Assembly (NCBI RefSeq): GCF_011764485.1
Contig: NZ_AP022848.1
Coordinates: 2,756,001-2,820,000, forward strand
DNA length: 64,000 nucleotides
Reading direction: 5' to 3'
Origin: Bosea sp. ANAM02
GTDB lineage: Bacteria; Pseudomonadota; Alphaproteobacteria; Rhizobiales; Beijerinckiaceae
Within the stretch, counting starts at the first letter, position 1. Each line of letters starts with the position of its first letter. The position numbers and the translations under genes are program-made. This document shows, in pieces, positions 1 through 64,000 of this stretch. The notes beneath the pieces are model-generated. The model saw nothing but the letters and a program-made list of their open reading frames with translations. It did not search any database and was not told the DNA's origin.

Positions 1-86
1 ACTCATCGCCAAGTCCTGCATCAGAACGTTGGTAGGATTTCGTTAACCGCTGCGCCGGGTTCGCATCGCAGGCTTCCCTATCGACA

Positions 87-114
87 TTGACGAGAACAAA
101 AAGTGAACTAAACT
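87..114 (+). promoter_or_regulatory. Sigma-70-type promoter of the small membrane protein and possibly dnaE
   Basis: A -35 hexamer TTGACG (87-92) and a -10 hexamer TAAACT (109-114) are separated by 16 bases, with the LexA box filling the spacer. A start near 120 would leave a short leader before the AGGAGG at 132-137. The hexamers are read by eye. The coincidence of promoter, operator, ribosome site and start codon is the main support. Confidence 0.55.
94..108 (+). promoter_or_regulatory. LexA (SOS) box, GAAC-N7-GAAC
   Basis: GAAC (94-97), seven bases, then GAAC (105-108) reads GTTC-N7-GTTC on the other strand, the known alphaproteobacterial LexA consensus. It lies between the -35 and -10 hexamers, where bound LexA would block polymerase. 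A further GAAC at 115-118 has a six-base gap and does not fit. The same motif lies in the lexA promoter at 29330-29344. Confidence 0.7.
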
Positions 115-142
115 GAACCTATCGCGAACACAGGAGGTTTTC

Positions 143-253
143 ATGACTGCAGCGCGTAAATTCGCCGCCGGGCTCGCCGAGATCGCCTCGCTCGGAGTCT
201 TCCTCGGCATGATCTGGCTCTGGGCTGCCATCCTCTCCGGCCCGCATGTCTGA
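143..253 (+). CDS. 36-residue single-pass membrane protein, probably SOS-induced
   Basis: This small gene reads from ATG at 143 to TGA at 251-253. A near-perfect ribosome site AGGAGG (132-137) lies five bases upstream. The protein begins MTAARKF, has a hydrophobic stretch from about residue 14 to 31 rich in Leu, Ile and Trp, and ends SGPHV, so a single membrane helix with a short basic N-terminus is expected. The promoter upstream holds a LexA box. No domain is recognised. By size, topology and control it resembles SidA of Caulobacter, a 29-residue SOS-induced inner-membrane division inhibitor, but no sequence similarity is claimed. Existence of the gene is well supported; its role is inference. 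Confidence 0.7.
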   Translation: MTAARKFAAGLAEIASLGVFLGMIWLWAAILSGPHV

Positions 254-340
254 GGACGGCAGGAGCCATCCACAGATGGCCGCCTGAGCCCTCGACGACG
301 GCCCCGCCCAGGACGCATAAGAAGGGCCGGGTGCGGACGA

Positions 341-357
341 GTCGCCTGCGCGGCGAC
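341..357 (+). promoter_or_regulatory. Short stem-loop just before the dnaE ribosome site
   Basis: GTCGCC (341-346) and GGCGAC (352-357) form a six-base stem with a five-base loop, immediately followed by the AGGAG of dnaE at 358-362. It has no T tract, so it is not a terminator. It could affect dnaE translation or be chance in GC-rich DNA. Confidence 0.3.
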
Positions 358-368
358 AGGAGCAGGAC

Positions 369-3300
369 ATGAGCAGGGAAACTGGCGAGGCGCGCGTTCT
401 CCAGGAGATCGGCTTCGTCCACCTGCATGTCCATTCGAGCTATTCGCTGCTCGAAGGCGCGATGACAATCGCGACGCTCGCCAAGATGGCCGCCGCCGAC
501 GGCCAGCCGGCATTGGCGCTGACCGATACCGACAATCTCTTCGGCGGCCTCGAATTCTCCGAGAAGCTCGCGGGCTCGGGCCTGCAGCCGATCGTCGGCG
601 TGCAGCTCTCCGTCGATTTCGCCGATGAGGGCGAGGGCAGTCGCAAGCCGGCACAGCTCCAGCGTCTGCCGCATATCGTGCTGCTCGCCATGGACGAGGG
701 TGGCTACGGCAATTTGATGAAGCTCGTCAGCGAGGCAGCTTTGGCCACGGGCGGGTCCGGCCAGCCGGTCACCACGATCGAGCGCCTCGCCGCCTTTAAC
801 GGCGGCCTGATCGCGCTGACCGGGGGGCAGGGCGGGCCGATCGACGTTGCGCTCCGCCTCGGCCAGCTCCCGCAGGCGCAGTCGCGCCTGGCGACGCTCG
901 CCGGCATCTATGGCGACCGGCTCTATGTCGAGATCCAGCGCCATGGCGGCGATGGCGAGGCGGCCCGCGAGGCTCATCTCCTGCGCCTCGCCTATGATGC
1001 CGATCTGCCGATCGTCGCCACCAACGAGCCCTTCTTCGCCAAGCCCGCCGATTTCGACGCGCATGACGCGCTGCTGGCGGTGGCGGAAGGGCGCCTCGTT
1101 TCGGATGGCACGCGCCGCCGCGTCTCGCCCGAGCATTATTTCGCCTCGCGCGCCGAGATGAAGAAGCGCTTCGCCGATCTGCCGGAGGCGCTGGCGAACA
1201 CCGTCGAGATCGCAATGCGCTGCCACTGGCGCGTCTCGACCCGCAAGCCGATCCTGCCCCGCTTCGGCGAGGAGGGGCGCGATGAGGCGGACGAGCTTCA
1301 GGAGCAGGCCCGCGCCGGCCTTGCCGCGCGCTTGGCCAAGCATGGCCCGGCCGAAGGTTTCAGCGTCGAGGATTACGAGAAGCGGCTCGAATTCGAGCTC
1401 TCGATCATCACGCGGATGAAGTTCCCGGGCTACTTCCTGATCGTTTCGGACTTCATCAAATGGGCAAAGAACCACGACATTCCGGTCGGGCCGGGCCGCG
1501 GCTCGGGCGCGGGCTCGCTGGTCGCCTATGCGCTGACCATCACCGACGTCGATCCGCTGCGCTTCGGCCTGCTCTTCGAGCGCTTCCTAAACCCTGACCG
1601 CGTCTCGATGCCCGATTTCGACATCGACTTCTGCCAGAACCGGCGTGAAGAGGTGATCGAGTACGTGAAGCACCATTACGGGCAGGAGCGCGTCGCCCAG
1701 ATCATCACCTTCGGCACGCTGCTCGCGCGCGGCGTGCTGCGCGATGTCGGCCGCGTGCTCGAAATGCCCTATGGCCAGGTCGACAAGCTGACCAAGCTCG
1801 TGCCGCAGAACCCGGCCAAGCCGATCTCGCTGAAGGATGCGATCGAGGGCGAGCCCAAGCTGCAGCAGGCCGCCGAGGAGGAGCCGATCGTCGCGCGCCT
1901 GCTTGAAATCGGCCAGAAGCTGGAAGGCCTTCACCGCCATGCTTCGACCCACGCCGCAGGCGTGGTGATCGGCGACCGGCCGCTCGAGCAGCTCGTCGCG
2001 CTCTCGGTCGATCCGCGCACCGGCATGCGCGTCACCCAGTTCAACATGAAATGGGTCGAGCAGGCCGGCCTCGTGAAGTTCGACTTCCTCGGCCTGAAGA
2101 CGCTGACCACGCTCACGACCGCGGTGAAGCTCATCGCCCAGCGCGACATCCATATCGATCTCGCGCAACTGCCCTTCGACGACCCGACCACCTACGCCAT
2201 GCTGGCACGCGGCGAGACGGTCGGCGTGTTCCAGGTGGAATCGGTCGGCATGCGCAAGGCGCTGGTCGAGATGAAGGCCGATCGGATCGAGGACCTGATC
2301 GCGCTGGTCGCGCTCTACCGGCCGGGCCCGATGGACAACATCCCGACCTATTGCCGCCGCAAGCTCGGTCTGGAGGACCCGACCTATCTCCATCCCGGCA
2401 TGGAGCCCTATCTGCGCGAGACCCACGGCATCATCGTCTACCAGGAACAGGTGATGCAGGTGGCGCAGGCGCTCTCGGGCTATTCGCTCGGCGAAGCGGA
2501 CCTGCTGCGCCGCGCCATGGGCAAGAAGATCAAGGCGGAGATGGACGCCCAGCGCGACCGCTTCGTGAAGGGTGCGGTGGATGGCGGCATCAAGAAGGAC
2601 ATCGCCTCCGAGATCTTCGACCTGCTGGCGAAGTTCGCCGATTACGGCTTCAACAAGAGCCACGCGGCGGCCTATGCCATCGTCGCCTTCCAGACCGCCT
2701 ATCTGAAGGCGAACTTTCCCGTAGAGTTCCTGGCGGCGTCGATGACGCTCGACATGGGCAATACAGACAAGCTCTCGGAGTTCCGCCGCGATGCCGAGCG
2801 GCTCGGCATCAAGGTCGAGCGGCCGGCGATCAACCAGTCCGGCGTCGAGTTCGACGTGGCCGACGGCAAGATTTTCTACGCACTCGGCGCCATCAAGGGC
2901 GTCGGGCGGGCGGCGGTGGAATCGCTGGTGGCGGCGCGGCAAGCCGCCGGCCCGTTCCGCGACCTCGCCGATCTCGCGCGGCGCATCGACACCCGGCTCG
3001 TCAATCGCCGCACGCTGGAGGCGCTGATCGCGGCCGGCGCGCTCGACGAGCTGGAGGCGGATCGCGCCCGCGCGGTCGCGGCGCTCGACGGCATGCTCGC
3101 GCTTTCCAACCGCACCCGCGACGAGGCGGCGGCCGGCCAGTTCGACCTGCTCGGCGGCGGCGTGGTGCAGGAGGCCTTCCGCATCCCGCAGGTCGAGCCC
3201 TGGGCCCCGGCCGAGAAGCTCAAGCGCGAGCACGAGGCGGTCGGATTCTTCCTCTCCGGCCACCCGCTCGACGATTACGAGCATGTGCTGAAGCGGCTGC

Positions 3301-3842
3301 GCGTGCAGCGCTATGCCGATTTCGCCCAGACCGTGCGCGCCAACGGCACCGGGGTCGGCAAGGTCGCGGTTTCCGTCATCGACAAGTCGGAGCGGCGCAC
3401 CAAGTCCGGCTCCAAGATGGGCATCGTCAACCTGTCGGACCCGAGCGGCCAGTTCGAGGCCGTGCTGTTCTCGGAAGGGCTGATGAAGCTGCGCGACCTG
3501 CTCGAGCCGGGCAGGGCGCTGGTACTGCGTCTCTCGGCGGTGCTCGACGGCGAAGAGGTGCGACCGCGCATCGAGGATGCCGAGGAACTCGATGGGCTCG
3601 CGGCGCGCCAGAAGCAGGATCTCGTCGTCTATCTCCGCGACGACAAGGCGGTGGCCTCGGTCGCCGAGCGCATCCGCCCGCGCGAGGCGATGCGCGCCGA
3701 GGGCAAGGTCTCGATCATCATGATCATCGACGATGGCGCGCAGGAGGTCGAGATCGAACTGCCCGGCAAATTCCCGGTCAACCAGCAGATCGCCAATGCC
3801 GTGCGGGCCGCGCCCGGCGTGGTCGATGTCCGGCTGCAATAG
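369..3842 (+). CDS. dnaE: DNA polymerase III subunit alpha
   Basis: Catalytic subunit of the replicative polymerase. At 1157 residues it matches the E. coli protein (1160). An N-terminal PHP domain starts with HLHVHS at 18-23. The palm carries PGRGSGAG and the PDFDIDF motif with D418 and D420, and a third acidic residue D572 lies in KFDFLGL, the usual catalytic triad. Helix-hairpin-helix and OB-fold regions follow in the last 400 residues. ATG at 369 is preceded by AGGAG (358-362) six bases away. This is the housekeeping DnaE1, not the ImuABC-linked DnaE2, because no imuA or imuB lies nearby and the full length is present. It could be read in part from the LexA-box promoter 250 bases upstream, as no terminator is visible between. 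Confidence 0.97.
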   Translation: MSRETGEARVLQEIGFVHLHVHSSYSLLEGAMTIATLAKMAAADGQPALALTDTDNLFGGLEFSEKLAGSGLQPIVGVQLSVDFADEGEGSRKPAQLQRLPHIVLLAMDEGGYGNLMKLVSEAALATGGSGQPVTTIERLAAFNGGLIALTGGQGGPIDVALRLGQLPQAQSRLATLAGIYGDRLYVEIQRHGGDGEAAREAHLLRLAYDADLPIVATNEPFFAKPADFDAHDALLAVAEGRLVSDGTRRRVSPEHYFASRAEMKKRFADLPEALANTVEIAMRCHWRVSTRKPILPRFGEEGRDEADELQEQARAGLAARLAKHGPAEGFSVEDYEKRLEFELSIITRMKFPGYFLIVSDFIKWAKNHDIPVGPGRGSGAGSLVAYALTITDVDPLRFGLLFERFLNPDRVSMPDFDIDFCQNRREEVIEYVKHHYGQERVAQIITFGTLLARGVLRDVGRVLEMPYGQVDKLTKLVPQNPAKPISLKDAIEGEPKLQQAAEEEPIVARLLEIGQKLEGLHRHASTHAAGVVIGDRPLEQLVALSVDPRTGMRVTQFNMKWVEQAGLVKFDFLGLKTLTTLTTAVKLIAQRDIHIDLAQLPFDDPTTYAMLARGETVGVFQVESVGMRKALVEMKADRIEDLIALVALYRPGPMDNIPTYCRRKLGLEDPTYLHPGMEPYLRETHGIIVYQEQVMQVAQALSGYSLGEADLLRRAMGKKIKAEMDAQRDRFVKGAVDGGIKKDIASEIFDLLAKFADYGFNKSHAAAYAIVAFQTAYLKANFPVEFLAASMTLDMGNTDKLSEFRRDAERLGIKVERPAINQSGVEFDVADGKIFYALGAIKGVGRAAVESLVAARQAAGPFRDLADLARRIDTRLVNRRTLEALIAAGALDELEADRARAVAALDGMLALSNRTRDEAAAGQFDLLGGGVVQEAFRIPQVEPWAPAEKLKREHEAVGFFLSGHPLDDYEHVLKRLRVQRYADFAQTVRANGTGVGKVAVSVIDKSERRTKSGSKMGIVNLSDPSGQFEAVLFSEGLMKLRDLLEPGRALVLRLSAVLDGEEVRPRIEDAEELDGLAARQKQDLVVYLRDDKAVASVAERIRPREAMRAEGKVSIIMIIDDGAQEVEIELPGKFPVNQQIANAVRAAPGVVDVRLQ

Positions 3843-3854
3843 CTATCCAGATTA

Positions 3855-4022
3855 GGCGCGGGGAACCCTCTCCCATAGGGAGAGGGCAGGGTGAGGGGTA
3901 GGCCGCTCACCGCTTTTGCTGTGAGGTGGTCGCTGTGCAGCCGTGGGGTTGGCGCCTCACTGGCCGGGGGGCCTACACCTCACCCCTGCCCCTCTCCTTA
4001 CAGGAGAGGGGTTCCCCGCGCC
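3855..4022. repeat. Inverted pair of CCCTCTCC-type palindromic repeats
   Basis: The left arm (about 3855-3902) and right arm (about 3970-4022) are near-perfect reverse complements of roughly 50 bases. Each has its own small hairpin built from CCTCTCC and GGAGAGG. About 67 bases lie between the arms. This GGCGCGGGGAACCCTCTCC type is a dispersed intergenic repeat in many rhizobial genomes. It lies between dnaE and pncA and may form a strong hairpin in the dnaE transcript. Confidence 0.7.
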
Positions 4023-4102
4023 TTGTTTCTCCAGCAGGGTGCTCCCGGATAGGAGCCCTGCGGTTGACACGTGGAGTTCATTCCGTGAGCAGGAATGCAC
4101 CA

Positions 4103-4729
4103 ATGGCCGACGACCGGACCGTCCTGCTCGTCGTCGATGTCCAGAACGATTTCTGTCCGGGCGGCAGCCTCGCGGTGCCGGATGGCGATGCGGTGGTGCC
4201 GGTCATCAATGCGCTCGGGCGCCGCTTCCGCCATGTCGTGCTGACGCAGGACTGGCATCCGGCCGGACATGCCTCCTTCGCCTCCAGCCATCCCGGCAGG
4301 GCACCGTTCGAGACGGTCGAGCTGGCCTATGGCCAGCAGGTGCTCTGGCCGGACCATTGCGTGCAGGGCACGGCCGGCGCCGCCTTCCATGGCGGGCTCG
4401 ACCTGCCCCATGCGCAGGCGGCGATCCGCAAGGGCTATCGCAGCGGCATCGACAGCTATTCCGGCTTCGTCGAGGCCGATCGCCGGACGCGGACGGGTTT
4501 GGAGGGTTATCTGCGCGAGCGCGGCATCGCTAAGGTCGTCGTCGCCGGCCTCGCCACGGATTTCTGCGTGGGCTGGACGGCGCAGGATGCCGCCCGTGCC
4601 GGTTTCGAGACGCTGGTGGTCGAGGACGCCTGCCGCGCGATCGATCTCGACGGCTCGCTTGACCGGGCCTGGGCCGAGATGGCGGCAGCCGGGATCAAGC
4701 GCGTTCGCGCGGCCACCTTGACGCTCTGA
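4103..4729 (+). CDS. pncA: Nicotinamidase/pyrazinamidase
   Basis: Hydrolyses nicotinamide to nicotinate in NAD salvage. This is an isochorismatase-like hydrolase of 208 residues, the usual PncA length. The catalytic triad is visible as D12 (in VVDVQNDF), K110 (in AIRKGYR) and C155 (in GLATDFCVGWTA). The metal-site motif DWHPAGHASF lies near residue 55. ATG at 4103 has AGGAA at 4091-4095; a GTG at 4085 in the same frame is a weaker alternative. The gene stands alone after a repeat block and converges on the diguanylate cyclase. Confidence 0.93.
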   Translation: MADDRTVLLVVDVQNDFCPGGSLAVPDGDAVVPVINALGRRFRHVVLTQDWHPAGHASFASSHPGRAPFETVELAYGQQVLWPDHCVQGTAGAAFHGGLDLPHAQAAIRKGYRSGIDSYSGFVEADRRTRTGLEGYLRERGIAKVVVAGLATDFCVGWTAQDAARAGFETLVVEDACRAIDLDGSLDRAWAEMAAAGIKRVRAATLTL

Positions 4730-4742
4730 GGCCGAGCCCGGC

Positions 4743-5897
4743 TCAGGCCGCCGGCTTGAGCTGCGCCTGGACCCGGTCGCGCCCGAGCCGCTTGGCGCGA
4801 TAGAGCGCCTCGTCGGCCTCGACGAGGAGATCGTCGAGCTCGCGCCCGCCGAGCGCGACCTCGGCCACGCCGATGCTGAGCGTCGGCTGCAGGCCGATTT
4901 CGGCGAGATCGGCGAGCTTGTCGCGGAAGGCGCCGCGAAGGCGCTCGGCCACCCGCACCGCTTCCCGGACGCCGACATCGGGAAGGATGATCGCGAACTC
5001 GTCGCCGCCCTGCCGCGCCAGGATGTCGGTGCTGCGCAACTGTTCCTGCACGGCGCTGGCGAAGAGGCGCAGGATTCGGTCGCCGGTCGCATGGCCGAGC
5101 GTGTCGTTGAGCTTCTTGAAATGATCGATATCGACGAGCAGGAGCGCGGCGCGCTGCTCTCCACGCGACTGTCGCGCCAGCCATTGCTCCAGGCCGGAGC
5201 GGTTCATCGCCCCGGTCAGCGGGTCGCGCCGGGCGAGCGTTGCCAGGATACGGTTGCTGCGCTCGGCCGCGAGCAGCAGCAGGGCCTGGCCTCTCAGGAT
5301 GACGAAGGCGACACCGGTCGCGGCGAGCCAGCCCGTCGCGCCCGAATCGGCCGGGAACAAGGTCGTGCCGACCTGGTCCAGCGCCGCCAGCGTGATGCGC
5401 CCGGCATAGATGAGCACCGTCGGCGAGAACAAGGCGGCGAGCAGCCAGGCCGAGCGCAGCTTTTCCTGCCGCCCGAGCCGGACGGCCTCGCGCACGATGG
5501 CCGCGTCGCAGAGCGCCATGACCGTCGCCACGACCATGACGCGGGTCGAATAGCCTTCCGCTCCGGGCGACAGCGCGAGCAGGATCCAGATGCCGAGGAG
5601 GACAACGCCGAATCCGAACCAGTTGAGCTCGCGCCCGGCGAAATTGCGGATGCCGAAGAGCAGCAGCAGGCAGCCCGCCAGCATGATGGTATTGGCGAAC
5701 TCGATCGAGACGATATCGGGAATCGCGCCGCGGAATCCGGCGCCGAGCAGCCCCGCCCCGATGCACAGGCTGCTGACGCCCCACCAGACCGGGCTGCGCG
5801 TGAAGCGGCCGGTGGCGAAGGTCATCAATTGCAGGACGCCGATGATGAAACAGGTCAGCGCACCGGTGACGAAGATCGTTCTCAGGTCGAGGGTCAC
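4743..5897 (-). CDS. Membrane-bound diguanylate cyclase (GGDEF)
   Basis: Makes the second messenger cyclic di-GMP from two GTP. The first ~215 residues are strongly hydrophobic, with about six membrane segments and no recognised sensor domain. A GGDEF domain follows with an intact GGDEF signature at 297-301 and the RSTD inhibitory I-site five residues before it, so an active, product-inhibited enzyme is expected. The C-terminal part has the usual DEALYRAKRLGRDRV motif. The signal sensed is unknown. It is transcribed toward pncA and away from rpsB. Confidence 0.9.
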   Translation of the reverse strand: MTLDLRTIFVTGALTCFIIGVLQLMTFATGRFTRSPVWWGVSSLCIGAGLLGAGFRGAIPDIVSIEFANTIMLAGCLLLLFGIRNFAGRELNWFGFGVVLLGIWILLALSPGAEGYSTRVMVVATVMALCDAAIVREAVRLGRQEKLRSAWLLAALFSPTVLIYAGRITLAALDQVGTTLFPADSGATGWLAATGVAFVILRGQALLLLAAERSNRILATLARRDPLTGAMNRSGLEQWLARQSRGEQRAALLLVDIDHFKKLNDTLGHATGDRILRLFASAVQEQLRSTDILARQGGDEFAIILPDVGVREAVRVAERLRGAFRDKLADLAEIGLQPTLSIGVAEVALGGRELDDLLVEADEALYRAKRLGRDRVQAQLKPAA

Positions 5898-6313
5898 GCC
5901 GAATCCGATCTCCGGCCTCGGCCTTTTCCGGAGGGGCTTGGGCGTTCGGACTGGCCGCTCCTGTCGGGCGAGCGACGGTCGGCCGCCGGGAATCTGGGCA
6001 TGCGTGACGACATGATGGCCGAGGATAACCCCGGCGACCTTTTACAACTCGTTGATGGTCGACGATGTGGCTGCTTCGAGGGAAGCCCCGTACCCCGGTC
6101 GAGGAGCGAATGCAGGTTCCGTGCAGGGCGCATCGTGACGGGCGCCGGCTTTTCTCGGTCCCGCCGGCTTGCAATAAGGCGCCATCCCCTGTAAGGCGCA
6201 GCCCATCCCACATGGAGCGTATCGCCTCGCCTTGCCGAGGCGTTCCGGTGACGTGGCAGCCCATGCCCTGTTCATTCGCGCTCCAGAGGCTCAACCGGAA
6301 GGACTAGAACACC
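5898..6313. other. Divergent intergenic region between the GGDEF gene and rpsB
   Basis: About 415 bases that must hold the promoters of both flanking genes. A short hairpin built on GCCTCG and CGAGGC sits near 6225-6241, and the rpsB ribosome site GGAAGGA lies at about 6297-6303. No promoter is clear enough to call and no gene is supported here. Confidence 0.4.
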
Positions 6314-7306
<993 letters not shown>

Positions 7307-7316
7307 TTCGGTTGGC

Positions 7317-7347
7317 GATTGCGGCGCGTCATCGGCGCGTCGCAATC
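7317..7347 (+). promoter_or_regulatory. Stem-loop in the rpsB-tsf spacer
   Basis: GATTGCGGCGCG (7317-7328) pairs with CGCGTCGCAATC (7336-7347) over 12 positions, one of them a G-U pair, with a seven-base loop. It starts ten bases after the rpsB stop and has no T tract. It may be an mRNA-processing or stabilising structure between rpsB and tsf, or a weak attenuator. Confidence 0.45.
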
Positions 7348-7375
7348 AGGTTCTCGATTGACGCCGGCTTTTGGA

Positions 7376-7421
7376 GCATCGGCCCGAAATGTGGCCCGCG
7401 GTATTCGGGCAAAGCCGATGC
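7376..7421. repeat. Short palindromic repeat, GCAT...ATGC family (copy 1)
   Basis: GCATCGGC and GCCGATGC form the outer stem, with inner arms CCGAA and TTCGG, and GCAAGATC follows. The layout matches the copies at 8489, 17665 and 30568: an outer GCAT or GAGCAT stem with an inner stem around a GTGG-like centre. The stem bases differ between copies while pairing is kept. Confidence 0.55.
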
Positions 7422-7550
7422 AAGATCAGAGCTAGTGGTGCGCCGACGGCCGGAAACGGAGCGTCGGCGTTTCCCCATGCAGGCGTCCGAATATTCCGAT
7501 CCGCGGCCGGCCCTCGGGCTCGCGCCGCACCGACAGCAAGGACAAGACAG

Positions 7551-8474
7551 ATGGCAGCGATCACCGCCGCGATGGTGAAGGAACTCCGCGACAAGACCGG
7601 CGCGGGCATGATGGACTGCAAGACCGCCCTCTCGGCGACCGACGGCAACATGGAAGCCGCCGTCGACTGGCTGCGTGCCAAGGGCCTGTCGAAGGCCGCC
7701 AAGAAGGCCGGCCGCGTCGCCGCCGAGGGTCTCGTCGCCGTCGCCGTGCAGGGCAATGAGGGCGTCGTCGTCGAGGTCAATTCCGAGACCGACTTCGTCG
7801 CGCGCAACCCGGAATTCCAGGCGCTCGCCAAGACCATCGCCGATGTCGCGCTGGAGCGCGGCGGCGACGTCGAGGCGCTGCTCGGCCATCACTATCCGGG
7901 CGGCGGCTCGGTGCAGGACGCCATCGCCAACGCCATCGCCACGATCGGCGAGAACATGACGCTGCGCCGCGTCGCCTCGCTCAAGGTCTCCTCGGGCGTG
8001 ATCGGCTCCTATGTCCACGGCGCGATCGCCGACGGCCTCGGCAAGATCGGCGTCATCGTCGCGCTCGAGTCGACCGGCAAGGCCGATGAGCTCGCCACGC
8101 TCGGCCGCCAGCTCGCCATGCATGTCGCGGCGACCAACCCGGTCGCGCTCGACCTCGCTTCGGTCGCCCCCGACGTCCTGGAGCGCGAGAAGGCGATCCT
8201 GGCCGAGAAGAACGCCGGCAAGCCCGAGCACGTTCTCGCCAAGATCACCGAAAGCGGCCTGAAGAGCTACGCCAAGGAATATTGCCTGCTCGAGCAGGCC
8301 TATATCCATGACGGCTCGAAGTCGGTCGCGCAGGTCCTCAAGGAGATCGAGGGCAAGGTCGGCGCTCCCGTCAAGCTCACCGGCTTCGCCCGCTATGCCC
8401 TCGGCGAGGGCATCGAGAAGGAGGAGCAGGATTTCGCGGCCGAGGTCGCCGCCGCCGGCGGCACCACGGGCTGA
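7551..8474 (+). CDS. tsf: Translation elongation factor Ts
   Basis: Nucleotide exchange factor that recharges EF-Tu. It has 307 residues, typical for alphaproteobacteria (E. coli 283). The signature [15 protein letters not shown] near residue 9 and the [10 protein letters not shown] motif are present. ATG at 7551 is preceded by AAGGAC. The reading frame is open further upstream to 7371, but only this start gives the conserved [17 protein letters not shown] beginning. It is probably co-transcribed with rpsB and is followed by a strong terminator at 8562-8589. Confidence 0.97.
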
Positions 8475-8488
8475 CAAGCTCCGCCAAA

Positions 8489-8532
8489 GCATTTTCGAGC
8501 GAAGTGGATACCGGTTCGCGTGAAGAAAATGC
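8489..8532. repeat. Short palindromic repeat, GCAT...ATGC family (copy 2)
   Basis: GCATTTTC and GAAAATGC form the outer stem, and GAGCGAA with TTCGCGT the inner one, around GTGGATACCGG; GATAA follows. This is the classic form of a palindrome common in rhizobial intergenic DNA. It sits between tsf and its terminator. Confidence 0.65.
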
Positions 8533-8561
8533 GATAAGACAAAGTGCTCATCAGGTGACAG

Positions 8562-8589
8562 AAAGGCCGCGCATCGCGCGGCCTTTTTT
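8562..8589 (+). terminator. Rho-independent terminator after tsf
   Basis: GGCCGCGC (8565-8572) and GCGCGGCC (8576-8583) form an eight-base perfect stem with a three-base loop, followed by six T residues (8584-8589). It ends the rpsB-tsf unit, so pyrH needs its own promoter or read-through. Confidence 0.9.
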
Positions 8590-8647
8590 GTAGGAAGACA
8601 GGGCGGCGTTCGAATCGCGGCCACCCCAACACGACGGAGAGACATCG

Positions 8648-9355
8648 ATGAGACCCCAACGCGTTCTCGTGAAGCTCTCCGGTGAAGCCCTTGCCGGTCC
8701 CGTCGGTAACGGTCTCGACGGCGGCACGCTGACGGCGCTCGCCGCCGATATCGCCCATGCCTCGCGCGAGGGCGTCGAGATCGGCATCGTCGTCGGCGGC
8801 GGCAACTTCTTCCGCGGCGTCCAGGGCCTGAACAAGGGTCTCGACCGCACCACCGCCGATTCGATCGGCATGCTCGGCACGGTGATGAACGCGCTCGCAC
8901 TGGAGCATTCGATCGAGGCGGCCGGCGCTCCCGCGCGCGCCATGTCGGCGGTGCCGATGCCGTCGCTCTGCGAGAGCTATGCCCGCAAGCGCGCGCTCGA
9001 CCATCTCAGCAACGGCAAGGTCGTCATCCTCGGCGGCGGCACCGGCAACCCGTATTTCACGACCGATACCGGTGCGGCCCTGCGCGCGGCCGAACTGGGC
9101 TGCAGCCATCTCCTCAAGGCGACGCAGGTCGACGGCGTCTACAGCGCCGACCCGAAGAAGGACCCGACCGCGACCCGCTACGACACGCTGACCCATGAGG
9201 ATGCGATCAAACGCGACCTCAAGGTGATGGACACCGCCGCCTTCGCGCTCGCCCGCGACGCCAGCCTGACCATCGTCGTCTTCTCGATCGCCGAGCCCGG
9301 CATGCTGGCGGCGGTGCTGCGCGGCGAGGGCAGGGCGACCTACGTCACGCCCTGA
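8648..9355 (+). CDS. pyrH: UMP kinase
   Basis: Phosphorylates UMP to UDP in pyrimidine nucleotide synthesis. It is a 235-residue amino acid kinase-fold protein. It starts MRPQRVLVKLSGEAL with the phosphate-binding KLSGEAL, then GIVVGGGNFFRG near residue 43 and GTGNPYFTTDTGAALRA. ATG at 8648 follows GGAGAGA. In many relatives pyrH is directly followed by frr. Here a repeat and a minus-strand VOC gene lie between them. Confidence 0.97.
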   Translation: MRPQRVLVKLSGEALAGPVGNGLDGGTLTALAADIAHASREGVEIGIVVGGGNFFRGVQGLNKGLDRTTADSIGMLGTVMNALALEHSIEAAGAPARAMSAVPMPSLCESYARKRALDHLSNGKVVILGGGTGNPYFTTDTGAALRAAELGCSHLLKATQVDGVYSADPKKDPTATRYDTLTHEDAIKRDLKVMDTAAFALARDASLTIVVFSIAEPGMLAAVLRGEGRATYVTP

Positions 9356-9459
9356 GGCGGTAGCCACGTTGGGTATAGATGGCAGCGCTCGACTCAGTTC
9401 ATCGCAGAGCTCCGACGAGAAGAATGCTTGCGGGAGCGTTTCCGGCCGGAATCACCATT

Positions 9460-9589
9460 GTCATTCCGGGGCTCCGCGCAGCGAAGAACCCGGAACCCAC
9501 GACTGGGTGAGACATCTTGTGCCGGATTGCAGGCGATCCACCCAGTCGTGGGTTCCGGGTTCATGCCTGCGGCATGCCCCGTAATGACA
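9460..9589. repeat. ATTCCGGG-family palindromic repeat (about 130 bp)
   Basis: The left arm begins GTCATTCCGGGGC and continues through GAACCCGGAACCCACGACTGGGTG. The right arm is its near reverse complement, CACCCAGTCGTGGGTTCCGGGTTC through GTAATGAC. The centre carries a variable ~30-base loop. Further copies lie at 22562, 24478, 40788, 45009, 50895 and 59884. The block fills most of the 348-base gap between pyrH and the VOC gene. Confidence 0.85.
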
Positions 9590-9703
9590 GTCGTACAGCT
9601 CCGACCGGAAGGGATTGATCGTAGAGCGCAGGCGCTTTTCGATGGATCTCGGGTCGGCGCTGCTACGCAGTTTTCCGGGATGACGTTGGAAATCGGCGGA
9701 GGC

Positions 9704-10117
9704 TTAATAGGTCTTCCACAGGCCGGGCGTCGCCAGCTCCAGCAGATGCCCGTCAGGATCGCGAAAATACAGGCTCGTGCTGCCGCGCTCCCACTGCATT
9801 CGACCCTCCACGGCGATGCCGAACTCTTCCAGCCTGGTCTCCCAGGCCGGAAGCTCTTCGGCATCGATCGCGAAGGCGATGTGCAGCGGCCCGCTGCCGT
9901 CATGCGGCGGGATCGTGCCGCCGGTCGAGGCTTGCGTCTGCAGCGAGGCGCCACGCTGGAACAGCAGCAGCACGTTCGCTCCCCCGACATCATAGGCGAA
10001 GAGCGTCTTCGTCTTGAGCAGCGGCGCGAGGCCGAGTTTGTCCTCGTAGAACATGCTGGCGCGGTCGAGATCGTCGACATAGAGCGCGGTCTCGACGATG
10101 CGGTTGAGGTGAGGCAC
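9704..10117 (-). CDS. VOC-family (glyoxalase/bleomycin resistance-like) protein
   Basis: A small metal-dependent enzyme of the vicinal oxygen chelate superfamily. The substrate is not predictable. The protein has two babbabb halves: LNRIVETALYVDDLDRA with a possible metal His dyad partner near the start, HIAFAIDAEEL in the middle, and the classic FRDPDGHLLELATPG near the end. I prefer the GTG start at 10117 (137 residues) because GGAG lies seven bases upstream and the product then begins directly at the domain. An ATG at 10159 would add 14 residues. It sits on the opposite strand between pyrH and frr and looks like an insertion into that conserved pair. Confidence 0.85.
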   Translation of the reverse strand: MPHLNRIVETALYVDDLDRASMFYEDKLGLAPLLKTKTLFAYDVGGANVLLLFQRGASLQTQASTGGTIPPHDGSGPLHIAFAIDAEELPAWETRLEEFGIAVEGRMQWERGSTSLYFRDPDGHLLELATPGLWKTY

Positions 10118-10365
10118 GGTTTTCTCCACGGTTCCCTGGCGGACGACGCTGGCCGGCAAGCGGGCCGGCCTCTAGGATGAAATAGGCATCCTTGGGCTCC
10201 GGAGCAGCGGATTGGACTGCTTCCCGGTCATGATCCGCCCGCATCGACGCTTTTCCCTTGCTCATCGCGGGGGAAAATGCTGTTCGAGGATGTCAATCTT
10301 GACCCTGCGCGGCCTCGCCGCCATGGTCTCGCCGATTTTGAACTACCTGCAAGGTCCCGATTGAA

Positions 10366-10929
10366 ATGGCCCAGACGACGTTCGACCTCGCCGACATCAA
10401 GCGCCGCATGGCCGGTGCGGTGCAGTCCTTCAAGGGCGATCTCGCCTCGCTGCGCTCCGGCCGCGCCTCCGCCAACATGCTCGACCCGATCATGGTCGAG
10501 GCCTATGGTGCCCGCACCCCGCTGAGCCAGCTCGCCACGGTCTCCGTGCCGGAGCCGCGCCTGCTCAGCGTGCAGGTCTGGGACCGCTCGATGGTCAACG
10601 CCGTCGACAAGGCCGTGCGCGAATCCGATCTCGGCCTCAACCCGCAGACAGAAGGCCAGGTCCTGCGCATCCGCATCCCCGAGCTGAACGAGCAGCGCCG
10701 CAAGGAGATGGTCAAGGTCGCGCATAAATATGCCGAGGAGGCCAAGGTCGCCGTGCGCCATGTCCGTCGCGACGGCATCGACGTCGTCAAGAAGCTCGAG
10801 AAGGACGGCGACATGACCAAGGACGACGCCGCCCGCAATTCCGACCTCGTCCAGAAGGCGACCGACCAGCACATCGCCGAGATCGACCAGGCGCTTGCAG
10901 CGAAGGAAAAGGAAATCCTGCACGTCTGA
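10366..10929 (+). CDS. frr: Ribosome recycling factor
   Basis: Releases the 70S ribosome from mRNA after termination together with EF-G. It has 187 residues, as usual (E. coli 185). It shows [18 protein letters not shown] near the start and the hinge and tail sequence [23 protein letters not shown] at 10366 has a modest AAGG about 12 bases upstream. Its stop (10927-10929) is followed after 59 bases by uppS. Confidence 0.97.
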
Positions 10930-10988
10930 TGTCCCGCGCGGGCGATCTCCCGCGCTCCTTCGGCCGAAGCCGAGCGAGGCTTATCCGC

Positions 10989-11747
10989 ATGTCATCCGGT
11001 CCGCGCGACGCAGACGTGTCCAACCCGGCCCATGTCGCCATCATCATGGACGGCAACGGGCGCTGGGCGCAGATGCGCGGGCTGCCGCGGCAGGAGGGCC
11101 ATCGCCGCGGGCTGGAGGCGCTGCGGCGTACCGTGCGCAATGCCAGCGATCTCGGCATCCGGTACCTGACGCTCTACTCGTTCTCGACCGAGAACTGGCG
11201 CCGTCCCTACGCGGAAGTCTCCTTCCTAATGGGGCTGCTCAAGCATTTCGTCGAGAAGGACCTCGCCGAGCTCTCGGCCGCCAATGTCCGGGTGCGCATC
11301 ATCGGCAGCCGGGACGATCTGGCGGCCGATCTGCGCCGGCTCGTCGAGCACGCCGAAGCCAGCACCCGCGACAATACCGGGCTCGTGCTGGTCATCGCCT
11401 TCAATTACGGCTCGCGTGACGAGATCATTCGCGCGACGCGACGGCTGGCGGCCGATGCCGTGGCGGGACGGATCGATCCGGCCGCGATCGACGAGGCCGC
11501 GATCGCAGGCCGGCTCGACACCCACGACATTCCCGATCCCGAACTGGTCATCCGAACCTCGGGCGAGACCCGCATCTCGAACTTCCTGCTCTGGCAGGCG
11601 GCCTATGCGGAGTTCATTTTCGCGCCGGTGATGTGGCCCGATTTCGACCGCGCCGCCTTCGAGGACGCGCTCGCCCAGTACCGCCAGCGCGAGCGCCGCT
11701 TCGGTGGCTTGTCCACGCCCTCCGACCGCAGCGTGGGCGTCGCGTGA
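10989..11747 (+). CDS. uppS: Undecaprenyl diphosphate synthase (cis-prenyltransferase)
   Basis: Adds isopentenyl units to farnesyl diphosphate to make the C55 lipid carrier for peptidoglycan and O-antigen. It has 252 residues. The signature [13 protein letters not shown] is at 15-27 with catalytic D21, followed by the STENWRRP motif and [24 protein letters not shown] in shorter pieces near the C-terminus. I use ATG at 10989 (GAGG nine bases upstream) because it gives the normal family length. An ATG at 10929 overlapping the frr stop would add 20 residues. It overlaps cdsA by four bases. Confidence 0.95.
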
Positions 11748-12571
11748 ATGCGCCCAGTCCTCCGGGAACGCCCGCAGGCTCCGAGCTGAGGCTCAGGGTC
11801 ATCTCGGCGCTGGTTCTCGGCGTGCTGATCCTGCTGGTCACGCTCTGGGGCGGCTGGCCCTTCCGCCTCGTCTGGATTCTGGTCGCCGGCCTCGTCGCCT
11901 ACGAGTGGCTCGCGATCATCGGCCGCGGCAATGCGGTTCCCGCCGGCATCGGCGTGGTCGTGGCCGGCCTCGCGCTGGCCTTCTATCCGGCAAGCCCGGC
12001 CGCGCTCGCGGGCACCGCCTCCGCCGCTGCCCTTCTCGGCGCGCTCGCGACGCCTTTCGTGCGCTCGCGCCTGGCGCTGGAACTCTGCGGCGTGGCCTAT
12101 GCGCTGGCCTTCGCGCTGGTCACGCCGGCATTGCGCGATCTTCCGGGTGTCGGTCTTGCGCTGATCCTGTGGAGCTTCGCCGTCGTCTGGCTCACCGATA
12201 TCGGCGCCTATTTCACCGGCCGCAGGCTCGGCGGGCCCAAGCTGATGCCGGCGGTCAGCCCGAAGAAGACCTGGTCGGGCGCGATCGGCGGCGCGGTCGC
12301 CGGCATGATCGGTGGCTATCTCGTCTGGCGGCTGGTGCCGGCGCTGCAGGGCATGAGCGCGGCCGGGCCGGTGATCGCCGCCTCGCTCGCAGGCTCGATC
12401 GTCAGCCAGGCCGGCGACCTGTTCGAATCCGCGCTGAAGCGCCGGTTCGACGCCAAGGATTCGAGCAAGCTCATCCCCGGTCATGGCGGCTTCCTCGACC
12501 GGCTCGACGGCTATTGGGCGGTTCTGGTGCTCGCCGGCTTCGCGCTCTTCGCCCTGCATCTCAACGTCTGA
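11744..12571 (+). CDS. cdsA: Phosphatidate cytidylyltransferase (CDP-diglyceride synthase)
   Basis: Makes CDP-diacylglycerol, the precursor of all bacterial phospholipids, in the inner membrane. It has 275 residues from a GTG at 11744 that overlaps the uppS stop as GTGA, indicating translational coupling. Seven to eight hydrophobic segments are seen. The CdsA signature near the C-terminus is intact ([21 protein letters not shown], read in two pieces around residues 230-250), including the KD pair and HGG. The open frame extends upstream to 11633 inside uppS, but that part is Arg/Pro-rich shadow sequence. Confidence 0.95.
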
Positions 12572-12576
12572 TCCCG

Positions 12577-13758
12577 ATGTCCGTGCGCAGCGTCACGCTT
12601 CTGGGAGCGACGGGCTCCGTCGGGCGCTCGGTCCGCGATGTCGTCGCCGAGAATCCCGATCGCCTCGCGATCGCCAGCGTCGTCGGCGGCCGGGACGCGC
12701 AGGCGCTGGCGCGAACCGCGATCGAGACCGGCGCGTCCTTCGCCGCTCTTGCGGACGCCGCCGGCGGCGAGGCGTTGAGACAGGCGCTGTCGGGCACCGG
12801 AATCGCCAGCGGGGCAGGGCGCTCGGCCGTGCTGGAAGCGGTCGACCGTCCCGCCGATGTCGTCGTCAGCGCGATCTCGGGCGCGGCCGGGCTGGAGGCG
12901 ACCTTCGCCGCGCTCCAGCCGGGGCGCACGATCGCGCTCGCCAACAAGGAAAGCCTGGTCTGCGCCGGCGCCGCCGTGATGGCGCGCGTGGCAGAGGCCG
13001 GCGCCCGGCTGCTGCCGCTCGATTCCGAGCACAACGCATTGTTCCAGGTTCTCGGGGCCGAGCCGCTTTCCTCGGTCCGCAGCATGACGCTGACCGCCTC
13101 AGGCGGACCGTTCCGGACCTGGAGCGCCGAGCGCATCGCGGCGGCGACGCCCGGCCAGGCGCTGAAGCACCCGAACTATGCGATGGGCGCCAAGATCACG
13201 ATCGACTCCGCCAGCATGATGAACAAGGGACTTGAGCTGATCGAGGCCCGCTTCCTGTTCGATCTGCGGCCGGACCAGCTCGACGTGCTCGTCCATCCCC
13301 AGCAGATCGTCCACGGTCTCGTCACCTTCCGCGACGGCTCGGTCAGCGCCGGCATGGCGGTGCCGGACATGCGGGTCGCGGCGGCGCATTGCCTCGGCAT
13401 CGACAACCGCCTCGACGCGCCGCCTTCGCGCTTCCTCGATCTGGCGCTGGCGGCACCGCTCTCCTTCGAGCGGCCCGATCTCGTCCGCTTTCCGGCGCTC
13501 GCACTCGCGATGAGCGCCTTGCGCGAAGGCGGCGCGATGCCGGCCGTGCTCAACGCCGCCAACGAGGTCGCCGTCGCCGCCTTTCTGGAGGGCCGGCTCC
13601 GCTTTCCCGATATCGCCGCATTGGTGGAGGCGGTCTGCGCGGCTTCGACGACGGGGTCCAAGGCTCCGGATGACGTCGCCGCGGCTCTCGCCGTTGACCA
13701 AGATTCGCGAAGGCGGGCTGCCTCGCTCTTGTCGCAAGCTCGGTTCACTGTCACCTAA
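12577..13758 (+). CDS. dxr: 1-deoxy-D-xylulose 5-phosphate reductoisomerase
   Basis: Second step of the non-mevalonate isoprenoid pathway, NADPH dependent. It has 393 residues. The NADPH-binding GATGSVG is at 10-16, and ALANKESLV, LPLDSEHNA (metal and substrate site), TASGGPF and KHPNYAMGAKITIDSA follow in the usual order. ATG at 12577 lies five bases after the cdsA stop. Placement next to uppS puts isoprenoid precursor and carrier synthesis in one operon. No clear ribosome site is seen, which fits coupling to cdsA. Confidence 0.97.
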   Translation: MSVRSVTLLGATGSVGRSVRDVVAENPDRLAIASVVGGRDAQALARTAIETGASFAALADAAGGEALRQALSGTGIASGAGRSAVLEAVDRPADVVVSAISGAAGLEATFAALQPGRTIALANKESLVCAGAAVMARVAEAGARLLPLDSEHNALFQVLGAEPLSSVRSMTLTASGGPFRTWSAERIAAATPGQALKHPNYAMGAKITIDSASMMNKGLELIEARFLFDLRPDQLDVLVHPQQIVHGLVTFRDGSVSAGMAVPDMRVAAAHCLGIDNRLDAPPSRFLDLALAAPLSFERPDLVRFPALALAMSALREGGAMPAVLNAANEVAVAAFLEGRLRFPDIAALVEAVCAASTTGSKAPDDVAAALAVDQDSRRRAASLLSQARFTVT

Positions 13759-13788
13759 AGGCCGACAGGGGCCCTGGGGGTAAGTTTC

Positions 13789-14937
13789 ATGGAATTCGCA
13801 GCGTCGCTCTGGAATGCCGGACACTTCGTGCTCGGTTATCTGCTGCCGTTCCTGTTCGTCCTGACCGTCGTCGTCTTCTTCCACGAGCTCGGACATTTCC
13901 TGGTCGGCCGCTGGTGCGGGGTCGACGTCAAGACCTTCTCGATCGGCTTCGGTCGCGAGATCTTCGGCTTCAACGACCGGCACGGCACGCGCTGGCGCTT
14001 CGCGCTGATTCCACTCGGCGGCTACGTCAAGTTTTCCGGCGATGCCGACGCCGCCAGCGCGCCCGACGATGCGGCTGTCGGCCGCATGTCGGCGCAGGAG
14101 CGCGCGCGCTCCTTCCCGGCGCAGTCGCTCGGCGAGCGGGCGGCGATCGTCGCTGCCGGCCCGATCGCGAATTTCCTACTGGCGATCCTGATCTTCGCCG
14201 GCTCGGCCTTCTTCTTCGGCAAGCAGGTGCTGATACCGCGCGTCGATGCCGTCGTCGCCGGGAGCGCCGCGGAGAAGGCGGGCCTGAAGGCGGGCGACAT
14301 CGTGATCGCCATCGACGGTCAGAAGGTCGCCAGCTTCTCCGACATGCAGCGCATCGTCTCGATCCGACCCGAGGAGCGCCTCGAGGTCTCGATCGAACGC
14401 GCCGGCGGCACGGTGACGCTTCCGGTGACCCCGACGCTCACCGAAATCAAGACCCAGCTCGGCACGCAGCGGATCGGCGTGATCGGCGTCAGGGCTTCGC
14501 CGCGCCCGGAAGATTGGAAGACGCAACGATTCGGACTGCTGGATTCCGCCAAGGCCGGTCTGGTCGAGACCTGGTTCGTGGTGACCCGGACCTATGATTA
14601 CGTCGCCAAGCTGGTGACGGGGCGCGAATCCACCGACCAGCTCTCAGGCCCGATTCGGATCGCCCAGGTTTCCGGCGTGGTCGCCTCGAATGGCGGTTTT
14701 CTCGGGCTGATCAACCTCGCCGCCATCCTCTCGGTCTCGATCGGCCTGATGAATCTGGTGCCGGTTCCGATGCTCGATGGCGGACATCTGCTGTTCTATC
14801 TCTACGAGGCCCTGCGCGGCCGGCCGCTGAGCCCGCGGGCGCAGGAAATCGGCTTCCGGGTGGGGCTCGCGCTCGTGCTGATGCTGATGCTGTTCGTGAC
14901 CTGGAACGACATCGTTCATGTCCGGGGAATGCTGTAA
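13789..14937 (+). CDS. rseP: RIP metalloprotease (site-2 protease family)
   Basis: Intramembrane zinc protease that cleaves anti-sigma factors within the inner membrane and removes signal-peptide remnants. It has 382 residues. The HELGH zinc motif is at 32-36 in the first membrane helix, a PDZ domain lies at about 150-215 (KAGLKAGDIVIAIDG), and the second zinc ligand is in PMLDGGH with D330 near the C-terminal helices. One PDZ domain is visible where E. coli RseP has two. ATG at 13789 has GGGGG upstream. It sits between dxr and bamA, the standard order. Confidence 0.95.
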   Translation: MEFAASLWNAGHFVLGYLLPFLFVLTVVVFFHELGHFLVGRWCGVDVKTFSIGFGREIFGFNDRHGTRWRFALIPLGGYVKFSGDADAASAPDDAAVGRMSAQERARSFPAQSLGERAAIVAAGPIANFLLAILIFAGSAFFFGKQVLIPRVDAVVAGSAAEKAGLKAGDIVIAIDGQKVASFSDMQRIVSIRPEERLEVSIERAGGTVTLPVTPTLTEIKTQLGTQRIGVIGVRASPRPEDWKTQRFGLLDSAKAGLVETWFVVTRTYDYVAKLVTGRESTDQLSGPIRIAQVSGVVASNGGFLGLINLAAILSVSIGLMNLVPVPMLDGGHLLFYLYEALRGRPLSPRAQEIGFRVGLALVLMLMLFVTWNDIVHVRGML

Positions 14938-15037
14938 AACCGCTTTCGCGCGCATGGTTTGCGGCGGAAAAACGGCATGCTGCGTGGCCCTCCGGCAACG
15001 AGATTTCTAAAAACGCTTTATTAACGATGATCGCGGT

Positions 15038-15065
15038 TTGCACCCTGCCGGAAACTTTGTAGAAG
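15038..15065 (+). promoter_or_regulatory. Possible promoter upstream of bamA
   Basis: TTGCAC (15038-15043) and TAGAAG (15060-15065) are spaced by 16 bases in a locally AT-richer stretch about 90 bases before the bamA start. The 216-base gap after rseP suggests bamA has its own promoter. The hexamers are a by-eye guess. Confidence 0.3.
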
Positions 15066-15153
15066 CGATTGAACCGCAATGTCCCCGTGCCGCCGTTGGT
15101 TGATGGCGGTCCCCGTTTGGGGTGGTGACCAGAGAGATGGAATAGGCGACCCG

Positions 15154-17649
15154 ATGACGTCGACCCAAAAGAGCCGGACCAGGATGCGGCTCTCTCGATC
15201 GATCGGACTTTCGGCTTTGATGCTGGCCGTGAGTGGTGGTGTGGCTTTCGCGCAGGCCGTGGTCGTCCACGGCAATCGGCGGGTCGATGCGGAGACGATC
15301 CGCTCCTACGCCGTCGGTCGCGAGAACCCCCAGGAAATCCGCGAGAGCCTGCTGGCGACCGGCCTGTTCAGCAGCGTGCAGGTCAGCCGGCGCGGTTCCC
15401 AGGTCGTCGTGTCGGTCCAGGAGCAGGGCGGCACGGTCAATCGCGTCGCCTTCGAGGGCAACCGCAAGCTGAAGAGCGAGCAGCTTTCGCAGATCGTGCA
15501 GTCGCGTGCCGGCGGCCCGGTCAGCCAGGCCCTGATCAATTCCGATGCCGAGCGCCTGCGCGAGGCATATCGCCGGGCCGGCTACGGCCTGTCTTCGGTG
15601 AGCGGCCGCGTGGCTCCGCTGCCGAACGGTCGCCAGGATATCGTCTTCACCGTCAACGAGAGCGGCAAGACCGGCATCAAGTCGATCAACTTCACAGGAA
15701 ACCAGGCCTATTCGGCCGGGCGCCTGCGCGGTCTGATGGCCTCGACGGAATCGAATTTCCTGAGCTGGATCAAGACCTCGGACGTCTATGATCCCGACCG
15801 GATCAACTCGGATCTCGATCTCATCCGCCGCTTCTACCTGAAGAACGGCTATGCCGATTTCCAGGTCGTCAACAGCGGCGCGCGCTTCGACGAGGCGGCC
15901 GGCGGCTGGGTCGTCGATATTCAGGTCTCGGAAGGTCCGCAGTACCAGGTCGGTAACGTCTCGGTCGATTCCTCGCTGCGCGATGTCGATGCCGCTGCCC
16001 TGCAGCGCTACGTCGCGACCTCCACCGGCGACACTTACAATGCCGAGGCGGTCGAGAAGTCGCTGGTCGCGCTCACCACGGAAGTGGCTCGCCGCGGCCA
16101 TGCCTTCGCCCAGGTGCGCCCGCGCGGCGATCGCGATGCCGCGGGCCGCATGATCGGCATCACCTATGTCGTCGACGAAGGCCCGCGGGTCTATGTCGAG
16201 CGCATCAACGTGCGCGGCAACACCCGTACCCGCGACTATGTCGTGCGTCGCGAGCTCGATCTCGGCGAGGGCGATGCCTACAACAAGGTCATGGTCGATC
16301 GTGCCGAGCGTCGCCTGAACAATCTCGGCTTCTTCACCAAGGTCCGCATCACCAACGAGCCGGGCTCGGCGCCGGATCGCGTCGTCGTCAATATCGATGT
16401 CGAGGACAAGGCGACCGGCTCCTTCTCGGTCGCGGGCGGTTACTCGACCTCGGACGGCGTCATCGGCGAAATCTCGCTGTCGGAATCGAACTTCCTCGGC
16501 CGTGGTCAGTTCGTCCGTATCGCGGGCACGCTCGGCCAGCGGACGCAGGGCATCGATTTCTCGTTCACCGAGCCCTATTTCCTGGGCTATCGCGTGGCGG
16601 CGGGTATCGACCTGTTCTCGAAGTACAACGACAACTACAACACCGGCCGCTTCGAGAGCCGCGTGACCGGCGGGCAGGTGCGCTTCACCTTCCCGATCAC
16701 GGAGGAGTTCTCGGTCACGCCGCGCTACTCGCTCTACACGACCGAGATCGACATCCCGAACGAGATCAGCCGTCCTTATAACGACTGTACCTTCCCGATC
16801 GCGGGCATCACGCCGACGGGCGGTGCGGGTGACCTCTACAACTGCGTGACCAACGGCGAGGCGACGGTGGCGGTCAAGGAGGCCCAGGGCACGACCCTGA
16901 CCTCGCTCGTCGGCCTGAACTTCAACTACAACTCGCTCGACAACGTCCAGAACCCGCGCAACGGCTTCATCGCAGAGCTGAAGCCGGAATTCGCCGGCCT
17001 CGGCGGCGACTCGAAGTTCCTGCGCATCTCCGCCGATGCCCGCTATTATCGCGAGATCTTCGACGACGTCGTCGGTTTCCTGCGCGTCCAGGGCGGTCAC
17101 GTCCAGGCGACCAGCGGCAACCTGCGCATGGTCGATCACTACTTCCTCGGCCCGTCGCTGGTGCGTGGCTTCGCGCCCTCCGGCATCGGCCCGCGCGACG
17201 TGCTGAACGATCCGACGGCGAACGCGGTGGGCGGTACGACCTATTTCGGCGGCACCGTCGAATTGCAGTTCCCGCTCTTCGGTCTGCCGCGCGATCTCGG
17301 CCTGCGCGGTGCGGTCTTCGCCGATGCCGGCACGCTGTTCCACTATGACGGCGGCTCGAAGTCGGTGGCCTTTGCCTGCCCGGCCGGTTCGGAGGCACGC
17401 CAGTACAACGTCATCACCGGTGGCGCCCAGTCGAATATCGGCTGTATCCGCGACAAGAACATCCTGCGCTCGTCGGTGGGCGTGAGCCTGCTCTGGCAGT
17501 CGCCGCTCGGCCCGATCCGGTTCGACTACGCCTACGCGTTGACCAAGGATGACGGCCAGATCGGCATCAATCCGCAGACCGGTATCGTCGGCAAGTATGG
17601 CGGCGACCGCCTCCAGGCCTTCCGCTTCTCGGGCGGCACCCGCTTCTGA
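15154..17649 (+). CDS. bamA: Outer membrane protein assembly factor BamA
   Basis: Omp85-family protein that inserts beta-barrel proteins into the outer membrane. It has 831 residues. A signal peptide of about 32 residues ends near VAFAQA. Five POTRA-type repeats fill about residues 33-430 (VNRVAFEGNRKL is typical). A 16-strand barrel follows, with GGYSTSDGVIGEISLSESNF at its beginning, the LVRGFAPSGIGPRD segment of the conserved L6 loop region, and a terminal Phe in GGTRF. The start at 15154 is chosen because it gives a short basic n-region; the frame is open to 15079. It lies between rseP and lpxD as in most alphaproteobacteria. Confidence 0.97.
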   Translation: MTSTQKSRTRMRLSRSIGLSALMLAVSGGVAFAQAVVVHGNRRVDAETIRSYAVGRENPQEIRESLLATGLFSSVQVSRRGSQVVVSVQEQGGTVNRVAFEGNRKLKSEQLSQIVQSRAGGPVSQALINSDAERLREAYRRAGYGLSSVSGRVAPLPNGRQDIVFTVNESGKTGIKSINFTGNQAYSAGRLRGLMASTESNFLSWIKTSDVYDPDRINSDLDLIRRFYLKNGYADFQVVNSGARFDEAAGGWVVDIQVSEGPQYQVGNVSVDSSLRDVDAAALQRYVATSTGDTYNAEAVEKSLVALTTEVARRGHAFAQVRPRGDRDAAGRMIGITYVVDEGPRVYVERINVRGNTRTRDYVVRRELDLGEGDAYNKVMVDRAERRLNNLGFFTKVRITNEPGSAPDRVVVNIDVEDKATGSFSVAGGYSTSDGVIGEISLSESNFLGRGQFVRIAGTLGQRTQGIDFSFTEPYFLGYRVAAGIDLFSKYNDNYNTGRFESRVTGGQVRFTFPITEEFSVTPRYSLYTTEIDIPNEISRPYNDCTFPIAGITPTGGAGDLYNCVTNGEATVAVKEAQGTTLTSLVGLNFNYNSLDNVQNPRNGFIAELKPEFAGLGGDSKFLRISADARYYREIFDDVVGFLRVQGGHVQATSGNLRMVDHYFLGPSLVRGFAPSGIGPRDVLNDPTANAVGGTTYFGGTVELQFPLFGLPRDLGLRGAVFADAGTLFHYDGGSKSVAFACPAGSEARQYNVITGGAQSNIGCIRDKNILRSSVGVSLLWQSPLGPIRFDYAYALTKDDGQIGINPQTGIVGKYGGDRLQAFRFSGGTRF

Positions 17650-17664
17650 CGTAGCGGGGCTTCG

Positions 17665-17709
17665 GCATCGACCGGGAAGCGGTTCCAGCTTCCTGGAACA
17701 AATCGATGC
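17665..17709. repeat. Short palindromic repeat, GCAT...ATGC family (copy 3)
   Basis: GCATCG and CGATGC form the outer arms, GGAAGC with GCTTCC the inner arms, around GGTTCCA, and GATAAC follows. The layout is that of copies at 7376, 8489 and 30568. It lies in the bamA-lpxD gap. Confidence 0.6.
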
Positions 17710-17778
17710 GATAACAACGACATGGATCGCCATCCTCGCGTCCGGTGGGATGCGCGGCGATCCGCTCCGGACCGGATC

Positions 17779-18840
17779 ATGGCAGAGCCTGTTTTCTTTC
17801 CCTTCGCGACCTCGCTGGACTTCGGCGGGGTCGCAAGCATTTCAGGCGCTCTCCTGCCGGATAGCGTTGAAGCGTCCCGCAAGCTCGACGGCATCGCCGC
17901 GCTCGAGAATGCGGGCCCGGCCGATCTCGCCTATATGGACAATCCGAAATACACGGAGGCCCTGGCGGCGACCAAGGCGGGCCTGTGTCTCGTCTCGCCG
18001 CGTTTCGCCGATCGCGTTCCGGCGGGAACGGTGGCGCTGGTTTCGCCCGCGCCCTATCACGCCTTCGCGAAGGTGATGGCGCATTGCTTTCCGAATGCGC
18101 TGAAGCCTGAATCGGTCTTCGCCTCGCAGGGCGTCGCGCCCGGCGCCATCGTCCATGCCACCGCCGTGCTGGAGGCGGGCGTCACCGTCGATCCGGGCGC
18201 GGTGGTAGGGCCGGGCGCCGAGATCGGGGCCGGAACCGTGGTGGCCTCGCATGCGGTCATCGGCCCGCAGGTCCGGATCGGCCGCAACTGCTCGATCGGG
18301 GCGGGCAGCACGATCCAGGCCTCGCTGATCGGCAACCGCGTCATCGTCCATCCCGGCGCGCGGATCGGGCAGGACGGCTTCGGCTTCGCGATGAGCCCCA
18401 AGGGGCACATGAAGGTGCCGCAGGTCGGCCGCGTCATCATCCAGGACGATGTCGAGATCGGCGCCAACAGCACGATCGACCGCGGCGCCAGCCGCGACAC
18501 GGTGATCGGCGAGGGCACCAAGATCGATAACCTCGTCCAGATCGGCCATAACTGCGTGATCGGGCGCCATTGCGTGATCTGCGCGCAGACCGGTCTCGCT
18601 GGCTCCTCGACGCTCGAGGATTTCGTCGTGCTCGGCGGGCAGGTCGGGCTCGCCGGACATCTCACCATCGGCGTCGGAGCCCAGATCGCGGCGCAGAGCG
18701 GCGTCGCCGGCGACGTCCCGCGCGGCGCGCGCTATGGCGGCTATCCGGCCCAGCCGGCGCTCGGCTGGGCGCGCGAGACGGCGCTCCTCAAGACCCTGGT
18801 CGCCAATCGCGGCAAGAAGCCGGACGCATCGCAGGGCTGA
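17779..18840 (+). CDS. lpxD: UDP-3-O-(3-hydroxyacyl)glucosamine N-acyltransferase
   Basis: Third step of lipid A synthesis: transfers a hydroxyacyl chain from ACP to the amine of the UDP-sugar. It has 353 residues. An N-terminal uridine-binding domain (to about residue 105) is followed by a left-handed beta-helix of hexapeptide repeats, with the active-site region [13 protein letters not shown] and [14 protein letters not shown] at 17779 is preferred because the product then starts at the domain ([17 protein letters not shown]). An upstream ATG at 17722 adds 19 Arg-rich residues. No strong ribosome site is seen at either. Confidence 0.95.
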
Positions 18841-19035
18841 AACAGGCGCTCCACCGTCGTTGGATGGGGCTTTCTGCCGCGAAAGCTGAGAATCTTGTTG
18901 CCGAACCCGCTTCGTTTCCGGCAAAGCGGCGGAAGGCTTTGAAATCGTGGCCGGTTGCAGGAGCATTGCCTGTTTCCGGCCGCAGACGTGAATGCAAGGC
19001 GCGGCCCGGCGAAGGCACGCGGGAGAAGACAGACC

Positions 19036-19494
19036 ATGAGCGAGGCGACGACGGCGCTGGGTGTGATCGACATCCAGAGGATCATGGCCAGCATTCCGCA
19101 CCGGTACCCGTTCCTGCTGGTCGATCGGGTCGTCGAGATCGACGGTGACGCCTCCGGCGTCGGCATCAAGAACGTCACCGCCAATGAGCCCCAGTTCACC
19201 GGCCATTTTCCGGAGCGGCCGGTGTTCCCGGGCGTTCTGATGATCGAAGCGATGGCGCAGACGGCCGGCGTCCTGGTCGTGAACGCCAGCGAATTCGGCG
19301 ACAAGCAGGTCAAGACCGTGCTCTTCACCACGATCGACAAGGCGAAGTTCCGCAAGCCGGTCACGCCGGGCGACCAGATCCGCTTCCACCTCACCAAGCT
19401 CGCCCGCAAGCGCAACATCTTCTTCTATCGCGGCGAGGCGCGGGTCGATGGCGCGCTCGTGGCCGAAGCTGAAATTTCGGCGATGGTCGTTTGA
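19036..19494 (+). CDS. fabZ: 3-hydroxyacyl-[ACP] dehydratase FabZ
   Basis: Hot-dog fold dehydratase of the fatty acid elongation cycle. It competes with LpxA for hydroxyacyl-ACP. It has 152 residues. PHRYPFLLVDR starts at 21, and catalytic H57 and E71 lie in GHFPERPVFPGVLMIEAMAQ. ATG at 19036 follows GGGAGAAG. The frame is open upstream to 18955, but that part is not family-like. The stop (19492-19494) is followed by lpxA after 35 bases, the usual fabZ-lpxA pairing. Confidence 0.97.
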   Translation: MSEATTALGVIDIQRIMASIPHRYPFLLVDRVVEIDGDASGVGIKNVTANEPQFTGHFPERPVFPGVLMIEAMAQTAGVLVVNASEFGDKQVKTVLFTTIDKAKFRKPVTPGDQIRFHLTKLARKRNIFFYRGEARVDGALVAEAEISAMVV

Positions 19495-19529
19495 GCGTCG
19501 GGTCGGTTCAGGATCAGGGCAGCGTCTCG

Positions 19530-20339
19530 ATGAGCGTCACCATTCATCCCATGTCGCTCGTCGACCCGAAGGCCCGGCTCGGTGCCGGCGTCCGCATCGG
19601 GCCGTTCTGCGAGGTCGGCCCCGATGTCGTGCTCGGCGAGGGCGTCGAGCTCGTCAGCCATGCCGTCGTCGCCGGCCGCACCACGATCGGTGCCCGCACG
19701 CGCATCTTCCCCTTCGCTTCGATCGGTCATCAGCCGCAGGACCTCAAATATCGCGGCGAGCCTTCGACCTTGTCGGTTGGCGAGGATTGCATCATCCGCG
19801 AGGGCGTGACGATGAATCCCGGCACCGAGGGCGGCGGGATGGAGACCGTCGTCGGCAATCGCTGCGCTTTCCTGGCGAATTCGCATGTCGGGCACGATTC
19901 CCGCATCGGCGACAACGTCATCTTCTCGAACAACGCGATGTGCGCCGGCCATGTCAGGATCGGCAATTTCGTCATCGTCGGAGGCGGCGCCGGCCTGCTG
20001 CAGTTCATCCGGATCGGCGACCACGCCTTCATCGGCGGCGGCGCCGGGGTAACGAGCGACGTCATTCCCTTCGGCCTCGTTCGCGACAATCCGGCCCATC
20101 TCGCCGGGCTCAACCTGGTCGGGTTGAAGCGGCGCGATTTCAGCCGCGAGCAGATCAACGAATTGCGCCGCGCCTACCGCCTGCTCTTTGCCGACGAAGG
20201 CACGCTGGCGGAGCGCGTCGAGGACGTCGCGACGGAGTTCTCGAAGCAGCCGCTGATCGAAGAAATCCTGAACTTCATCCGGGAAGGCGGCGGCAAGCCG
20301 CTCTGCACGCCGCGGGAAGCCACCGCAGCGGAGCGGTGA
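19530..20339 (+). CDS. lpxA: UDP-N-acetylglucosamine O-acyltransferase
   Basis: First step of lipid A synthesis: acylates UDP-GlcNAc at the 3-OH. It has 269 residues (E. coli 262). It is a left-handed beta-helix of hexapeptide repeats beginning IHPMSLVDPKARLGAG, with the active-site segment NSHVGHDSRIGDNVIFSN containing the catalytic His, and an alpha-helical C-terminus. ATG at 19530 gives a normal N-terminus. A TTG at 19491 overlapping the fabZ stop would add 13 residues. Its last bases overlap the lpxI start. Confidence 0.96.
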   Translation: MSVTIHPMSLVDPKARLGAGVRIGPFCEVGPDVVLGEGVELVSHAVVAGRTTIGARTRIFPFASIGHQPQDLKYRGEPSTLSVGEDCIIREGVTMNPGTEGGGMETVVGNRCAFLANSHVGHDSRIGDNVIFSNNAMCAGHVRIGNFVIVGGGAGLLQFIRIGDHAFIGGGAGVTSDVIPFGLVRDNPAHLAGLNLVGLKRRDFSREQINELRRAYRLLFADEGTLAERVEDVATEFSKQPLIEEILNFIREGGGKPLCTPREATAAER

Positions 20340-21205
20340 GCACCGAGGCGCCAGGAGTGGTCTCCGCGGCTCGCGGCCCGCTCGCGATGATCGCGGGGAG
20401 CGGCGACTATCCCCTCCAGCTCGCCCGCATCGTGACCGGCCATGGCGAGCGTCCCTATATCGCGGCGCTCGACGGCGCCGCCGATCCGGAAGCCTTCGGT
20501 GAAGGCGCCGATATCAAGCGCTACCGTCTCGGCCAGCTCGGCAGCCTGCTCGACGAGCTGCGCCGGCGCGGCATCGCCGATATCGTCATGCTGGGCGCCT
20601 TGCCGCGGCCGAGCTTCGGCTCGCTGCGCCCGGAAGTCTCGACGCTGAAATACCTGCCGCATTTCGCCAAGGCCTTTCAGGGCGGCGACGACCATCTGCT
20701 GCGCGGCGTCGTCCGCTTTTTCGAGATGCAGGGTTTCCGCGTCCATGGACCGGCGGATATCGCGCCCGAAATGACAGCGCCGCAGGGCGCTCTAGGTCGC
20801 AAGCAGGCCAACCCCGAACAGCGCGCCGAGCTTGAACGCGGCTTCGCCTTGCTGGCGACCCTGTCCCCCTTCGATGTCGGTCAGGCAGCGATCCTCGCCG
20901 ACCACCGCGTCGTCGCGATCGAAGCCGCCGAAGGCACGGATGCGATGATCCGGCGGGTCGCCGATCTGGTCGCACGCGGACGCCTCAAGATCGGCAAGGA
21001 CGACGGCTTCCTGGTGAAGGTACCCAAGACCGGGCAGGACCTGCGCGTCGACATGCCCGCCATCGGGCCGGATACCTTACGCAACATTGCCGAGGCCGGG
21101 CTTTCCGGCATCGGCGTCCGGGCCGGGCAGGTGCTGGTCGGCGACCGGGCCGCGCTGGGCCGGCAGGCGGATCAACTCGGCCTCTTCGTCGAAGGCTTCC
21201 CCTGA
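20336..21205 (+). CDS. lpxI: UDP-2,3-diacylglucosamine diphosphatase LpxI
   Basis: Hydrolyses UDP-2,3-diacylglucosamine to lipid X, the alphaproteobacterial replacement for LpxH (DUF1009 family). It has 289 residues from a GTG at 20336 overlapping the lpxA stop as GTGA; an internal ATG at 20387 is the other option. The family start GPLAMIAGSGDYPLQLA and the C-terminal half with GKDDGFLVKVPKTGQD and DMPAIGPDT are recognisable. Its stop overlaps the lpxB start as TGATG, so lpxA, lpxI and lpxB look translationally coupled. Confidence 0.93.
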   Translation: MSTEAPGVVSAARGPLAMIAGSGDYPLQLARIVTGHGERPYIAALDGAADPEAFGEGADIKRYRLGQLGSLLDELRRRGIADIVMLGALPRPSFGSLRPEVSTLKYLPHFAKAFQGGDDHLLRGVVRFFEMQGFRVHGPADIAPEMTAPQGALGRKQANPEQRAELERGFALLATLSPFDVGQAAILADHRVVAIEAAEGTDAMIRRVADLVARGRLKIGKDDGFLVKVPKTGQDLRVDMPAIGPDTLRNIAEAGLSGIGVRAGQVLVGDRAALGRQADQLGLFVEGFP

Positions 21206-22377
21206 TGCGGCCGTTCCGCCTGGCCATTATCGCGGGTGAAGCCTCGGGCGATGCGCTGGCCTTGCGCTTCCTCTCAGCGCTGCGCGAGCGCTTGGGCGAC
21301 CGCCCGATCGAGCTCTGCGGTGTCGGCGATCACGGCTTGCCCGAAGCCGGCTTGAAGCCGCTCTTCCCCCAGGCCGACATCGCCGTGATGGGCTTCGGCC
21401 CGGTGATCGCGCGCCTGCCCTTGCTGCTGCGACGGATGGAGGACGCGGCGCGCGGCATTGCGGCTTTCGAACCGGATCTGCTGCTGACGATCGACAGCCC
21501 GGATTTCTGCCTGCGCGCCGCCAAGAAGGTGAGGGCACGCGCGCCCTCGATCCCGATCGTGCACTGGGTCTGCCCCAGTGTCTGGGCCTGGCGCTCCGGC
21601 CGGGCACGGCGGATGGCGCCGCATGTCGATCGCATCCTCGCGCTGCTACCCTTCGAGCCCGCCGCGCTCGCGCGCCTGCACGGCCCCGAGACCGTCTATG
21701 TCGGCCATCCGCTGATGGAGCGGCTGGCCGAGATGCGCCCCGATGCGGAAGAGCAGGCTCGCCGCGACGATGCCGAGCGGCCAACCATCCTCATCCTCCC
21801 CGGCAGCCGGCGCTCCGAGATCCATCACCTGATGCCGGTCTTCGGCGAGGCGGTGGCGAAGGTCGCCGCGGCCGTGCCGGGAGCGCATTTGGTCCTGCCG
21901 GCCGTGCAGCGGTTGCAGCCGATGATCGCCGAGGCAACGGCGCAGTGGTCCGTCAAGCCGGAGATCGTGACCGGCGACGTGGCCAAGCTCGCTGCCTTCC
22001 GGAGTGCCCGCGCCGCATTGGCGGCCTCCGGCACCGTGACGCTGGAACTCGCCCTGTCGCAGGTCCCGACCGTCGCCGCCTATCGCGGCGCGAACTGGGA
22101 AGCCTTCCTGGCCCGACGCCTCGTCAAGCTGCCGAGCGTGATTCTGCCCAACCTGATCCTTGGCCGCAGCGTCGTTCCGGAATTCATCCAGGAAGAGGCG
22201 ACGGCGGAGGCCTTGAGCAGCCATCTCCTCGCCGCGATGGCCGAGGGCGGCAAGCGCCGGGAGCAGCTCGACGGTTTCGCCGAGGTCGAGACGATCATGC
22301 GCTCGGCCGGGCCGAGCCCCGCGGCCAATGCGGTCGAGGCGGCGCTGGCTATCTTGCCGGCCGGGCAGGTCGGTTAA
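21205..22377 (+). CDS. lpxB: Lipid-A-disaccharide synthase
   Basis: Glycosyltransferase (GT19) that joins UDP-diacylglucosamine and lipid X into the lipid A disaccharide at the inner membrane. It has 390 residues. It starts with FRLAIIAGEASGDALA, followed by VHWVCPSVWAWR, ILPGSRRSEIHHLMPVF and AASGTVTLELALSQVPTVAAYR in short pieces in family order. It is the last gene of the envelope cluster, and repeats follow. Confidence 0.96.
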   Translation: MRPFRLAIIAGEASGDALALRFLSALRERLGDRPIELCGVGDHGLPEAGLKPLFPQADIAVMGFGPVIARLPLLLRRMEDAARGIAAFEPDLLLTIDSPDFCLRAAKKVRARAPSIPIVHWVCPSVWAWRSGRARRMAPHVDRILALLPFEPAALARLHGPETVYVGHPLMERLAEMRPDAEEQARRDDAERPTILILPGSRRSEIHHLMPVFGEAVAKVAAAVPGAHLVLPAVQRLQPMIAEATAQWSVKPEIVTGDVAKLAAFRSARAALAASGTVTLELALSQVPTVAAYRGANWEAFLARRLVKLPSVILPNLILGRSVVPEFIQEEATAEALSSHLLAAMAEGGKRREQLDGFAEVETIMRSAGPSPAANAVEAALAILPAGQVG

Positions 22378-22398
22378 GCGCGATCTTGGGAACCTCTG

Positions 22399-22517
22399 CC
22401 CTCATCCTGAGGAGCGGCGTGAGTGGCGTCTCGAAATATGGTCCAGTGGGCATCCGAGCCTCCTGGAGCATCCTTCGAGACGCCATTCCCAAGTGAATTG
22501 GCTCCTCAGGATGAGGG
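22399..22517. repeat. CCTCATCCTGAGGAGC-family palindromic repeat
   Basis: CCCTCATCCTGAGGAGC (22399-22415) is the reverse complement of GCTCCTCAGGATGAGGG (22501-22517). Inner arms GGCGTCTCGAA and TTCGAGACGCC also pair. A related half copy lies at 43784. It lies directly after lpxB and before an ATTCCGGG repeat. Confidence 0.8.
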
Positions 22518-22561
22518 CTCAGGGCGTTGCCCCCGATTATCGCGGCTTCGATCCAAACGCT

Positions 22562-22691
22562 TGTCATTCCGGGGCGCGCCGCAGGCGCGAACCCGGAACC
22601 CACGACCGGGTGAGACATTCTGGTCCGGGTGCAGCCCGCTCGCCCAGTCGTAGGTTCCGGGTTCTTCGCTTGCGCGAAGCCCGGAATGACA
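22562..22691. repeat. ATTCCGGG-family palindromic repeat
   Basis: The left arm is GTCATTCCGGGGCGCGCC with GAACCCGGAACCCACGACCGGG. The right arm is CCCAGTCGTAGGTTCCGGGTTC through CCCGGAATGAC. With the repeat at 22399 it fills the 427-base gap between lpxB and gltA, apart from the gltA terminator. Confidence 0.85.
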
Positions 22692-22747
22692 AATGTGGTT
22701 GCTTCCTGGACAGCGACCGCCTCGGCGACGGCAGCCCCTTCATTCCA

Positions 22748-22783
22748 TGAAAAAGGCGCGGGGCTTTCGCCGCGCGCCTTTCC
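22748..22783 (-). terminator. Rho-independent terminator after gltA
   Basis: On the minus strand AAAGGCGCGCGGCG pairs with CGCCCCGCGCCTTT-like sequence around a GAAA-type loop and ends in five T residues. It lies 20 bases past the gltA stop. The mirrored A and T flanks could also stop transcripts arriving from lpxB. Confidence 0.8.
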
Positions 22784-22804
22784 GGATAACCGATGCCGCT
22801 GTGA

Positions 22805-24094
<1,290 letters not shown>

Positions 24095-24278
24095 CGATAC
24101 CGATCCTTTCAAGGCTCGCTGCTGTTCAGCCCCGGTTGCGCCTCTCCGCGCTTTTGCGCGGGGCATCTCGCATCCGAAGGCCGCGATGTGACGACGCGAT
24201 GTCGGAAGGAGATGGGAAGAGGTGGCCCATGTGACTGATTTACAAGCAATATTCGTGCCCGCCGCGCGTGCGCGCTGC

Positions 24279-24318
24279 AATGCACTTGCGCGTCACTAGA
24301 CCATTTGCGCAGTGCATT
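24279..24318. promoter_or_regulatory. Imperfect dyad upstream of gltA
   Basis: AATGCACTTGCGC (24279-24291) and GCGCAGTGCATT (24307-24318) are near reverse complements, separated by 15 bases, about 185 bases before the gltA start. It could be an operator or a remnant of a repeat. No regulator can be named. Confidence 0.35.
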
Positions 24319-24477
24319 CAACCAAGCCAAAAGGCGGTTGGAGCCGCGCTGCACTCATATCTGCGCGAGGCGTCGATTCACGCCGGATGAAGGCGCTTCC
24401 GACCCCGCGATTTTCTTGGGCTTTCGGAGATCGAAGCCGCCGTCGCGGCGAAGCTGGTGGCCTCGCACCACTGGCTT

Positions 24478-24689
24478 GTCATTCCGGGGCGCGCCACAGG
24501 CGCGAGCCCGGAACCCATGAACACGACGCTTTCCAGAAGTCGTCATGCTCGCCCTTGTGGCGGGCATCCACGTCTTGAGCACCGCATTCGATGAAGGAAG
24601 ACGTGGATGGTCGGGACAAGCCCGACCATGACGATAAGCGTCGTATTCATAGATTCCGGACTCTTCGCTGCGAGAAGTCCCGGAATGAC
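24478..24689. repeat. Composite palindrome: ATTCCGGG repeat with another repeat in its loop
   Basis: The outer arms are GTCATTCCGGGGC with CCCGGAACCCATGAACACGAC, and CGTCGTATTCATAGATTCCGG through CCCGGAATGAC. The loop holds a complete GTCATGCTCGCCC-type palindrome (24542-24632). The same nesting occurs at 40788-40999. It takes up about a third of the 618-base gltA-gltX gap; the rest of the gap is the gltA upstream region and otherwise shows no gene. Confidence 0.8.
24542..24632. repeat. GTCATGCTCGCCC-family palindromic repeat (inner element)
   Basis: The left arm GTCATGCTCGCCCTTGTGG with CATCCACGTCTT is nearly the reverse complement of AAGACGTGGATGG and CAAGCCCGACCATGAC. Other copies lie at 40851-40941 (again nested) and 49375-49464 (free-standing). 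Confidence 0.8.
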
Positions 24690-24712
24690 AACGTGGCCCT
24701 GTTCGCGCCGGC

Positions 24713-26134
24713 TCACGCCGCCTGGTCGGCGAGCCGCGCGAGTGTCTCCTCGCGACCCAGAACGGCCATGACGTCGAACAGGCCCGGCGACATCGCGCGC
24801 CCGGTCAACGCCGCACGCAACGGCTGCGCCGCCTGGCCGAGCTTCAGCCCGCTTTCCTCGACATAGGCGCGAACAGCCGCTTCGAGCGGCGCCGGCGACC
24901 AGTCGCTCACGGCGGCGAGCGTCTCCGCGATCTTCGGCAGGCGCTGGCGCGCGGCCTCGTCGAGCAGGCCCCTCGCCTTGTCGTCGAGCTGCAGCGGGCG
25001 CTGGGCATAGAGATAGAATGCGCTGTCGAGCAGCTCGATCAGCGTCTTGGCGCGCTCCTTGAGGCCGGGCATCGCGGCGAGGAACTTCGCCTCCAGCTCC
25101 GGCGAGAGCGTGGCGCCGAGCCCGCGCGCCGGCCCGATCTCCGGCAGGATCACCTTGAGCGCGTCGAGCAGGTCCTGGTCGCTCGACTGGCGCATATAGA
25201 GCCCGTTCAGGTTCTCCAGCTTGGCGTAGTCGAAGCGCGCGGGCGAACGGCCGATCGAGGACAGGTTGAAGGCGTCGATCATCTCCTGCGTGGAGAAGAC
25301 CTCCTGGTCGCCATGGCTCCAGCCCAGGCGCACCAGATAGTTGCGCAAGGCCGCCGGCAGATAGCCCATGGAGCGATAGGCATCGATGCCGAGCGCGCCA
25401 TGGCGCTTCGAGAGCTTGGCGCCGTCGGGCCCGTGGATCAGGGGGATATGCGACATGCTCGGCACGTCCCAGCCGAGCGCATTGTAGATCTGAGTCTGGC
25501 GGGCGGCATTGGTCAGGTGGTCGTCGCCGCGGATGACATGGGTCACGCCCATGTCGTGGTCGTCGACCACGACGGCGAGCATATAGGTCGGCGTGCCGTC
25601 CGAGCGCAGCAGCACGAGGTCGTCGAGATTCTCGTTCTGCCAGACGACGCGGCCCTGGACCTCGTCATTGACCACGGTCTCGCCGGTCTGCGGCGCCTTG
25701 AGGCGGATGACCGGCTTCACGCCTTCCGGCGCCGTCGACGGATCGCGGTCGCGCCAGCGCCCGTCATAGCGCAGCGGCTTGCCCTCGGCGCGGGCCTTCT
25801 CGCGCATCTCCTCGAGCTCGGCCTGGCTCGCATAGCAGTGATAGGCCGTGCCGGCGGCGAGCATCTGCTCCGCGACCTCGCGATGCCGTGCGGCGCGCTG
25901 GAACTGGTAGACGGTCTGGCCGTCCCAATCGAGGCCGAGCCATTCCAGCCCGTCGAGAATCGCGGCAATGGCGGCCTCGGTCGAACGTTCGCGGTCGGTA
26001 TCCTCGATCCGCAGCAGCATCGTGCCGCCGTGCCGGCGGGCATAGAGCCAGTTGAACAGCGCGGTCCGGGCTCCGCCGATATGCAGGAATCCGGTGGGCG
26101 AGGGCGCAAAGCGCGTGACGACGGCGTTGCTCAT
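24713..26134 (-). CDS. gltX: Glutamyl-tRNA synthetase
   Basis: Class I synthetase that charges tRNA-Glu (and possibly tRNA-Gln if the organism uses the amidotransferase route). It has 473 residues. The HIGH-type motif is in [10 protein letters not shown] near residue 12, and the KMSKS-type motif is KLSKRHG near residue 240. The C-terminal anticodon-binding helical domain is complete. ATG at 26134 ([15 protein letters not shown]) has GGAG nine bases upstream; the longer open frame to 26230 is spurious. It is divergent from comEC across a 152-base gap. Confidence 0.97.
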
Positions 26135-26286
26135 GGGAGGGAACTCCGGCCGGGCGGCAGGGCCGTCCGGGGCAAGACAAGGGAAGGGGGCCGGATCGTG
26201 ACATGACAACCGGCGCGGGCCCTGTAACATGGCTTTGCCGGAAACGCTAAGCGGTCAAATCGCAGCGCCGGCAGGGGAGGCGGGCG

Positions 26287-28566
26287 ATGCAGCCGGCGCC
26301 GCCGGGGCAGGGGCAGGAACGAGGCCGGCGCGGCGCGCGCGCCGATGCACAGCCGGCGTGGCTCGGTGCTTCGGTGCCGCTGACGGCGGGCCTGCGTCCC
26401 TGGCTCCGACAGCTTCGGCTCCGTCTGCAGCAGGGATTTGCGCTGGAGGTCGAGCGCCGCCGGCCCTTCCTCTGGCTGCCCTTCGCAATGGGCGTCGGCA
26501 TCCTGCTCTACTTTGCCGCCGATCGTGAGCCGGCATTATGGGCCCCGCTTCTGGGTCTGGCTGTGAGCAGTGCGGCGGCCTTCGCTCTGCGCTTTCGCCC
26601 CGTCGCGTCCATGGCCTGCCTCGCGGCGGCCGCTGCCTTCGCGGGCTTCGCCGCCGGGGTCTGGCGCACGGCCGATATCGCGGCACCGATGCTGGAGCGG
26701 CCGCGCATCGGCAAGCTCTCGGGCTTCGTCGAGAGCGTCGAAGTCCGCGACAAGGGCGCACGGCTCGTCGTGCTCGTCACCGATCTCGCCAATGTCCCCG
26801 CCGATTCCAGGCCGAAGCGCGTCCGCGTCAATATCCGGCAGGGCTCGGTGAATCCGGGAGACCATATCGTCGCGACCGCGCGTCTGCTGCCACCGCCCGG
26901 GCCAGCGCGGGCCGGCGGCTACGATTTCGGACGCGATGCCTTCTTCCGCGGGATCGGCGCCGTCGGCAGCGTCTCCGGCAAGATCGCATTGGCGCCGGCG
27001 CCCTTTCCGATGCCGATGCGTCTCGCCATCGACGTGACGATCGACCGCGCCCGCAATGCGCTGACCAGGCGCATCGCCGAGGTCGGAGGCGGGCAGGGCG
27101 GGGCGGTTGCCGCCGCGCTCGTCACCGGCAAGCGCGGCCTGATCACGGAAGCCACGAACAACGACCTGCGCGCCGCCGGCATCTACCACATCGTCTCGAT
27201 CTCGGGCCTGCACATGGTGCTGGCGGCCGGGACCATCTTCTGGCTGGTCCGCGCGCTGCTGGCCTTGTCGCAGACGGTGGCGCTGCACTGGCCGGTCAAG
27301 AAGCTCGCGGCGGTCGCGGCCATGATCGGCGCAACCGCCTATTGCATCTTTTCCGGCAGCGATGTCGCGACCGAGCGCTCGCTGATCATGACGCTGGTCA
27401 TGCTCGGGGCGATTCTGGTCGATCGTGCGGCGCTGAGCATGCGCAATCTCGCGCTCGCCGCCATGATCGTGCTGCTGCGCGAGCCGGAGGCGCTGCTGGG
27501 GCCGAGCTTCCAGATGTCCTTCGGCGCGGTCGCGGCGCTGATCGCCTTCGCCGAGCGCTGGGAAAGGAGAGATCGCAGCGAGCCGCCGCCCGCGTTGCCG
27601 TGGCCGCTCGGATCGATCTGGATGGCGGCGCTCGGCATCCTCGTCACCACCATGCTGGCGACCGCCGCGACCGCGCCTTTCGGCGCCTATCATTTCCAGA
27701 CCTTCAATCCCTTCGGCCTGCTCGGCAACGCCATGGCGCTGCCCTTCGTCTCGCTTTTCGTGATGCCGGCGGCGGTATTCGGCGTGCTCGCCTATCCGTT
27801 CGGACTGGACTGGCCGGCCTGGGCCCTGATGGGGTTGGCTTCCGACGTGGTGCTCAAGGTCGCGCATTGGGTCGCGTCCATCGATCACTCCACCGTGACG
27901 GTCGCGGCCTTCGGCCCCGCGGTGCTGGCGTGCTTCGCGATGGCGTTACTGTGGCTTGCGCTCTGGACGACGGCCTGGCGATGGCTGGCGGCTGTGCCGC
28001 TGGTCTTCGGCGTCGCCATCGCCGGCAAGCCGGAACGGCCGGAAATCCTGATCGAGCGCGACGGCTCGGGTCTGGCCGTGCGCGGCGCCGACGGGCGCCT
28101 CGCCATCGCCGGAAAGCCCAGCCGCTTCGTTCTGCAGCAATGGCTCGCGGCCGATGGCGACAGCCGCTCACCCGACGATCCGACATTGCGCGCCGGCATC
28201 GCCTGCGATCGTCTGGCTTGCGTCGCGCAGACGGCCGACAAGCGCACGATTTCCTATACGCGCGAGCGCCTCGCCATCATCGAGGACTGCCTACGGGCCG
28301 ATCTCGTCGTCACCGCGATCCCCTGGAGCGGGACCTGCAAGGCCAGGCTGATCGAGCGGATGGCGCTTACGCGCGACGGCGCAACCTCGCTCTATCGCAA
28401 GGCATCGGGGTGGAGCAGCCGAACCTCGGAGCCGAGCGATGCCGAGCGCCCATGGAGCCGCCGGCGCGAAGCTCGTCCGGCGGCGTCGGCCAACCAACCC
28501 ACCGCCGCACGCTCGGCATCGTCGGCCGACAGCGACCCCGCCCCCGACACGGAACGCCTTCAGTAA
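26287..28566 (+). CDS. comEC: ComEC/Rec2-family competence protein without a visible nuclease domain
   Basis: Inner-membrane channel family for single-stranded DNA uptake. It has 759 residues. A DUF4131-type N-terminal region (about 60-230) with three membrane segments is followed by the Competence domain (about 265-550), which contains [16 protein letters not shown] and about eight more membrane helices. The C-terminal ~200 residues are soluble but show no HxHxD metallo-beta-lactamase motif, so the usual nuclease domain seems lost or highly degenerate. ATG at 26287 has GGGAGG six bases upstream. The 3' end overlaps the convergent lexA by seven bases. Function in transformation is uncertain. 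Confidence 0.9.
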
Positions 28567-29273
28567 CGCCGCATCAGGTTGACGAGGCGGCCCTGGATCT
28601 TGACCCGGTCGGGCCCAAGCACGCGGGTCTCATAGGCGGGGTTCGCCGCCTCAAGCGCAATGGAGGAGCCGCGCTTGCGCAGGCGCTTCAGCGTCGCCTC
28701 TTCGTCGTCGATCAGGGCCACGACGATATCGCCGGTATTGGCGGTGTCCTGCCGGCGGATGACGACCGTGTCGCCGTCGAGGATGCCGGCCTCAACCATC
28801 GAATCGCCCCGCACTTCCAGCGCGTAATGCTCGCCGGAGCCGAGCATGTCCGGCGGCAGCGAGACCGTGTGGCTGCGGCTCTGGATCGCCGAGATCGGCG
28901 TGCCCGCCGCGATCCGGCCCATGACGGGGATGGCGATGGCATGCCGGCTGTCGTCCTCGACCGCCGCGGGCCGGGGCTTGGCGACGCTCGGCTGCGCGCC
29001 CAGGCCGCCCTGAACGACGGCCGGGTTGAAGCGCGGGCGCGGCTGCGGGGCGCCGAGCCCGTCCGGCATCTTGATGACCTCGAGCGCGCGCGCCCGGTTC
29101 GGCAGACGGCGGATGAAGCCGCGCTCCTCCAGCGCCATGATCAAGCGGTGGATGCCGGATTTCGAGCGCAGGTCGAGCGCGTCCTTCATCTCGTCGAAGG
29201 AGGGGGGTACGCCACTTTCGCGCAAGCGTTCCTGGATGAAGCGCAGGAGTTCGTGTTGCTTGCGTGTCAGCAT
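28560..29273 (-). CDS. lexA: LexA repressor (SOS regulator)
   Basis: Represses DNA-damage genes until RecA-stimulated self-cleavage. It has 237 residues. The N-terminal winged helix starts [17 protein letters not shown], the cleavage site is A123-G124 (in RIAAGTP), and the Ser/Lys dyad is S158 (in GDSMVEAG) and K196 (in ATLKRLRK). The hinge is longer than in E. coli (202 residues), as is usual in alphaproteobacteria. A LexA box lies inside its promoter at 29330-29344, so autoregulation is expected. It lies downstream of moeA and converges on comEC. Confidence 0.97.
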
Positions 29274-29320
29274 GGTCGCCGCCAGCCCCTCAAAGCGCAG
29301 ATTCGAAACAAAGCACGAAC

Positions 29321-29349
29321 ACCATACGCGTTCTGCTTGTGTTCCGCAA
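29321..29349 (-). promoter_or_regulatory. lexA promoter with LexA box in the spacer
   Basis: On the minus strand a -35 TTGCGG (29349-29344) and a -10 TATGGT (29326-29321) are separated by 17 bases, and the LexA box overlaps the spacer. The layout is the same as at 87-114. The start would be near 29314, about 40 bases before the lexA ATG. Confidence 0.55.
29330..29344 (-). promoter_or_regulatory. LexA (SOS) box, GTTC-N7-GTTC
   Basis: GTTC (29330-29333), seven bases, GTTC (29341-29344) on the plus strand is an exact match to the alphaproteobacterial LexA consensus. A second, imperfect AAAC-N7-GAAC lies at 29306-29320 and may be an extra site. It is placed 57 bases before the lexA start. Confidence 0.85.
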
Positions 29350-29353
29350 GTTG

Positions 29354-30565
29354 CTACCGCAAGGGCAGAATCCGGCAGGCATCGCCCTTCCTGGCCGGGG
29401 CGGCATGGGCCGGGCGGATCGTCAGGGCCTGCGCCCGCGCCAGCGTGCCGAGCGTCGAGGAATCCTGCCGGTCGAAGGGCGTCGCGAGCCAGCCTTCCGG
29501 CGTCAGCGCGAGCTCCGAGCGAAGGTAATCTTCCCGCTCGTCATTGCCGGGCATGTCGCGGCCGAGGATGGCGGGGATGCTGCGGTCGCGATCGGCATCG
29601 GCGATGCCGAGCAGCGCCTCGATCAGGGGCAGGACGAAGAGATGGCCGCAGACGATCGAGGAGACCGGGTTGCCCGGCAGGCCGACCACGACCATCCGGC
29701 CGAGCCGCCCGGTCATCATCGGCTTGCCCGGCCGCATAGCGATCTTCCAGAAGCCGAGCGCCATGCCGGCGCGCGTCAGCGCCTCCTGCACGAGATCATG
29801 CGCGCCGACGGAGGCACCGCCCAGCGTGATCAGCACATCGGCATCGGCCTCGCTCGCCCTTGCGATCTTGCTGGCCAGATCAGCATGGTCGTCGCGGGCG
29901 ATGCCGAGATCGAGCACGGTGCCGCCGGCCTTCTCGACAAGCGCGGCCAGCGAGAACGAGTTCGAGGCGACAATCTGGTCGCGGCCGACCGGCTCGCCGG
30001 GCGACACCAGTTCGTCGCCGGTGGCGAGGATCGCGACACGCGGCTTGCGCCGGACGGGCAGGGTCGGATGCCCCATCGCGGCGGCAAGGCCGAGCGCCGC
30101 GCTGTCGAGCACGCGGCCGGCGGAGAGCAGGACGTCGCCTTCGTGGAAATCCAGCCCCGCGGCGCGCAGGAACTTGCCCTTGGCAGGCGGCACACGGACG
30201 CGGATGACCGGGCTTCCGACGCCGTCGGCATCTTCCTGCATCAGGATGGTGTCGGCGCCCTCAGGCATCGGCGCGCCCGTGAAGATGCGCACGGCTTCTC
30301 CCGGTCCGACGGCGCCCTCATAGGCCCGGCCGGCAGCGGATTCGCCGATCACCGAGAGCGACACGCCTTCCGCCATCTCGTCGCCGCGCACGGCATAGCC
30401 GTCCATGGCGGAATTGGCGAAGGGCGGCTGGGTCCTGAGCGCCTTGACCTCGCCGGCCAGCACCCGCCAGGCGCATTGCGCCAGCGGCAGGGCTTCCGCC
30501 TCGGCCGGTCCCGGAATGCTGTCGAGCAGCGCCTTGCGCGCGACGGGAACCGGGGTGAGCGCCAT
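29354..30565 (-). CDS. moeA: Molybdopterin molybdotransferase MoeA
   Basis: Inserts molybdate into adenylylated molybdopterin, the last step of molybdenum cofactor synthesis. It has 403 residues (E. coli 411). The conserved [14 protein letters not shown] is near residue 47, [17 protein letters not shown] near 115, and a MoaB/MogA-like domain lies at about 180-330 with [14 protein letters not shown] and GLPGNPVSS. It follows moaC in the same direction, separated by a palindromic repeat. Its stop is only 80 bases from the lexA start. Confidence 0.95.
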
Positions 30566-30567
30566 CA

Positions 30568-30616
30568 GAGCATGATGCCGAAAAGTGGGAACCGGTTTTC
30601 GGATGACATCATGCTC
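30568..30616. repeat. Short palindromic repeat, GCAT...ATGC family (copy 4)
   Basis: GAGCATGAT and ATCATGCTC form the outer arms, CCGAAAA with TTTTCGG the inner arms, around a GTGGGAACC centre. This is the AAGTGGGAACCGGTTTTC form, common in rhizobial genomes. It fills the moaC-moeA gap, which is otherwise too small for other signals. Confidence 0.65.
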
Positions 30617-30622
30617 ATTCCT

Positions 30623-31105
30623 TTAGCCAACTTTCGCCTCGTAATCGCCGGACTGGCCGCCGGATTTGTGCAGCAGGCGGATATTCTCGATCCGCATCGC
30701 CCGGTCGACGGCCTTGACCATGTCGTAGACCGTCAGGCAGGCGACGGAGACGGCGGTCAGCGCCTCCATCTCGACGCCGGTCTGGCCCTTCATCTTGACC
30801 TCGGCACGCACGCGCACGCCTGGCAGGGCCTCGTCGATGGCGAGGTCGACGGCGATCTTGCTCAGCAGCAGCGGGTGGCACAGCGGGATCAGCTCATGCG
30901 TGCGCTTCGCCGCCATGATGCCGGCGAGGCGCGCGGTGCCGAGCACATCGCCCTTCCTGGCGTTGCCATCGCGCACGATCGCGATCGTCTCCGGCGCCAT
31001 GACGACCTGGCCCTCGGCGACCGCGATGCGGGTCGTCTCGGCCTTGCCGCCGACATCGACCATATGCGCCTGGCCTTGCGCGTCGAGATGGCTGAGCCGG
31101 CTCAC
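30623..31105 (-). CDS. moaC: Cyclic pyranopterin monophosphate synthase MoaC
   Basis: Converts 3',8-cyclo-GTP to cyclic pyranopterin monophosphate in molybdenum cofactor synthesis. It has 160 residues. It starts [19 protein letters not shown], and the active-site regions [15 protein letters not shown] and [13 protein letters not shown] are present. The start is a GTG at 31105 that overlaps the trpC stop as GTGA, so it is coupled to trpC. The trpC-moaC-moeA order is common in Hyphomicrobiales. Confidence 0.96.
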
Positions 31106-31908
31106 GCCGCGACGGCCTTGCCGGTGAGCAGCGCCTGCGTTGCGGTGGTGACGTCGGCCTGCCGCATCAGGCTCTCGCCGACGAGGAAGGTATTCACGCC
31201 GATCCGGTTGAGCCGGGCGATGTCGTCATGCGTGAAGATGCCGCTCTCGCTGATGACGATGCGGTCGGCCGGCACGCGCGGCGCCAGCCGCTCGGTCACG
31301 GCGAGATCGACGTTGAAACTGCGCAGGTCGCGGTTGTTGATGCCGAGCAGGCGGCTTTCGAGCTTGAGCGCCCGGTCGAGCTCGGCATCGTCATGGACCT
31401 CGACGAGAACATCCATGCCAAGCTCGCGCGCGGTCTCGTTCAGGGCCCTGGCGGTGGCGTCGTCGACGCCGGCCATGATGATCAGGATGCAGTCGGCGCC
31501 CCAGGCGCGGGCCTCGTAGACCTGATAGGGCTCGTAGAGGAAATCCTTGCGCAGAGCCGGCAGGCCGGCAGCCTCGCGCGCAGCGGTCAGGAAGTCCGGC
31601 TGGCCCTGGAAGGAAGGCGCGTCGGTCAGCACCGAGAGGCAGGCCGCGCCGCCGGCCGCATAGGCGCGGGCGAGCGAGGGCGGGTCGAAATCGGCCCGGA
31701 TCAGGCCCTTGGACGGGCTCGCCTTCTTGATCTCGGCGATCAGAGCCGGCGTGCCCTGAGCGAGCTTGCCGGCCAATGCGTTGGCAAAGCCGCGTGGTTT
31801 GGAAGCCGCGCGTGCGCGGCGCTCGATTTCGGCCTGCGGGACCACGGCTTTCGCCGCCGCGATCTCCTGGCGCTTGTAGGCTTCGATCTTGGCGAGGATG
31901 TCGGTCAT
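31102..31908 (-). CDS. trpC: Indole-3-glycerol phosphate synthase
   Basis: Closes the indole ring in tryptophan synthesis. It has 268 residues and a TIM-barrel fold. [17 protein letters not shown] near residue 60, [21 protein letters not shown] in the middle (read in two parts), and [12 protein letters not shown] followed by [11 protein letters not shown] show the catalytic Lys, Glu and Asn loops. It is the single-domain enzyme, not fused to TrpF. Seven bases separate it from trpD upstream. Confidence 0.97.
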
Positions 31909-31915
31909 GCCGGCC

Positions 31916-32929
31916 TCACGCGTTCGAGGCTTTGACGAGCGCGGCGAGCGTCGCCTTGGCCTTGCCGGAATCGAGCGCGGCCGTGGCCTGGGCGAAGCCG
32001 TCCTTCAAATCCTTGGCCTTGCCGGCGACGAGCAGCGCTGCTGCCGCATTGAAGGCGGCGATGTCGCGGAAGCCGGTCTTCTCTCCGGCGAGCACGGCGT
32101 TGAGCGCCGCCGCGTTCTCCTCCGGCGTGCCGCCGCGCAGCACTTCGGGCTTGGCGGGTTCGATGCCGACATCGGCCGGGCTGATCGAAAAGCTCTCGAT
32201 CTTGCCGTTCTCCAGCGAGACGACGCGGGTCGGGCCGGTCGTGGTGATCTCGTCGAGCCCGTCGGAGCCGTGCACGGCCCAGACGCGGGTCGAGCCGAAG
32301 GAGGCCAGCACCTTGACCATCGGCTCCAGCCAGGTCTCGGAGAAGGCGCCGATGAGCTGGCGCTTGGCGCCGGCCGGGTTGGAGAGCGGGCCGAGCAGGT
32401 TGAAGATCGTGCGCGTGCCGAGCTCGGTGCGCACCGGCGCGACATGGCGCATCGAGGCGTGATGCGTCGGCGCGAACATGAAGCCGACGCCGGCCTCGCG
32501 GATGCAGTGCTCGGTCGCGGCCGGATCGAGCCCGACCTTGACGCCGAGCGCGATCAGCACGTCGGCCGCGCCGGAACGCGAGGAGGCCGCGCGATTGCCA
32601 TGTTTGGCGACCGGCACGCTGCAGGCCGCGGTGATGATCGAGGCCAGCGTCGAGACATTGTAGGAGCCGGAGGAATCGCCGCCGGTGCCGACGATGTCCA
32701 TCGCCTCGGGCGGCGCCTTCACGGGCAGCATCTTGCCGCGCATGGCGCTGGCGGCGCCGGCGATCTCGTCGATCGTCTCGCCGCGCACGCGCAGCGCCAT
32801 CAGGAAGGCGGCAGATTGGGCGTTCGTCACCTCGCCCGAAAGGATGGTGTCGAAGGCGTCGCGCGCTTCCTCGCGGGAGAGCGTCGCGCCGGTCGCGACC
32901 TTGGCGATGAAGGGTTTGAAATCGTCCAT
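31916..32929 (-). CDS. trpD: Anthranilate phosphoribosyltransferase
   Basis: Adds phosphoribosyl pyrophosphate to anthranilate, the second step of tryptophan synthesis. It has 337 residues. The glycine-rich PRPP loop [15 protein letters not shown] is near residue 82, then [17 protein letters not shown] and [17 protein letters not shown] with the anthranilate-tunnel residues. It lies 15 bases after trpG. Confidence 0.97.
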
Positions 32930-32944
32930 GGGAACTCTGCGGAA

Positions 32945-33562
32945 TCAGGCTGAAAGGGTCAGGGCGGAGGCTTCGCGTTCGCTCTGCCATCGCTCCGCGA
33001 GGTCGAGGAAATTCCGCAGGATCGTCGCGCCATGCTCGGAGGCGATGCTCTCCGGATGGAACTGGACGCCGTGGACCGGCAGCTCCCGATGGGAAAGCGC
33101 CATGATCAGGCCGTCATCGCTCTCCGCCTCGATCTCGAAGACGTCCGGGCAGGAGGCGCGCTCGACTACGAGCGAGTGATAGCGCGTCGCCTGCAGCGGC
33201 CCGTTGATGCCGCGGAACAGGCCGCGCGCCTTGTGGCGGATCGGGGAGACCTTGCCATGCATCGGCAGGGGCGCGCGCACGACCTGGCCGCCGAAGGCCT
33301 GGCCCATCGCCTGCAGACCGAGACAGACGCCGAAGATCGGCTTCCGGCCCGCGCCTTCGCGGATGACGTCGAGGCAGATGCCGGCTTCGTTGGGCGTGCA
33401 GGGGCCGGGCGAGAGCACGATCGCGTCGTGGTCGCCGGCAAGCGCCTCCTCGGCAGTGAGCGCGTCGTTACGCCAGACATCGACCTCGGCGCCCAGCCCA
33501 CCGATGAGGTGGACCAGGTTCCAGGTGAAGCTGTCGTAGTTGTCGATCAACAGAACGCGCAT
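32945..33562 (-). CDS. trpG: Anthranilate synthase glutaminase component
   Basis: Class I glutamine amidotransferase that supplies ammonia to TrpE; it may also serve PabB. It has 205 residues. The nucleophile C80 is in [16 protein letters not shown], and the His-Glu pair is in GVQFHPESI near residue 177. The start is ATG at 33562 ([15 protein letters not shown]); a TTG six bases upstream is in frame. No trpE lies upstream: the next gene is an aldo/keto reductase, so the synthase subunit must be encoded elsewhere. Confidence 0.95.
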
Positions 33563-33639
33563 GGCCAAACCCGTGAATGCGGGTTGAGGTCATGCACGTT
33601 CGGGGGCGGGGTGGTCAAGTTTCGCGCGGACTGCGCGGA

Positions 33640-34674
33640 TCAGACCACCGGCGGATTCAACCGCGCGAACCCGGCTTGGCGCCGATAGGGGAAATACGGA
33701 TAGGGCGCGGTCCGCACACTTGCGGCATCGAGGCGCGCAACCTGCTCGGCCGTGAGGTTCCAGCCGACCGCGCCGAGATTGTCGCGCAATTGCTGCTCGT
33801 TGCGGGCGCCGATGATGACGGAGGAGACCGTCGGGCGCTGCAGCAGCCAGTTGATCGCGACCTGCGGCACGCTCCTGCCGGTCTCCCCGGCGACGGCATC
33901 GAGCACATCGACGATGGCGTAGAGCTGCTCATCCTCCACCGGCGGGCCGAATTCGGCGGTCTCGTGCAGGCGGCTGCCCGCAGGCAACGGCTGGCCGCGC
34001 CGGATCTTGCCGGTGAGGCGGCCCCAGCCGAGCGGGCTCCAGACCAGCGCGCCGACGCCCTGGTCGAGGCCGAGCGGCATCAGCTCCCATTCGTAATCGC
34101 GCCCGACCAGCGAGTAGTAGACCTGATGCGCGACATAGCGCGGCCAGCCATGGCGTTCGGCGGCGGCGAGGGATTTCATCAGTTCCCAGCCGGCAAAGTT
34201 CGACACGCCGACATGGCGCAGTTTTCCGGCGCGGACGAGCATGTCGAGCGTCGAAAGCACCTCCTCGACGGGCGTGCCGGCATCGAAGGCGTGGAGTTGC
34301 AGCAGGTCGATATAATCGGTGCCCAGACGGCGCAGCGCATCCTCGGTCGCCTTGATCAGGCGGCTGCGCGAGGAGCCCGCATCATTGGGCCCGTCCCCCA
34401 TCGGCAGCGTGGTCTTGGTCGAGATCAGGACCTTGTCGCGTCGTCCCTTGATCGCCTCGCCGAGCACCTCCTCGGAAGCGCCGTTCGAATAGACATCGGC
34501 GGTGTCGAACAGGTTCAGCCCGGCTTCCAGGCAGATATCGATCAGGCGGCGCGCTTCCCGCGCGTCCGTCGTGCCCCATGCGCTGAAAAGCGGCCCCGTT
34601 CCGCCGAAGGTGCCTGCGCCGAAGCTCAGGGCGGGCACCATCAGCCCCGAATGGCCCAATCGCCGATATTCCAT
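33640..34674 (-). CDS. Aldo/keto reductase
   Basis: NAD(P)H-dependent oxidoreductase with a TIM-barrel fold; the substrate is unknown. It has 344 residues. The catalytic tetrad is readable: Asp and Tyr in FDTADVYSNG near residue 57, Lys in ISTKTTL and His in LLQLHAFD. The C-terminal cofactor region contains SSVIIGARNEQQLRDNLGA. It belongs to the YajO/YghZ-like group by its start MEYRRLGHSGLMV. It lies 77 bases before trpG on the same strand and may be a separate unit. Confidence 0.92.
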   Translation of the reverse strand: MEYRRLGHSGLMVPALSFGAGTFGGTGPLFSAWGTTDAREARRLIDICLEAGLNLFDTADVYSNGASEEVLGEAIKGRRDKVLISTKTTLPMGDGPNDAGSSRSRLIKATEDALRRLGTDYIDLLQLHAFDAGTPVEEVLSTLDMLVRAGKLRHVGVSNFAGWELMKSLAAAERHGWPRYVAHQVYYSLVGRDYEWELMPLGLDQGVGALVWSPLGWGRLTGKIRRGQPLPAGSRLHETAEFGPPVEDEQLYAIVDVLDAVAGETGRSVPQVAINWLLQRPTVSSVIIGARNEQQLRDNLGAVGWNLTAEQVARLDAASVRTAPYPYFPYRRQAGFARLNPPVV

Positions 34675-34784
34675 GATCCAGATCTCCAGTGGAGGTCGGA
34701 AGATGGCGGTGCGAAGCCGGCGCGATTAGCCCGCCCGCCGGAACAGCATTCGTGAGTTCAAGTCATCGAGACAGAGACCGGAAA

Positions 34785-36296
34785 CTAGCCTCGTGCGCTG
34801 CGCGGCATGCCTGCCGTGCGCGGCTGGGCCAGCCCCGGCGCTGTTTCCACGCCGAGCGCCGGGAGCGCCAGCGTGCGCTGGCCGCGGAAATCGACATGGC
34901 AGACGATCAGCCCGCGCTCCTCGATATAGCTGAGCACGCGGCGCGCCCGGCTCGGCGAGGCGCTGCCGTAGACTTCGGCGAGCTCGGCATCGCTGGGGCA
35001 GGGCCGGCCCTCGATCGCGGTGCGGGCGATGTAGAGGAAGAGCCCCTGCAGGTCTTCCGGCAGCGTGCCGGAAGCCGCCACGGCCGCCTGCCAGCCCTCG
35101 CTCGTCGCGACGCTGTCGCTGACGCCGGCGCGCGCGACGGCCAGCCTGCGGCGGAATTCCTCCAGGCTCAGATGCGTGCGGCCGAGCCGGCGCATCCGGC
35201 AGCGCACGGTGAAGTCCTGGTAGAGCACCGCGACCTGCCGCGAGCGAGCCTCGGGATCGCCCATCAATTCGCGCAGGATCTCGACCATGATCGCCTCGCG
35301 CTCGGCCGGTTCCAGCTCGATCTCGGGCTCGGGGTCCGGCTGCGGGGCCGGGCGATAGTTCTCGATCCGGCGCAGCACCTCGGTCGGGTCGGGCCGCGGG
35401 CGCGGTGCCGGGCGGGCAGGCCGCGCCATCGGCAGCGGCTCGTCCTCGCCGCGCGTGAAGATCAGCTTGCCGGCCTCTTCCGGCGCCTGCTCGGGCAGCG
35501 GCATCAATCCCGGCGCTCCGCCGCGGTCGACCGAGGAGACCGAGCCGATCCGGATCGGCAGCGGGCGCTTCGACAGGGCGGGGCCGAGCGCGACGAACTG
35601 GCCGCGTTCGAGGTCTCGGAACATCTCGGCCTGGCGCCGGTCCATGCCGAGCAGGTCGGCGGCGCGCTGCATGTCGATATCGAGGAAGGTGCGGCCCATC
35701 AGGAAGTTCGAGGCTTCCGCCGCGACGTTCTTGGCGAGCTTGGCAAGGCGCTGAGTCGCGATGACGCCGGCAAGGCCGCGCTTGCGGCCGCGGCACATCA
35801 GGTTGGTCATGGCGCCGAGCGAAAGGCGGCGCGCCTCGTCGGAGGCCTCGCCCGCCATGACGGGCGCGAAGAGCTGGGCCTCGTCGACCACGATCAGCAT
35901 CGGGAACCAGAGCGAGCGGTCGACGTCGAAGAGCCCGCCGAGGAAAGCGGCAGTGGCGCGCAACTGCTCGTCGGCTTCGAGATTCTCGAGATTGAGCACC
36001 ACCGATACGCGGTGCTGGCGCACGCGCAGCGCGACGCGCTGCAGTTCGGCCTCGCCGCATTCGGCATCGACAACGACATGGCCGAACTGGTCGGCGAGCG
36101 AGACGAAATCGCCTTCGGGGTCGATGATTGCCTGCTGCACCAAGGGCGCGCTCTGCTCCAGCAGGCGGCGCAGCAGATGCGACTTGCCCGAGCCGGAATT
36201 GCCCTGCACCAGCAGACGCGTCGCCAGCAATTCGGCGAGATCGATCAGGCCGGGCTCGCCGGTCCTCGTCGTTCCCATCTCGATGGCGGTGGTCAT
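34785..36296 (-). CDS. HerA/DUF87-type ATPase of unknown function
   Basis: A P-loop ATPase of 503 residues. Walker A GNSGSGKS is at 32-39, and Walker B lies in PMLIVVDEAQLF near residue 145, followed by an arginine-rich RGRKRGLAGVIATQR segment typical of HerA/FtsK-like motors. Residues ~270-330 are a Pro/Arg-rich linker. The C-terminal ~100 residues look like a winged helix (YGSASPSRARRVLSYIEERG). No NurA partner is adjacent, which argues against a classical HerA repair pair. ATG at 36296 is chosen because the product then starts just before the P-loop; the longer frame to 36617 is Arg-rich shadow. No strong ribosome site is seen. Confidence 0.75.
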   Translation of the reverse strand: MTTAIEMGTTRTGEPGLIDLAELLATRLLVQGNSGSGKSHLLRRLLEQSAPLVQQAIIDPEGDFVSLADQFGHVVVDAECGEAELQRVALRVRQHRVSVVLNLENLEADEQLRATAAFLGGLFDVDRSLWFPMLIVVDEAQLFAPVMAGEASDEARRLSLGAMTNLMCRGRKRGLAGVIATQRLAKLAKNVAAEASNFLMGRTFLDIDMQRAADLLGMDRRQAEMFRDLERGQFVALGPALSKRPLPIRIGSVSSVDRGGAPGLMPLPEQAPEEAGKLIFTRGEDEPLPMARPARPAPRPRPDPTEVLRRIENYRPAPQPDPEPEIELEPAEREAIMVEILRELMGDPEARSRQVAVLYQDFTVRCRMRRLGRTHLSLEEFRRRLAVARAGVSDSVATSEGWQAAVAASGTLPEDLQGLFLYIARTAIEGRPCPSDAELAEVYGSASPSRARRVLSYIEERGLIVCHVDFRGQRTLALPALGVETAPGLAQPRTAGMPRSARG

Positions 36297-36408
36297 GCGG
36301 GCGATGAATCGTCGGGTTGGATCGGGCGCGGACTTGCGGCCGGCGCTTCTAGCACGGCCTTCCCTTCGCTGGGCGCAGGGCTGCCCTGCCTTCCACAGGC
36401 AATGCGCC

Positions 36409-36690
36409 TCAGCGCGGGCAGCGCAGGGCGCGCTCCTGCCGGACGATATCGGCGATCGCCCGGCGATCATTGGCCGAAAGTGGCACGTCCTCGATCGAGT
36501 CGTACTGGCAGCCGGCATTCCCGAAAGCCGCGATCGCTCGCTGGGTCCGGAAGCAATAGCCCTGCGCCTTGTAGATCTCGTTGCGCGCGGTCCAGAGATC
36601 GGCGCAGGCCTGGGCATTGGCGGGGGCCGGCGTGACCATCGCCCCGGTGAGCAGGGCGGTCGCGAGAAACGGAAAGCAGAGGCTGCGCAT
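36409..36690 (-). CDS. Small secreted protein with a YARHG-like motif
   Basis: A 93-residue protein with a signal peptide (about residues 1-26, ending PAPANA). The mature part has LWTARNEIYKAQGYCF and a later AFGNAGC, resembling the YARHG motif of small periplasmic or extracellular proteins, with four Cys likely forming disulfides. ATG at 36690 has AGGAG eight bases upstream; a longer frame to 36765 is less likely. The role is unknown. Confidence 0.75.
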   Translation of the reverse strand: MRSLCFPFLATALLTGAMVTPAPANAQACADLWTARNEIYKAQGYCFRTQRAIAAFGNAGCQYDSIEDVPLSANDRRAIADIVRQERALRCPR

Positions 36691-36764
36691 CGGGTGTCTC
36701 CTGCAAGCGGGTCGCAAGCTTCGTGGAGAGGGCTTGCGAAGGCAACGGTGGACGCGATGCGGCA

Positions 36765-37802
36765 CTATTCGGCGGCCGCAGGTCCCTGTCGTTTGCTGAC
36801 GCTGATATCGCCGGCCGAATGCGCCTCGATATCGACGATAGCGACATCCGGACGGTCGATTGCGGGTAGGCCGCGGGCGTCGCTCGCGCGGTGCACGAAG
36901 ACGAGACTGGCCAGCGCCGGATGCCCGGCGAGCCGAGAATGCGCCAGCGCCGGTTCCATGGCGCCGGGCAGCACCAGATGCACGCTGCGCCCGCCTTCGA
37001 TGCAGGCCTGCAGGTCGCCGAGGTTGAACAGGCCGAGCGGCAGGAGTTCGAGCCCGCTCAGCATCGCGACGCCCGGTCCGCTCGCCAGCGCGGCGAGGTC
37101 GCCGCCGACCAGCGTCGTCACGATCCGCGACGAGACGGTCGGCTTCAGAGCCCGCGAGATGTCGAGTGCCTTGCCGAGCAATTCCCGCTCCGGCAGCGCG
37201 ATCGGCCCCTGCAGCGAGGTGCCGTCGGCGATCTGCAGCACCGGCCGCTCGGCGAGTTGCGGCAGCGGATGCAGCGTCGGGCTTGCCATCAGCATGTCGA
37301 GTGGTGCGACGCCATCGGGCACATCCGGGCCGAAGCCGCCGACGAAGCGCGTCCCGAAGGCCCGCATCGCGAGATTGCGCAGCACGAGCAGCGGCCGCAG
37401 CGGCCCGACCCGGCTGACGCCGAGCGCCATCACCGCGCCGGAAGCCTCGATCAGCTTGAGCAGTTCGAGCTCGTTGCCGTGCAGGGGCAGCATCAGGGGC
37501 GACAGGCCCGCGCGCAGACTCGCCAGGATCGAGACGATGGCCTCTGGCCCCAGCGGCGCCATGATCGCGACGCTCGCCCCCGGCGTGCCCTTGTTGATGG
37601 CGAGCAGCCGTGCCAGACGGTCGATGCGTTCGTCGAGGTCGAGGAAATTGACCGAGCCCGGCGTGACGTCGCTCCAGCCGCGCCGGCCCGGTGGATCGCG
37701 CAGGGCCGCGTCATAGCCGCGGTTGCGGGTCAGGGCCGCGAGCAGGGTGTCGAGATCGAGACCGTCGAGCAAGGCTGAGGCTTCGTCCTGTTCTGCCCGC
37801 AT
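36765..37802 (-). CDS. AMP-binding-like protein with degenerate P-loop
   Basis: A 345-residue protein that resembles the N-terminal part of acyl-CoA synthetases: SVNFLDLDERIDRLARLLA and VAIMAPLGPEAIVSILASLRAG at 50-100 match that fold. The ATP-binding loop, normally TSGTTGxPK, is replaced by ADGTSLQGP at 192-200. The C-terminal adenylation motifs (the YGxTE type and the GD-containing hinge) are not seen. An inactive or repurposed adenylation domain is likely. ATG at 37802 has AGGAT close upstream, nine bases after the stop of the solute-binding protein gene, so the two are probably one operon. Confidence 0.6.
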   Translation of the reverse strand: MRAEQDEASALLDGLDLDTLLAALTRNRGYDAALRDPPGRRGWSDVTPGSVNFLDLDERIDRLARLLAINKGTPGASVAIMAPLGPEAIVSILASLRAGLSPLMLPLHGNELELLKLIEASGAVMALGVSRVGPLRPLLVLRNLAMRAFGTRFVGGFGPDVPDGVAPLDMLMASPTLHPLPQLAERPVLQIADGTSLQGPIALPERELLGKALDISRALKPTVSSRIVTTLVGGDLAALASGPGVAMLSGLELLPLGLFNLGDLQACIEGGRSVHLVLPGAMEPALAHSRLAGHPALASLVFVHRASDARGLPAIDRPDVAIVDIEAHSAGDISVSKRQGPAAAE

Positions 37803-37811
37803 CGACAGATC

Positions 37812-39662
37812 CTAGTTCGCCGGTGCCGCCGCCGGGAGGCGGGCCAGCAGCTCGTTGGAGAGGAAATAGGCGGGCTGCCGCCCCGCCAGCGTGACGCCGC
37901 GCGCGAAAGCGATCCAGGTGTCGGGCAGGTAATAGAGCGGTACGACGTAGAAGCCGGAGATCAGCAGGCGGTCGAGCGCGCGCACCGCCGCGACGAAATC
38001 CGCGCGCTCGCGGGCTCCGAGCAGGGCCTGCAGCACGGCGTCGACGGCGGGCGATTTCACGCCGGCATAGTTCAGCGAGCCGTTGCGGGCGGCATTCGCC
38101 GAGCCCCAGCGCCCGATCTGCTCGTTGCCGGGCGAGGCCGAGGCCGGCCAGGTCCACTGGATCATGTCGAAATCATAAGCCGACAGGCGCCGCCAGTACT
38201 GCACGTCGTCGATCAGGCGCACCGAGACGGCGATGCCGAGCCGGGCGAGCGATTGCGCATAGTTGAGCGCGAGCCGTTCCTGCGGCCGGCTGGTCACGGT
38301 GATCTCGAAGGCGAAAGGCTCGTCCTTGCCGTTGCGCAGAACGCCTTCGCGCAGCGTGTAGCCGGCAGCCTTGAGCAGATCGAGCGCCTTACGCGCCTGC
38401 TCGCGATCGCGGCCCGACCCGTCGGTCTCCGAGGGCCGCCAGGTGCCGGCGAGGATGTCCCCGCGCACCGCGCCGGGGAAAGCGGCGAGCAGGACCTTCT
38501 CCCGCTCGTCGGCGGGGGCGCCGAGTGCCGACAGATCCGAATCAGAGAAGAAGCTACCGGCGCGGCGATAGACGCCGTGGAACAGGTTGCGGTTGACCCA
38601 TTCGAAATCGAACAGCAGGCCCAGCGCCTCACGCACCCGGACATCGGCGAAGATCGGCCGGCGCGTGTTGAAGACGAGGCCGGTCATGCCCTTGGGCGTG
38701 TTGAAATGCAGGGTCTCCTGCCGGATGCGCCCGTCATGGACGGCGGGGATATCGTAGCCGGTCATCCAGCGCGTCGGGTCGCCCTCGATGCGGACATCGT
38801 AGAGCCCGGCCTTGAACGCCTCGAACAGCGCGTTCGAGTCCCGGTAGAAATCGTAGCGGATCTCGTCGGCATTATAGAGCCCGCGCGTGAGCGGATGCTC
38901 CTCGGCCCAGAAATCCTTGCGCCGCCGCAGCGTCAGCGCTTCGCCGGGCCGGATTTCCTCGACGACATAGGGGCCGGAGCCGAGCGCCGGCTTAAAGCTG
39001 GTCTCGCCGAAGGTTTCGGCTTGGGTCGCATGCTTCGCGAAGATCGGCATCGCGCCGATCACCAGCGGCAATTCGCGGTTGGAGCCGTCGCCGAGCTCGA
39101 ACTCGACGCGCCGGGGCGAAGGCGCGGCGACCTTTGTCACCCGGCCGAGGCTGGAACGATGGAACGGCTTACCCTTGGTCTTGAGCATCTCGAACGTGAA
39201 GATCACGTCCTCGGCCGTGACCGGCTTGCCGTCCGAGAACCGCGCGCGCTCGTCGATCTCGAAGGCCAGATGCTTGCGGTCGGCATCGAGCGCAACGCCG
39301 GAGGCGAGCAGGCCATAGGCCGTGAAGGGCTCGTCGGCCGAACGGTAGAGCAGGCTCTGCTGGACATATTTCGGCACGGCATCGGGCGCGACGCCGAGCA
39401 CGACGAGCGGGTTGAGGCTGTCGAATGTGCCTTGGATGCCCATGACGATGCGCCCGCCCTTGGGCGCTCCGGGGTCGGCATAGGGCAGGTGCGCGAAGCC
39501 GGGCAGCAGGGCCGGCTGGCCATGCATCGCGATGGCGTGCCCCAGCGGGGCCGAATCGGCCAATGCCGTGCGGCCGCGCGCCAGGACGGCGAACGGGGCC
39601 AAAGCCAGCAGAAGGTTGACCCCGCGGCGGCTCACCGCCTGGGGCAATCGAAGAAATTCCAT
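37812..39662 (-). CDS. Family 5 extracellular solute-binding protein (YejA-like)
   Basis: Periplasmic receptor of a peptide, opine or nickel-type ABC importer. It has 616 residues. The N-terminus contains SRRGVNLLLALAP, a possible twin-arginine or Sec signal, ending near ALA. The mature part starts with the YejA-type GFAHLPYADPGAPKGG. SBP_bac_5 features follow: FEIDERARFSDGKPVTAEDVIF, then GSGPYVVEEIRPGE. The start at 39662 gives the signal peptide directly; the frame is open to 39695. No permease or ATPase genes are adjacent. It is followed by the AMP-binding-like gene. Confidence 0.9.
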   Translation of the reverse strand: MEFLRLPQAVSRRGVNLLLALAPFAVLARGRTALADSAPLGHAIAMHGQPALLPGFAHLPYADPGAPKGGRIVMGIQGTFDSLNPLVVLGVAPDAVPKYVQQSLLYRSADEPFTAYGLLASGVALDADRKHLAFEIDERARFSDGKPVTAEDVIFTFEMLKTKGKPFHRSSLGRVTKVAAPSPRRVEFELGDGSNRELPLVIGAMPIFAKHATQAETFGETSFKPALGSGPYVVEEIRPGEALTLRRRKDFWAEEHPLTRGLYNADEIRYDFYRDSNALFEAFKAGLYDVRIEGDPTRWMTGYDIPAVHDGRIRQETLHFNTPKGMTGLVFNTRRPIFADVRVREALGLLFDFEWVNRNLFHGVYRRAGSFFSDSDLSALGAPADEREKVLLAAFPGAVRGDILAGTWRPSETDGSGRDREQARKALDLLKAAGYTLREGVLRNGKDEPFAFEITVTSRPQERLALNYAQSLARLGIAVSVRLIDDVQYWRRLSAYDFDMIQWTWPASASPGNEQIGRWGSANAARNGSLNYAGVKSPAVDAVLQALLGARERADFVAAVRALDRLLISGFYVVPLYYLPDTWIAFARGVTLAGRQPAYFLSNELLARLPAAAPAN

Positions 39663-39904
39663 CGTACGACCTGATTCCCTCGGCAAGAATAGCATGGGAG
39701 CAGCAGGGTCACGCAGCTATTCGGGCTGGAATCCTCGCCGCGAACTCGCTAAAGGCGAGGGCAGGGTGTCATTCAAACGCCTCAATCAGCCTTGATGTGC
39801 ACGGCTTGCGATGGCCGGCGCCCCATGCGATTGGGCCATCAGCGGTGACGCGCGCGGCTTGCGAAGTCGTGATCCCGAATTCGCTTGGTAAGGAAAGACA
39901 AGGA

Positions 39905-40675
39905 ATGTCCGCTTCGTATCGCCTGTCATCTCGCGCGCTTCGCCTTGTGCTCGGCGCAGCCATCGGCTTTGCGCCCGTCGCTGCCTTCGCCCAGGCTCCG
40001 GCGCAGCGGCCGGCACGCCCGGCTGCCCCGGCCCAGCAGCCCGCCGCCCCGGCTCAGCCCGGCGCCGCCACCGGCCCGACCGTCGTGCAGGTCAAGCCCG
40101 AACCGTCGCAGACGAGCTGGACCAAGGTCTGCGGCAAGGACCAGGGCGCCAACAAGGAAATCTGCTACACCACCCGCGACTTCGTCTCGGATCAGGGCCA
40201 GCCGGTGCTCGCCGTCGCGGTCTATGACGTCAAGGGCGATCCCAACAAGATCGTGCGCTTCCTGATGCCGCTCGGCCTCCTGCTGCAGCCCGGCATCCGC
40301 TTCGGCGTCGACAGCGCCCAGCCCACCGGCGGCCGCTACGCCATCTGCTTCCCGAACGGCTGCTTCGCCGAGGCGCAGGTCAAGGACGACTTCATCAATG
40401 CGATGAAGAAGGGCACGAACCTCAATGTCAGCGTCCAGAACCAGGGCGCCCGCGAGCTGACCTTCACCATTCCGCTGGCCGATTTCGCCAAGGGCTTCGA
40501 CGGCGCCGCGATCGACCCGAAGGTCCTCGAGGACCAGCAGAAGCAGCTCCAGGACGAGCTGGCCAAGCGCCAGGAAGAGCTGCGCCAGCGCCTCGGCGCC
40601 GGCGGTGCCGCCGCTCCGGGTGCTGCCGCCCCGGCTCCCGGCGCCGCGCCTGCCGCGCCCGCGCCGAAGCCCTGA
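39905..40675 (+). CDS. Invasion-associated locus B (IalB) family protein
   Basis: A secreted or periplasmic protein of 256 residues. It has a signal peptide ending near VAAFAQA, a Pro/Ala-rich linker, then the IalB domain (about 60-200) with conserved Cys pairs in WTKVCGK, KEICYTTRD and ICFPNGCFAEA. A helical, Gln-rich segment and a Pro/Ala-rich tail finish it. IalB was named in Bartonella, but the family is widespread in non-pathogenic Hyphomicrobiales and its molecular role is not known. ATG at 39905 has AAGGA nine bases upstream. A strong terminator follows. Confidence 0.88.
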   Translation: MSASYRLSSRALRLVLGAAIGFAPVAAFAQAPAQRPARPAAPAQQPAAPAQPGAATGPTVVQVKPEPSQTSWTKVCGKDQGANKEICYTTRDFVSDQGQPVLAVAVYDVKGDPNKIVRFLMPLGLLLQPGIRFGVDSAQPTGGRYAICFPNGCFAEAQVKDDFINAMKKGTNLNVSVQNQGARELTFTIPLADFAKGFDGAAIDPKVLEDQQKQLQDELAKRQEELRQRLGAGGAAAPGAAAPAPGAAPAAPAPKP

Positions 40676-40700
40676 GCGACTGCGCGATAGCGCGACACAG

Positions 40701-40733
40701 AAAAGGCCGGTCCCTCGCGGGGCCGGCTTTTTT
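40701..40733 (+). terminator. Rho-independent terminator after the IalB gene
   Basis: CCGGTCCC and GGGGCCGG (one G-U pair) form the core of the stem with a TCGC loop, flanked by AAAAGG and CTTTTTT, giving a T tract. It lies 25 bases past the stop codon. Confidence 0.85.
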
Positions 40734-40787
40734 CTTGGGATGGGGGCCGCGGAGAGTTGCGGATCTGAAGGCGCTGGAGCCTCTGTC

Positions 40788-40999
40788 GTCATTCCGGGGC
40801 AGGCCGAAGGCCTGAGCCCGGAATCCATGAACACGCCATTGGTCCAGTTCGTCATGCTCGCCCTTGTGGCGAGCATCCACGTCTTGAACACTGCATTGCA
40901 TCGGTGAAGACGTGGATGGTCGAGACAAGCCCGACCATGACGGCAAATGGCGTGTTCATGGATTCCGGGCTCTTCGCTGACGCGAAGCCCCGGAATGAC
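40788..40999. repeat. Composite palindrome: ATTCCGGG repeat with another repeat in its loop
   Basis: The outer arms GTCATTCCGGGGC, CCCGGAATCCATGAACACGCC and their partners GGCGTGTTCATGGATTCCGGG and CCCCGGAATGAC pair almost perfectly. The loop contains a complete GTCATGCTCGCCC palindrome (40851-40941). It has the same structure as 24478-24689. It fills most of the 354-base gap between the IalB gene terminator and hspQ. Confidence 0.85.
40851..40941. repeat. GTCATGCTCGCCC-family palindromic repeat (inner element)
   Basis: The left arm GTCATGCTCGCCCTTGTGG with CATCCACGTCTT mirrors AAGACGTGGATGG and CAAGCCCGACCATGAC. It is nested in the loop of the ATTCCGGG repeat at 40788-40999. Confidence 0.85.
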
Positions 41000-41029
41000 A
41001 ATCAAGGGCCACCAAAAGGCCGCCGAACC

Positions 41030-41359
41030 TCAATTCAAATCGGCGCGGTCCAGCTTGTAGCGGCCCTTGCGGTCGCGCCGGAAGAATTCCTTCGCGCGGG
41101 GATGGCGCACGGGCTCGCCGGAATCGTCGTCGACGAGGTTCTGCTCGGAGACATAGGCGACGTATTCCGACTCCTCGTTCTCGGCGAAGAGGTGGTAGAA
41201 GGGCTGGTCCTTCGACGGGCGCATGGCCTCCGGAATCGCCATCCACCACTCCTCGGTATTCGAGAAGACCGGGTCGACATCGAAGATCACGCCACGGAAC
41301 GGGTAGATGCGGTGCTTGACCACCTGCCCGATCCTGAACTTGGCCGAACGCGCTTCCAT
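41030..41359 (-). CDS. hspQ: Heat shock protein HspQ
   Basis: A 109-residue HspQ (YccV-like) protein; in E. coli it is a hemimethylated-DNA-binding protein and a specificity enhancer for the Lon protease. KFRIGQVVKHRIYPFRGVIFDVDP starts the domain (quoted in part: VKHRIYPFRGVIFDVDP), followed by WWMAIPEAMRPSKDQPFYHL and the YVSEQNLV motif near the end. It is the usual length (E. coli 105). No clear heat-shock promoter was recognised upstream. Confidence 0.93.
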   Translation of the reverse strand: MEARSAKFRIGQVVKHRIYPFRGVIFDVDPVFSNTEEWWMAIPEAMRPSKDQPFYHLFAENEESEYVAYVSEQNLVDDDSGEPVRHPRAKEFFRRDRKGRYKLDRADLN

Positions 41360-41471
41360 GACAAATCCATCTTGCGCCGGCTGATACGCCGCCAGCTTAC
41401 GTTCTTGCCGCCTTGCTCAAGCAATGCGTCGTAAATGCGTCGAAATCAATCGATTGAGGCCCGCTGTCCCA

Positions 41472-42521
41472 TCACATTCCGTAGCGCTCTGCCAGATCAG
41501 GGTCCCGCGCCGCGACTTGATCGGCGAGATCGACGATGACCTTCGCCTGCTTCCAGGTGGCGTCGTCCTGCATCTTGCCGTCGATCATCACGGCGCCGGA
41601 GCCGTCCGGCATAGCCTCCAGAATCCGCCTGGCGAAGGCGACCTCGGCCGGATCGGGGCTGAAGACACGCTTGGCGATGGCGATCTGCGAGGGGTGCAGC
41701 GTCCAGGCGCCGGCGCAGCCGAGCAGGAAGGCGTTGCGGAACTGCGCCTCGCAGGCGGCCTCATCGGCGAAATCGCCGAACGGGCCGTAGAAAGGCTTGA
41801 TTCCGGCCGAGGCGCAGGCATCGACCATCTTGGCGAGCGTGTAGTGCCAGAGATCCTGCTGCGCGACAGCGCGCGGCCCGCCATCGGGGGAGGGGTCGGC
41901 GATCACCTTGTATTCGGGGTGTCCGCCGCCGACGCGGGTCGTCTTCATGGCGCGCGAGGCTGCGAGATCGGCGGGGCCGAGGCTCATGCCGTGCATGCGC
42001 GGCGAGGCGGTGGCGATCGCCTCGACATTCTTGACGCCTTCCGCCGTCTCCAGGATGGCGTGGATCAGGATCGGCTTGCGCAGCAGGTGCCGCGCCTCGA
42101 ACTGCGCCAGCAACTGGTCGACATAATGGATGTCCCAGGGACCCTCGACCTTCGGCACCATCACGACATCGAGCTTGCCGCCGATCTCGCCCATGATCGC
42201 GGTGATATCGTCGAGGAACCATGGAGAATTCAGCGCATTGACGCGCGTCCACAGGCCCGTCTTGCCGAAATCGACGGCCTTGCCCATGGTGATGAAGCCG
42301 TCGCGCGCCGCCTGCTTGGCCTCGACCGGGATCGCATCCTCGAGATTGCCGAGCACGATATCGACCTGTCCGGCGAGCTCGCCGACCTTGGCGCGCACCT
42401 TCTCCAGATGCGGCGGCACGAAATGGATCATCCGCTCGAGCCGCAACGGCAATTCGCGGAAGGGCTCCGGCGCGCCGATCGCGAGCGGGCGGAAGAACTG
42501 GCGCGGCGTCTTGACGGTCAT
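41472..42521 (-). CDS. HpcH/HpaI-CitE family lyase, malyl-CoA lyase-like
   Basis: A TIM-barrel lyase of 349 residues that probably cleaves or forms a malyl-CoA-type thioester. Family features in order are [17 protein letters not shown] (metal Glu region), [61 protein letters not shown] and [18 protein letters not shown]. The last two closely follow the pattern of Mcl1/MclA malyl-CoA lyases, but the exact substrate is inferred. ATG at 42521 has GGAG six bases upstream and is preferred to an ATG at 42533. It is divergent from an AEC transporter across an AT-rich operator-like region. Confidence 0.85.
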
Positions 42522-42607
42522 CGGCGGCTCCATGCTGCAATGCAGCGACTGTGGCCGAGACGCCGGATGCCGTCCATGGTTCTTTTGCAGGTCGATAGGG
42601 TGATATG

Positions 42608-42653
42608 CCTAGGCTAATAATCCCATTGAGTGTATTAGGCAATTTATCCTAGG
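42608..42653 (-). promoter_or_regulatory. Promoter and operator-like dyad of the malyl-CoA lyase-like gene
   Basis: On the minus strand TTGCCT (42642-42637) and TATTAG (42619-42614) are separated by 17 bases. Around them lie two CCTAGG palindromes (42608-42613 and 42648-42653) and an inverted pair TAATA/TATTA. The region is much richer in A and T than its surroundings. This looks like a regulated promoter, and it lies close enough to act on the divergent transporter too. Confidence 0.5.
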
Positions 42654-42794
42654 TATTCTGTCTCTTTGTTGCGCTAAGCGAGGATCTGCCTGCTCCGAAA
42701 GCCCTTGCTCGCCTCAGGCCATGCGCTAGATGCAGATGTCCGCCGGGTTCGGGTCGAAAGCGGGCGCCTTCACCGCAGGACGAAATCGCCGCCG

Positions 42795-43766
42795 ATGGCC
42801 GACCTTCTCAACATCTTCAACCTGGTCGCGCCGTTCTTCGGGTTGATCCTGCTCGGCTTCGCCATCGGCCGCTACAAGCAGTTGCCGGAGGAAGGGCTCG
42901 CCTGGCTGCAGTTCTTCCTGATCTATGTCGCGCTGCCGCCGCTGTTCTACCGCCTGATCGCCGACAAGCCGCTGAGCGAGCTCGCCAACTGGAAGTTCAT
43001 CGCCGGCACGACCTTCGCCACCTTCTGCGCCTTCACCCTGTCGCTGGCGATCGGGCTGAAGGCTGCGAAGGGCGACCTGCCGCAGGCGGTGATGCAGGGC
43101 GTCGCCGGGGCCTATTCCAATATCGGCTATATGGGCCCGCCGCTGATCCTGGCGGCGCTCGGACCCGAGGCGAGCGCGCCGGTCGTGCTGATCTTCGTCT
43201 TCGACAGCGTCCTGCTGTTCTCGCTCGTGCCGCTGCTCATGGCGGTCGCCGGGGTCGAGAAGAAGAGCCTGCTCGCCACGGCCGGCGAGGTGGCCTGGCG
43301 GGTCGTCACCCATCCGTTCAACGTCGCGACGCTGGCCGGCGTGCTGGCAAGCTATCTCAAGTTCGAACTGCCGGTGGCGCTCGACCGGATGGTTCTATGG
43401 CTGTCGCAGGCGGCCGCGCCCTGCGCGCTTTTCCTGCTCGGCGTCACCGTGGCGCTGAGGCCGATGAAGACGATGCCGGCCGGCGTCCCGGCGCTGGTCT
43501 TTGTCAAGCTCCTGCTGCATCCGCTGCTGGTCTGGGTGCTGCTATCGGCCATCGGCGGCATCCCGACAAACTGGATCTATGCCGCGATCATCATGGCGGC
43601 GCTGCCGCCGGCCCTGAACATCTTCGTCATCTCGACGCAGTACAAGGTCGGGATCGAGCGCGCCTCGGCCTGCATCCTCGTCGGCACCATCGTGTCGATG
43701 GTCACGCTCTCGGGCTTCCTGTGGTTGGTGAAGACGGGCAGGATAGCGGCCGATCTGTTTCACTGA
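42795..43766 (+). CDS. AEC-family transporter (auxin efflux carrier-like)
   Basis: A secondary transporter of 323 residues with about ten hydrophobic segments. It starts MADLLNIFNLVAPFFGLILLG and has VAGAYSNIGYMGPPLILAALG in the middle and MAALPPALNIFVISTQYK near the end, as in AEC permeases, some of which move malonate or malate-type acids. ATG at 42795 begins the first helix directly; the frame is open to 42705. The divergent lyase gene suggests, without proof, that a dicarboxylate related to malyl-CoA metabolism is carried. Confidence 0.88.
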   Translation: MADLLNIFNLVAPFFGLILLGFAIGRYKQLPEEGLAWLQFFLIYVALPPLFYRLIADKPLSELANWKFIAGTTFATFCAFTLSLAIGLKAAKGDLPQAVMQGVAGAYSNIGYMGPPLILAALGPEASAPVVLIFVFDSVLLFSLVPLLMAVAGVEKKSLLATAGEVAWRVVTHPFNVATLAGVLASYLKFELPVALDRMVLWLSQAAAPCALFLLGVTVALRPMKTMPAGVPALVFVKLLLHPLLVWVLLSAIGGIPTNWIYAAIIMAALPPALNIFVISTQYKVGIERASACILVGTIVSMVTLSGFLWLVKTGRIAADLFH

Positions 43767-43783
43767 GGCTTGTTCGGGAAGCA

Positions 43784-43832
43784 AGCCCTCATCTTGAGGA
43801 GCGCCGCAGGCGCGTCTCGAAGGATGAGGGCT
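43784..43832. repeat. Partial CCTCATCCTGAGGAGC-family repeat
   Basis: AGCCCTCATCTTGAGGAGC at the left and TCGAAGGATGAGGGCT at the right form a short palindrome with GCCGCAGGCGCGTC in the middle. It is a shorter relative of the element at 22399-22517 and lies in the 106-base gap after the transporter gene. Confidence 0.6.
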
Positions 43833-43872
43833 GAGGAGCTTTCCAAGCACGCCCTGCGCAATTGGGTGCCGG

Positions 43873-45036
43873 ATGCTGCCGCTGGACGACCTGCTGGTCC
43901 TCGATTTCTCGACACTCCTGCCCGGGCCGCTGGCGAGCCTTTTCCTCTCGGAAGCCGGTGCGCGCGTCATCAAGATCGAGCGGCCGGGCGGCGAGGACAT
44001 GCGCGGCTTCCCGCCGCGATTCGGCGAGACCGCGGCGCCCTTCGCGGTGCTCAATCGCGGCAAGGAGAGCGTCGAGCTCGATCTGAAGGCTCCGGATGCT
44101 CTGGCGCGGCTGGCTCCGCTGATCGCCAAGGCCGATATCCTGATCGAGCAGTTCCGGCCGGGCGTGATGGAGCGGCTCGGTTTCGGCCATGAGGCCCTGA
44201 AGGCGATCAACCCGCGCCTGATCTATTGCTCGATCAGCGGCTATGGCCAGCACGGCCCGCGTGCGCAGGAGGCCGGGCACGACATCAACTATCAGGCGCT
44301 CGGCGGCCTGCTCGGCCAGTCGCTGAAGCGCGGCGAGGCGCCGCCTCTGCCGCCGCCGCTCGTGGCCGACATCGCCGGCGGCACCATGCCGGCCGTGCTC
44401 AACATCCTGCTGGCCTTGCGCCAGCGCGATCGCACCGGGCAGGGCTGCCGTCTCGACATCGCCATGGCCGATGCGATGCCGACCTTCGCCTGGTACGGGC
44501 TGGCACAGGGCCAGGTGACCGGTTCCTTTCCCGATGGCGGGGAGGGCCTGCTGACCGGCGCAAGCCCGCGCTACGGGCTCTATGCCACGGCCGATGGCTG
44601 GTTCCTCGCGGTCGGCGCGATCGAGCCGAAATTCTGGCAGGGCTTCTGCGAAGGCATCGGCCTCGACGAGCGCCTGCGCGACGATCGCCGCGACCCCGAG
44701 GCGACGCGGGCCGGAATCGCCGCCATCATCGCCAGCGAGAGCGCCACCTATTGGCGTGCGCTGGTCGAGCCGCTCGATTGCTGCTGCACCGTGGTGCGGA
44801 CGCTGGAGGAGGCGGTCTTCGATCCGCAGATATCGGCACGCGGCCTGCTCGACGCTCAGGTCGAGGAGCCCGGTGGCCGGCGCCTCGTCTCGACGCCTCT
44901 GCCGCTCGCACCTGTCTTCCGCGAGCAGGCGGCGGGATTGCGCAAGGTCGCGGCGAGCGGAGCGGATACGCGGACGGTTTTAGGGGAAGGGAAGAGGGAA
45001 ACGCTGCGGTCATTCCGGGGCAGGCCATCGGCCTGA
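43873..45036 (+). CDS. CaiB/BaiF-family (class III) CoA-transferase or acyl-CoA racemase
   Basis: A 387-residue class III CoA-transferase superfamily protein. LDFSTLLPGPLASLFLSEAGA starts the fold (quoted in part: LLPGPLASLFLSEAGA) and IKIERPGGEDMRGFPP follows. The catalytic Asp is D137 in GHDINYQALGG. The GHDINY motif and length fit alpha-methylacyl-CoA racemase better than formyl-CoA transferase. The last nine residues (RSFRGRPSA) and the stop codon are encoded by the left arm of an ATTCCGGG repeat that begins at 45009, so the natural C-terminus seems to have been replaced. ATG at 43873 begins the conserved region directly. Confidence 0.88.
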   Translation: MLPLDDLLVLDFSTLLPGPLASLFLSEAGARVIKIERPGGEDMRGFPPRFGETAAPFAVLNRGKESVELDLKAPDALARLAPLIAKADILIEQFRPGVMERLGFGHEALKAINPRLIYCSISGYGQHGPRAQEAGHDINYQALGGLLGQSLKRGEAPPLPPPLVADIAGGTMPAVLNILLALRQRDRTGQGCRLDIAMADAMPTFAWYGLAQGQVTGSFPDGGEGLLTGASPRYGLYATADGWFLAVGAIEPKFWQGFCEGIGLDERLRDDRRDPEATRAGIAAIIASESATYWRALVEPLDCCCTVVRTLEEAVFDPQISARGLLDAQVEEPGGRRLVSTPLPLAPVFREQAAGLRKVAASGADTRTVLGEGKRETLRSFRGRPSA

Positions 45037-45153
45037 GCCCGGAACCCAGAACCGATGCAGTCCTCCGGAAAGGCGCGGAGAGGATTCCCCCTGCGAATCG
45101 CGGCATCGGTTCTGGGTTCCGGGCTCTTCGCTGACGCGAAGCCCCGGAATGAC
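45009..45153. repeat. ATTCCGGG-family palindromic repeat overlapping a gene end
   Basis: GGTCATTCCGGGGCAGGCC with CCCGGAACCCAGAACCGATGC on the left is mirrored by GCATCGGTTCTGGGTTCCGGG and CCCCGGAATGACC on the right. The first 28 bases are coding for the CoA-transferase, including its stop codon. Confidence 0.85.
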
Positions 45154-45173
45154 CGCTTGTTTCATGCTCGATC

Positions 45174-46343
45174 TCATCGCGCCGCGCCGCCGGCCAAGCC
45201 CTGCCGCATGACGAGCCGCCTGAGCGGGCCGATCCGCGACAGCGCGAGCAACCCTGCGCCGCGCATCAGGTCGGCCGGCAGCAGATCGGTCAGCAGCGTG
45301 CGGTTGAGCATGTCGACCGCGCCGGTGCGCAGCCGGACATCGGCCTGCCGTGCCCTGTCGTAGTCAGCAACCACGCTCGCCGCGCCGGCATCCGTCGCCC
45401 CCGCCAGCGCCTCGCTCAGCGCTGTGACATCGCGCAAGCCGAGATTGAGCCCCTGCGCCCCGATCGGCGGGAAGACATGCGCGGCCTCGCCGATCAGAGC
45501 CATGCGGCCGGCGCCGAAGCGCTCGACCGAAAGTCCGCCCATCGGCACCTTGCCGCGCGGCCCCGACACCGTCATCGCACCGAGCAGCGACTGCACCTGT
45601 CGTTCGACCCGTAGCGCGAAGGCGGCATCATCGAGCGCGGTCAGCGCCGGGGCCTCCTCCGGATCGACGAGCCAGACCAGCGAGGAGCGCCGGCCGGGCA
45701 AGGGCACGATCGTGCAGGGGCCTTTGCGCGTATGGAACTCCGTCGAGATTTCCTGATGATCGCGGCGATGCTCGAAGATCGCGGTCAGCGCGACCTGCGG
45801 ATAGCGCCAGTCGCGGCTCTCTATGCCGGCTGCCGCACGCACCTGCGAACTGCGTCCGTCGGCGCCGACGACGAGGCGAGCCTTCACCGGCGCGAAACCC
45901 TCGCCGGAGAGGCGCACGCCATCCGTCTCGGCTTCGATCGCGCACACGAAACCGGGCAGCATCCGCAGGCCGGACAACGCGGCGGCCTTCTCGGCGAGAA
46001 TCCCGGTCAGGTCGGCATTCTCGATATTCCAGCCGAAGGCCTCAAGCCCGATCTCGGAGGCGCGGAACTCGACCGGCGGCTGGCGGAACAGGCTGCCGCT
46101 ATCATCGACGAGGCGCATCACTTCCAGCGGCGCGGCCTTTTCGAGCAAGGCCTCCTGCAGGCCGAGATCGGCCAGCATCTTCCAGGAGCCGTCGAGCAGG
46201 GCGACGGTGCGGCCGTCACGCGGCGTCGCGACCGGGCCGAGCAGGGCGACGCTGCGCCCTTCGCGGCTCAATGCCAGCGCGGCCGCAAGCCCGACGGCAC
46301 CGGCGCCCACGATGGCGATATCGACCTGATCGGCAGCATTCAT
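45174..46343 (-). CDS. UbiH/UbiF/COQ6-family FAD-dependent hydroxylase
   Basis: Flavin monooxygenase of the ubiquinone-biosynthesis hydroxylase family. It has 389 residues. The FAD-binding GAGAVGLAAALALSREG is near residue 12, the DG motif is in VVGADGRSSQVR, and the second FAD motif is IGEAAHVFPPIGAQGLNLG near residue 275. The ring position it hydroxylates cannot be told from sequence. ATG at 46343 has AAGGG seven bases upstream; another ATG lies six bases earlier. It is divergent from the quinone oxidoreductase gene. Confidence 0.9.
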   Translation of the reverse strand: MNAADQVDIAIVGAGAVGLAAALALSREGRSVALLGPVATPRDGRTVALLDGSWKMLADLGLQEALLEKAAPLEVMRLVDDSGSLFRQPPVEFRASEIGLEAFGWNIENADLTGILAEKAAALSGLRMLPGFVCAIEAETDGVRLSGEGFAPVKARLVVGADGRSSQVRAAAGIESRDWRYPQVALTAIFEHRRDHQEISTEFHTRKGPCTIVPLPGRRSSLVWLVDPEEAPALTALDDAAFALRVERQVQSLLGAMTVSGPRGKVPMGGLSVERFGAGRMALIGEAAHVFPPIGAQGLNLGLRDVTALSEALAGATDAGAASVVADYDRARQADVRLRTGAVDMLNRTLLTDLLPADLMRGAGLLALSRIGPLRRLVMRQGLAGGAAR

Positions 46344-46481
46344 GCTCATGCCCTTGGCTAGCCGATGCGCGACGTCTTGGCCACGGGCCGCAAAGTCGCA
46401 AGGTGCGTTCTGCGTCGGGCACGGATGCCTTTCCGGCAGGATGAATTAAGGTCGGGCATCCATTCGAAGGAGATGCCTTTC

Positions 46482-47456
46482 ATGGTCAAAGCCATTCGTG
46501 CCCACAAGACCGGCGGCCCCGAGGTCCTGCAGTTCGAGGACGTCGCCCTGCCGCAGCCGGGTCCCGGCGAAATCCTAATGCGGAATCGGGCGATCGGCCT
46601 GAACTTCATCGACACCTATTTCCGCTCCGGCCTCTATCCGGCGCCGCAACTGCCCTTCACGCTGGGCAATGAAAGTGCCGGCGACGTGCTTGCCGTCGGT
46701 CCGAACGTCACCGAATTCAAGGCAGGCGATCGCGTCGTGGTCGTCTCGGCGCTCGGCGCCTATGCCGAGGAGCGCATCGTGCCGGCGGCTTCCGTCGTCG
46801 CGCTGCCCGACGGCGTCTCCTATGAGGCAGCCGCCAGCATGATGCTCAAGGGCCTGACGGCCGAGTATCTGCTGCACCGGACCTACAAGGTGAAGCCGGG
46901 CGATACGATCCTCGTCCATGCCGCGGCGGGGGCGACCGGCCTCATCCTCTGCCAATGGGGCAAGGCGCTGGGCGCGACCGTGATCGGCACCGTCGGCTCG
47001 AAGGAGAAGGCGGATCTGGCCAAGGCGCATGGCGCCGATCACGTCATCAACTATCGCGAGGAGGATTTCGCGGCGCGCGTGAAGGAGATCACCGGCGGCA
47101 GGCTCTGCGACGTTGTCTATGACGGCGTCGGCAAGGACACCTTCATGAAGTCGCTGGACACGCTGAAGCCCTTCGGCCTGATGGCGAGCTTCGGCAATGC
47201 CTCGGGCGCGGTGGAGGCCTTCAATCTCGGCATCCTCTCCGCCAAGGGCTCGCTCTATGTCACGCGCCCGACGCTCAACACCCACACCGCCAGGCGGGAG
47301 ACCATGGTCGCGATGGCGAAGAACCTGTTCGAGGCGGTGACGAGCGGCAAGGTCAAGGTGCCGGTCAATGCCACCTTCCCGCTGAAGGATGCGGCCGAGG
47401 CCCACCGCCTGCTCGAGTCGCGCGGAACCACGGGCTCTACGGTGCTGATTCCCTGA
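46482..47456 (+). CDS. qor: NADPH:quinone oxidoreductase (zeta-crystallin-like)
   Basis: MDR-superfamily reductase without zinc. It has 324 residues (E. coli QorA 327). It starts MVKAIRAHKTGGPEVLQFED. NFIDTYFRSGLYP and LPFTLGNESAGDVLAVG are typical of quinone reductases, and the NADPH-binding AAAGATGLILCQWGKALGA is near residue 150. The zinc ligands of alcohol dehydrogenases are absent. ATG at 46482 has AAGGAG about ten bases upstream. A perfect terminator hairpin follows the gene. Confidence 0.93.
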   Translation: MVKAIRAHKTGGPEVLQFEDVALPQPGPGEILMRNRAIGLNFIDTYFRSGLYPAPQLPFTLGNESAGDVLAVGPNVTEFKAGDRVVVVSALGAYAEERIVPAASVVALPDGVSYEAAASMMLKGLTAEYLLHRTYKVKPGDTILVHAAAGATGLILCQWGKALGATVIGTVGSKEKADLAKAHGADHVINYREEDFAARVKEITGGRLCDVVYDGVGKDTFMKSLDTLKPFGLMASFGNASGAVEAFNLGILSAKGSLYVTRPTLNTHTARRETMVAMAKNLFEAVTSGKVKVPVNATFPLKDAAEAHRLLESRGTTGSTVLIP

Positions 47457-47494
47457 CCGGGCTGCCAAACTCGGGAATGATGCAAGCAAGACCG

Positions 47495-47522
47495 ATGCGC
47501 CCGGTTATCCGGGCGCATTTTT
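47495..47522 (+). terminator. Rho-independent terminator after qor
   Basis: ATGCGCCCGG (47495-47504) and CCGGGCGCAT (47509-47518) form a ten-base perfect stem with loop TTAT, followed by a T run to 47522. It lies about 40 bases after the stop codon. Confidence 0.92.
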
Positions 47523-47606
47523 CATGCGAGCCATGAACCCGGAAACGGGGTTCCGCGACGAATCGGTGCCGGCGCATGCCGGCGACCATTCAGGACCCCG
47601 ACGCTC

Positions 47607-47936
47607 ATGTCGTCCCAGTTTCGGATCGCCACTTTCCTCTTCGTGGTCATCGCCCTTTCGGGCGTCGCGCTGGCCCAGCAGGCTCGAGGAACCGGCGCAA
47701 GGACGGCCAACCATACCGAAGCGATCCTGCAGGGCGCGGAGCAGGGGCGGGTGCGCATTCCGCGCGCGCCTCGCCTGCAATATGCCGAGACCGCCTGCAC
47801 GATCGGGATGTGCAGCGAACCGCCCCGGCAGGCCGGGCAGGGCGAGACCGTGTTGGCGAGCGACGCCTGCAGCAGCCTGGGCACGGCGCGCGACCGCAAC
47901 GGCCGCGCCATCCGCCGGCTCTGCAGCTTCAACTGA
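47607..47936 (+). CDS. Small secreted protein of unknown function
   Basis: A 109-residue protein with a clear signal peptide (MSSQFRIATFLFVVIALSG, cleavage after ALA near residue 23). The mature part is short and basic, with four Cys (in YAETACTIGMCSEPP, SDACSS and RRLCSFN) that may form two disulfides. No family is recognised. It lies between the qor terminator and the convergent rimO and has AGGAC about 12 bases before the start. Confidence 0.7.
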   Translation: MSSQFRIATFLFVVIALSGVALAQQARGTGARTANHTEAILQGAEQGRVRIPRAPRLQYAETACTIGMCSEPPRQAGQGETVLASDACSSLGTARDRNGRAIRRLCSFN

Positions 47937-47948
47937 GGCAGAGACGGA

Positions 47949-49268
47949 TCAGACCGCGATGCCGTGCAGGTCGTAGGCGTCGGCGCGCTCGATCTTCACG
48001 GTGACGATGTCGCCGGCTCGCAAGGGGCGGCGGCTCGCTACATAGACATTGCCGTCGATCTCCGGCGCGTCCCATTTCGAGCGGCCCCTGGCGACGGTCG
48101 GGCCGGCCTCGTCGATGATGACGGGAATGCGCTTGCCGACGCGGCCCTTGACGATGCGGGCGGAAATCTCGGCCTGCGCCTTCATGAAACGGTGCCAGCG
48201 CGCCTCCTTGATCTCCTCGGGAACGAGATCGAGGCCGAGGTCGTTGGCGGGCGCGCCCTTCACCGGCTCGAATTTGAAAGCGCCGACGCGCTCCAGCCTC
48301 GCTTCCTTCAGCCAGTCGACGAGGATGTCCATGTCCTCCTCGGTCTCGCCGGGGAAGCCGACGATGAAGGTCGAGCGGATGGCGAGGTCCGGGCAGATAT
48401 CGCGCCACTTGCGGATGCGGTCGAGCGTACGGTCCTGATGGGCCGGGCGCTTCATCGCCTTCAGCACCTTCGGCGAAGCATGCTGGAACGGGATGTCGAG
48501 ATAGGGCAGGACGAGCCCTTCCTGCATCAGCGGGATCACCTCGTCGACATGCGGGTAAGGGTAGACGTAGTGCAGGCGCACCCACATCCCCATCTGGCCG
48601 AGCTCGCGGGCGAGCTCGAAGAAGCGCGTGCGGATCTCGCGATCCTTGAACATCGAGGGCGCATACTTGATGTCGAGACCGTAGGCGCTGGTGTCCTGCG
48701 AGATCACCAGCAGTTCCTTGACGCCGGCCTTGGCCAGCTTCTCGGCCTCGCGCAGCACGTCGCCGATCGGTCGCGAGACGAGATCGCCGCGCAACTTCGG
48801 GATGATGCAGAAGGTGCAGCGATTGTTGCAACCCTCTGAAATCTTGAGATAGGCGTAGTGCCGCGGCGTGAGCTTCACGCCCTGGTCGGGCACGAGATCG
48901 ACGAAGGGGTCGTGCTTCGGCGGCACCGCCTGGTGTACGGCCGAGACGACGCTCTCATAGGCCTGCGGGCCGGTGATCGCGAGCACGTTGGGGAAGACGT
49001 CGCGGATCTGCTCGGGCTCGGCGCCCATGCAGCCGGTTACGATGACCTTGCCGTTTTCGGCCATGGCGGAACCGATCGCCTCCAGCGACTCCGCCTTGGC
49101 CGAGTCGAGGAAGCCGCAGGTGTTGACGATGACGAGGTCGGCGCCGGCATGGCTCTTCGAGAGCTCGTAGCCCTCCGAGCGCAGCGAGGTGATGATCCGT
49201 TCGGAATCGACGAGCGCCTTGGGGCAGCCCAGCGAAACGAAGGAGATTTTCGGCGCGACGGCGTTCAT
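47949..49268 (-). CDS. rimO: Ribosomal protein S12 methylthiotransferase RimO
   Basis: Radical SAM enzyme that methylthiolates an Asp of ribosomal protein S12. It has 439 residues. The N-terminal MTTase domain has three Cys for the auxiliary 4Fe-4S cluster (C15, C51, C80). The radical SAM CxxxCxxC is C147, C151 and C154 in [17 protein letters not shown]-terminal TRAM domain ends the protein. The start [21 protein letters not shown] separates RimO from MiaB. It stands alone, converging on the small secreted protein. Confidence 0.96.
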
Positions 49269-49374
49269 CGGCTGATGGCTTATGTCCAGAATGTCAGGAA
49301 GCGGCGCAGCTCAAGCGCACGCTGCTCTTTGACGCCTTTTTCGGCTTTTTGCAAATTGAGACTGGAAGCTTCGC

Positions 49375-49464
49375 CGTCATGCTCGCCCTTGTGGCGAGCA
49401 TCCACGTCTTGACCTCGCAACACACGAAGGAAGACGTGGATGGTCGGGACAAGCCCGACCATGA
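49375..49464. repeat. GTCATGCTCGCCC-family palindromic repeat (free-standing)
   Basis: GTCATGCTCGCCCTTGTGG with CATCCACGTCTT is mirrored by AAGACGTGGATGG and CAAGCCCGACCATGAC. Here it is not enclosed in an ATTCCGGG repeat, in contrast to 24542 and 40851. It lies between rimO and sseA. Confidence 0.85.
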
Positions 49465-49477
49465 CGGGAGGGGAGCG

Positions 49478-50344
49478 TCAGGCCGCCTTGCCGGTCGCGA
49501 CGGGGCGGTCCGTGTCCTGCGTCCAGTCGGTCATCGAGCCATCGTAGAGTGCGACTTCGTCGCGGCCCAGAACCTCCGACAGCACGAACCAGTTCGCCGC
49601 CGCCGAATGGCCGGTATTGCAATAGGACACGACCGGCCCCTGCGGCACGGTTGCGAAGAGCTGGTTCAACGCGCCGGTGGCTTTCAGCTTGCCGCTGCCG
49701 GGCTCGAAGGCGCCGGCATAGTCGCGCTGGATCGCACCGGGAATATGGCCGGCACGCGCCGCTTCCGCCGATTTCTCGCGGCCTTCGAAATAGCTGGGGC
49801 CGCGCGCATCGACGAGGCTCGCCTGCTTGCTTCGGGAGGCGACCAGAGTCGAATCCGCCGTGCTGCGCAGGCGCTGCTGCGCCACGACCGGATAGGGGCC
49901 CGCGCTCTTCGGCACTGACGGGCCGGTCGCGACCGGCCGCTGCGGATCGGCGGTCCAGGCCTTGAAGCCGCCATCGAGGATCGCCTGCTGGCCATGGCCG
50001 ATGAATTTCAGCGTCCAGTAGACCCGCGCTGCCGCGGCGAAATCGGTCGCGGCGGTGCCGGCCGGGACGATGACGACATCGTCATGCGGCGTGATGCCGA
50101 TTCGGCCGGCGAGCGCGGCGAGATGGTCGAGCGGCGGCAGCATGCCGGGCGCATTGCCGATCTTCGCCCGCCAGCCATCGGCGGCATAGTCGGAATGGAT
50201 CGCGCCGGGGACATGCCCGGCTTCGAAGGCTGCCTGCGCGCCGTCGGCGGCGGTGCGGATGTCGATGACGACGAGGTTCTTGTCGCCAAGCCGCGCAGCC
50301 AGCGCCTCCGGCGTGATCAGTCCGGCGAATTCAGCCCGGCTCAT
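49478..50344 (-). CDS. sseA: Thiosulfate/3-mercaptopyruvate sulfurtransferase (tandem rhodanese)
   Basis: Transfers sulfane sulfur to a thiophilic acceptor such as cyanide. It has 288 residues in two rhodanese domains. The N-terminal half lacks a catalytic Cys. The C-terminal half carries C242 in the active-site loop YCNTGHSAA. The CNTGHSA loop differs from both the CRKG-type rhodanese and the CGSGVTA-type mercaptopyruvate enzymes, so the donor is uncertain and the symbol is tentative. The start overlaps the osmC-like stop as ATGA, so the two are coupled. Confidence 0.88.
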   Translation of the reverse strand: MSRAEFAGLITPEALAARLGDKNLVVIDIRTAADGAQAAFEAGHVPGAIHSDYAADGWRAKIGNAPGMLPPLDHLAALAGRIGITPHDDVVIVPAGTAATDFAAAARVYWTLKFIGHGQQAILDGGFKAWTADPQRPVATGPSVPKSAGPYPVVAQQRLRSTADSTLVASRSKQASLVDARGPSYFEGREKSAEAARAGHIPGAIQRDYAGAFEPGSGKLKATGALNQLFATVPQGPVVSYCNTGHSAAANWFVLSEVLGRDEVALYDGSMTDWTQDTDRPVATGKAA

Positions 50345-50778
50345 TCAGCGGCCTCCCTGTGCAATTCGTCGATCACCTCGAGGCTGTAGCTCATCTCGGC
50401 GGTCGCCCCGAGCATGATCGAAGCCGAACAGTATTTTTCCTTCGACAATGTGACGGCCCGCTCAGCCTTGGCCTGCGACAAACCCTTGCCGGTGATGCGA
50501 TAGGCGAGGTGGATTTTGGTGAAGACCTTGGGATCGGTCGTGGCGCGCTCGGCCTCGACATCGACCTCGCAGCCGGTGACGTTCTCGCGGCCCTTCTTGA
50601 GCATGCTGACGACGTCGAAGCCGGTGCAGCCGGCAAGCCCGATCAGGAGCATCTCCATCGGCCGGATGCCGAGATTGCGCCCGCCATATTCCGGGGCGCC
50701 ATCCATGATCATGGCGTGCCCGCTGCCGGACTCGCCCATGAAGGCCATGCCATCAACCCATTTCGCGCGTGCTTTCAT
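50341..50778 (-). CDS. OsmC-family redox protein (YhfA-like)
   Basis: A thiol-dependent peroxidase-fold protein of 145 residues. The two reactive Cys are C51 in GLAGCTGFD and C117 in KEKYCSAS. Sequence features such as GGRNLGIRPMEMLLIGLAG place it in the YhfA-like branch rather than OsmC or Ohr proper. It is the first gene of a two-gene operon with the rhodanese, sharing four bases with it, so a role in sulfur or thiol stress is plausible. Confidence 0.9.
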   Translation of the reverse strand: MKARAKWVDGMAFMGESGSGHAMIMDGAPEYGGRNLGIRPMEMLLIGLAGCTGFDVVSMLKKGRENVTGCEVDVEAERATTDPKVFTKIHLAYRITGKGLSQAKAERAVTLSKEKYCSASIMLGATAEMSYSLEVIDELHREAAE

Positions 50779-50894
50779 CGCGATCTCCTGTCGGCGTGAT
50801 CCGCTATGCGACAGGCATAGCCCGACCCGCCGGTTGAGGCGAGGGCGGCTTCATGCCGCTGCCGCATGCAGGGCGTCATGCTGCGGAACCTCTC

Positions 50895-51036
50895 GTCATT
50901 CCGGGGCGATCCGAAGGATCGAGCCCGGAACCCAGAACCGATGCGATCTCAAGAATGGCGGCGAGCAAGAAGCTTCCTTTCCGAGGGCGTCGGTTCTGGA
51001 TTCCGGGCTCATGGCTGCGCCATGCCCCGGAATGAC
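50895..51036. repeat. ATTCCGGG-family palindromic repeat
   Basis: GTCATTCCGGGGCGATCC with CCCGGAACCCAGAACCGATGC is mirrored by GCGTCGGTTCTGGATTCCGGG and CCCCGGAATGAC. It ends 11 bases before the cysA stop and may form a hairpin at the end of the sulfate transporter transcript. Confidence 0.85.
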
Positions 51037-51046
51037 GGGGGGCTCC

Positions 51047-52093
51047 TCACGCCGCCGCGAACAGGTTGCCATGGGCGATGCGCAGCCTGATCCGTTCGCC
51101 GATCGCCGGGGCGACCTGGCTGGCGAGATCGACTTCCAGCCGCTTCTTCAGCCCCTCGACCGCGACCTCCGCCCGGCGAATCGGGCCGTTGCGACGCAGG
51201 TGCTCGACCGTGCCGGGCAGCGCCAGCGGCGTCTCGTCGACGATGCGCAGATGCTGCGGCCGGACATAGAGCGAGGCCGCGCCGCCCTGGTTCTGCGACA
51301 ATCCGCCGAGCACCGGCCGGTCGCCGAAGAAGGCCTGGCTGCCGACGATCTTGACCGGCAGCTTGTTCGCCTCGCCCAGGAACTCGCAGATGAAGGGCGT
51401 CGCCGGGTGATCGTAGACATCGTCTGCCGAGCCGACCTGCTCGATCCGCCCCTCGTTGAGGATCGCGACCCGGTCGGCCAGCTCCAGCGCTTCCTCCTGA
51501 TCGTGGGTGACGAAGACGGTGGTGTGGCCGGTGCGCCCGTGCAATTCGCGCAGCCACGCCCGCAGGTCCTTGCGGACCTTGGCGTCGAGCGCGCCGAAGG
51601 GCTCGTCGAGCAGCAGCACGCGCGGCTCGATGGCGAGCGCACGTGCCAGGGCGACGCGCTGGCGTTGGCCGCCGGAAAGCTGGCTCGGATAACGTTTTTC
51701 CAGTCCCGGCAACTGAACGAGGTCGAGCAAGTCACTGACGCGCTTGCGGATTTCGTCGTTGCCCGGGCGCTCGTGCCGCGGACGGGATTTCAGGCCGAAG
51801 CCGATATTCTCGGCAACATTCATCGTCTTGAACAGCGCGTATTGCTGGAAGACGAAGCCGATGCGGCGCTCGCGCAGCGAGAGATCGCGCGTATCGGTCT
51901 CGCCGAACAGCACGCGGCCGCGATCGGCCTCTTCCAGTCCCGCGATGAGGCGCAGCAGCGTGGTCTTGCCCGAACCGGAGGGACCGAGCAGCGCGACCAG
52001 CTCCCCCGGCTGGATATCGAGCGAGACGCCGCGCAGCGCCGGGAAATTTTCAAAGCGCTTTTCGATTGTCTCGATGGTGACGGCGACCGACAT
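51047..52093 (-). CDS. cysA: Sulfate/thiosulfate ABC transporter ATPase
   Basis: ATP-binding subunit of the sulfate importer. It has 348 residues. Walker A GPSGSGKT is near residue 37, the Q-loop is in FVFQQYALF, the ABC signature is [16 protein letters not shown], and Walker B is [15 protein letters not shown]-terminal TOBE-like regulatory region starts after ~235. ATG at 52093 has AAGGAG eight bases upstream. The longer open frame to 52183 lies in cysW. It is the last gene of the sbp-cysT-cysW-cysA operon. Confidence 0.96.
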
Positions 52094-52109
52094 GGCCCAG
52101 CTCCTTGGG

Positions 52110-53000
52110 TCAGTGGCGGCGGCTGGCGGCGATCGCATCGCCGTAGCGCCATTCCAGCAGGGTTTTGAGCACGAGGGTGACAAGGGCTAGCCCTGCCAGC
52201 AGCGAGGCCACCGCGAAGGCGGCCGCGCCCATGTACTCGTTGTAGAGGATCTCGATATGCAGCGGCATGGTGTTGGTCAGGCCGCGGATTTTGCCCGAGA
52301 CGACCGCGACGGCGCCAAACTCACCCATGGCGCGGGCGTTGCAGAGCAGCACGCCGTAGAACAGGCTCCATTTCACGTTCGGCAGCGTCACGGAGAGGAA
52401 TACGCGCCCGGGCGAGGCGCCGAGCGTCAGCGCCGCCTCCTCGTCGGATGATCCCTGCGACTGCATATGCGGGATCAGTTCGCGCGCCACGAAGGGGAAG
52501 GTGACGAAGATCGTGGCGAGGATCAGGCCGGGCAGGGCGAAGACGATCTTCAGATCGTTGGCCTGAAGCCAGGGCCCGAAATAGCCCTGCGCGCCGAAGA
52601 GCAGCACGAAGACGAGGCCCGAGATCACCGGCGAGACCGAGAAGGGCAGGTCGATCAGGCTGATCAGCAGGTTCTTGCCGCGGAATTCGAACTTGGCGGC
52701 GGCCCAGGCGGCGGCGATGCCGACGACGATGTTGAACGGCACCGCGATCGCCGCGACGAGCAGCGTCAAGCGGATCGCCGCCAGCGCATCCGGTTCCGTG
52801 ATCGCGGCGCGATAGGCCTCCCAGCCCTTGGCGGCGGCCTCGATGAAGACCGTGACCAGCGGCAGCAGCAGGAAGAGCAGCAGGAAGGCGAGCGAAACCG
52901 CGATCAGCGCGACCTGAACGACGGGGCTCTCGCCGCGTATGCGGCCGAAACGGCGCTTTGGTGCCTTTGCCGAGACAGAGGGCAGGGTCGCGTCAGACAT
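52110..53000 (-). CDS. cysW: Sulfate ABC transporter permease CysW
   Basis: One of the two membrane subunits of the sulfate importer. It has 296 residues with about six membrane segments. The EAA loop that contacts CysA is [21 protein letters not shown] near residue 195, and [16 protein letters not shown] is typical of CysW. The start overlaps the end of cysT by eight bases. Confidence 0.95.
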
Positions 53001-53889
53001 CGCCGAACCTCCGGCGGGCGCGGGCCTGGATCAGGTTTCCGGCGAGGATCAGGGCAAAGGCGATCAGCAGCATCATCGTCGCGACCACGGCGGCGCCGGC
53101 ATAGTCGAACTGCTCCAGCCTGATTACGATCAGCAGCGGGGCGATCTCGGAGATCATCGGCACGTTGCCGGCGATGAAGATCACCGAGCCGTACTCTCCG
53201 ACCGCTCGCGCGAAGGCGAGAACGAAGCCGGTCATCAGCGCCGGCAGGACAGGCGGCAGGATCACCCGGAAGATCGTCCGGGCGCGGCTGGCACCGAGCA
53301 GGGCGGCGGCTTCCTCGACGTCGCTCTGCAACTCTTCCAGCACGGGCTGGACGGTGCGCACCACGAAGGGCAGGCCGATGAAGATCAGCGCCACGATCAC
53401 GCCGAGCGGCGTATAGGCGACCTTGCCGTCGAACCCGAAGGAGAGATCGGTGAAAGGGATCGTCAGCTTGAAGGCGAGCGGCGCCAGCAGCGAGCCGACC
53501 CAGCCGTTCGGCGCGTAGATCGTCGCGAGCGAGATGCCGGCGACAGCCGTCGGCAGGGCAAAGGGCAGGTCGACGGCCGCATCGATCAGGCGCCGGCCGG
53601 GAAATTCGTAGCGCACCAGCACCCAGGCCAGGATCAGGCCGAACACGGCGTTGACGAGCGCAGCGAACAGGGCGGCGGTGAAGGAAAGCCTGAGCGCGGC
53701 GAGCGTCCGCGGCGAGGTGGCCACCGCCCAGATATCGGCGGGGCCGGCGCTGGCGGCCTTGAGAAACAACGCCGCCAGCGGGATCAGCACGATCAGCGAC
53801 AGCGCCGTCACGGTGATGCCGAACGCCAGCCCGAAGCCGGGCAGGATGCTCGGCTCGCGCCAGCGGAAGGTCGTCGTCGCCGCCGTCAT
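52993..53889 (-). CDS. cysT: Sulfate ABC transporter permease CysT
   Basis: The partner membrane subunit of CysW, also called CysU. It has 298 residues with six or more membrane segments. The EAA loop is EEAAALLGASRARTIFRVILP, and FARAVGEYGSVIFIAGN is typical. It follows sbp after nine bases and overlaps cysW. Confidence 0.95.
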   Translation of the reverse strand: MTAATTTFRWREPSILPGFGLAFGITVTALSLIVLIPLAALFLKAASAGPADIWAVATSPRTLAALRLSFTAALFAALVNAVFGLILAWVLVRYEFPGRRLIDAAVDLPFALPTAVAGISLATIYAPNGWVGSLLAPLAFKLTIPFTDLSFGFDGKVAYTPLGVIVALIFIGLPFVVRTVQPVLEELQSDVEEAAALLGASRARTIFRVILPPVLPALMTGFVLAFARAVGEYGSVIFIAGNVPMISEIAPLLIVIRLEQFDYAGAAVVATMMLLIAFALILAGNLIQARARRRFGDV

Positions 53890-53898
53890 GGGCAGTCC

Positions 53899-54939
53899 TC
53901 AGCGGGCCGGCTTGTAGAGCTGGTCGAAGGTGCCGCCATCGCCGAAATGGGTTGGCTGGGCCTTTCTCCAGCCGCCGAAGACGTCGTCGATCGTCACCAG
54001 CTCGACCTTCGGGAAATTGGCGACGTCCTTGCTGTCGGCAGCCTCGGGATTGCGCGGGCGGTAGAAGTTCCTGGCGATGATCGCCTGTCCCTTCGGCGTA
54101 TAGAGGAACTCCAGATAGGCCTGCGCTTGTTCGCGAGTCTTCCTGGCGTCGACATTGGTATCGACCAGCGCGACCGGCGGCTCGGCCAGGATGGACAGGC
54201 TCGGCACGACGATGTCGAACTTGTCGGCGCCGAACTCTTTCAGCGCTAGGAAGGCCTCGTTCTCCCAGGACAGGAAGACGTCGCCGATGCCGCGCTGGGT
54301 GAAGGTCGTGGTCGCGCCGCGCGCGCCGGTATCGAGCACCGGGACATTGGCGAGGAGCTTGGCGATATAGTCGCGGACCTTGGCCTCGTCCTTGTTGAAG
54401 GCCTTCTCGGCATAGGCCCAGGCGGCGAGATAGTTCCAGCGCGCCCCGCCCGAGGTCTTCGGGTTCGGCGTGACGATCTGGACACCCGGCTTCACGAGGT
54501 CGCCCCAGTCCCCGATCGCCTTGGGATTGCCCTTGCGGACGAGGAAGACGATCGTCGAGGTATAGGGCGCGGAATTGTGCGGCAGGCGCTTCTGCCAATC
54601 GAGCGGCAGCTTTTTCGAGCGCTCGGCGACGGCATCGATGTCGCCGGCCAGCGCCAGCGTCACGACATCGGCGGTGAGCCCGTCGATCACCGTGCGGGCC
54701 TGCGCGCCTGAACCGCCATGCGACTGGCGGATCGTCGAAATCTTCCTGTCGGGGTTCTTCGCGTTCCACGCGGCGATGAAGGCCGTGTTGATCTCGCGAT
54801 AGAGCTCGCGGGTCGGATCATAGGAGACGTTGAGGAGCTCGGTCTGGGCGCGCGCTCCGGCGACGACGCCGAAGCAGAGCGTGAAGGCTCCCAGAACCAG
54901 TCCGGCCCGAAGGAGGCGGCTATAAGCAGGTCGCATCAT
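53899..54939 (-). CDS. sbp: Sulfate ABC transporter substrate-binding protein
   Basis: Periplasmic sulfate receptor. It has 346 residues with a signal peptide ending near GARAQ. The mature protein begins [21 protein letters not shown], the hallmark of Sbp/Cys[26 protein letters not shown] and [14 protein letters not shown] line the binding cleft in the family. ATG at 54939 has GGAG seven bases upstream. It is the first gene of the transporter operon, preceded by about 190 AT-richer bases that probably hold its promoter. Confidence 0.95.
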
Positions 54940-55046
54940 GTCAGGGCTCCGTTGGTTCACGGCGAGGCTTGGTGAAGCCTCAATCCGTTCTTAATAACAA
55001 ACGAAACGTACTGAATTATCGGCCTTTTCTGAATGATCTGGCGCAG

Positions 55047-55073
55047 CCGGCGCCTTCCAAATTAGGGCGCCGG
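55047..55073. promoter_or_regulatory. Stem-loop between cysG and sbp
   Basis: CCGGCGCC (55047-55054) and GGCGCCGG (55066-55073) form a perfect eight-base stem with an 11-base AT-rich loop. There is no T tract on either strand. It may be a transcript-stabilising or partial termination structure between the siroheme/sulfite operon and the transporter operon. Confidence 0.4.
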
Positions 55074-55130
55074 AGGAGAAAACGCATCTCCGGCGACGGC
55101 GTTCCACCCGGCGACGAGGCCGGTCCGTGA

Positions 55131-56588
55131 TCAGGCCCGGCGGCGGTCTTCCGCAGGATTCGTGACGGACAGGGCTGGGCCGAAGGCATGGCCGATCAGG
55201 ACGAGAACCGGGCCGTTCGCCGGCAATTCGCCAAGCCGCTCCGGCAGGTCCGCAATGGTCGCGGCGACGCGCTGCTCGTCCGGGCGCGTGGCGGCGAGCA
55301 CGGCGACGGCCGGAGTCCGCGGATCGAGGCCCGCGGCGATGGCGCGCTCGCGGAAGCCGGGCAGGGTGGCGCGCGCCATATAGATCACGGTCGAGGCGGC
55401 GGGGTCCGCCATGGCGCGCCAGTCGAGATCGTCAGGCAATTCGCCCTTGCGCGAATGGCCGGTGACGAATTGCAGGCGCCGCGCATGGTCGCGATGGGTC
55501 AGCGACAGGCCGAGCGAGGCCGCCGCCCCCTGCGCAGCCGAGATGCCCGGTACGATCGCGACCGGAATGCCGGCTGCGTGGCAGGCCTCGATCTCCTCGC
55601 CGGCGCGGCCGAAGATGCCGGGGTCGCCGCCCTTCAGGCGCACGACATGCTTGCCCTGCGACGCCAGCGAGACGATCAGCGCGTTGATATCGCCCTGCTT
55701 CACCGAGGGGCCATAGCCGGTCTTGCCGACCAGCATGCGCCTGGCCTCGCGCCGCGCCAGCTCCAGCACACCGGGCGAGACGAGGTCGTCATAGAGGATG
55801 ATGTCGGCGCTCTGCAGGGCGCGTATCGCCTTCAGCGTCAGCAATTCCGGGTCGCCCGGGCCGGCGCCGACCAGCGTCACGCGGCCCTTGCCGTCATGAG
55901 CGGCCTCGATCCGGGAGAGCTTCGCAAACAGTTCGGCCTCGTCGTCGGGGTTCGGAACGCGCTCCGGCTCTGCCATGGCCTTGCCGGCGAAGAGTTCCCA
56001 GAAAGCGCGCCTGAGCGCGAAGGGCAGTTCGCGCGCCTGGACGGCGGGGCGCCAGTCGGCCGCGGCCTGCGCCCAGTTCTTCAGCCCGGCCGGGAGCAGT
56101 GCCTCAATCTTGGTGCGGATCGCCTGGCCGAAAACGGGCGCCGCGCCATCGGTCGAGACGGCCACAATTAAGGGAGAGCGATTGACCAGCGCGCCGAAGG
56201 CGAAATCGCAATGCTCGGGCTTGTCGACGATGTTGACCGGCACGCCCGCCTGCCGCGCCGCCGCGACGAAGGCATGGACCGCATCGACATCGTCGAGATC
56301 GGCGACGGCGATTGCCGCGTCGGTGAGGTCGTCCGCCTGCCAGGCTCGTCCGTGCACATGCACGCGATGGCCGATTTCGCCCTGCGCCAGCCCTGCGAAC
56401 AGCGCCTCTTCGCCGCCAGCGAAGACATGCAGCTCGGCCCCGGCCGCCGCGAGCAGTTCAGCCTTCCACAGCGCGCCTTCGGTTCCGCCGGCGAGCACGA
56501 CCTTGCGCCCCTCCAGCTTGTGGAAGAGCGGCAGTGTCGCCAGCGGCTCGATGCGGGCCGCGGTGGGTTCGGGCAGTCTTTCGGTCAT
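55131..56588 (-). CDS. cysG: Siroheme synthase CysG (dehydrogenase/ferrochelatase and methyltransferase)
   Basis: Makes siroheme, the cofactor of the adjacent sulfite reductase, from uroporphyrinogen III. It has 485 residues. The N-terminal part (~1-220) is the precorrin-2 dehydrogenase/ferrochelatase. The C-terminal part (~230-475) is the SAM-dependent methyltransferase with VTLVGAGPGDPELLTLKA and VVRLKGGDPGIFGRAGEE. The NAD-binding loop reads GGTEGA at 34-39 instead of the usual GGGxVA. ATG at 56588 overlaps the stop of the small membrane protein gene as ATGA. The frame is open to 56693, but the overlap supports the shorter start. Confidence 0.94.
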   Translation of the reverse strand: MTERLPEPTAARIEPLATLPLFHKLEGRKVVLAGGTEGALWKAELLAAAGAELHVFAGGEEALFAGLAQGEIGHRVHVHGRAWQADDLTDAAIAVADLDDVDAVHAFVAAARQAGVPVNIVDKPEHCDFAFGALVNRSPLIVAVSTDGAAPVFGQAIRTKIEALLPAGLKNWAQAAADWRPAVQARELPFALRRAFWELFAGKAMAEPERVPNPDDEAELFAKLSRIEAAHDGKGRVTLVGAGPGDPELLTLKAIRALQSADIILYDDLVSPGVLELARREARRMLVGKTGYGPSVKQGDINALIVSLASQGKHVVRLKGGDPGIFGRAGEEIEACHAAGIPVAIVPGISAAQGAAASLGLSLTHRDHARRLQFVTGHSRKGELPDDLDWRAMADPAASTVIYMARATLPGFRERAIAAGLDPRTPAVAVLAATRPDEQRVAATIADLPERLGELPANGPVLVLIGHAFGPALSVTNPAEDRRRA

Positions 56589-56836
56589 CGGGTCGTCGCT
56601 ACGGCCTTCTCGTCTGCCGCACTGCGCTCGGTCCCCGCCGGTGGCGCGAACAGCCACAGCGCGGCCAGTGCCAGAATGATAAGGCGAAAGCAAAGATCGA
56701 ACCAGCGCCCGCGTGCCTCGCTCGTCGTCGATCGGGGGAACAAGGACTCCGACTCGGTATCCAGGCGATCCTCATCGATGCCCGTGGCAGTGCGGGGGCG
56801 TTCGATCGAGCCATGGGTCGCGGTCGAGATCGCCAT
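56585..56836 (-). CDS. Small membrane protein within the sulfite reductase operon
   Basis: An 83-residue protein with a polar N-terminus of about 45 residues and a single hydrophobic helix (LCFRLIILALAALWLFAPP), then a short charged tail. ATG at 56836 has GGAG six bases upstream. It starts three bases after the DUF934 stop and overlaps the cysG start as ATGA, which strongly supports a real gene. No family is recognised. A role linked to siroheme or sulfite reductase, perhaps membrane recruitment, is inference from position only. Confidence 0.7.
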   Translation of the reverse strand: MAISTATHGSIERPRTATGIDEDRLDTESESLFPRSTTSEARGRWFDLCFRLIILALAALWLFAPPAGTERSAADEKAVATTR

Positions 56837-56839
56837 GCC

Positions 56840-57364
56840 TCACTCCGCTGCGACGGGCGCGGCGGCTCTCGCCGCCCGGCGCTGGTCGAGGACGTTGCGG
56901 CCGCTCTCGCCATAGCCGCGCTGGTAGGTCGCGCTGAACGAATCCTTGGCGTGCAGCCATTGCGGTACCGGCTGGCGCGCGGCGTTCGCCTCCGGCAATT
57001 CGATCGTGTCGAAGCCGCAGGAGAGCGCGTAGGCGAACTGGTCGGCGATCAGCGGGCCGCTGGCGCGGATCTCGCCCGCGAAGCCGAGGCGCCGGATCTG
57101 GCGGGCGAGGCTGAAGCCGCGCCCGTCCGAATAGGCCGGAAAGGCGATGGCGACGAGCGTCAATCGCGGCAGGAAAGGCGCGAGCTCGGCGAAGGGCACG
57201 TTGTTGGGGATGAGCACGCCGATCACCTGCTCGGGCTCCTGCGCGTCGAGCGCCTCGGCGAGCACCTCCCAGGGCACGAGCGCGGCCGGGATATTGCCGA
57301 TCGCGGCTCCTTCGCTAAGGGTCCAGCGGTCTTCGCGGCTTCCGGTCCGGTCAAGCAGCGGCAC
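56840..57364 (-). CDS. DUF934 family protein
   Basis: A 174-residue protein of the DUF934 family, nearly always linked to cysI in proteobacteria; its exact function is not established. The C-terminal half contains GRGFSLARQIRRLGFAGEIRA and FDTIELPE, typical of the family. The start is a GTG at 57364 inside the cysI end, with AGGAG seven bases upstream, giving a 14-base overlap. The open frame extends to 57805, but that part is an Arg/Ser-rich shadow of cysI. Confidence 0.88.
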   Translation of the reverse strand: MPLLDRTGSREDRWTLSEGAAIGNIPAALVPWEVLAEALDAQEPEQVIGVLIPNNVPFAELAPFLPRLTLVAIAFPAYSDGRGFSLARQIRRLGFAGEIRASGPLIADQFAYALSCGFDTIELPEANAARQPVPQWLHAKDSFSATYQRGYGESGRNVLDQRRAARAAAPVAAE

Positions 57365-59021
57365 GGGCGGTCTCCTGGAAGGCGGCCTTGAACGGCGCGA
57401 GGCCGATGCGGCGGACATTGTCGATGAAGCTCTCGCCCTCGCTACGCGCGGCGAGATAGACGGAGACGATCCGCTCGATCGCATCCGGCACCTCCTCGGC
57501 GGCGAGGCCGGGGCCGAGAATCTCGCCGATCGCGGCATTCTCGGTGGCGTCGCCGCCGAGCGTGATCTGGTAGGATTCGATGCCGCGCTTCTCCAGGCCG
57601 AGAATGCCGATATGGCCGACATGGTGGTGGCCGCAGGCATTGATGCAGCCGGAGATCTTGATGCCGAGCGGGCCGATCTCGCGCTGGCGTGCCTCGTCGG
57701 CGAAGCGGCTCTGGATCGCCTGCGCGATCGGGATCGAGCGGGCCGTCGCCAGCGCGCAATAGTCGAGGCCGGGGCAGGAGATGATGTCGGTGACGAGCCC
57801 GACATTGGCGGTGGCTAAGCCCGCTTCGCCGAGTTGCTGCCAGATCGCGTAGAGATCGCGCTGGCGGACATGCGGCAGCACGAGGTTCTGCGCATGGGTG
57901 ACGCGCAACTCGTCGAAGGAATAGCGCTCGGCGAGATCGGCGACGCGGCGCATCTGCTCGCTGGTCGCGTCGCCGGGCGCCTGGCCGATCGGCTTCAGCG
58001 AGATCGTCAGTGCGGTATAGCCCGGCGCCTTGTGCGGCACCGTGTTGACCTCGACCCAGCGGGCGAAGGCCGGGTTCGCGGCCTTGGCCGCCTCCAGCGT
58101 GTTGCTGACGGCCGGCAGCACCTCGTAGCGCGGCGGCGCGAAATAGGCGGCGATGCGCGCGACCTCTTCCGGATCGGCGTTGATCGAGGGGCCGTCAAGC
58201 TGGGCGAATTCGGCCTCGACGCGGCGGGTGAACTCCTCGGCGCCGATCTCGTGGACGAGGATCTTGACGCGCGCCTTGTACTTGTTGTCGCGCCGGCCCT
58301 CGAGATTATAGACCCGCATGATCGCCTCGAGATAGGCGAGCAGGTCCTTCTTCGGCAGGTAGTCGCGCACGACCTTGCCGATCATCGGCGTGCGACCGAG
58401 CCCGCCGCCGACGCTGATCTCGTAGCAGGTCTCATGCGTTTCCGGGTGGCGGCGCAGGCGCAGCCCGATATCATGCGCCTTGATCACGGCACGGTCGGCC
58501 TCGGCGCCGGTCACCGCGATCTTGAACTTGCGCGGCAGGTAGCTGAACTCGGGATGGGCCGAGGACCATTGCCGGATCAGTTCGGCGGTCGGGCGCGGGT
58601 CCTCGATCTCGTCCTGTGCGACGCCAGCGAAATGATCGGCCGTGACATTGCGGATGCAATTGCCGGAGGTCTGGATGCAATGCATCTCGACATCGGCGAG
58701 CAGGCCGAGGATGGCGGGCACATCGCGCAGCTTCGGCCAGTTGAACTGCAGGTTCTGGCGCGTGGTGAAATGGCCATAGCCGCGGTCGTAGCGCTCGCCG
58801 ATCAACGCGAGCTGGCGCAGTTGCTGCGAGTTCAGCGTGCCGTAGGGCACGGCGATCCGCAGCATATAGGCGTGGAGCTGAAGATAGACGCCGTTCTTGA
58901 GCCGCAGCGGCTTGAACTCGTCCTCGGTCAGCGAGCCGTCGAGCCGGCGCGCCACCTGGTCGGTGAACTGCGCCACCCGCTCCCGGACGAAACGCTCGTC
59001 GAATTCGTCGTAACGATACAT
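57351..59021 (-). CDS. cysI: Siroheme-dependent nitrite/sulfite reductase (sulfite reductase hemoprotein)
   Basis: Reduces sulfite to sulfide by six electrons. It has 556 residues with the duplicated ferredoxin-like and siroheme-binding halves. The Cys ligands of the coupled 4Fe-4S/siroheme centre are C416 and C422 (in CPGLDYC) and C459 and C463 (in SGCINAC), followed by GHHHVGHIG. RQNLQFNW and TSGNCIRNVT are in the first half. Linkage to DUF2849, DUF934, cysG and a sulfate importer favours sulfite over nitrite. No cysJ flavoprotein is present, so the ferredoxin gene upstream is a likely electron donor. Confidence 0.93.
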   Translation of the reverse strand: MYRYDEFDERFVRERVAQFTDQVARRLDGSLTEDEFKPLRLKNGVYLQLHAYMLRIAVPYGTLNSQQLRQLALIGERYDRGYGHFTTRQNLQFNWPKLRDVPAILGLLADVEMHCIQTSGNCIRNVTADHFAGVAQDEIEDPRPTAELIRQWSSAHPEFSYLPRKFKIAVTGAEADRAVIKAHDIGLRLRRHPETHETCYEISVGGGLGRTPMIGKVVRDYLPKKDLLAYLEAIMRVYNLEGRRDNKYKARVKILVHEIGAEEFTRRVEAEFAQLDGPSINADPEEVARIAAYFAPPRYEVLPAVSNTLEAAKAANPAFARWVEVNTVPHKAPGYTALTISLKPIGQAPGDATSEQMRRVADLAERYSFDELRVTHAQNLVLPHVRQRDLYAIWQQLGEAGLATANVGLVTDIISCPGLDYCALATARSIPIAQAIQSRFADEARQREIGPLGIKISGCINACGHHHVGHIGILGLEKRGIESYQITLGGDATENAAIGEILGPGLAAEEVPDAIERIVSVYLAARSEGESFIDNVRRIGLAPFKAAFQETARAAA

Positions 59022-59023
59022 GG

Positions 59024-59380
59024 TCAGCCTTTCGGCGCGGAGGCGATGCCGTCTCCGGCCTGCTTGCCGAGATCGGGACGATTGCTGGGGCCGAGCGTCT
59101 TGAAGCGCTCGCGGAAATGGCGCGGCACCGGGCTGCCGCTCTCGATGGCGACATCGACGAGATAGGCGTCCACGACCTTGTTGCCGCGCAGCTCGGCGGC
59201 AGCGAAGGCTTCGAGCCGTTCGGCTGCTGCGTCATCGGCCGCGACCAGCGCGAGAGCCGGATCGCGCGTCCAGGCCAGCGGGCCGGAACCATCGATGAAG
59301 GCGAAGACGACATCGCCGTCGAGCAGGTCGTTGGCGAGGAGGATCGCCGGCAGCGGAACGCGTTTCGCTTGGGCGGCCAT
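59024..59380 (-). CDS. DUF2849 family protein
   Basis: A 118-residue protein of the DUF2849 family, a small alphaproteobacterial companion of cysI of unknown function. It starts MAAQAKRVPLPAILLANDLLDGDVVF, quoted here in part (PLPAILLANDLLDGDVVF), the family hallmark. ATG at 59380 has GGAGG seven bases upstream; a GTG one codon earlier overlaps the ferredoxin stop. It ends two bases before cysI. Confidence 0.87.
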   Translation of the reverse strand: MAAQAKRVPLPAILLANDLLDGDVVFAFIDGSGPLAWTRDPALALVAADDAAAERLEAFAAAELRGNKVVDAYLVDVAIESGSPVPRHFRERFKTLGPSNRPDLGKQAGDGIASAPKG

Positions 59381-59706
59381 CACGCGGCCTCCGCGAGCGT
59401 CAGCGTCAGCCCGTCGAGATCGTCAGCCCAGATGATCTGGCAGGAGAGGCGCGAGGTCGCCTCGATCAACGGCAATTCGTCGAGCGCGTCGATCTCCTCG
59501 TCGCGCGGCTCGGGCAGGCGCTTGGCCCATTCCTGCGCGACGATGACATGGCAGGTGCCGCAATCGCAGGAACCGCCGCAGACGCCCTCGATGCCGACCT
59601 TGTAGTCGCGCAGGATCTCCATGACCCGCCAGCCTTCCACGGCTTCGAGTTCATGACTCCGGCCCTGTCGATCGATGACGTTGAGAACTGCCACGATGAC
59701 GCCCAT
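59380..59706 (-). CDS. Adrenodoxin-type 2Fe-2S ferredoxin
   Basis: A 108-residue electron carrier. The cluster ligands are C43, C49, C52 and C89, giving the C-x5-C-x2-C...C spacing of adrenodoxin/FdxB-type ferredoxins. It is the first gene of the operon with DUF2849, cysI, DUF934 and cysG, and its stop overlaps the next start. This suggests that it donates electrons to the sulfite reductase, which lacks a CysJ partner here. The start codon has only a weak ribosome site, and a GTG a few codons later is possible. Confidence 0.9.
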   Translation of the reverse strand: MGVIVAVLNVIDRQGRSHELEAVEGWRVMEILRDYKVGIEGVCGGSCDCGTCHVIVAQEWAKRLPEPRDEEIDALDELPLIEATSRLSCQIIWADDLDGLTLTLAEAA

Positions 59707-59766
59707 CCCGTTCGGTCTTTCGAACAGAGGTTTTACGCTATGGGCGGGGTATGGCTCAATTCACAT

Positions 59767-59794
59767 CAGGTAGTCGGTTTTTTCAAATTACCTG
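59767..59794. promoter_or_regulatory. Dyad upstream of the ferredoxin-cysI operon
   Basis: CAGGTA (59767-59772) and TACCTG (59789-59794) are reverse complements separated by 16 bases, in an AT-rich stretch (59731-59870) 60 bases before the ferredoxin start. This is the expected place for the operon promoter and a sulfur-responsive regulator site. No regulator can be assigned. Confidence 0.4.
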
Positions 59795-59883
59795 CACACT
59801 AGAGTAGAATTATCCTGAAGAAGGATTTTCTAGCCGATCTGCCGCAAATTTATGCCATTCTGGCTGCCTTAGGCGCCGCCACT

Positions 59884-60014
59884 TGTCATTCCGGGGCTTC
59901 GCGTAGCGAAGAACCCGGAACCCACGACCGGGCGAGCGGCCTATAAGGCGGCATCGAATGTCTAACCCCGTCTTGGGTTCCGGGTTCGCGCCTGCGGCAC
60001 GCCCCGGAATGACA
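59884..60014. repeat. ATTCCGGG-family palindromic repeat
   Basis: GTCATTCCGGGGCTTCGCG with AACCCGGAACCCACGACCGGG is mirrored by CCCGTCTTGGGTTCCGGGTTCG (two pieces) and CCCCGGAATGAC. Together with the AT-rich promoter region it accounts for the 343-base gap between the ferredoxin and the oxidoreductase genes. Confidence 0.85.
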
Positions 60015-60049
60015 ACAGTGGTTCTGCCCGCAAGCGATCGGTCCGCGCG

Positions 60050-61024
60050 TCAGCCACTTTTCAGGATCGTCTCGACGATGTCCTGCACATCGAACGCTTC
60101 GCCGAGTGTTGCAAGGTGATGCGGCTCGCCGCGGGTCAGCTTGGCCACGCCTTCGAGCTGTCGGCGCAGCGCCAGCGGGCGCGCTTCGTTCTGGGAGAGC
60201 GCTTCCGGATCGGGCTGCCAGCTTCCATCGGCAAGGCGACGCTCGGCGCGCGACCAGTCGCAGAGCCGGATAGCGCCCTTATCCCCTTCCAGCGTCCAGA
60301 CGTTATGATCGTCCTTTGCCGTCGTGCCGACGCTGCCGGTCAGCGTGACGGGCAGGGCGCCGGCGGTCAGCGTCGCCTCGATCCGGCGCTCGCTCTTGCC
60401 GGCTTCGGGATAGGCCGCTTTCGCCGCAAGGCCCGAGAACGGCCCGGCGATGCGGCGGGTCAGGAACAGGAAATGCGAGACGACCTCGCGGGTGAAGCCG
60501 CCCTGCGCCCTACCATCGAGCCAGCCGGCCGCATCGACCTGCCAGGAACGCGGCCAGTTCGCGAAGGCGACTTCGATCGAGACGCGCTGGGGCGTGCCGA
60601 CGGCGCCCGAGTCGATCCACTCGCGCAGACGCGCCACCGCAGGCGAGGAAGCAAAGGGGAAATTCACCGCACCGCGATCGCCGGCCTCGGCGACGAAGGC
60701 ACGGGCATCCTCGACATCGACCGCCAGCGGCTTCTCGCAGAACACCGCCTTGCCGGCGGCGAGCGCGGCGCGCGCATGGGCGAGATGGGAGGAGGGCGGC
60801 GAGGCGATATAGACGCAGTCGCTCGCCGCGATCAGGGCGGCGGCGTCCGGCTGATGCGCCACGGCCGGCAAGGCTGCGCCGATCCGTGCCATCGCCTCGG
60901 TGGAGGGGTCCCAGATGCCGGCGACGCGCAGCGCGGTCGCTGGCTGGTCGATCGCGGCGCGCAGCATGCGCTCGCCCATGATGCCGGCGCCGATGAGGCC
61001 AAGGGAAATCGGGTTGTCGCTCAT
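60050..61024 (-). CDS. Gfo/Idh/MocA-family oxidoreductase
   Basis: NAD(P)-dependent sugar or inositol-type dehydrogenase; the substrate is unknown. It has 324 residues. The Rossmann motif GLIGAGIMGERML is near residue 9, the family hallmark CEKPLAVDVEDA is near 95, and a C-terminal GFO_IDH_MocA_C-type domain follows. No sugar catabolic genes are adjacent, so the pathway is not clear. It lies 80 bases downstream of the O-antigen-ligase-like gene on the same strand. Confidence 0.88.
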   Translation of the reverse strand: MSDNPISLGLIGAGIMGERMLRAAIDQPATALRVAGIWDPSTEAMARIGAALPAVAHQPDAAALIAASDCVYIASPPSSHLAHARAALAAGKAVFCEKPLAVDVEDARAFVAEAGDRGAVNFPFASSPAVARLREWIDSGAVGTPQRVSIEVAFANWPRSWQVDAAGWLDGRAQGGFTREVVSHFLFLTRRIAGPFSGLAAKAAYPEAGKSERRIEATLTAGALPVTLTGSVGTTAKDDHNVWTLEGDKGAIRLCDWSRAERRLADGSWQPDPEALSQNEARPLALRRQLEGVAKLTRGEPHHLATLGEAFDVQDIVETILKSG

Positions 61025-61104
61025 GAATGTCTCGCTCGCCGGGTCAGCCTGCAGGCTGCTGTTTCTCCGGGCGAGACGCGGTTGTCCAGTCCTTCGCTGT
61101 CCCG

Positions 61105-62442
61105 TCAGGCTTTCGGAGACCTGGCCCGCATCTGCCCGGCCAGGCCGACCCCCACGACCGCCAGCGCAAACAGCACCCAGAGCGGGTCGGCGCGGTTGAG
61201 CAGGAAGGATTCCAGCATCCCGACATAGGTCATGAAGATCACGACCATCACGAAAAGGTCGGCAAGCCGGCGATTCGCCGCGATGCGGCAGGCGCGCAGG
61301 TAATCGACCAGCGGCAGCCCCATCAGGATGAAGATCGTCACGACGGCACCGGGCACACCGAGGGTCAGCGCCGCATCGAGATAGCTGTCATGGCCGGAGC
61401 CGATGCCGCGGATATCCCAGCTCGCCTCGTAGTTCTCCTCGAGGCCGGTCACCGCCGGCGTCTGCCAGAAGCTGGCATAACCGTAGCCGAGCCAGGGTTT
61501 CTCGGCGATGCGCTGCAGGGCGAATTTCCAGATCTCGTCGCGGCCGGTGAAGGTCGGGTCCGAGATCAGCGCCTTGAGCATGGCGTTGAGCGCGGGCGAC
61601 ATCACGGAGCCGACCGTCAGCGCCGCGATCAGGCCGACCAGTGCGAGATGGACCAAGACCGCGAGCCCCGGGCGGCCGGTGATGCGTGCCAGCGTGACCA
61701 CGCCGATGGCGAGCGGCAGGAAGCCCATCGTCGTCTTGGAGCCGCTGTTGAGCACGAAGAGCAGGCCGAGGCCGACGACGATGGCACCGCGCCAGCGCAA
61801 TCCGCTGCGCCAGCCATAGATCCCGATCATCGCCACGATCGAGAAGACCGGGGCGGCGAAGTTCTTGTGCGAGAGATGGCCGCGCCAGTCGCCGGCATGC
61901 ACGCCTTCCGCGCCCTCCGAACTGTGGACGACCAGATGCGGCGCCAGGACGAGCATGGCATAGACCAGCAGCAGCAGGACGAGGCAGGCATTGACCGCCG
62001 CGACGGCGAAGCTGCGCTCGTCGCGGGGCAGCACGAGCACGCCGGCGACGACGATCATCACGATAGCGGTGAGCAGCAGGCCGCGCAGCGAAGCCGTCGG
62101 GTCGAGCGATTGCGCGATCGAGAGCGCCGCGATGCCGAAGACGACGGCCCAGCGGCCGAATCCGAGCCGCGCCAGCACGTCGCGCCGCGCCAGTCCCAGC
62201 ATGGCCGCGAGGAAGACGAGGCCGAGCCCGAACCAGCCGACCTGGTTGACGATGTTGCCGGTCGATTCGCCCGGTGCCGTCTGCTCCGGCACGCCGGCGA
62301 AGGGCTGCAGCGAGAGCATCAGGACGAACAGCCCGGATCCGGCGAGGATGCCTTGGTACGCCCCGGTACGGTCGGGATCGTCCGTGCGCAACGCCCCAGT
62401 GGGGTTGTGACTGTCGTTGATCGTCGAGGCGCTGTCGCTCAT
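61105..62442 (-). CDS. O-antigen ligase family membrane protein (Wzy_C)
   Basis: A polytopic inner-membrane protein of 445 residues with about ten to twelve hydrophobic segments. The large periplasmic loop has the Wzy_C-type GSGHDSYLDAALTLGVPG with a conserved His, and a preceding FTGRDEIWKFALQRIAEKPWLGYGYASFW typical of the family (quoted in part: RIAEKPWLGYGYASFW). It probably polymerises or ligates a surface polysaccharide. No glycosyltransferase genes lie nearby. ATG at 62442 is chosen as the first plausible start; the frame is open to 62484. Confidence 0.85.
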   Translation of the reverse strand: MSDSASTINDSHNPTGALRTDDPDRTGAYQGILAGSGLFVLMLSLQPFAGVPEQTAPGESTGNIVNQVGWFGLGLVFLAAMLGLARRDVLARLGFGRWAVVFGIAALSIAQSLDPTASLRGLLLTAIVMIVVAGVLVLPRDERSFAVAAVNACLVLLLLVYAMLVLAPHLVVHSSEGAEGVHAGDWRGHLSHKNFAAPVFSIVAMIGIYGWRSGLRWRGAIVVGLGLLFVLNSGSKTTMGFLPLAIGVVTLARITGRPGLAVLVHLALVGLIAALTVGSVMSPALNAMLKALISDPTFTGRDEIWKFALQRIAEKPWLGYGYASFWQTPAVTGLEENYEASWDIRGIGSGHDSYLDAALTLGVPGAVVTIFILMGLPLVDYLRACRIAANRRLADLFVMVVIFMTYVGMLESFLLNRADPLWVLFALAVVGVGLAGQMRARSPKA

Positions 62443-62629
62443 GAACCTGTCGCGATCATCCGCAATTGGCCCGGCGAGAAGCACGCCGGCGCTCAGCAGG
62501 ATAGGTCCTGAATCTTAAGGCAGCCTGAGCGCTTTGATCGCCGGCAATCCCCGAGCGTTTACGTCTCCTTTATATTCGACGGTTGAACTGGAGCTTCGCG
62601 TCCGAATGCCAAGTCCGGGAGCGCCAGGA

Positions 62630-63847
62630 ATGACAGTCCTTTCCGCTGCGAACGAACAGGTCCGCCTCAACGCGCTCGCGCGCTACGATGTTCTCGATAC
62701 GCCGAACGAAAGCGTCTTCGACCGCATTACAAGCCTCGTCTGTAGCATCTTCGCGGTGCCGATGGCGACGGTGACGTTCCTCGACGCGCACCGTCAATGG
62801 TTCAAGTCGCGCCAGGGAATTACCGATTGCGAGGGCGATCGCGGTCCCGCCTTTTGCAACCTCACCATCCGCCAGAGCGAGCCGCTGATCGTGACGGACA
62901 CGCATCAGGACGGCCGCTTCGCCAACAACCCGCTGGTGCTCGGCCCGCCCTTCCTGCGCTTCTATGTCGGCATTCCGCTGCGCAGCACCGAGGGCCAGAA
63001 TATCGGCACACTCTGCGCCATGTCTCCCGAGCCGCGGGCGATCAGCGCCGCGGAAATAGCGATCCTCTCCGATCTTGCTGCCGTCGTCATGGAAACGCTG
63101 GAATTGCGGCTCCTCGCCACGACGGACGGCCTGACCGGGGCGCTCTCGCGCCGCGCCTTTCGCGACGAGGGCGCCCGCACCCTCGCACTCGCTCAGCGCC
63201 ACCGCCATGACGTCAGCTGCATCGCGCTCGACCTCGATCACTTCAAGTCTATCAACGATACCCATGGCCACGCCGCAGGCGATTCTGTGCTCTTTGGCAC
63301 CGTCGCCGCCTGCCGCCGCCTGCTGCGCCAGACCGATCTGATCGGCCGCGTCGGCGGCGAGGAATTCGCCGTGCTCCTGCCCTATGCCGATCGGGCGGCT
63401 GCGCTCGGCGTCGCCGAGAAGCTGCGCGCCGGCATCGCGGCCGAGAGCTTCGACGGAAGCGAGGGCCCATTCAAGGTCACGGCGAGCTTCGGCATCGCAA
63501 CCCTGACGCCGGCATCCGCCGATCTCGACACGTTGCTGGCCCTCGCGGACGCGGCGCTCTACTGCGCCAAGAGCGAGGGGCGCAACCGCTGCATCGCCGC
63601 GCCCGCGACCGACATCGCAAGCGTCGGCCGGCGCGTACTCAAGGCCGGGCAGATCGTCTTCAACGGCGGCCGCTCCGCCATCGACTGCACGGTCAAGCGG
63701 CTCTCGGGGGAGGGCGCGAGCCTCGCCGTGCTGAGCACCGCCGGCGTGCCAGAGCGCTTCAAGCTCGCGATCGCGGCGGACGGTTTCTCGAAGACCTGCG
63801 CCATCGCCCGCAAGGCCGGCAGCGAGATCGAGGTCCAGTTCGCGTGA
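62630..63847 (+). CDS. GAF-GGDEF-PilZ protein (diguanylate cyclase with c-di-GMP-binding tail)
   Basis: A soluble signalling protein of 405 residues. A GAF domain fills about 10-160 (LDTPNESVFDRITSL at its start, IPLRSTEGQNIGTLCAMS near its end). A GGDEF domain lies at about 165-325 with GGEEF at 242-246 and an I-site RQTD five residues before it, so activity is expected. The last ~75 residues (RRVLKAGQIVFNGGRSAIDC onward) look like the short alphaproteobacterial PilZ domain that binds c-di-GMP. ATG at 62630 has GGGAG eight bases upstream; ATG at 62606 is an alternative. It is divergent from the O-antigen-ligase-like gene. Confidence 0.88.
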   Translation: MTVLSAANEQVRLNALARYDVLDTPNESVFDRITSLVCSIFAVPMATVTFLDAHRQWFKSRQGITDCEGDRGPAFCNLTIRQSEPLIVTDTHQDGRFANNPLVLGPPFLRFYVGIPLRSTEGQNIGTLCAMSPEPRAISAAEIAILSDLAAVVMETLELRLLATTDGLTGALSRRAFRDEGARTLALAQRHRHDVSCIALDLDHFKSINDTHGHAAGDSVLFGTVAACRRLLRQTDLIGRVGGEEFAVLLPYADRAAALGVAEKLRAGIAAESFDGSEGPFKVTASFGIATLTPASADLDTLLALADAALYCAKSEGRNRCIAAPATDIASVGRRVLKAGQIVFNGGRSAIDCTVKRLSGEGASLAVLSTAGVPERFKLAIAADGFSKTCAIARKAGSEIEVQFA

Positions 63848-63938
63848 GCACGGGGCAGGGGCCCACCCCAAGCCGCGCGGTTGACGGGTCCTGCAACGCT
63901 GCCGCATGACACGGGCCTCGACCAAGGAGGCCCGCCCC

Positions 63939-64000
63939 ATGAAAGCCGTCGTCTACGAAGCCTTCGGGCAGGCTCCCGAACTGCGCATCCTGCCGGACCC
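63939..64000 (+). CDS. Zinc-dependent alcohol dehydrogenase, N-terminal fragment
   Basis: Only the first 20 codons are in the window. The start MKAVVYEAFGQAPELRIL is typical of zinc-binding medium-chain dehydrogenases. A strong AAGGAGG (63924-63930) lies eight bases before the ATG. The gene continues beyond the window, so the zinc ligands cannot be checked. Confidence 0.7.
   Translation, partial: MKAVVYEAFGQAPELRILPD

Follow-up and report, generated by a model that had tools for sequence, protein, structure and literature searches.

To our knowledge, the control of cell division after DNA damage in Alphaproteobacteria has been worked out mainly in Caulobacter. Two small division inhibitors of C. 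crescentus are described in PMC4211646: SidA, a protein of 29 residues that is controlled by LexA and interacts with FtsW, and DidA, a protein of 71 residues that is SOS-independent, is induced by DriD and binds FtsN. In the C. crescentus genome, sidA is listed as CCNA_02004 (PMC10769358) and dnaE as CC1926 (PMC1839093). Furthermore, a 2026 study proposes FtsW as the common target of YneA from Bacillus subtilis, SosA from Staphylococcus aureus and ChiZ from Mycobacterium tuberculosis, and models SidA with low confidence on helix 7 of FtsW, on the side opposite to that used by these three proteins (PMC13396833). A different type of peptide is represented by DinQ, which is described as an SOS-regulated toxic peptide with a single transmembrane segment, opposed by antisense RNAs (PMC3567139).

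Here, we analysed a 64-kb stretch of Bosea DNA (the window), near the start of which a 36-codon open reading frame (ORF) precedes dnaE. We consider it likely that this ORF is the SidA of its lineage, that is, a LexA-repressed and damage-induced peptide that would halt septation via FtsW.

Promoter and LexA boxes

The initial annotation had described a LexA box between a -35 and a -10 element, followed by AGGAGG and an ORF of 36 residues, and direct reading of the sequence gave the same arrangement (Table 1). The spacer between TTGACG and TAAACT comprises 16 bases and holds LexA box 1. The promoter at 87-114 is the sole sigma-70 match on both strands of positions 1-420 (shuffle mean of 0.0). 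LexA box 2 was absent from the initial annotation.

Table 1. Features of the Bosea window discussed in the text.
Feature	Position	Strand	Basis or remark
-35 element TTGACG	87-92	+	Direct reading and sigma-70 scan
LexA box 1 GAACAAAAAGTGAAC	94-108	+	GAAC-N7-GAAC, inside the promoter spacer
-10 element TAAACT	109-114	+	Direct reading and sigma-70 scan
LexA box 2 GAACCTATCGCGAAC	115-129	+	Offset by 21 bases downstream of box 1; covers the expected start site
Ribosome-binding site AGGAGG	132-137	+	Direct reading
36-residue single-helix SidA-like peptide MTAARKFAAGLAEIASLGVFLGMIWLWAAILSGPHV	143-253	+	Conservation, coding selection, model
dnaE, replicative DNA polymerase III alpha subunit	369-3842	+	Family searches
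lexA (matched stretch)	28566-29273	-	TIGR00498, 179.7 bits, above cut-off; G000:C1:2784566-2785273
LexA box GAACACAAGCAGAAC before lexA	29330-29344	-	Third GAAC-N7-GAAC of the window

GAAC-N7-GAAC occurs three times in the window against an expectation of 1.1, and at least as many copies were obtained in 12 of 100 shuffles. The count alone is therefore no proof, and it is the placement and the conservation of the boxes that carry weight. Among 39 genomes of the genus, 16 have an exact box 1 and 35 a box 1 with at most one mismatch, and 23 have an exact box 2; both boxes are exact in 13 genomes and at least one of them in 26. In the -35 element, each of the five TTGAC letters is conserved in 35 or more of the 39. 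Because GAACAA served as the anchor of the alignment, the conservation of the first half of box 1 is built in; that of its second half, of box 2 and of TTGAC does not depend on this anchor.

The same type of box is found at the genes of the SOS regulators themselves. The box before lexA is located about 50 bases ahead of the lexA ATG, and upstream of recA in the Bosea genome we found GAACAAAAAAAGAAC, which differs from box 1 in 2 of 15 letters. The lexA product is likely the repressor of the promoter at 87-114. Together with its own box, lexA (28566-29344) is situated about 25 kb downstream of dnaE, within the same window. Judged from the sequence, the small ORF has a predicted LexA-controlled promoter as expected for a sidA gene, with two boxes of the lexA/recA type that are conserved in the genus.

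The 36-codon ORF as a gene

The ORF starts with an ATG at 143 and stops at 251-253. The peptide is present in all 37 same-genus genomes of our first search and in two further members of the genus (39 of 39), and it was matched in 1 of the 24 non-genus genomes of that search. The 39 distinct nucleotide sequences of the ORF encode 28 distinct peptides, and the entropy at the three codon positions is 0.68, 0.35 and 1.12, respectively, with the third position varying most. When the 35 sequences of equal length (36 codons) were compared, dN was lower than dS in all 563 usable pairs (595 pairs in total, which are not independent), with a median dN/dS of 0.24. The ORF is a real gene under purifying selection. 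Residues R5, G10, E13, L17, F20, M23, W27, A28 and A29 are invariant in 17 peptides of the genus.

The best 17-residue hydropathy of the peptide is 2.11, and an AlphaFold2 model calculated from the single sequence consists of one helix covering residues 3-32, with a mean pLDDT of 91.8. With 36 residues and a predicted membrane location, the product corresponds to the single-helix protein of about 30 residues that SidA represents. Since the positive charges of Arg5 and Lys6 are situated near the N-terminus, the peptide is probably oriented with this end inside. No matching model was found for it in Pfam and NCBIfam up to an E-value of 1.

dnaE and the gene neighbourhood

The ATG of dnaE is located at 369, 115 bases beyond the stop codon of the peptide, and a scan of positions 1-420 revealed no terminator-like site between the two ORFs. 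The encoded protein scored 1440.5 bits with the NCBIfam model PRK05673 (cut-off of 1002) and 616.5 bits with the error-prone subfamily PRK05672 (cut-off of 939). Since it passed the former and failed the latter, the downstream gene encodes the replicative alpha subunit and is not dnaE2. The small gene of the window is located directly before dnaE, as sidA presumably is in C. crescentus. On the upstream side, a proline-tRNA ligase and an ABC-transporter pair, lolC/E and lolD, were recognised by eye from the translations. Directly after dnaE, at about 3860-4022, an inverted pair of REP-like repeats rich in CCCTCTCC was also seen by eye.

The Bosea genome encodes a second DnaE-like protein (locus L071, G000:C2:689144-692083; 916 bits to polc), close to the end of a 692-kb contig, and besides this one three further polymerase alpha-like genes. 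No exact LexA box was found within 300 bases before the open frame of these four other dnaE-like genes, and the 300 bases upstream of L071 contain neither a LexA box nor a SidA-like ORF.

Distribution in the order and the class

A profile built from the 17 genus peptides (A1) was searched, blind to position, against 397 whole genomes of the order. Most matches up to an E-value of 1 were noise. At 23 of the 26 non-genus loci, dnaE follows on the same strand at a distance of up to 1.5 kb, and at 3 it does not; at L052 and L067 dnaE is some 620-680 bases away, and L052 is a repeat of the genome already matched in the first genus search. An exact LexA-type box is found near the ORF in 22 of the 23 dnaE-linked loci, the exception being L067. 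This is the outcome of a check suggested by the initial annotation, namely a search for the peptide and its box before dnaE in other Hyphomicrobiales, the order named by that annotation. A lack of conservation of the ORF or the box in related genomes, which the same annotation had named as an argument against its reading, is contradicted by their conservation in the genus and in part of the order.

Four loci with a peptide or profile match and no dnaE (L039, L054, L068 and L069) were set aside. Two of these, L039 (G006) and L068 (G387), contain similar small membrane ORFs; dnaE was not matched at either locus, and the stretch checked lacked an exact LexA box. They are possibly paralogues under other control.

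A second, wider profile of 22 rows (A2) was searched in 385 whole genomes of the class. Outside the order, none of its matches was convincing; the best (E-value of 0.00127) fell in a frame of 263 residues. Therefore, a survey anchored on dnaE was used instead. We could place this gene in all 76 order genomes and in 122 of the 124 class genomes, and evaluated as much as 700 bases ahead of it in 69 and 70 of these genomes, respectively. From the order set, G039, G090, G095, G097 and G124 were left out, and G000 and G078 were counted with the class. As the 70 class genomes, which include the one of Bosea itself, were picked on match rank and genome size, the class rates below do not describe a random sample.

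When small ORFs on both strands before dnaE were compared with A2, the best match with an E-value below 0.05 was encoded on the same strand as dnaE in all 31 loci, and the best minus-strand match had an E-value of 3.6. Some of the loci (G000, G055 and G113) had themselves contributed rows to A2. A second test required an exact GAAC-N7-GAAC followed, 15-110 bases further on, by an ORF of 20-60 residues with a strongly hydrophobic stretch. This combination precedes dnaE in 32 of the 69 order genomes and in 14 of the 70 class genomes. No instance occurred on the opposite strand in either set, nor in 20 dinucleotide-preserving shuffles of each set. By either test (A2, or box and ORF with a slightly looser hydropathy limit), the gene is present in 37 of the 69 genomes from the order, covering 26 of 43 families, and in 15 of the 70 from the class, covering 12 of 67 families. 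No such gene was detected before dnaE by either test in 32 order and 55 class genomes. Some of these misses are technical; for example, the ORF of G101 begins more than 700 bases before dnaE. At L117, only 183 bases of upstream sequence were available.

In two families, the operators show a further feature. A box of the form GTTC-N7-GTTC, in the opposite orientation, is located 18 bases from the forward box in f36 (L055-L058, L063 and L065) and 31 bases from it in f20 (L046-L049, L052, L060 and L064), which suggests paired operators.

Relation to the Caulobacter ORFs

Five Caulobacterales genomes with dnaE were available, four of them named Caulobacter sp. (two metagenome-assembled) and one a Caulobacterales metagenome bin. 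All five contain a single-helix ORF of 29 codons, counted from an ATG, before dnaE; in the four Caulobacter sp. genomes longer in-frame starts (33 and 40) also exist. The exact LexA box is found at the ORF in all four Caulobacter sp., and the metagenome bin carries GAACAAAACCGGAAT, which by eye is one letter off. CCNA_02004 (sidA) and CC1926 (dnaE), numbers that stem from two annotations, presumably adjoin in C. crescentus. Because 29 codons equal the published length of SidA, and because of the LexA box and the place before dnaE, the Caulobacter sp. ORF is very probably SidA.

To compare these ORFs with the window, an order profile of 49 rows from the order of the window, without any Caulobacter rows, was run on 3,275 ORFs. 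It recognised the Caulobacterales ORFs L250-L254 with E-values of 7.5e-4, 0.024, 7.5e-4, 1.1e-3 and 1.7e-3, respectively, and the values were the same with 3,267 ORFs. For the four distinct Caulobacterales peptides, 0, 2, 0 and 0 of 2,000 shuffles reached the real score, and at L254 the best shuffle came within 0.2 bits of it. Matches of the same profile in other families of the class had E-values of 4.2e-5 (f56), 6e-4 (f55) and about 7e-4 (f61). Within the order, L181 matched the order profile, which had been built without it, at 1.3e-6. With the narrower A2 alone, the Caulobacterales ORFs gave E-values of 0.2-0.62, and an hhalign comparison between A2 and the Caulobacter set reported a probability of 20% and an E-value of 0.0011. 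The direct identity of the Bosea peptide to Caulobacter ORFs is 17% and 21%. Homology to the Caulobacter ORF upstream of dnaE is supported through intermediates only, in combination with the shared place and regulation.

The initial annotation had linked the small gene to SidA by size, topology and regulation. This link gains support from the conservation of the peptide and its LexA-type promoter in the genus, from the recurrence of the sequence box, peptide and dnaE in some of the order and class genomes, and from the LexA-boxed 29-codon ORF before dnaE in four Caulobacter sp. The Bosea peptide is most likely the positional orthologue of SidA, which is an FtsW inhibitor induced by the SOS response.

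Alternative explanations

TisB is an SOS-induced single-helix peptide of E. coli. The Bosea product shares a similar size, the single helix and the predicted SOS control with peptides of the TisB or DinQ type, and it might thus be a membrane-active peptide that lowers the membrane potential and slows growth without binding the divisome. However, DinQ has antisense RNAs, and a sigma-70 consensus scan of positions 1-420 detected no promoter on the minus strand. In addition, the place before dnaE is common to the Bosea and Caulobacter ORFs, and the order of residues is shared beyond a mere hydrophobic composition. We regard a purely membrane-active peptide as improbable.

A role in the expression of dnaE could be considered as well, in which translation of the ORF tunes dnaE during the SOS response and the peptide itself is inert. 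The place of the ORF upstream of dnaE on the same strand and the absence of a terminator-like site between the two in the window agree with such a leader. We regard it as quite improbable, given the purifying selection on the amino acids and the invariant positions of the 17 genus peptides. Moreover, the distance from the end of the ORF to the dnaE match varies between 19 and 590 bases among loci, so that there is no fixed coupling geometry. Finally, GAAC-N7-GAAC is expected about once per window, which would be compatible with a chance ORF accompanied by chance boxes. Coding selection (dN below dS in every usable pair), the presence of the peptide throughout the genus and the absence of the box and ORF combination on the opposite strand and in shuffles make this highly improbable, and it was rejected.

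Proposed mechanism and significance

For the preferred reading, a SidA-type division inhibitor, the following mechanism can be proposed. In the undamaged cell, LexA would occupy the two boxes over the promoter and the start site and keep the gene off. RecA bound to single-stranded DNA would then trigger self-cleavage of LexA and release the promoter, and with a good promoter and ribosome-binding site the 36-residue peptide would be made. It would enter the inner membrane as one helix and may keep the late divisome, FtsW with FtsI and FtsN, inactive, whereby septation would be delayed until repair. Induction by damage, membrane insertion, FtsW as the target and division arrest are the steps that we infer here.

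FtsW is present in the Bosea genome with a score of 328.4 bits, just below the cut-off of 337.5; 7 of 10 control genomes with a match also scored below it. Caulobacter numbering fits the published FtsW suppressor sites, as residues 145 and 246 of strain Root343 are F and A, respectively. In the Bosea genome, F145 is kept as F and A246 reads S.

A division inhibitor of the SidA kind is already known; what is of interest here is how widespread the family is and that it is linked to dnaE. In the literature searched, in which subscription papers are thinly covered and an earlier mention is possible, we found no report of SidA outside Caulobacter and none of a LexA-controlled small gene before dnaE. 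Within the same partial coverage, SidA is also unreported as a class-wide family or with a kept place before dnaE. Genes as small as 36 codons are easily overlooked. A SidA family that can be recognised and has a constant position would offer immediate candidates in many further alphaproteobacterial lineages, and its natural variation in sequence could serve to map the contact with FtsW; it also raises the question of why a division inhibitor is tied to dnaE. More tentatively, SidA might be no peculiarity of Caulobacter but an old alphaproteobacterial SOS microprotein that forms one transcription unit with dnaE, in which case one LexA promoter would both stop division and top up the replicative polymerase after damage. 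Under this more tentative view, overlooked and rapidly diverging orthologues of SidA would account for the SOS division inhibitor that is missing in much of the order.

Comparison with known systems

DidA of C. crescentus resembles the proposed role in being a small, damage-induced inhibitor of division with a single helix. The Bosea peptide was not identified with DidA, as it has 36 residues and LexA boxes. DinQ and TisB of E. coli are likewise SOS-induced single-helix peptides; DinQ differs in its antisense RNA control, whereas no minus-strand promoter-like site was found at the Bosea locus in the sigma-70 consensus scan of 1-420. YneA, SosA and ChiZ are similar as small membrane division inhibitors induced by damage, but they belong to other phyla and are likened here by description, not by sequence.

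The closest counterpart is SidA of C. crescentus (CCNA_02004), which blocks division upon overproduction and binds FtsW and FtsN. The Bosea peptide, known here from its sequence, differs from it in length (36 versus 29 residues), in its C-terminal G-P tail, in the tandem boxes of which the first is inside the promoter spacer, and in its low direct identity. In common with SidA, it is a very small single-helix protein with a LexA-type box, located before dnaE as read in four Caulobacter sp., and it shows profile similarity through intermediates.
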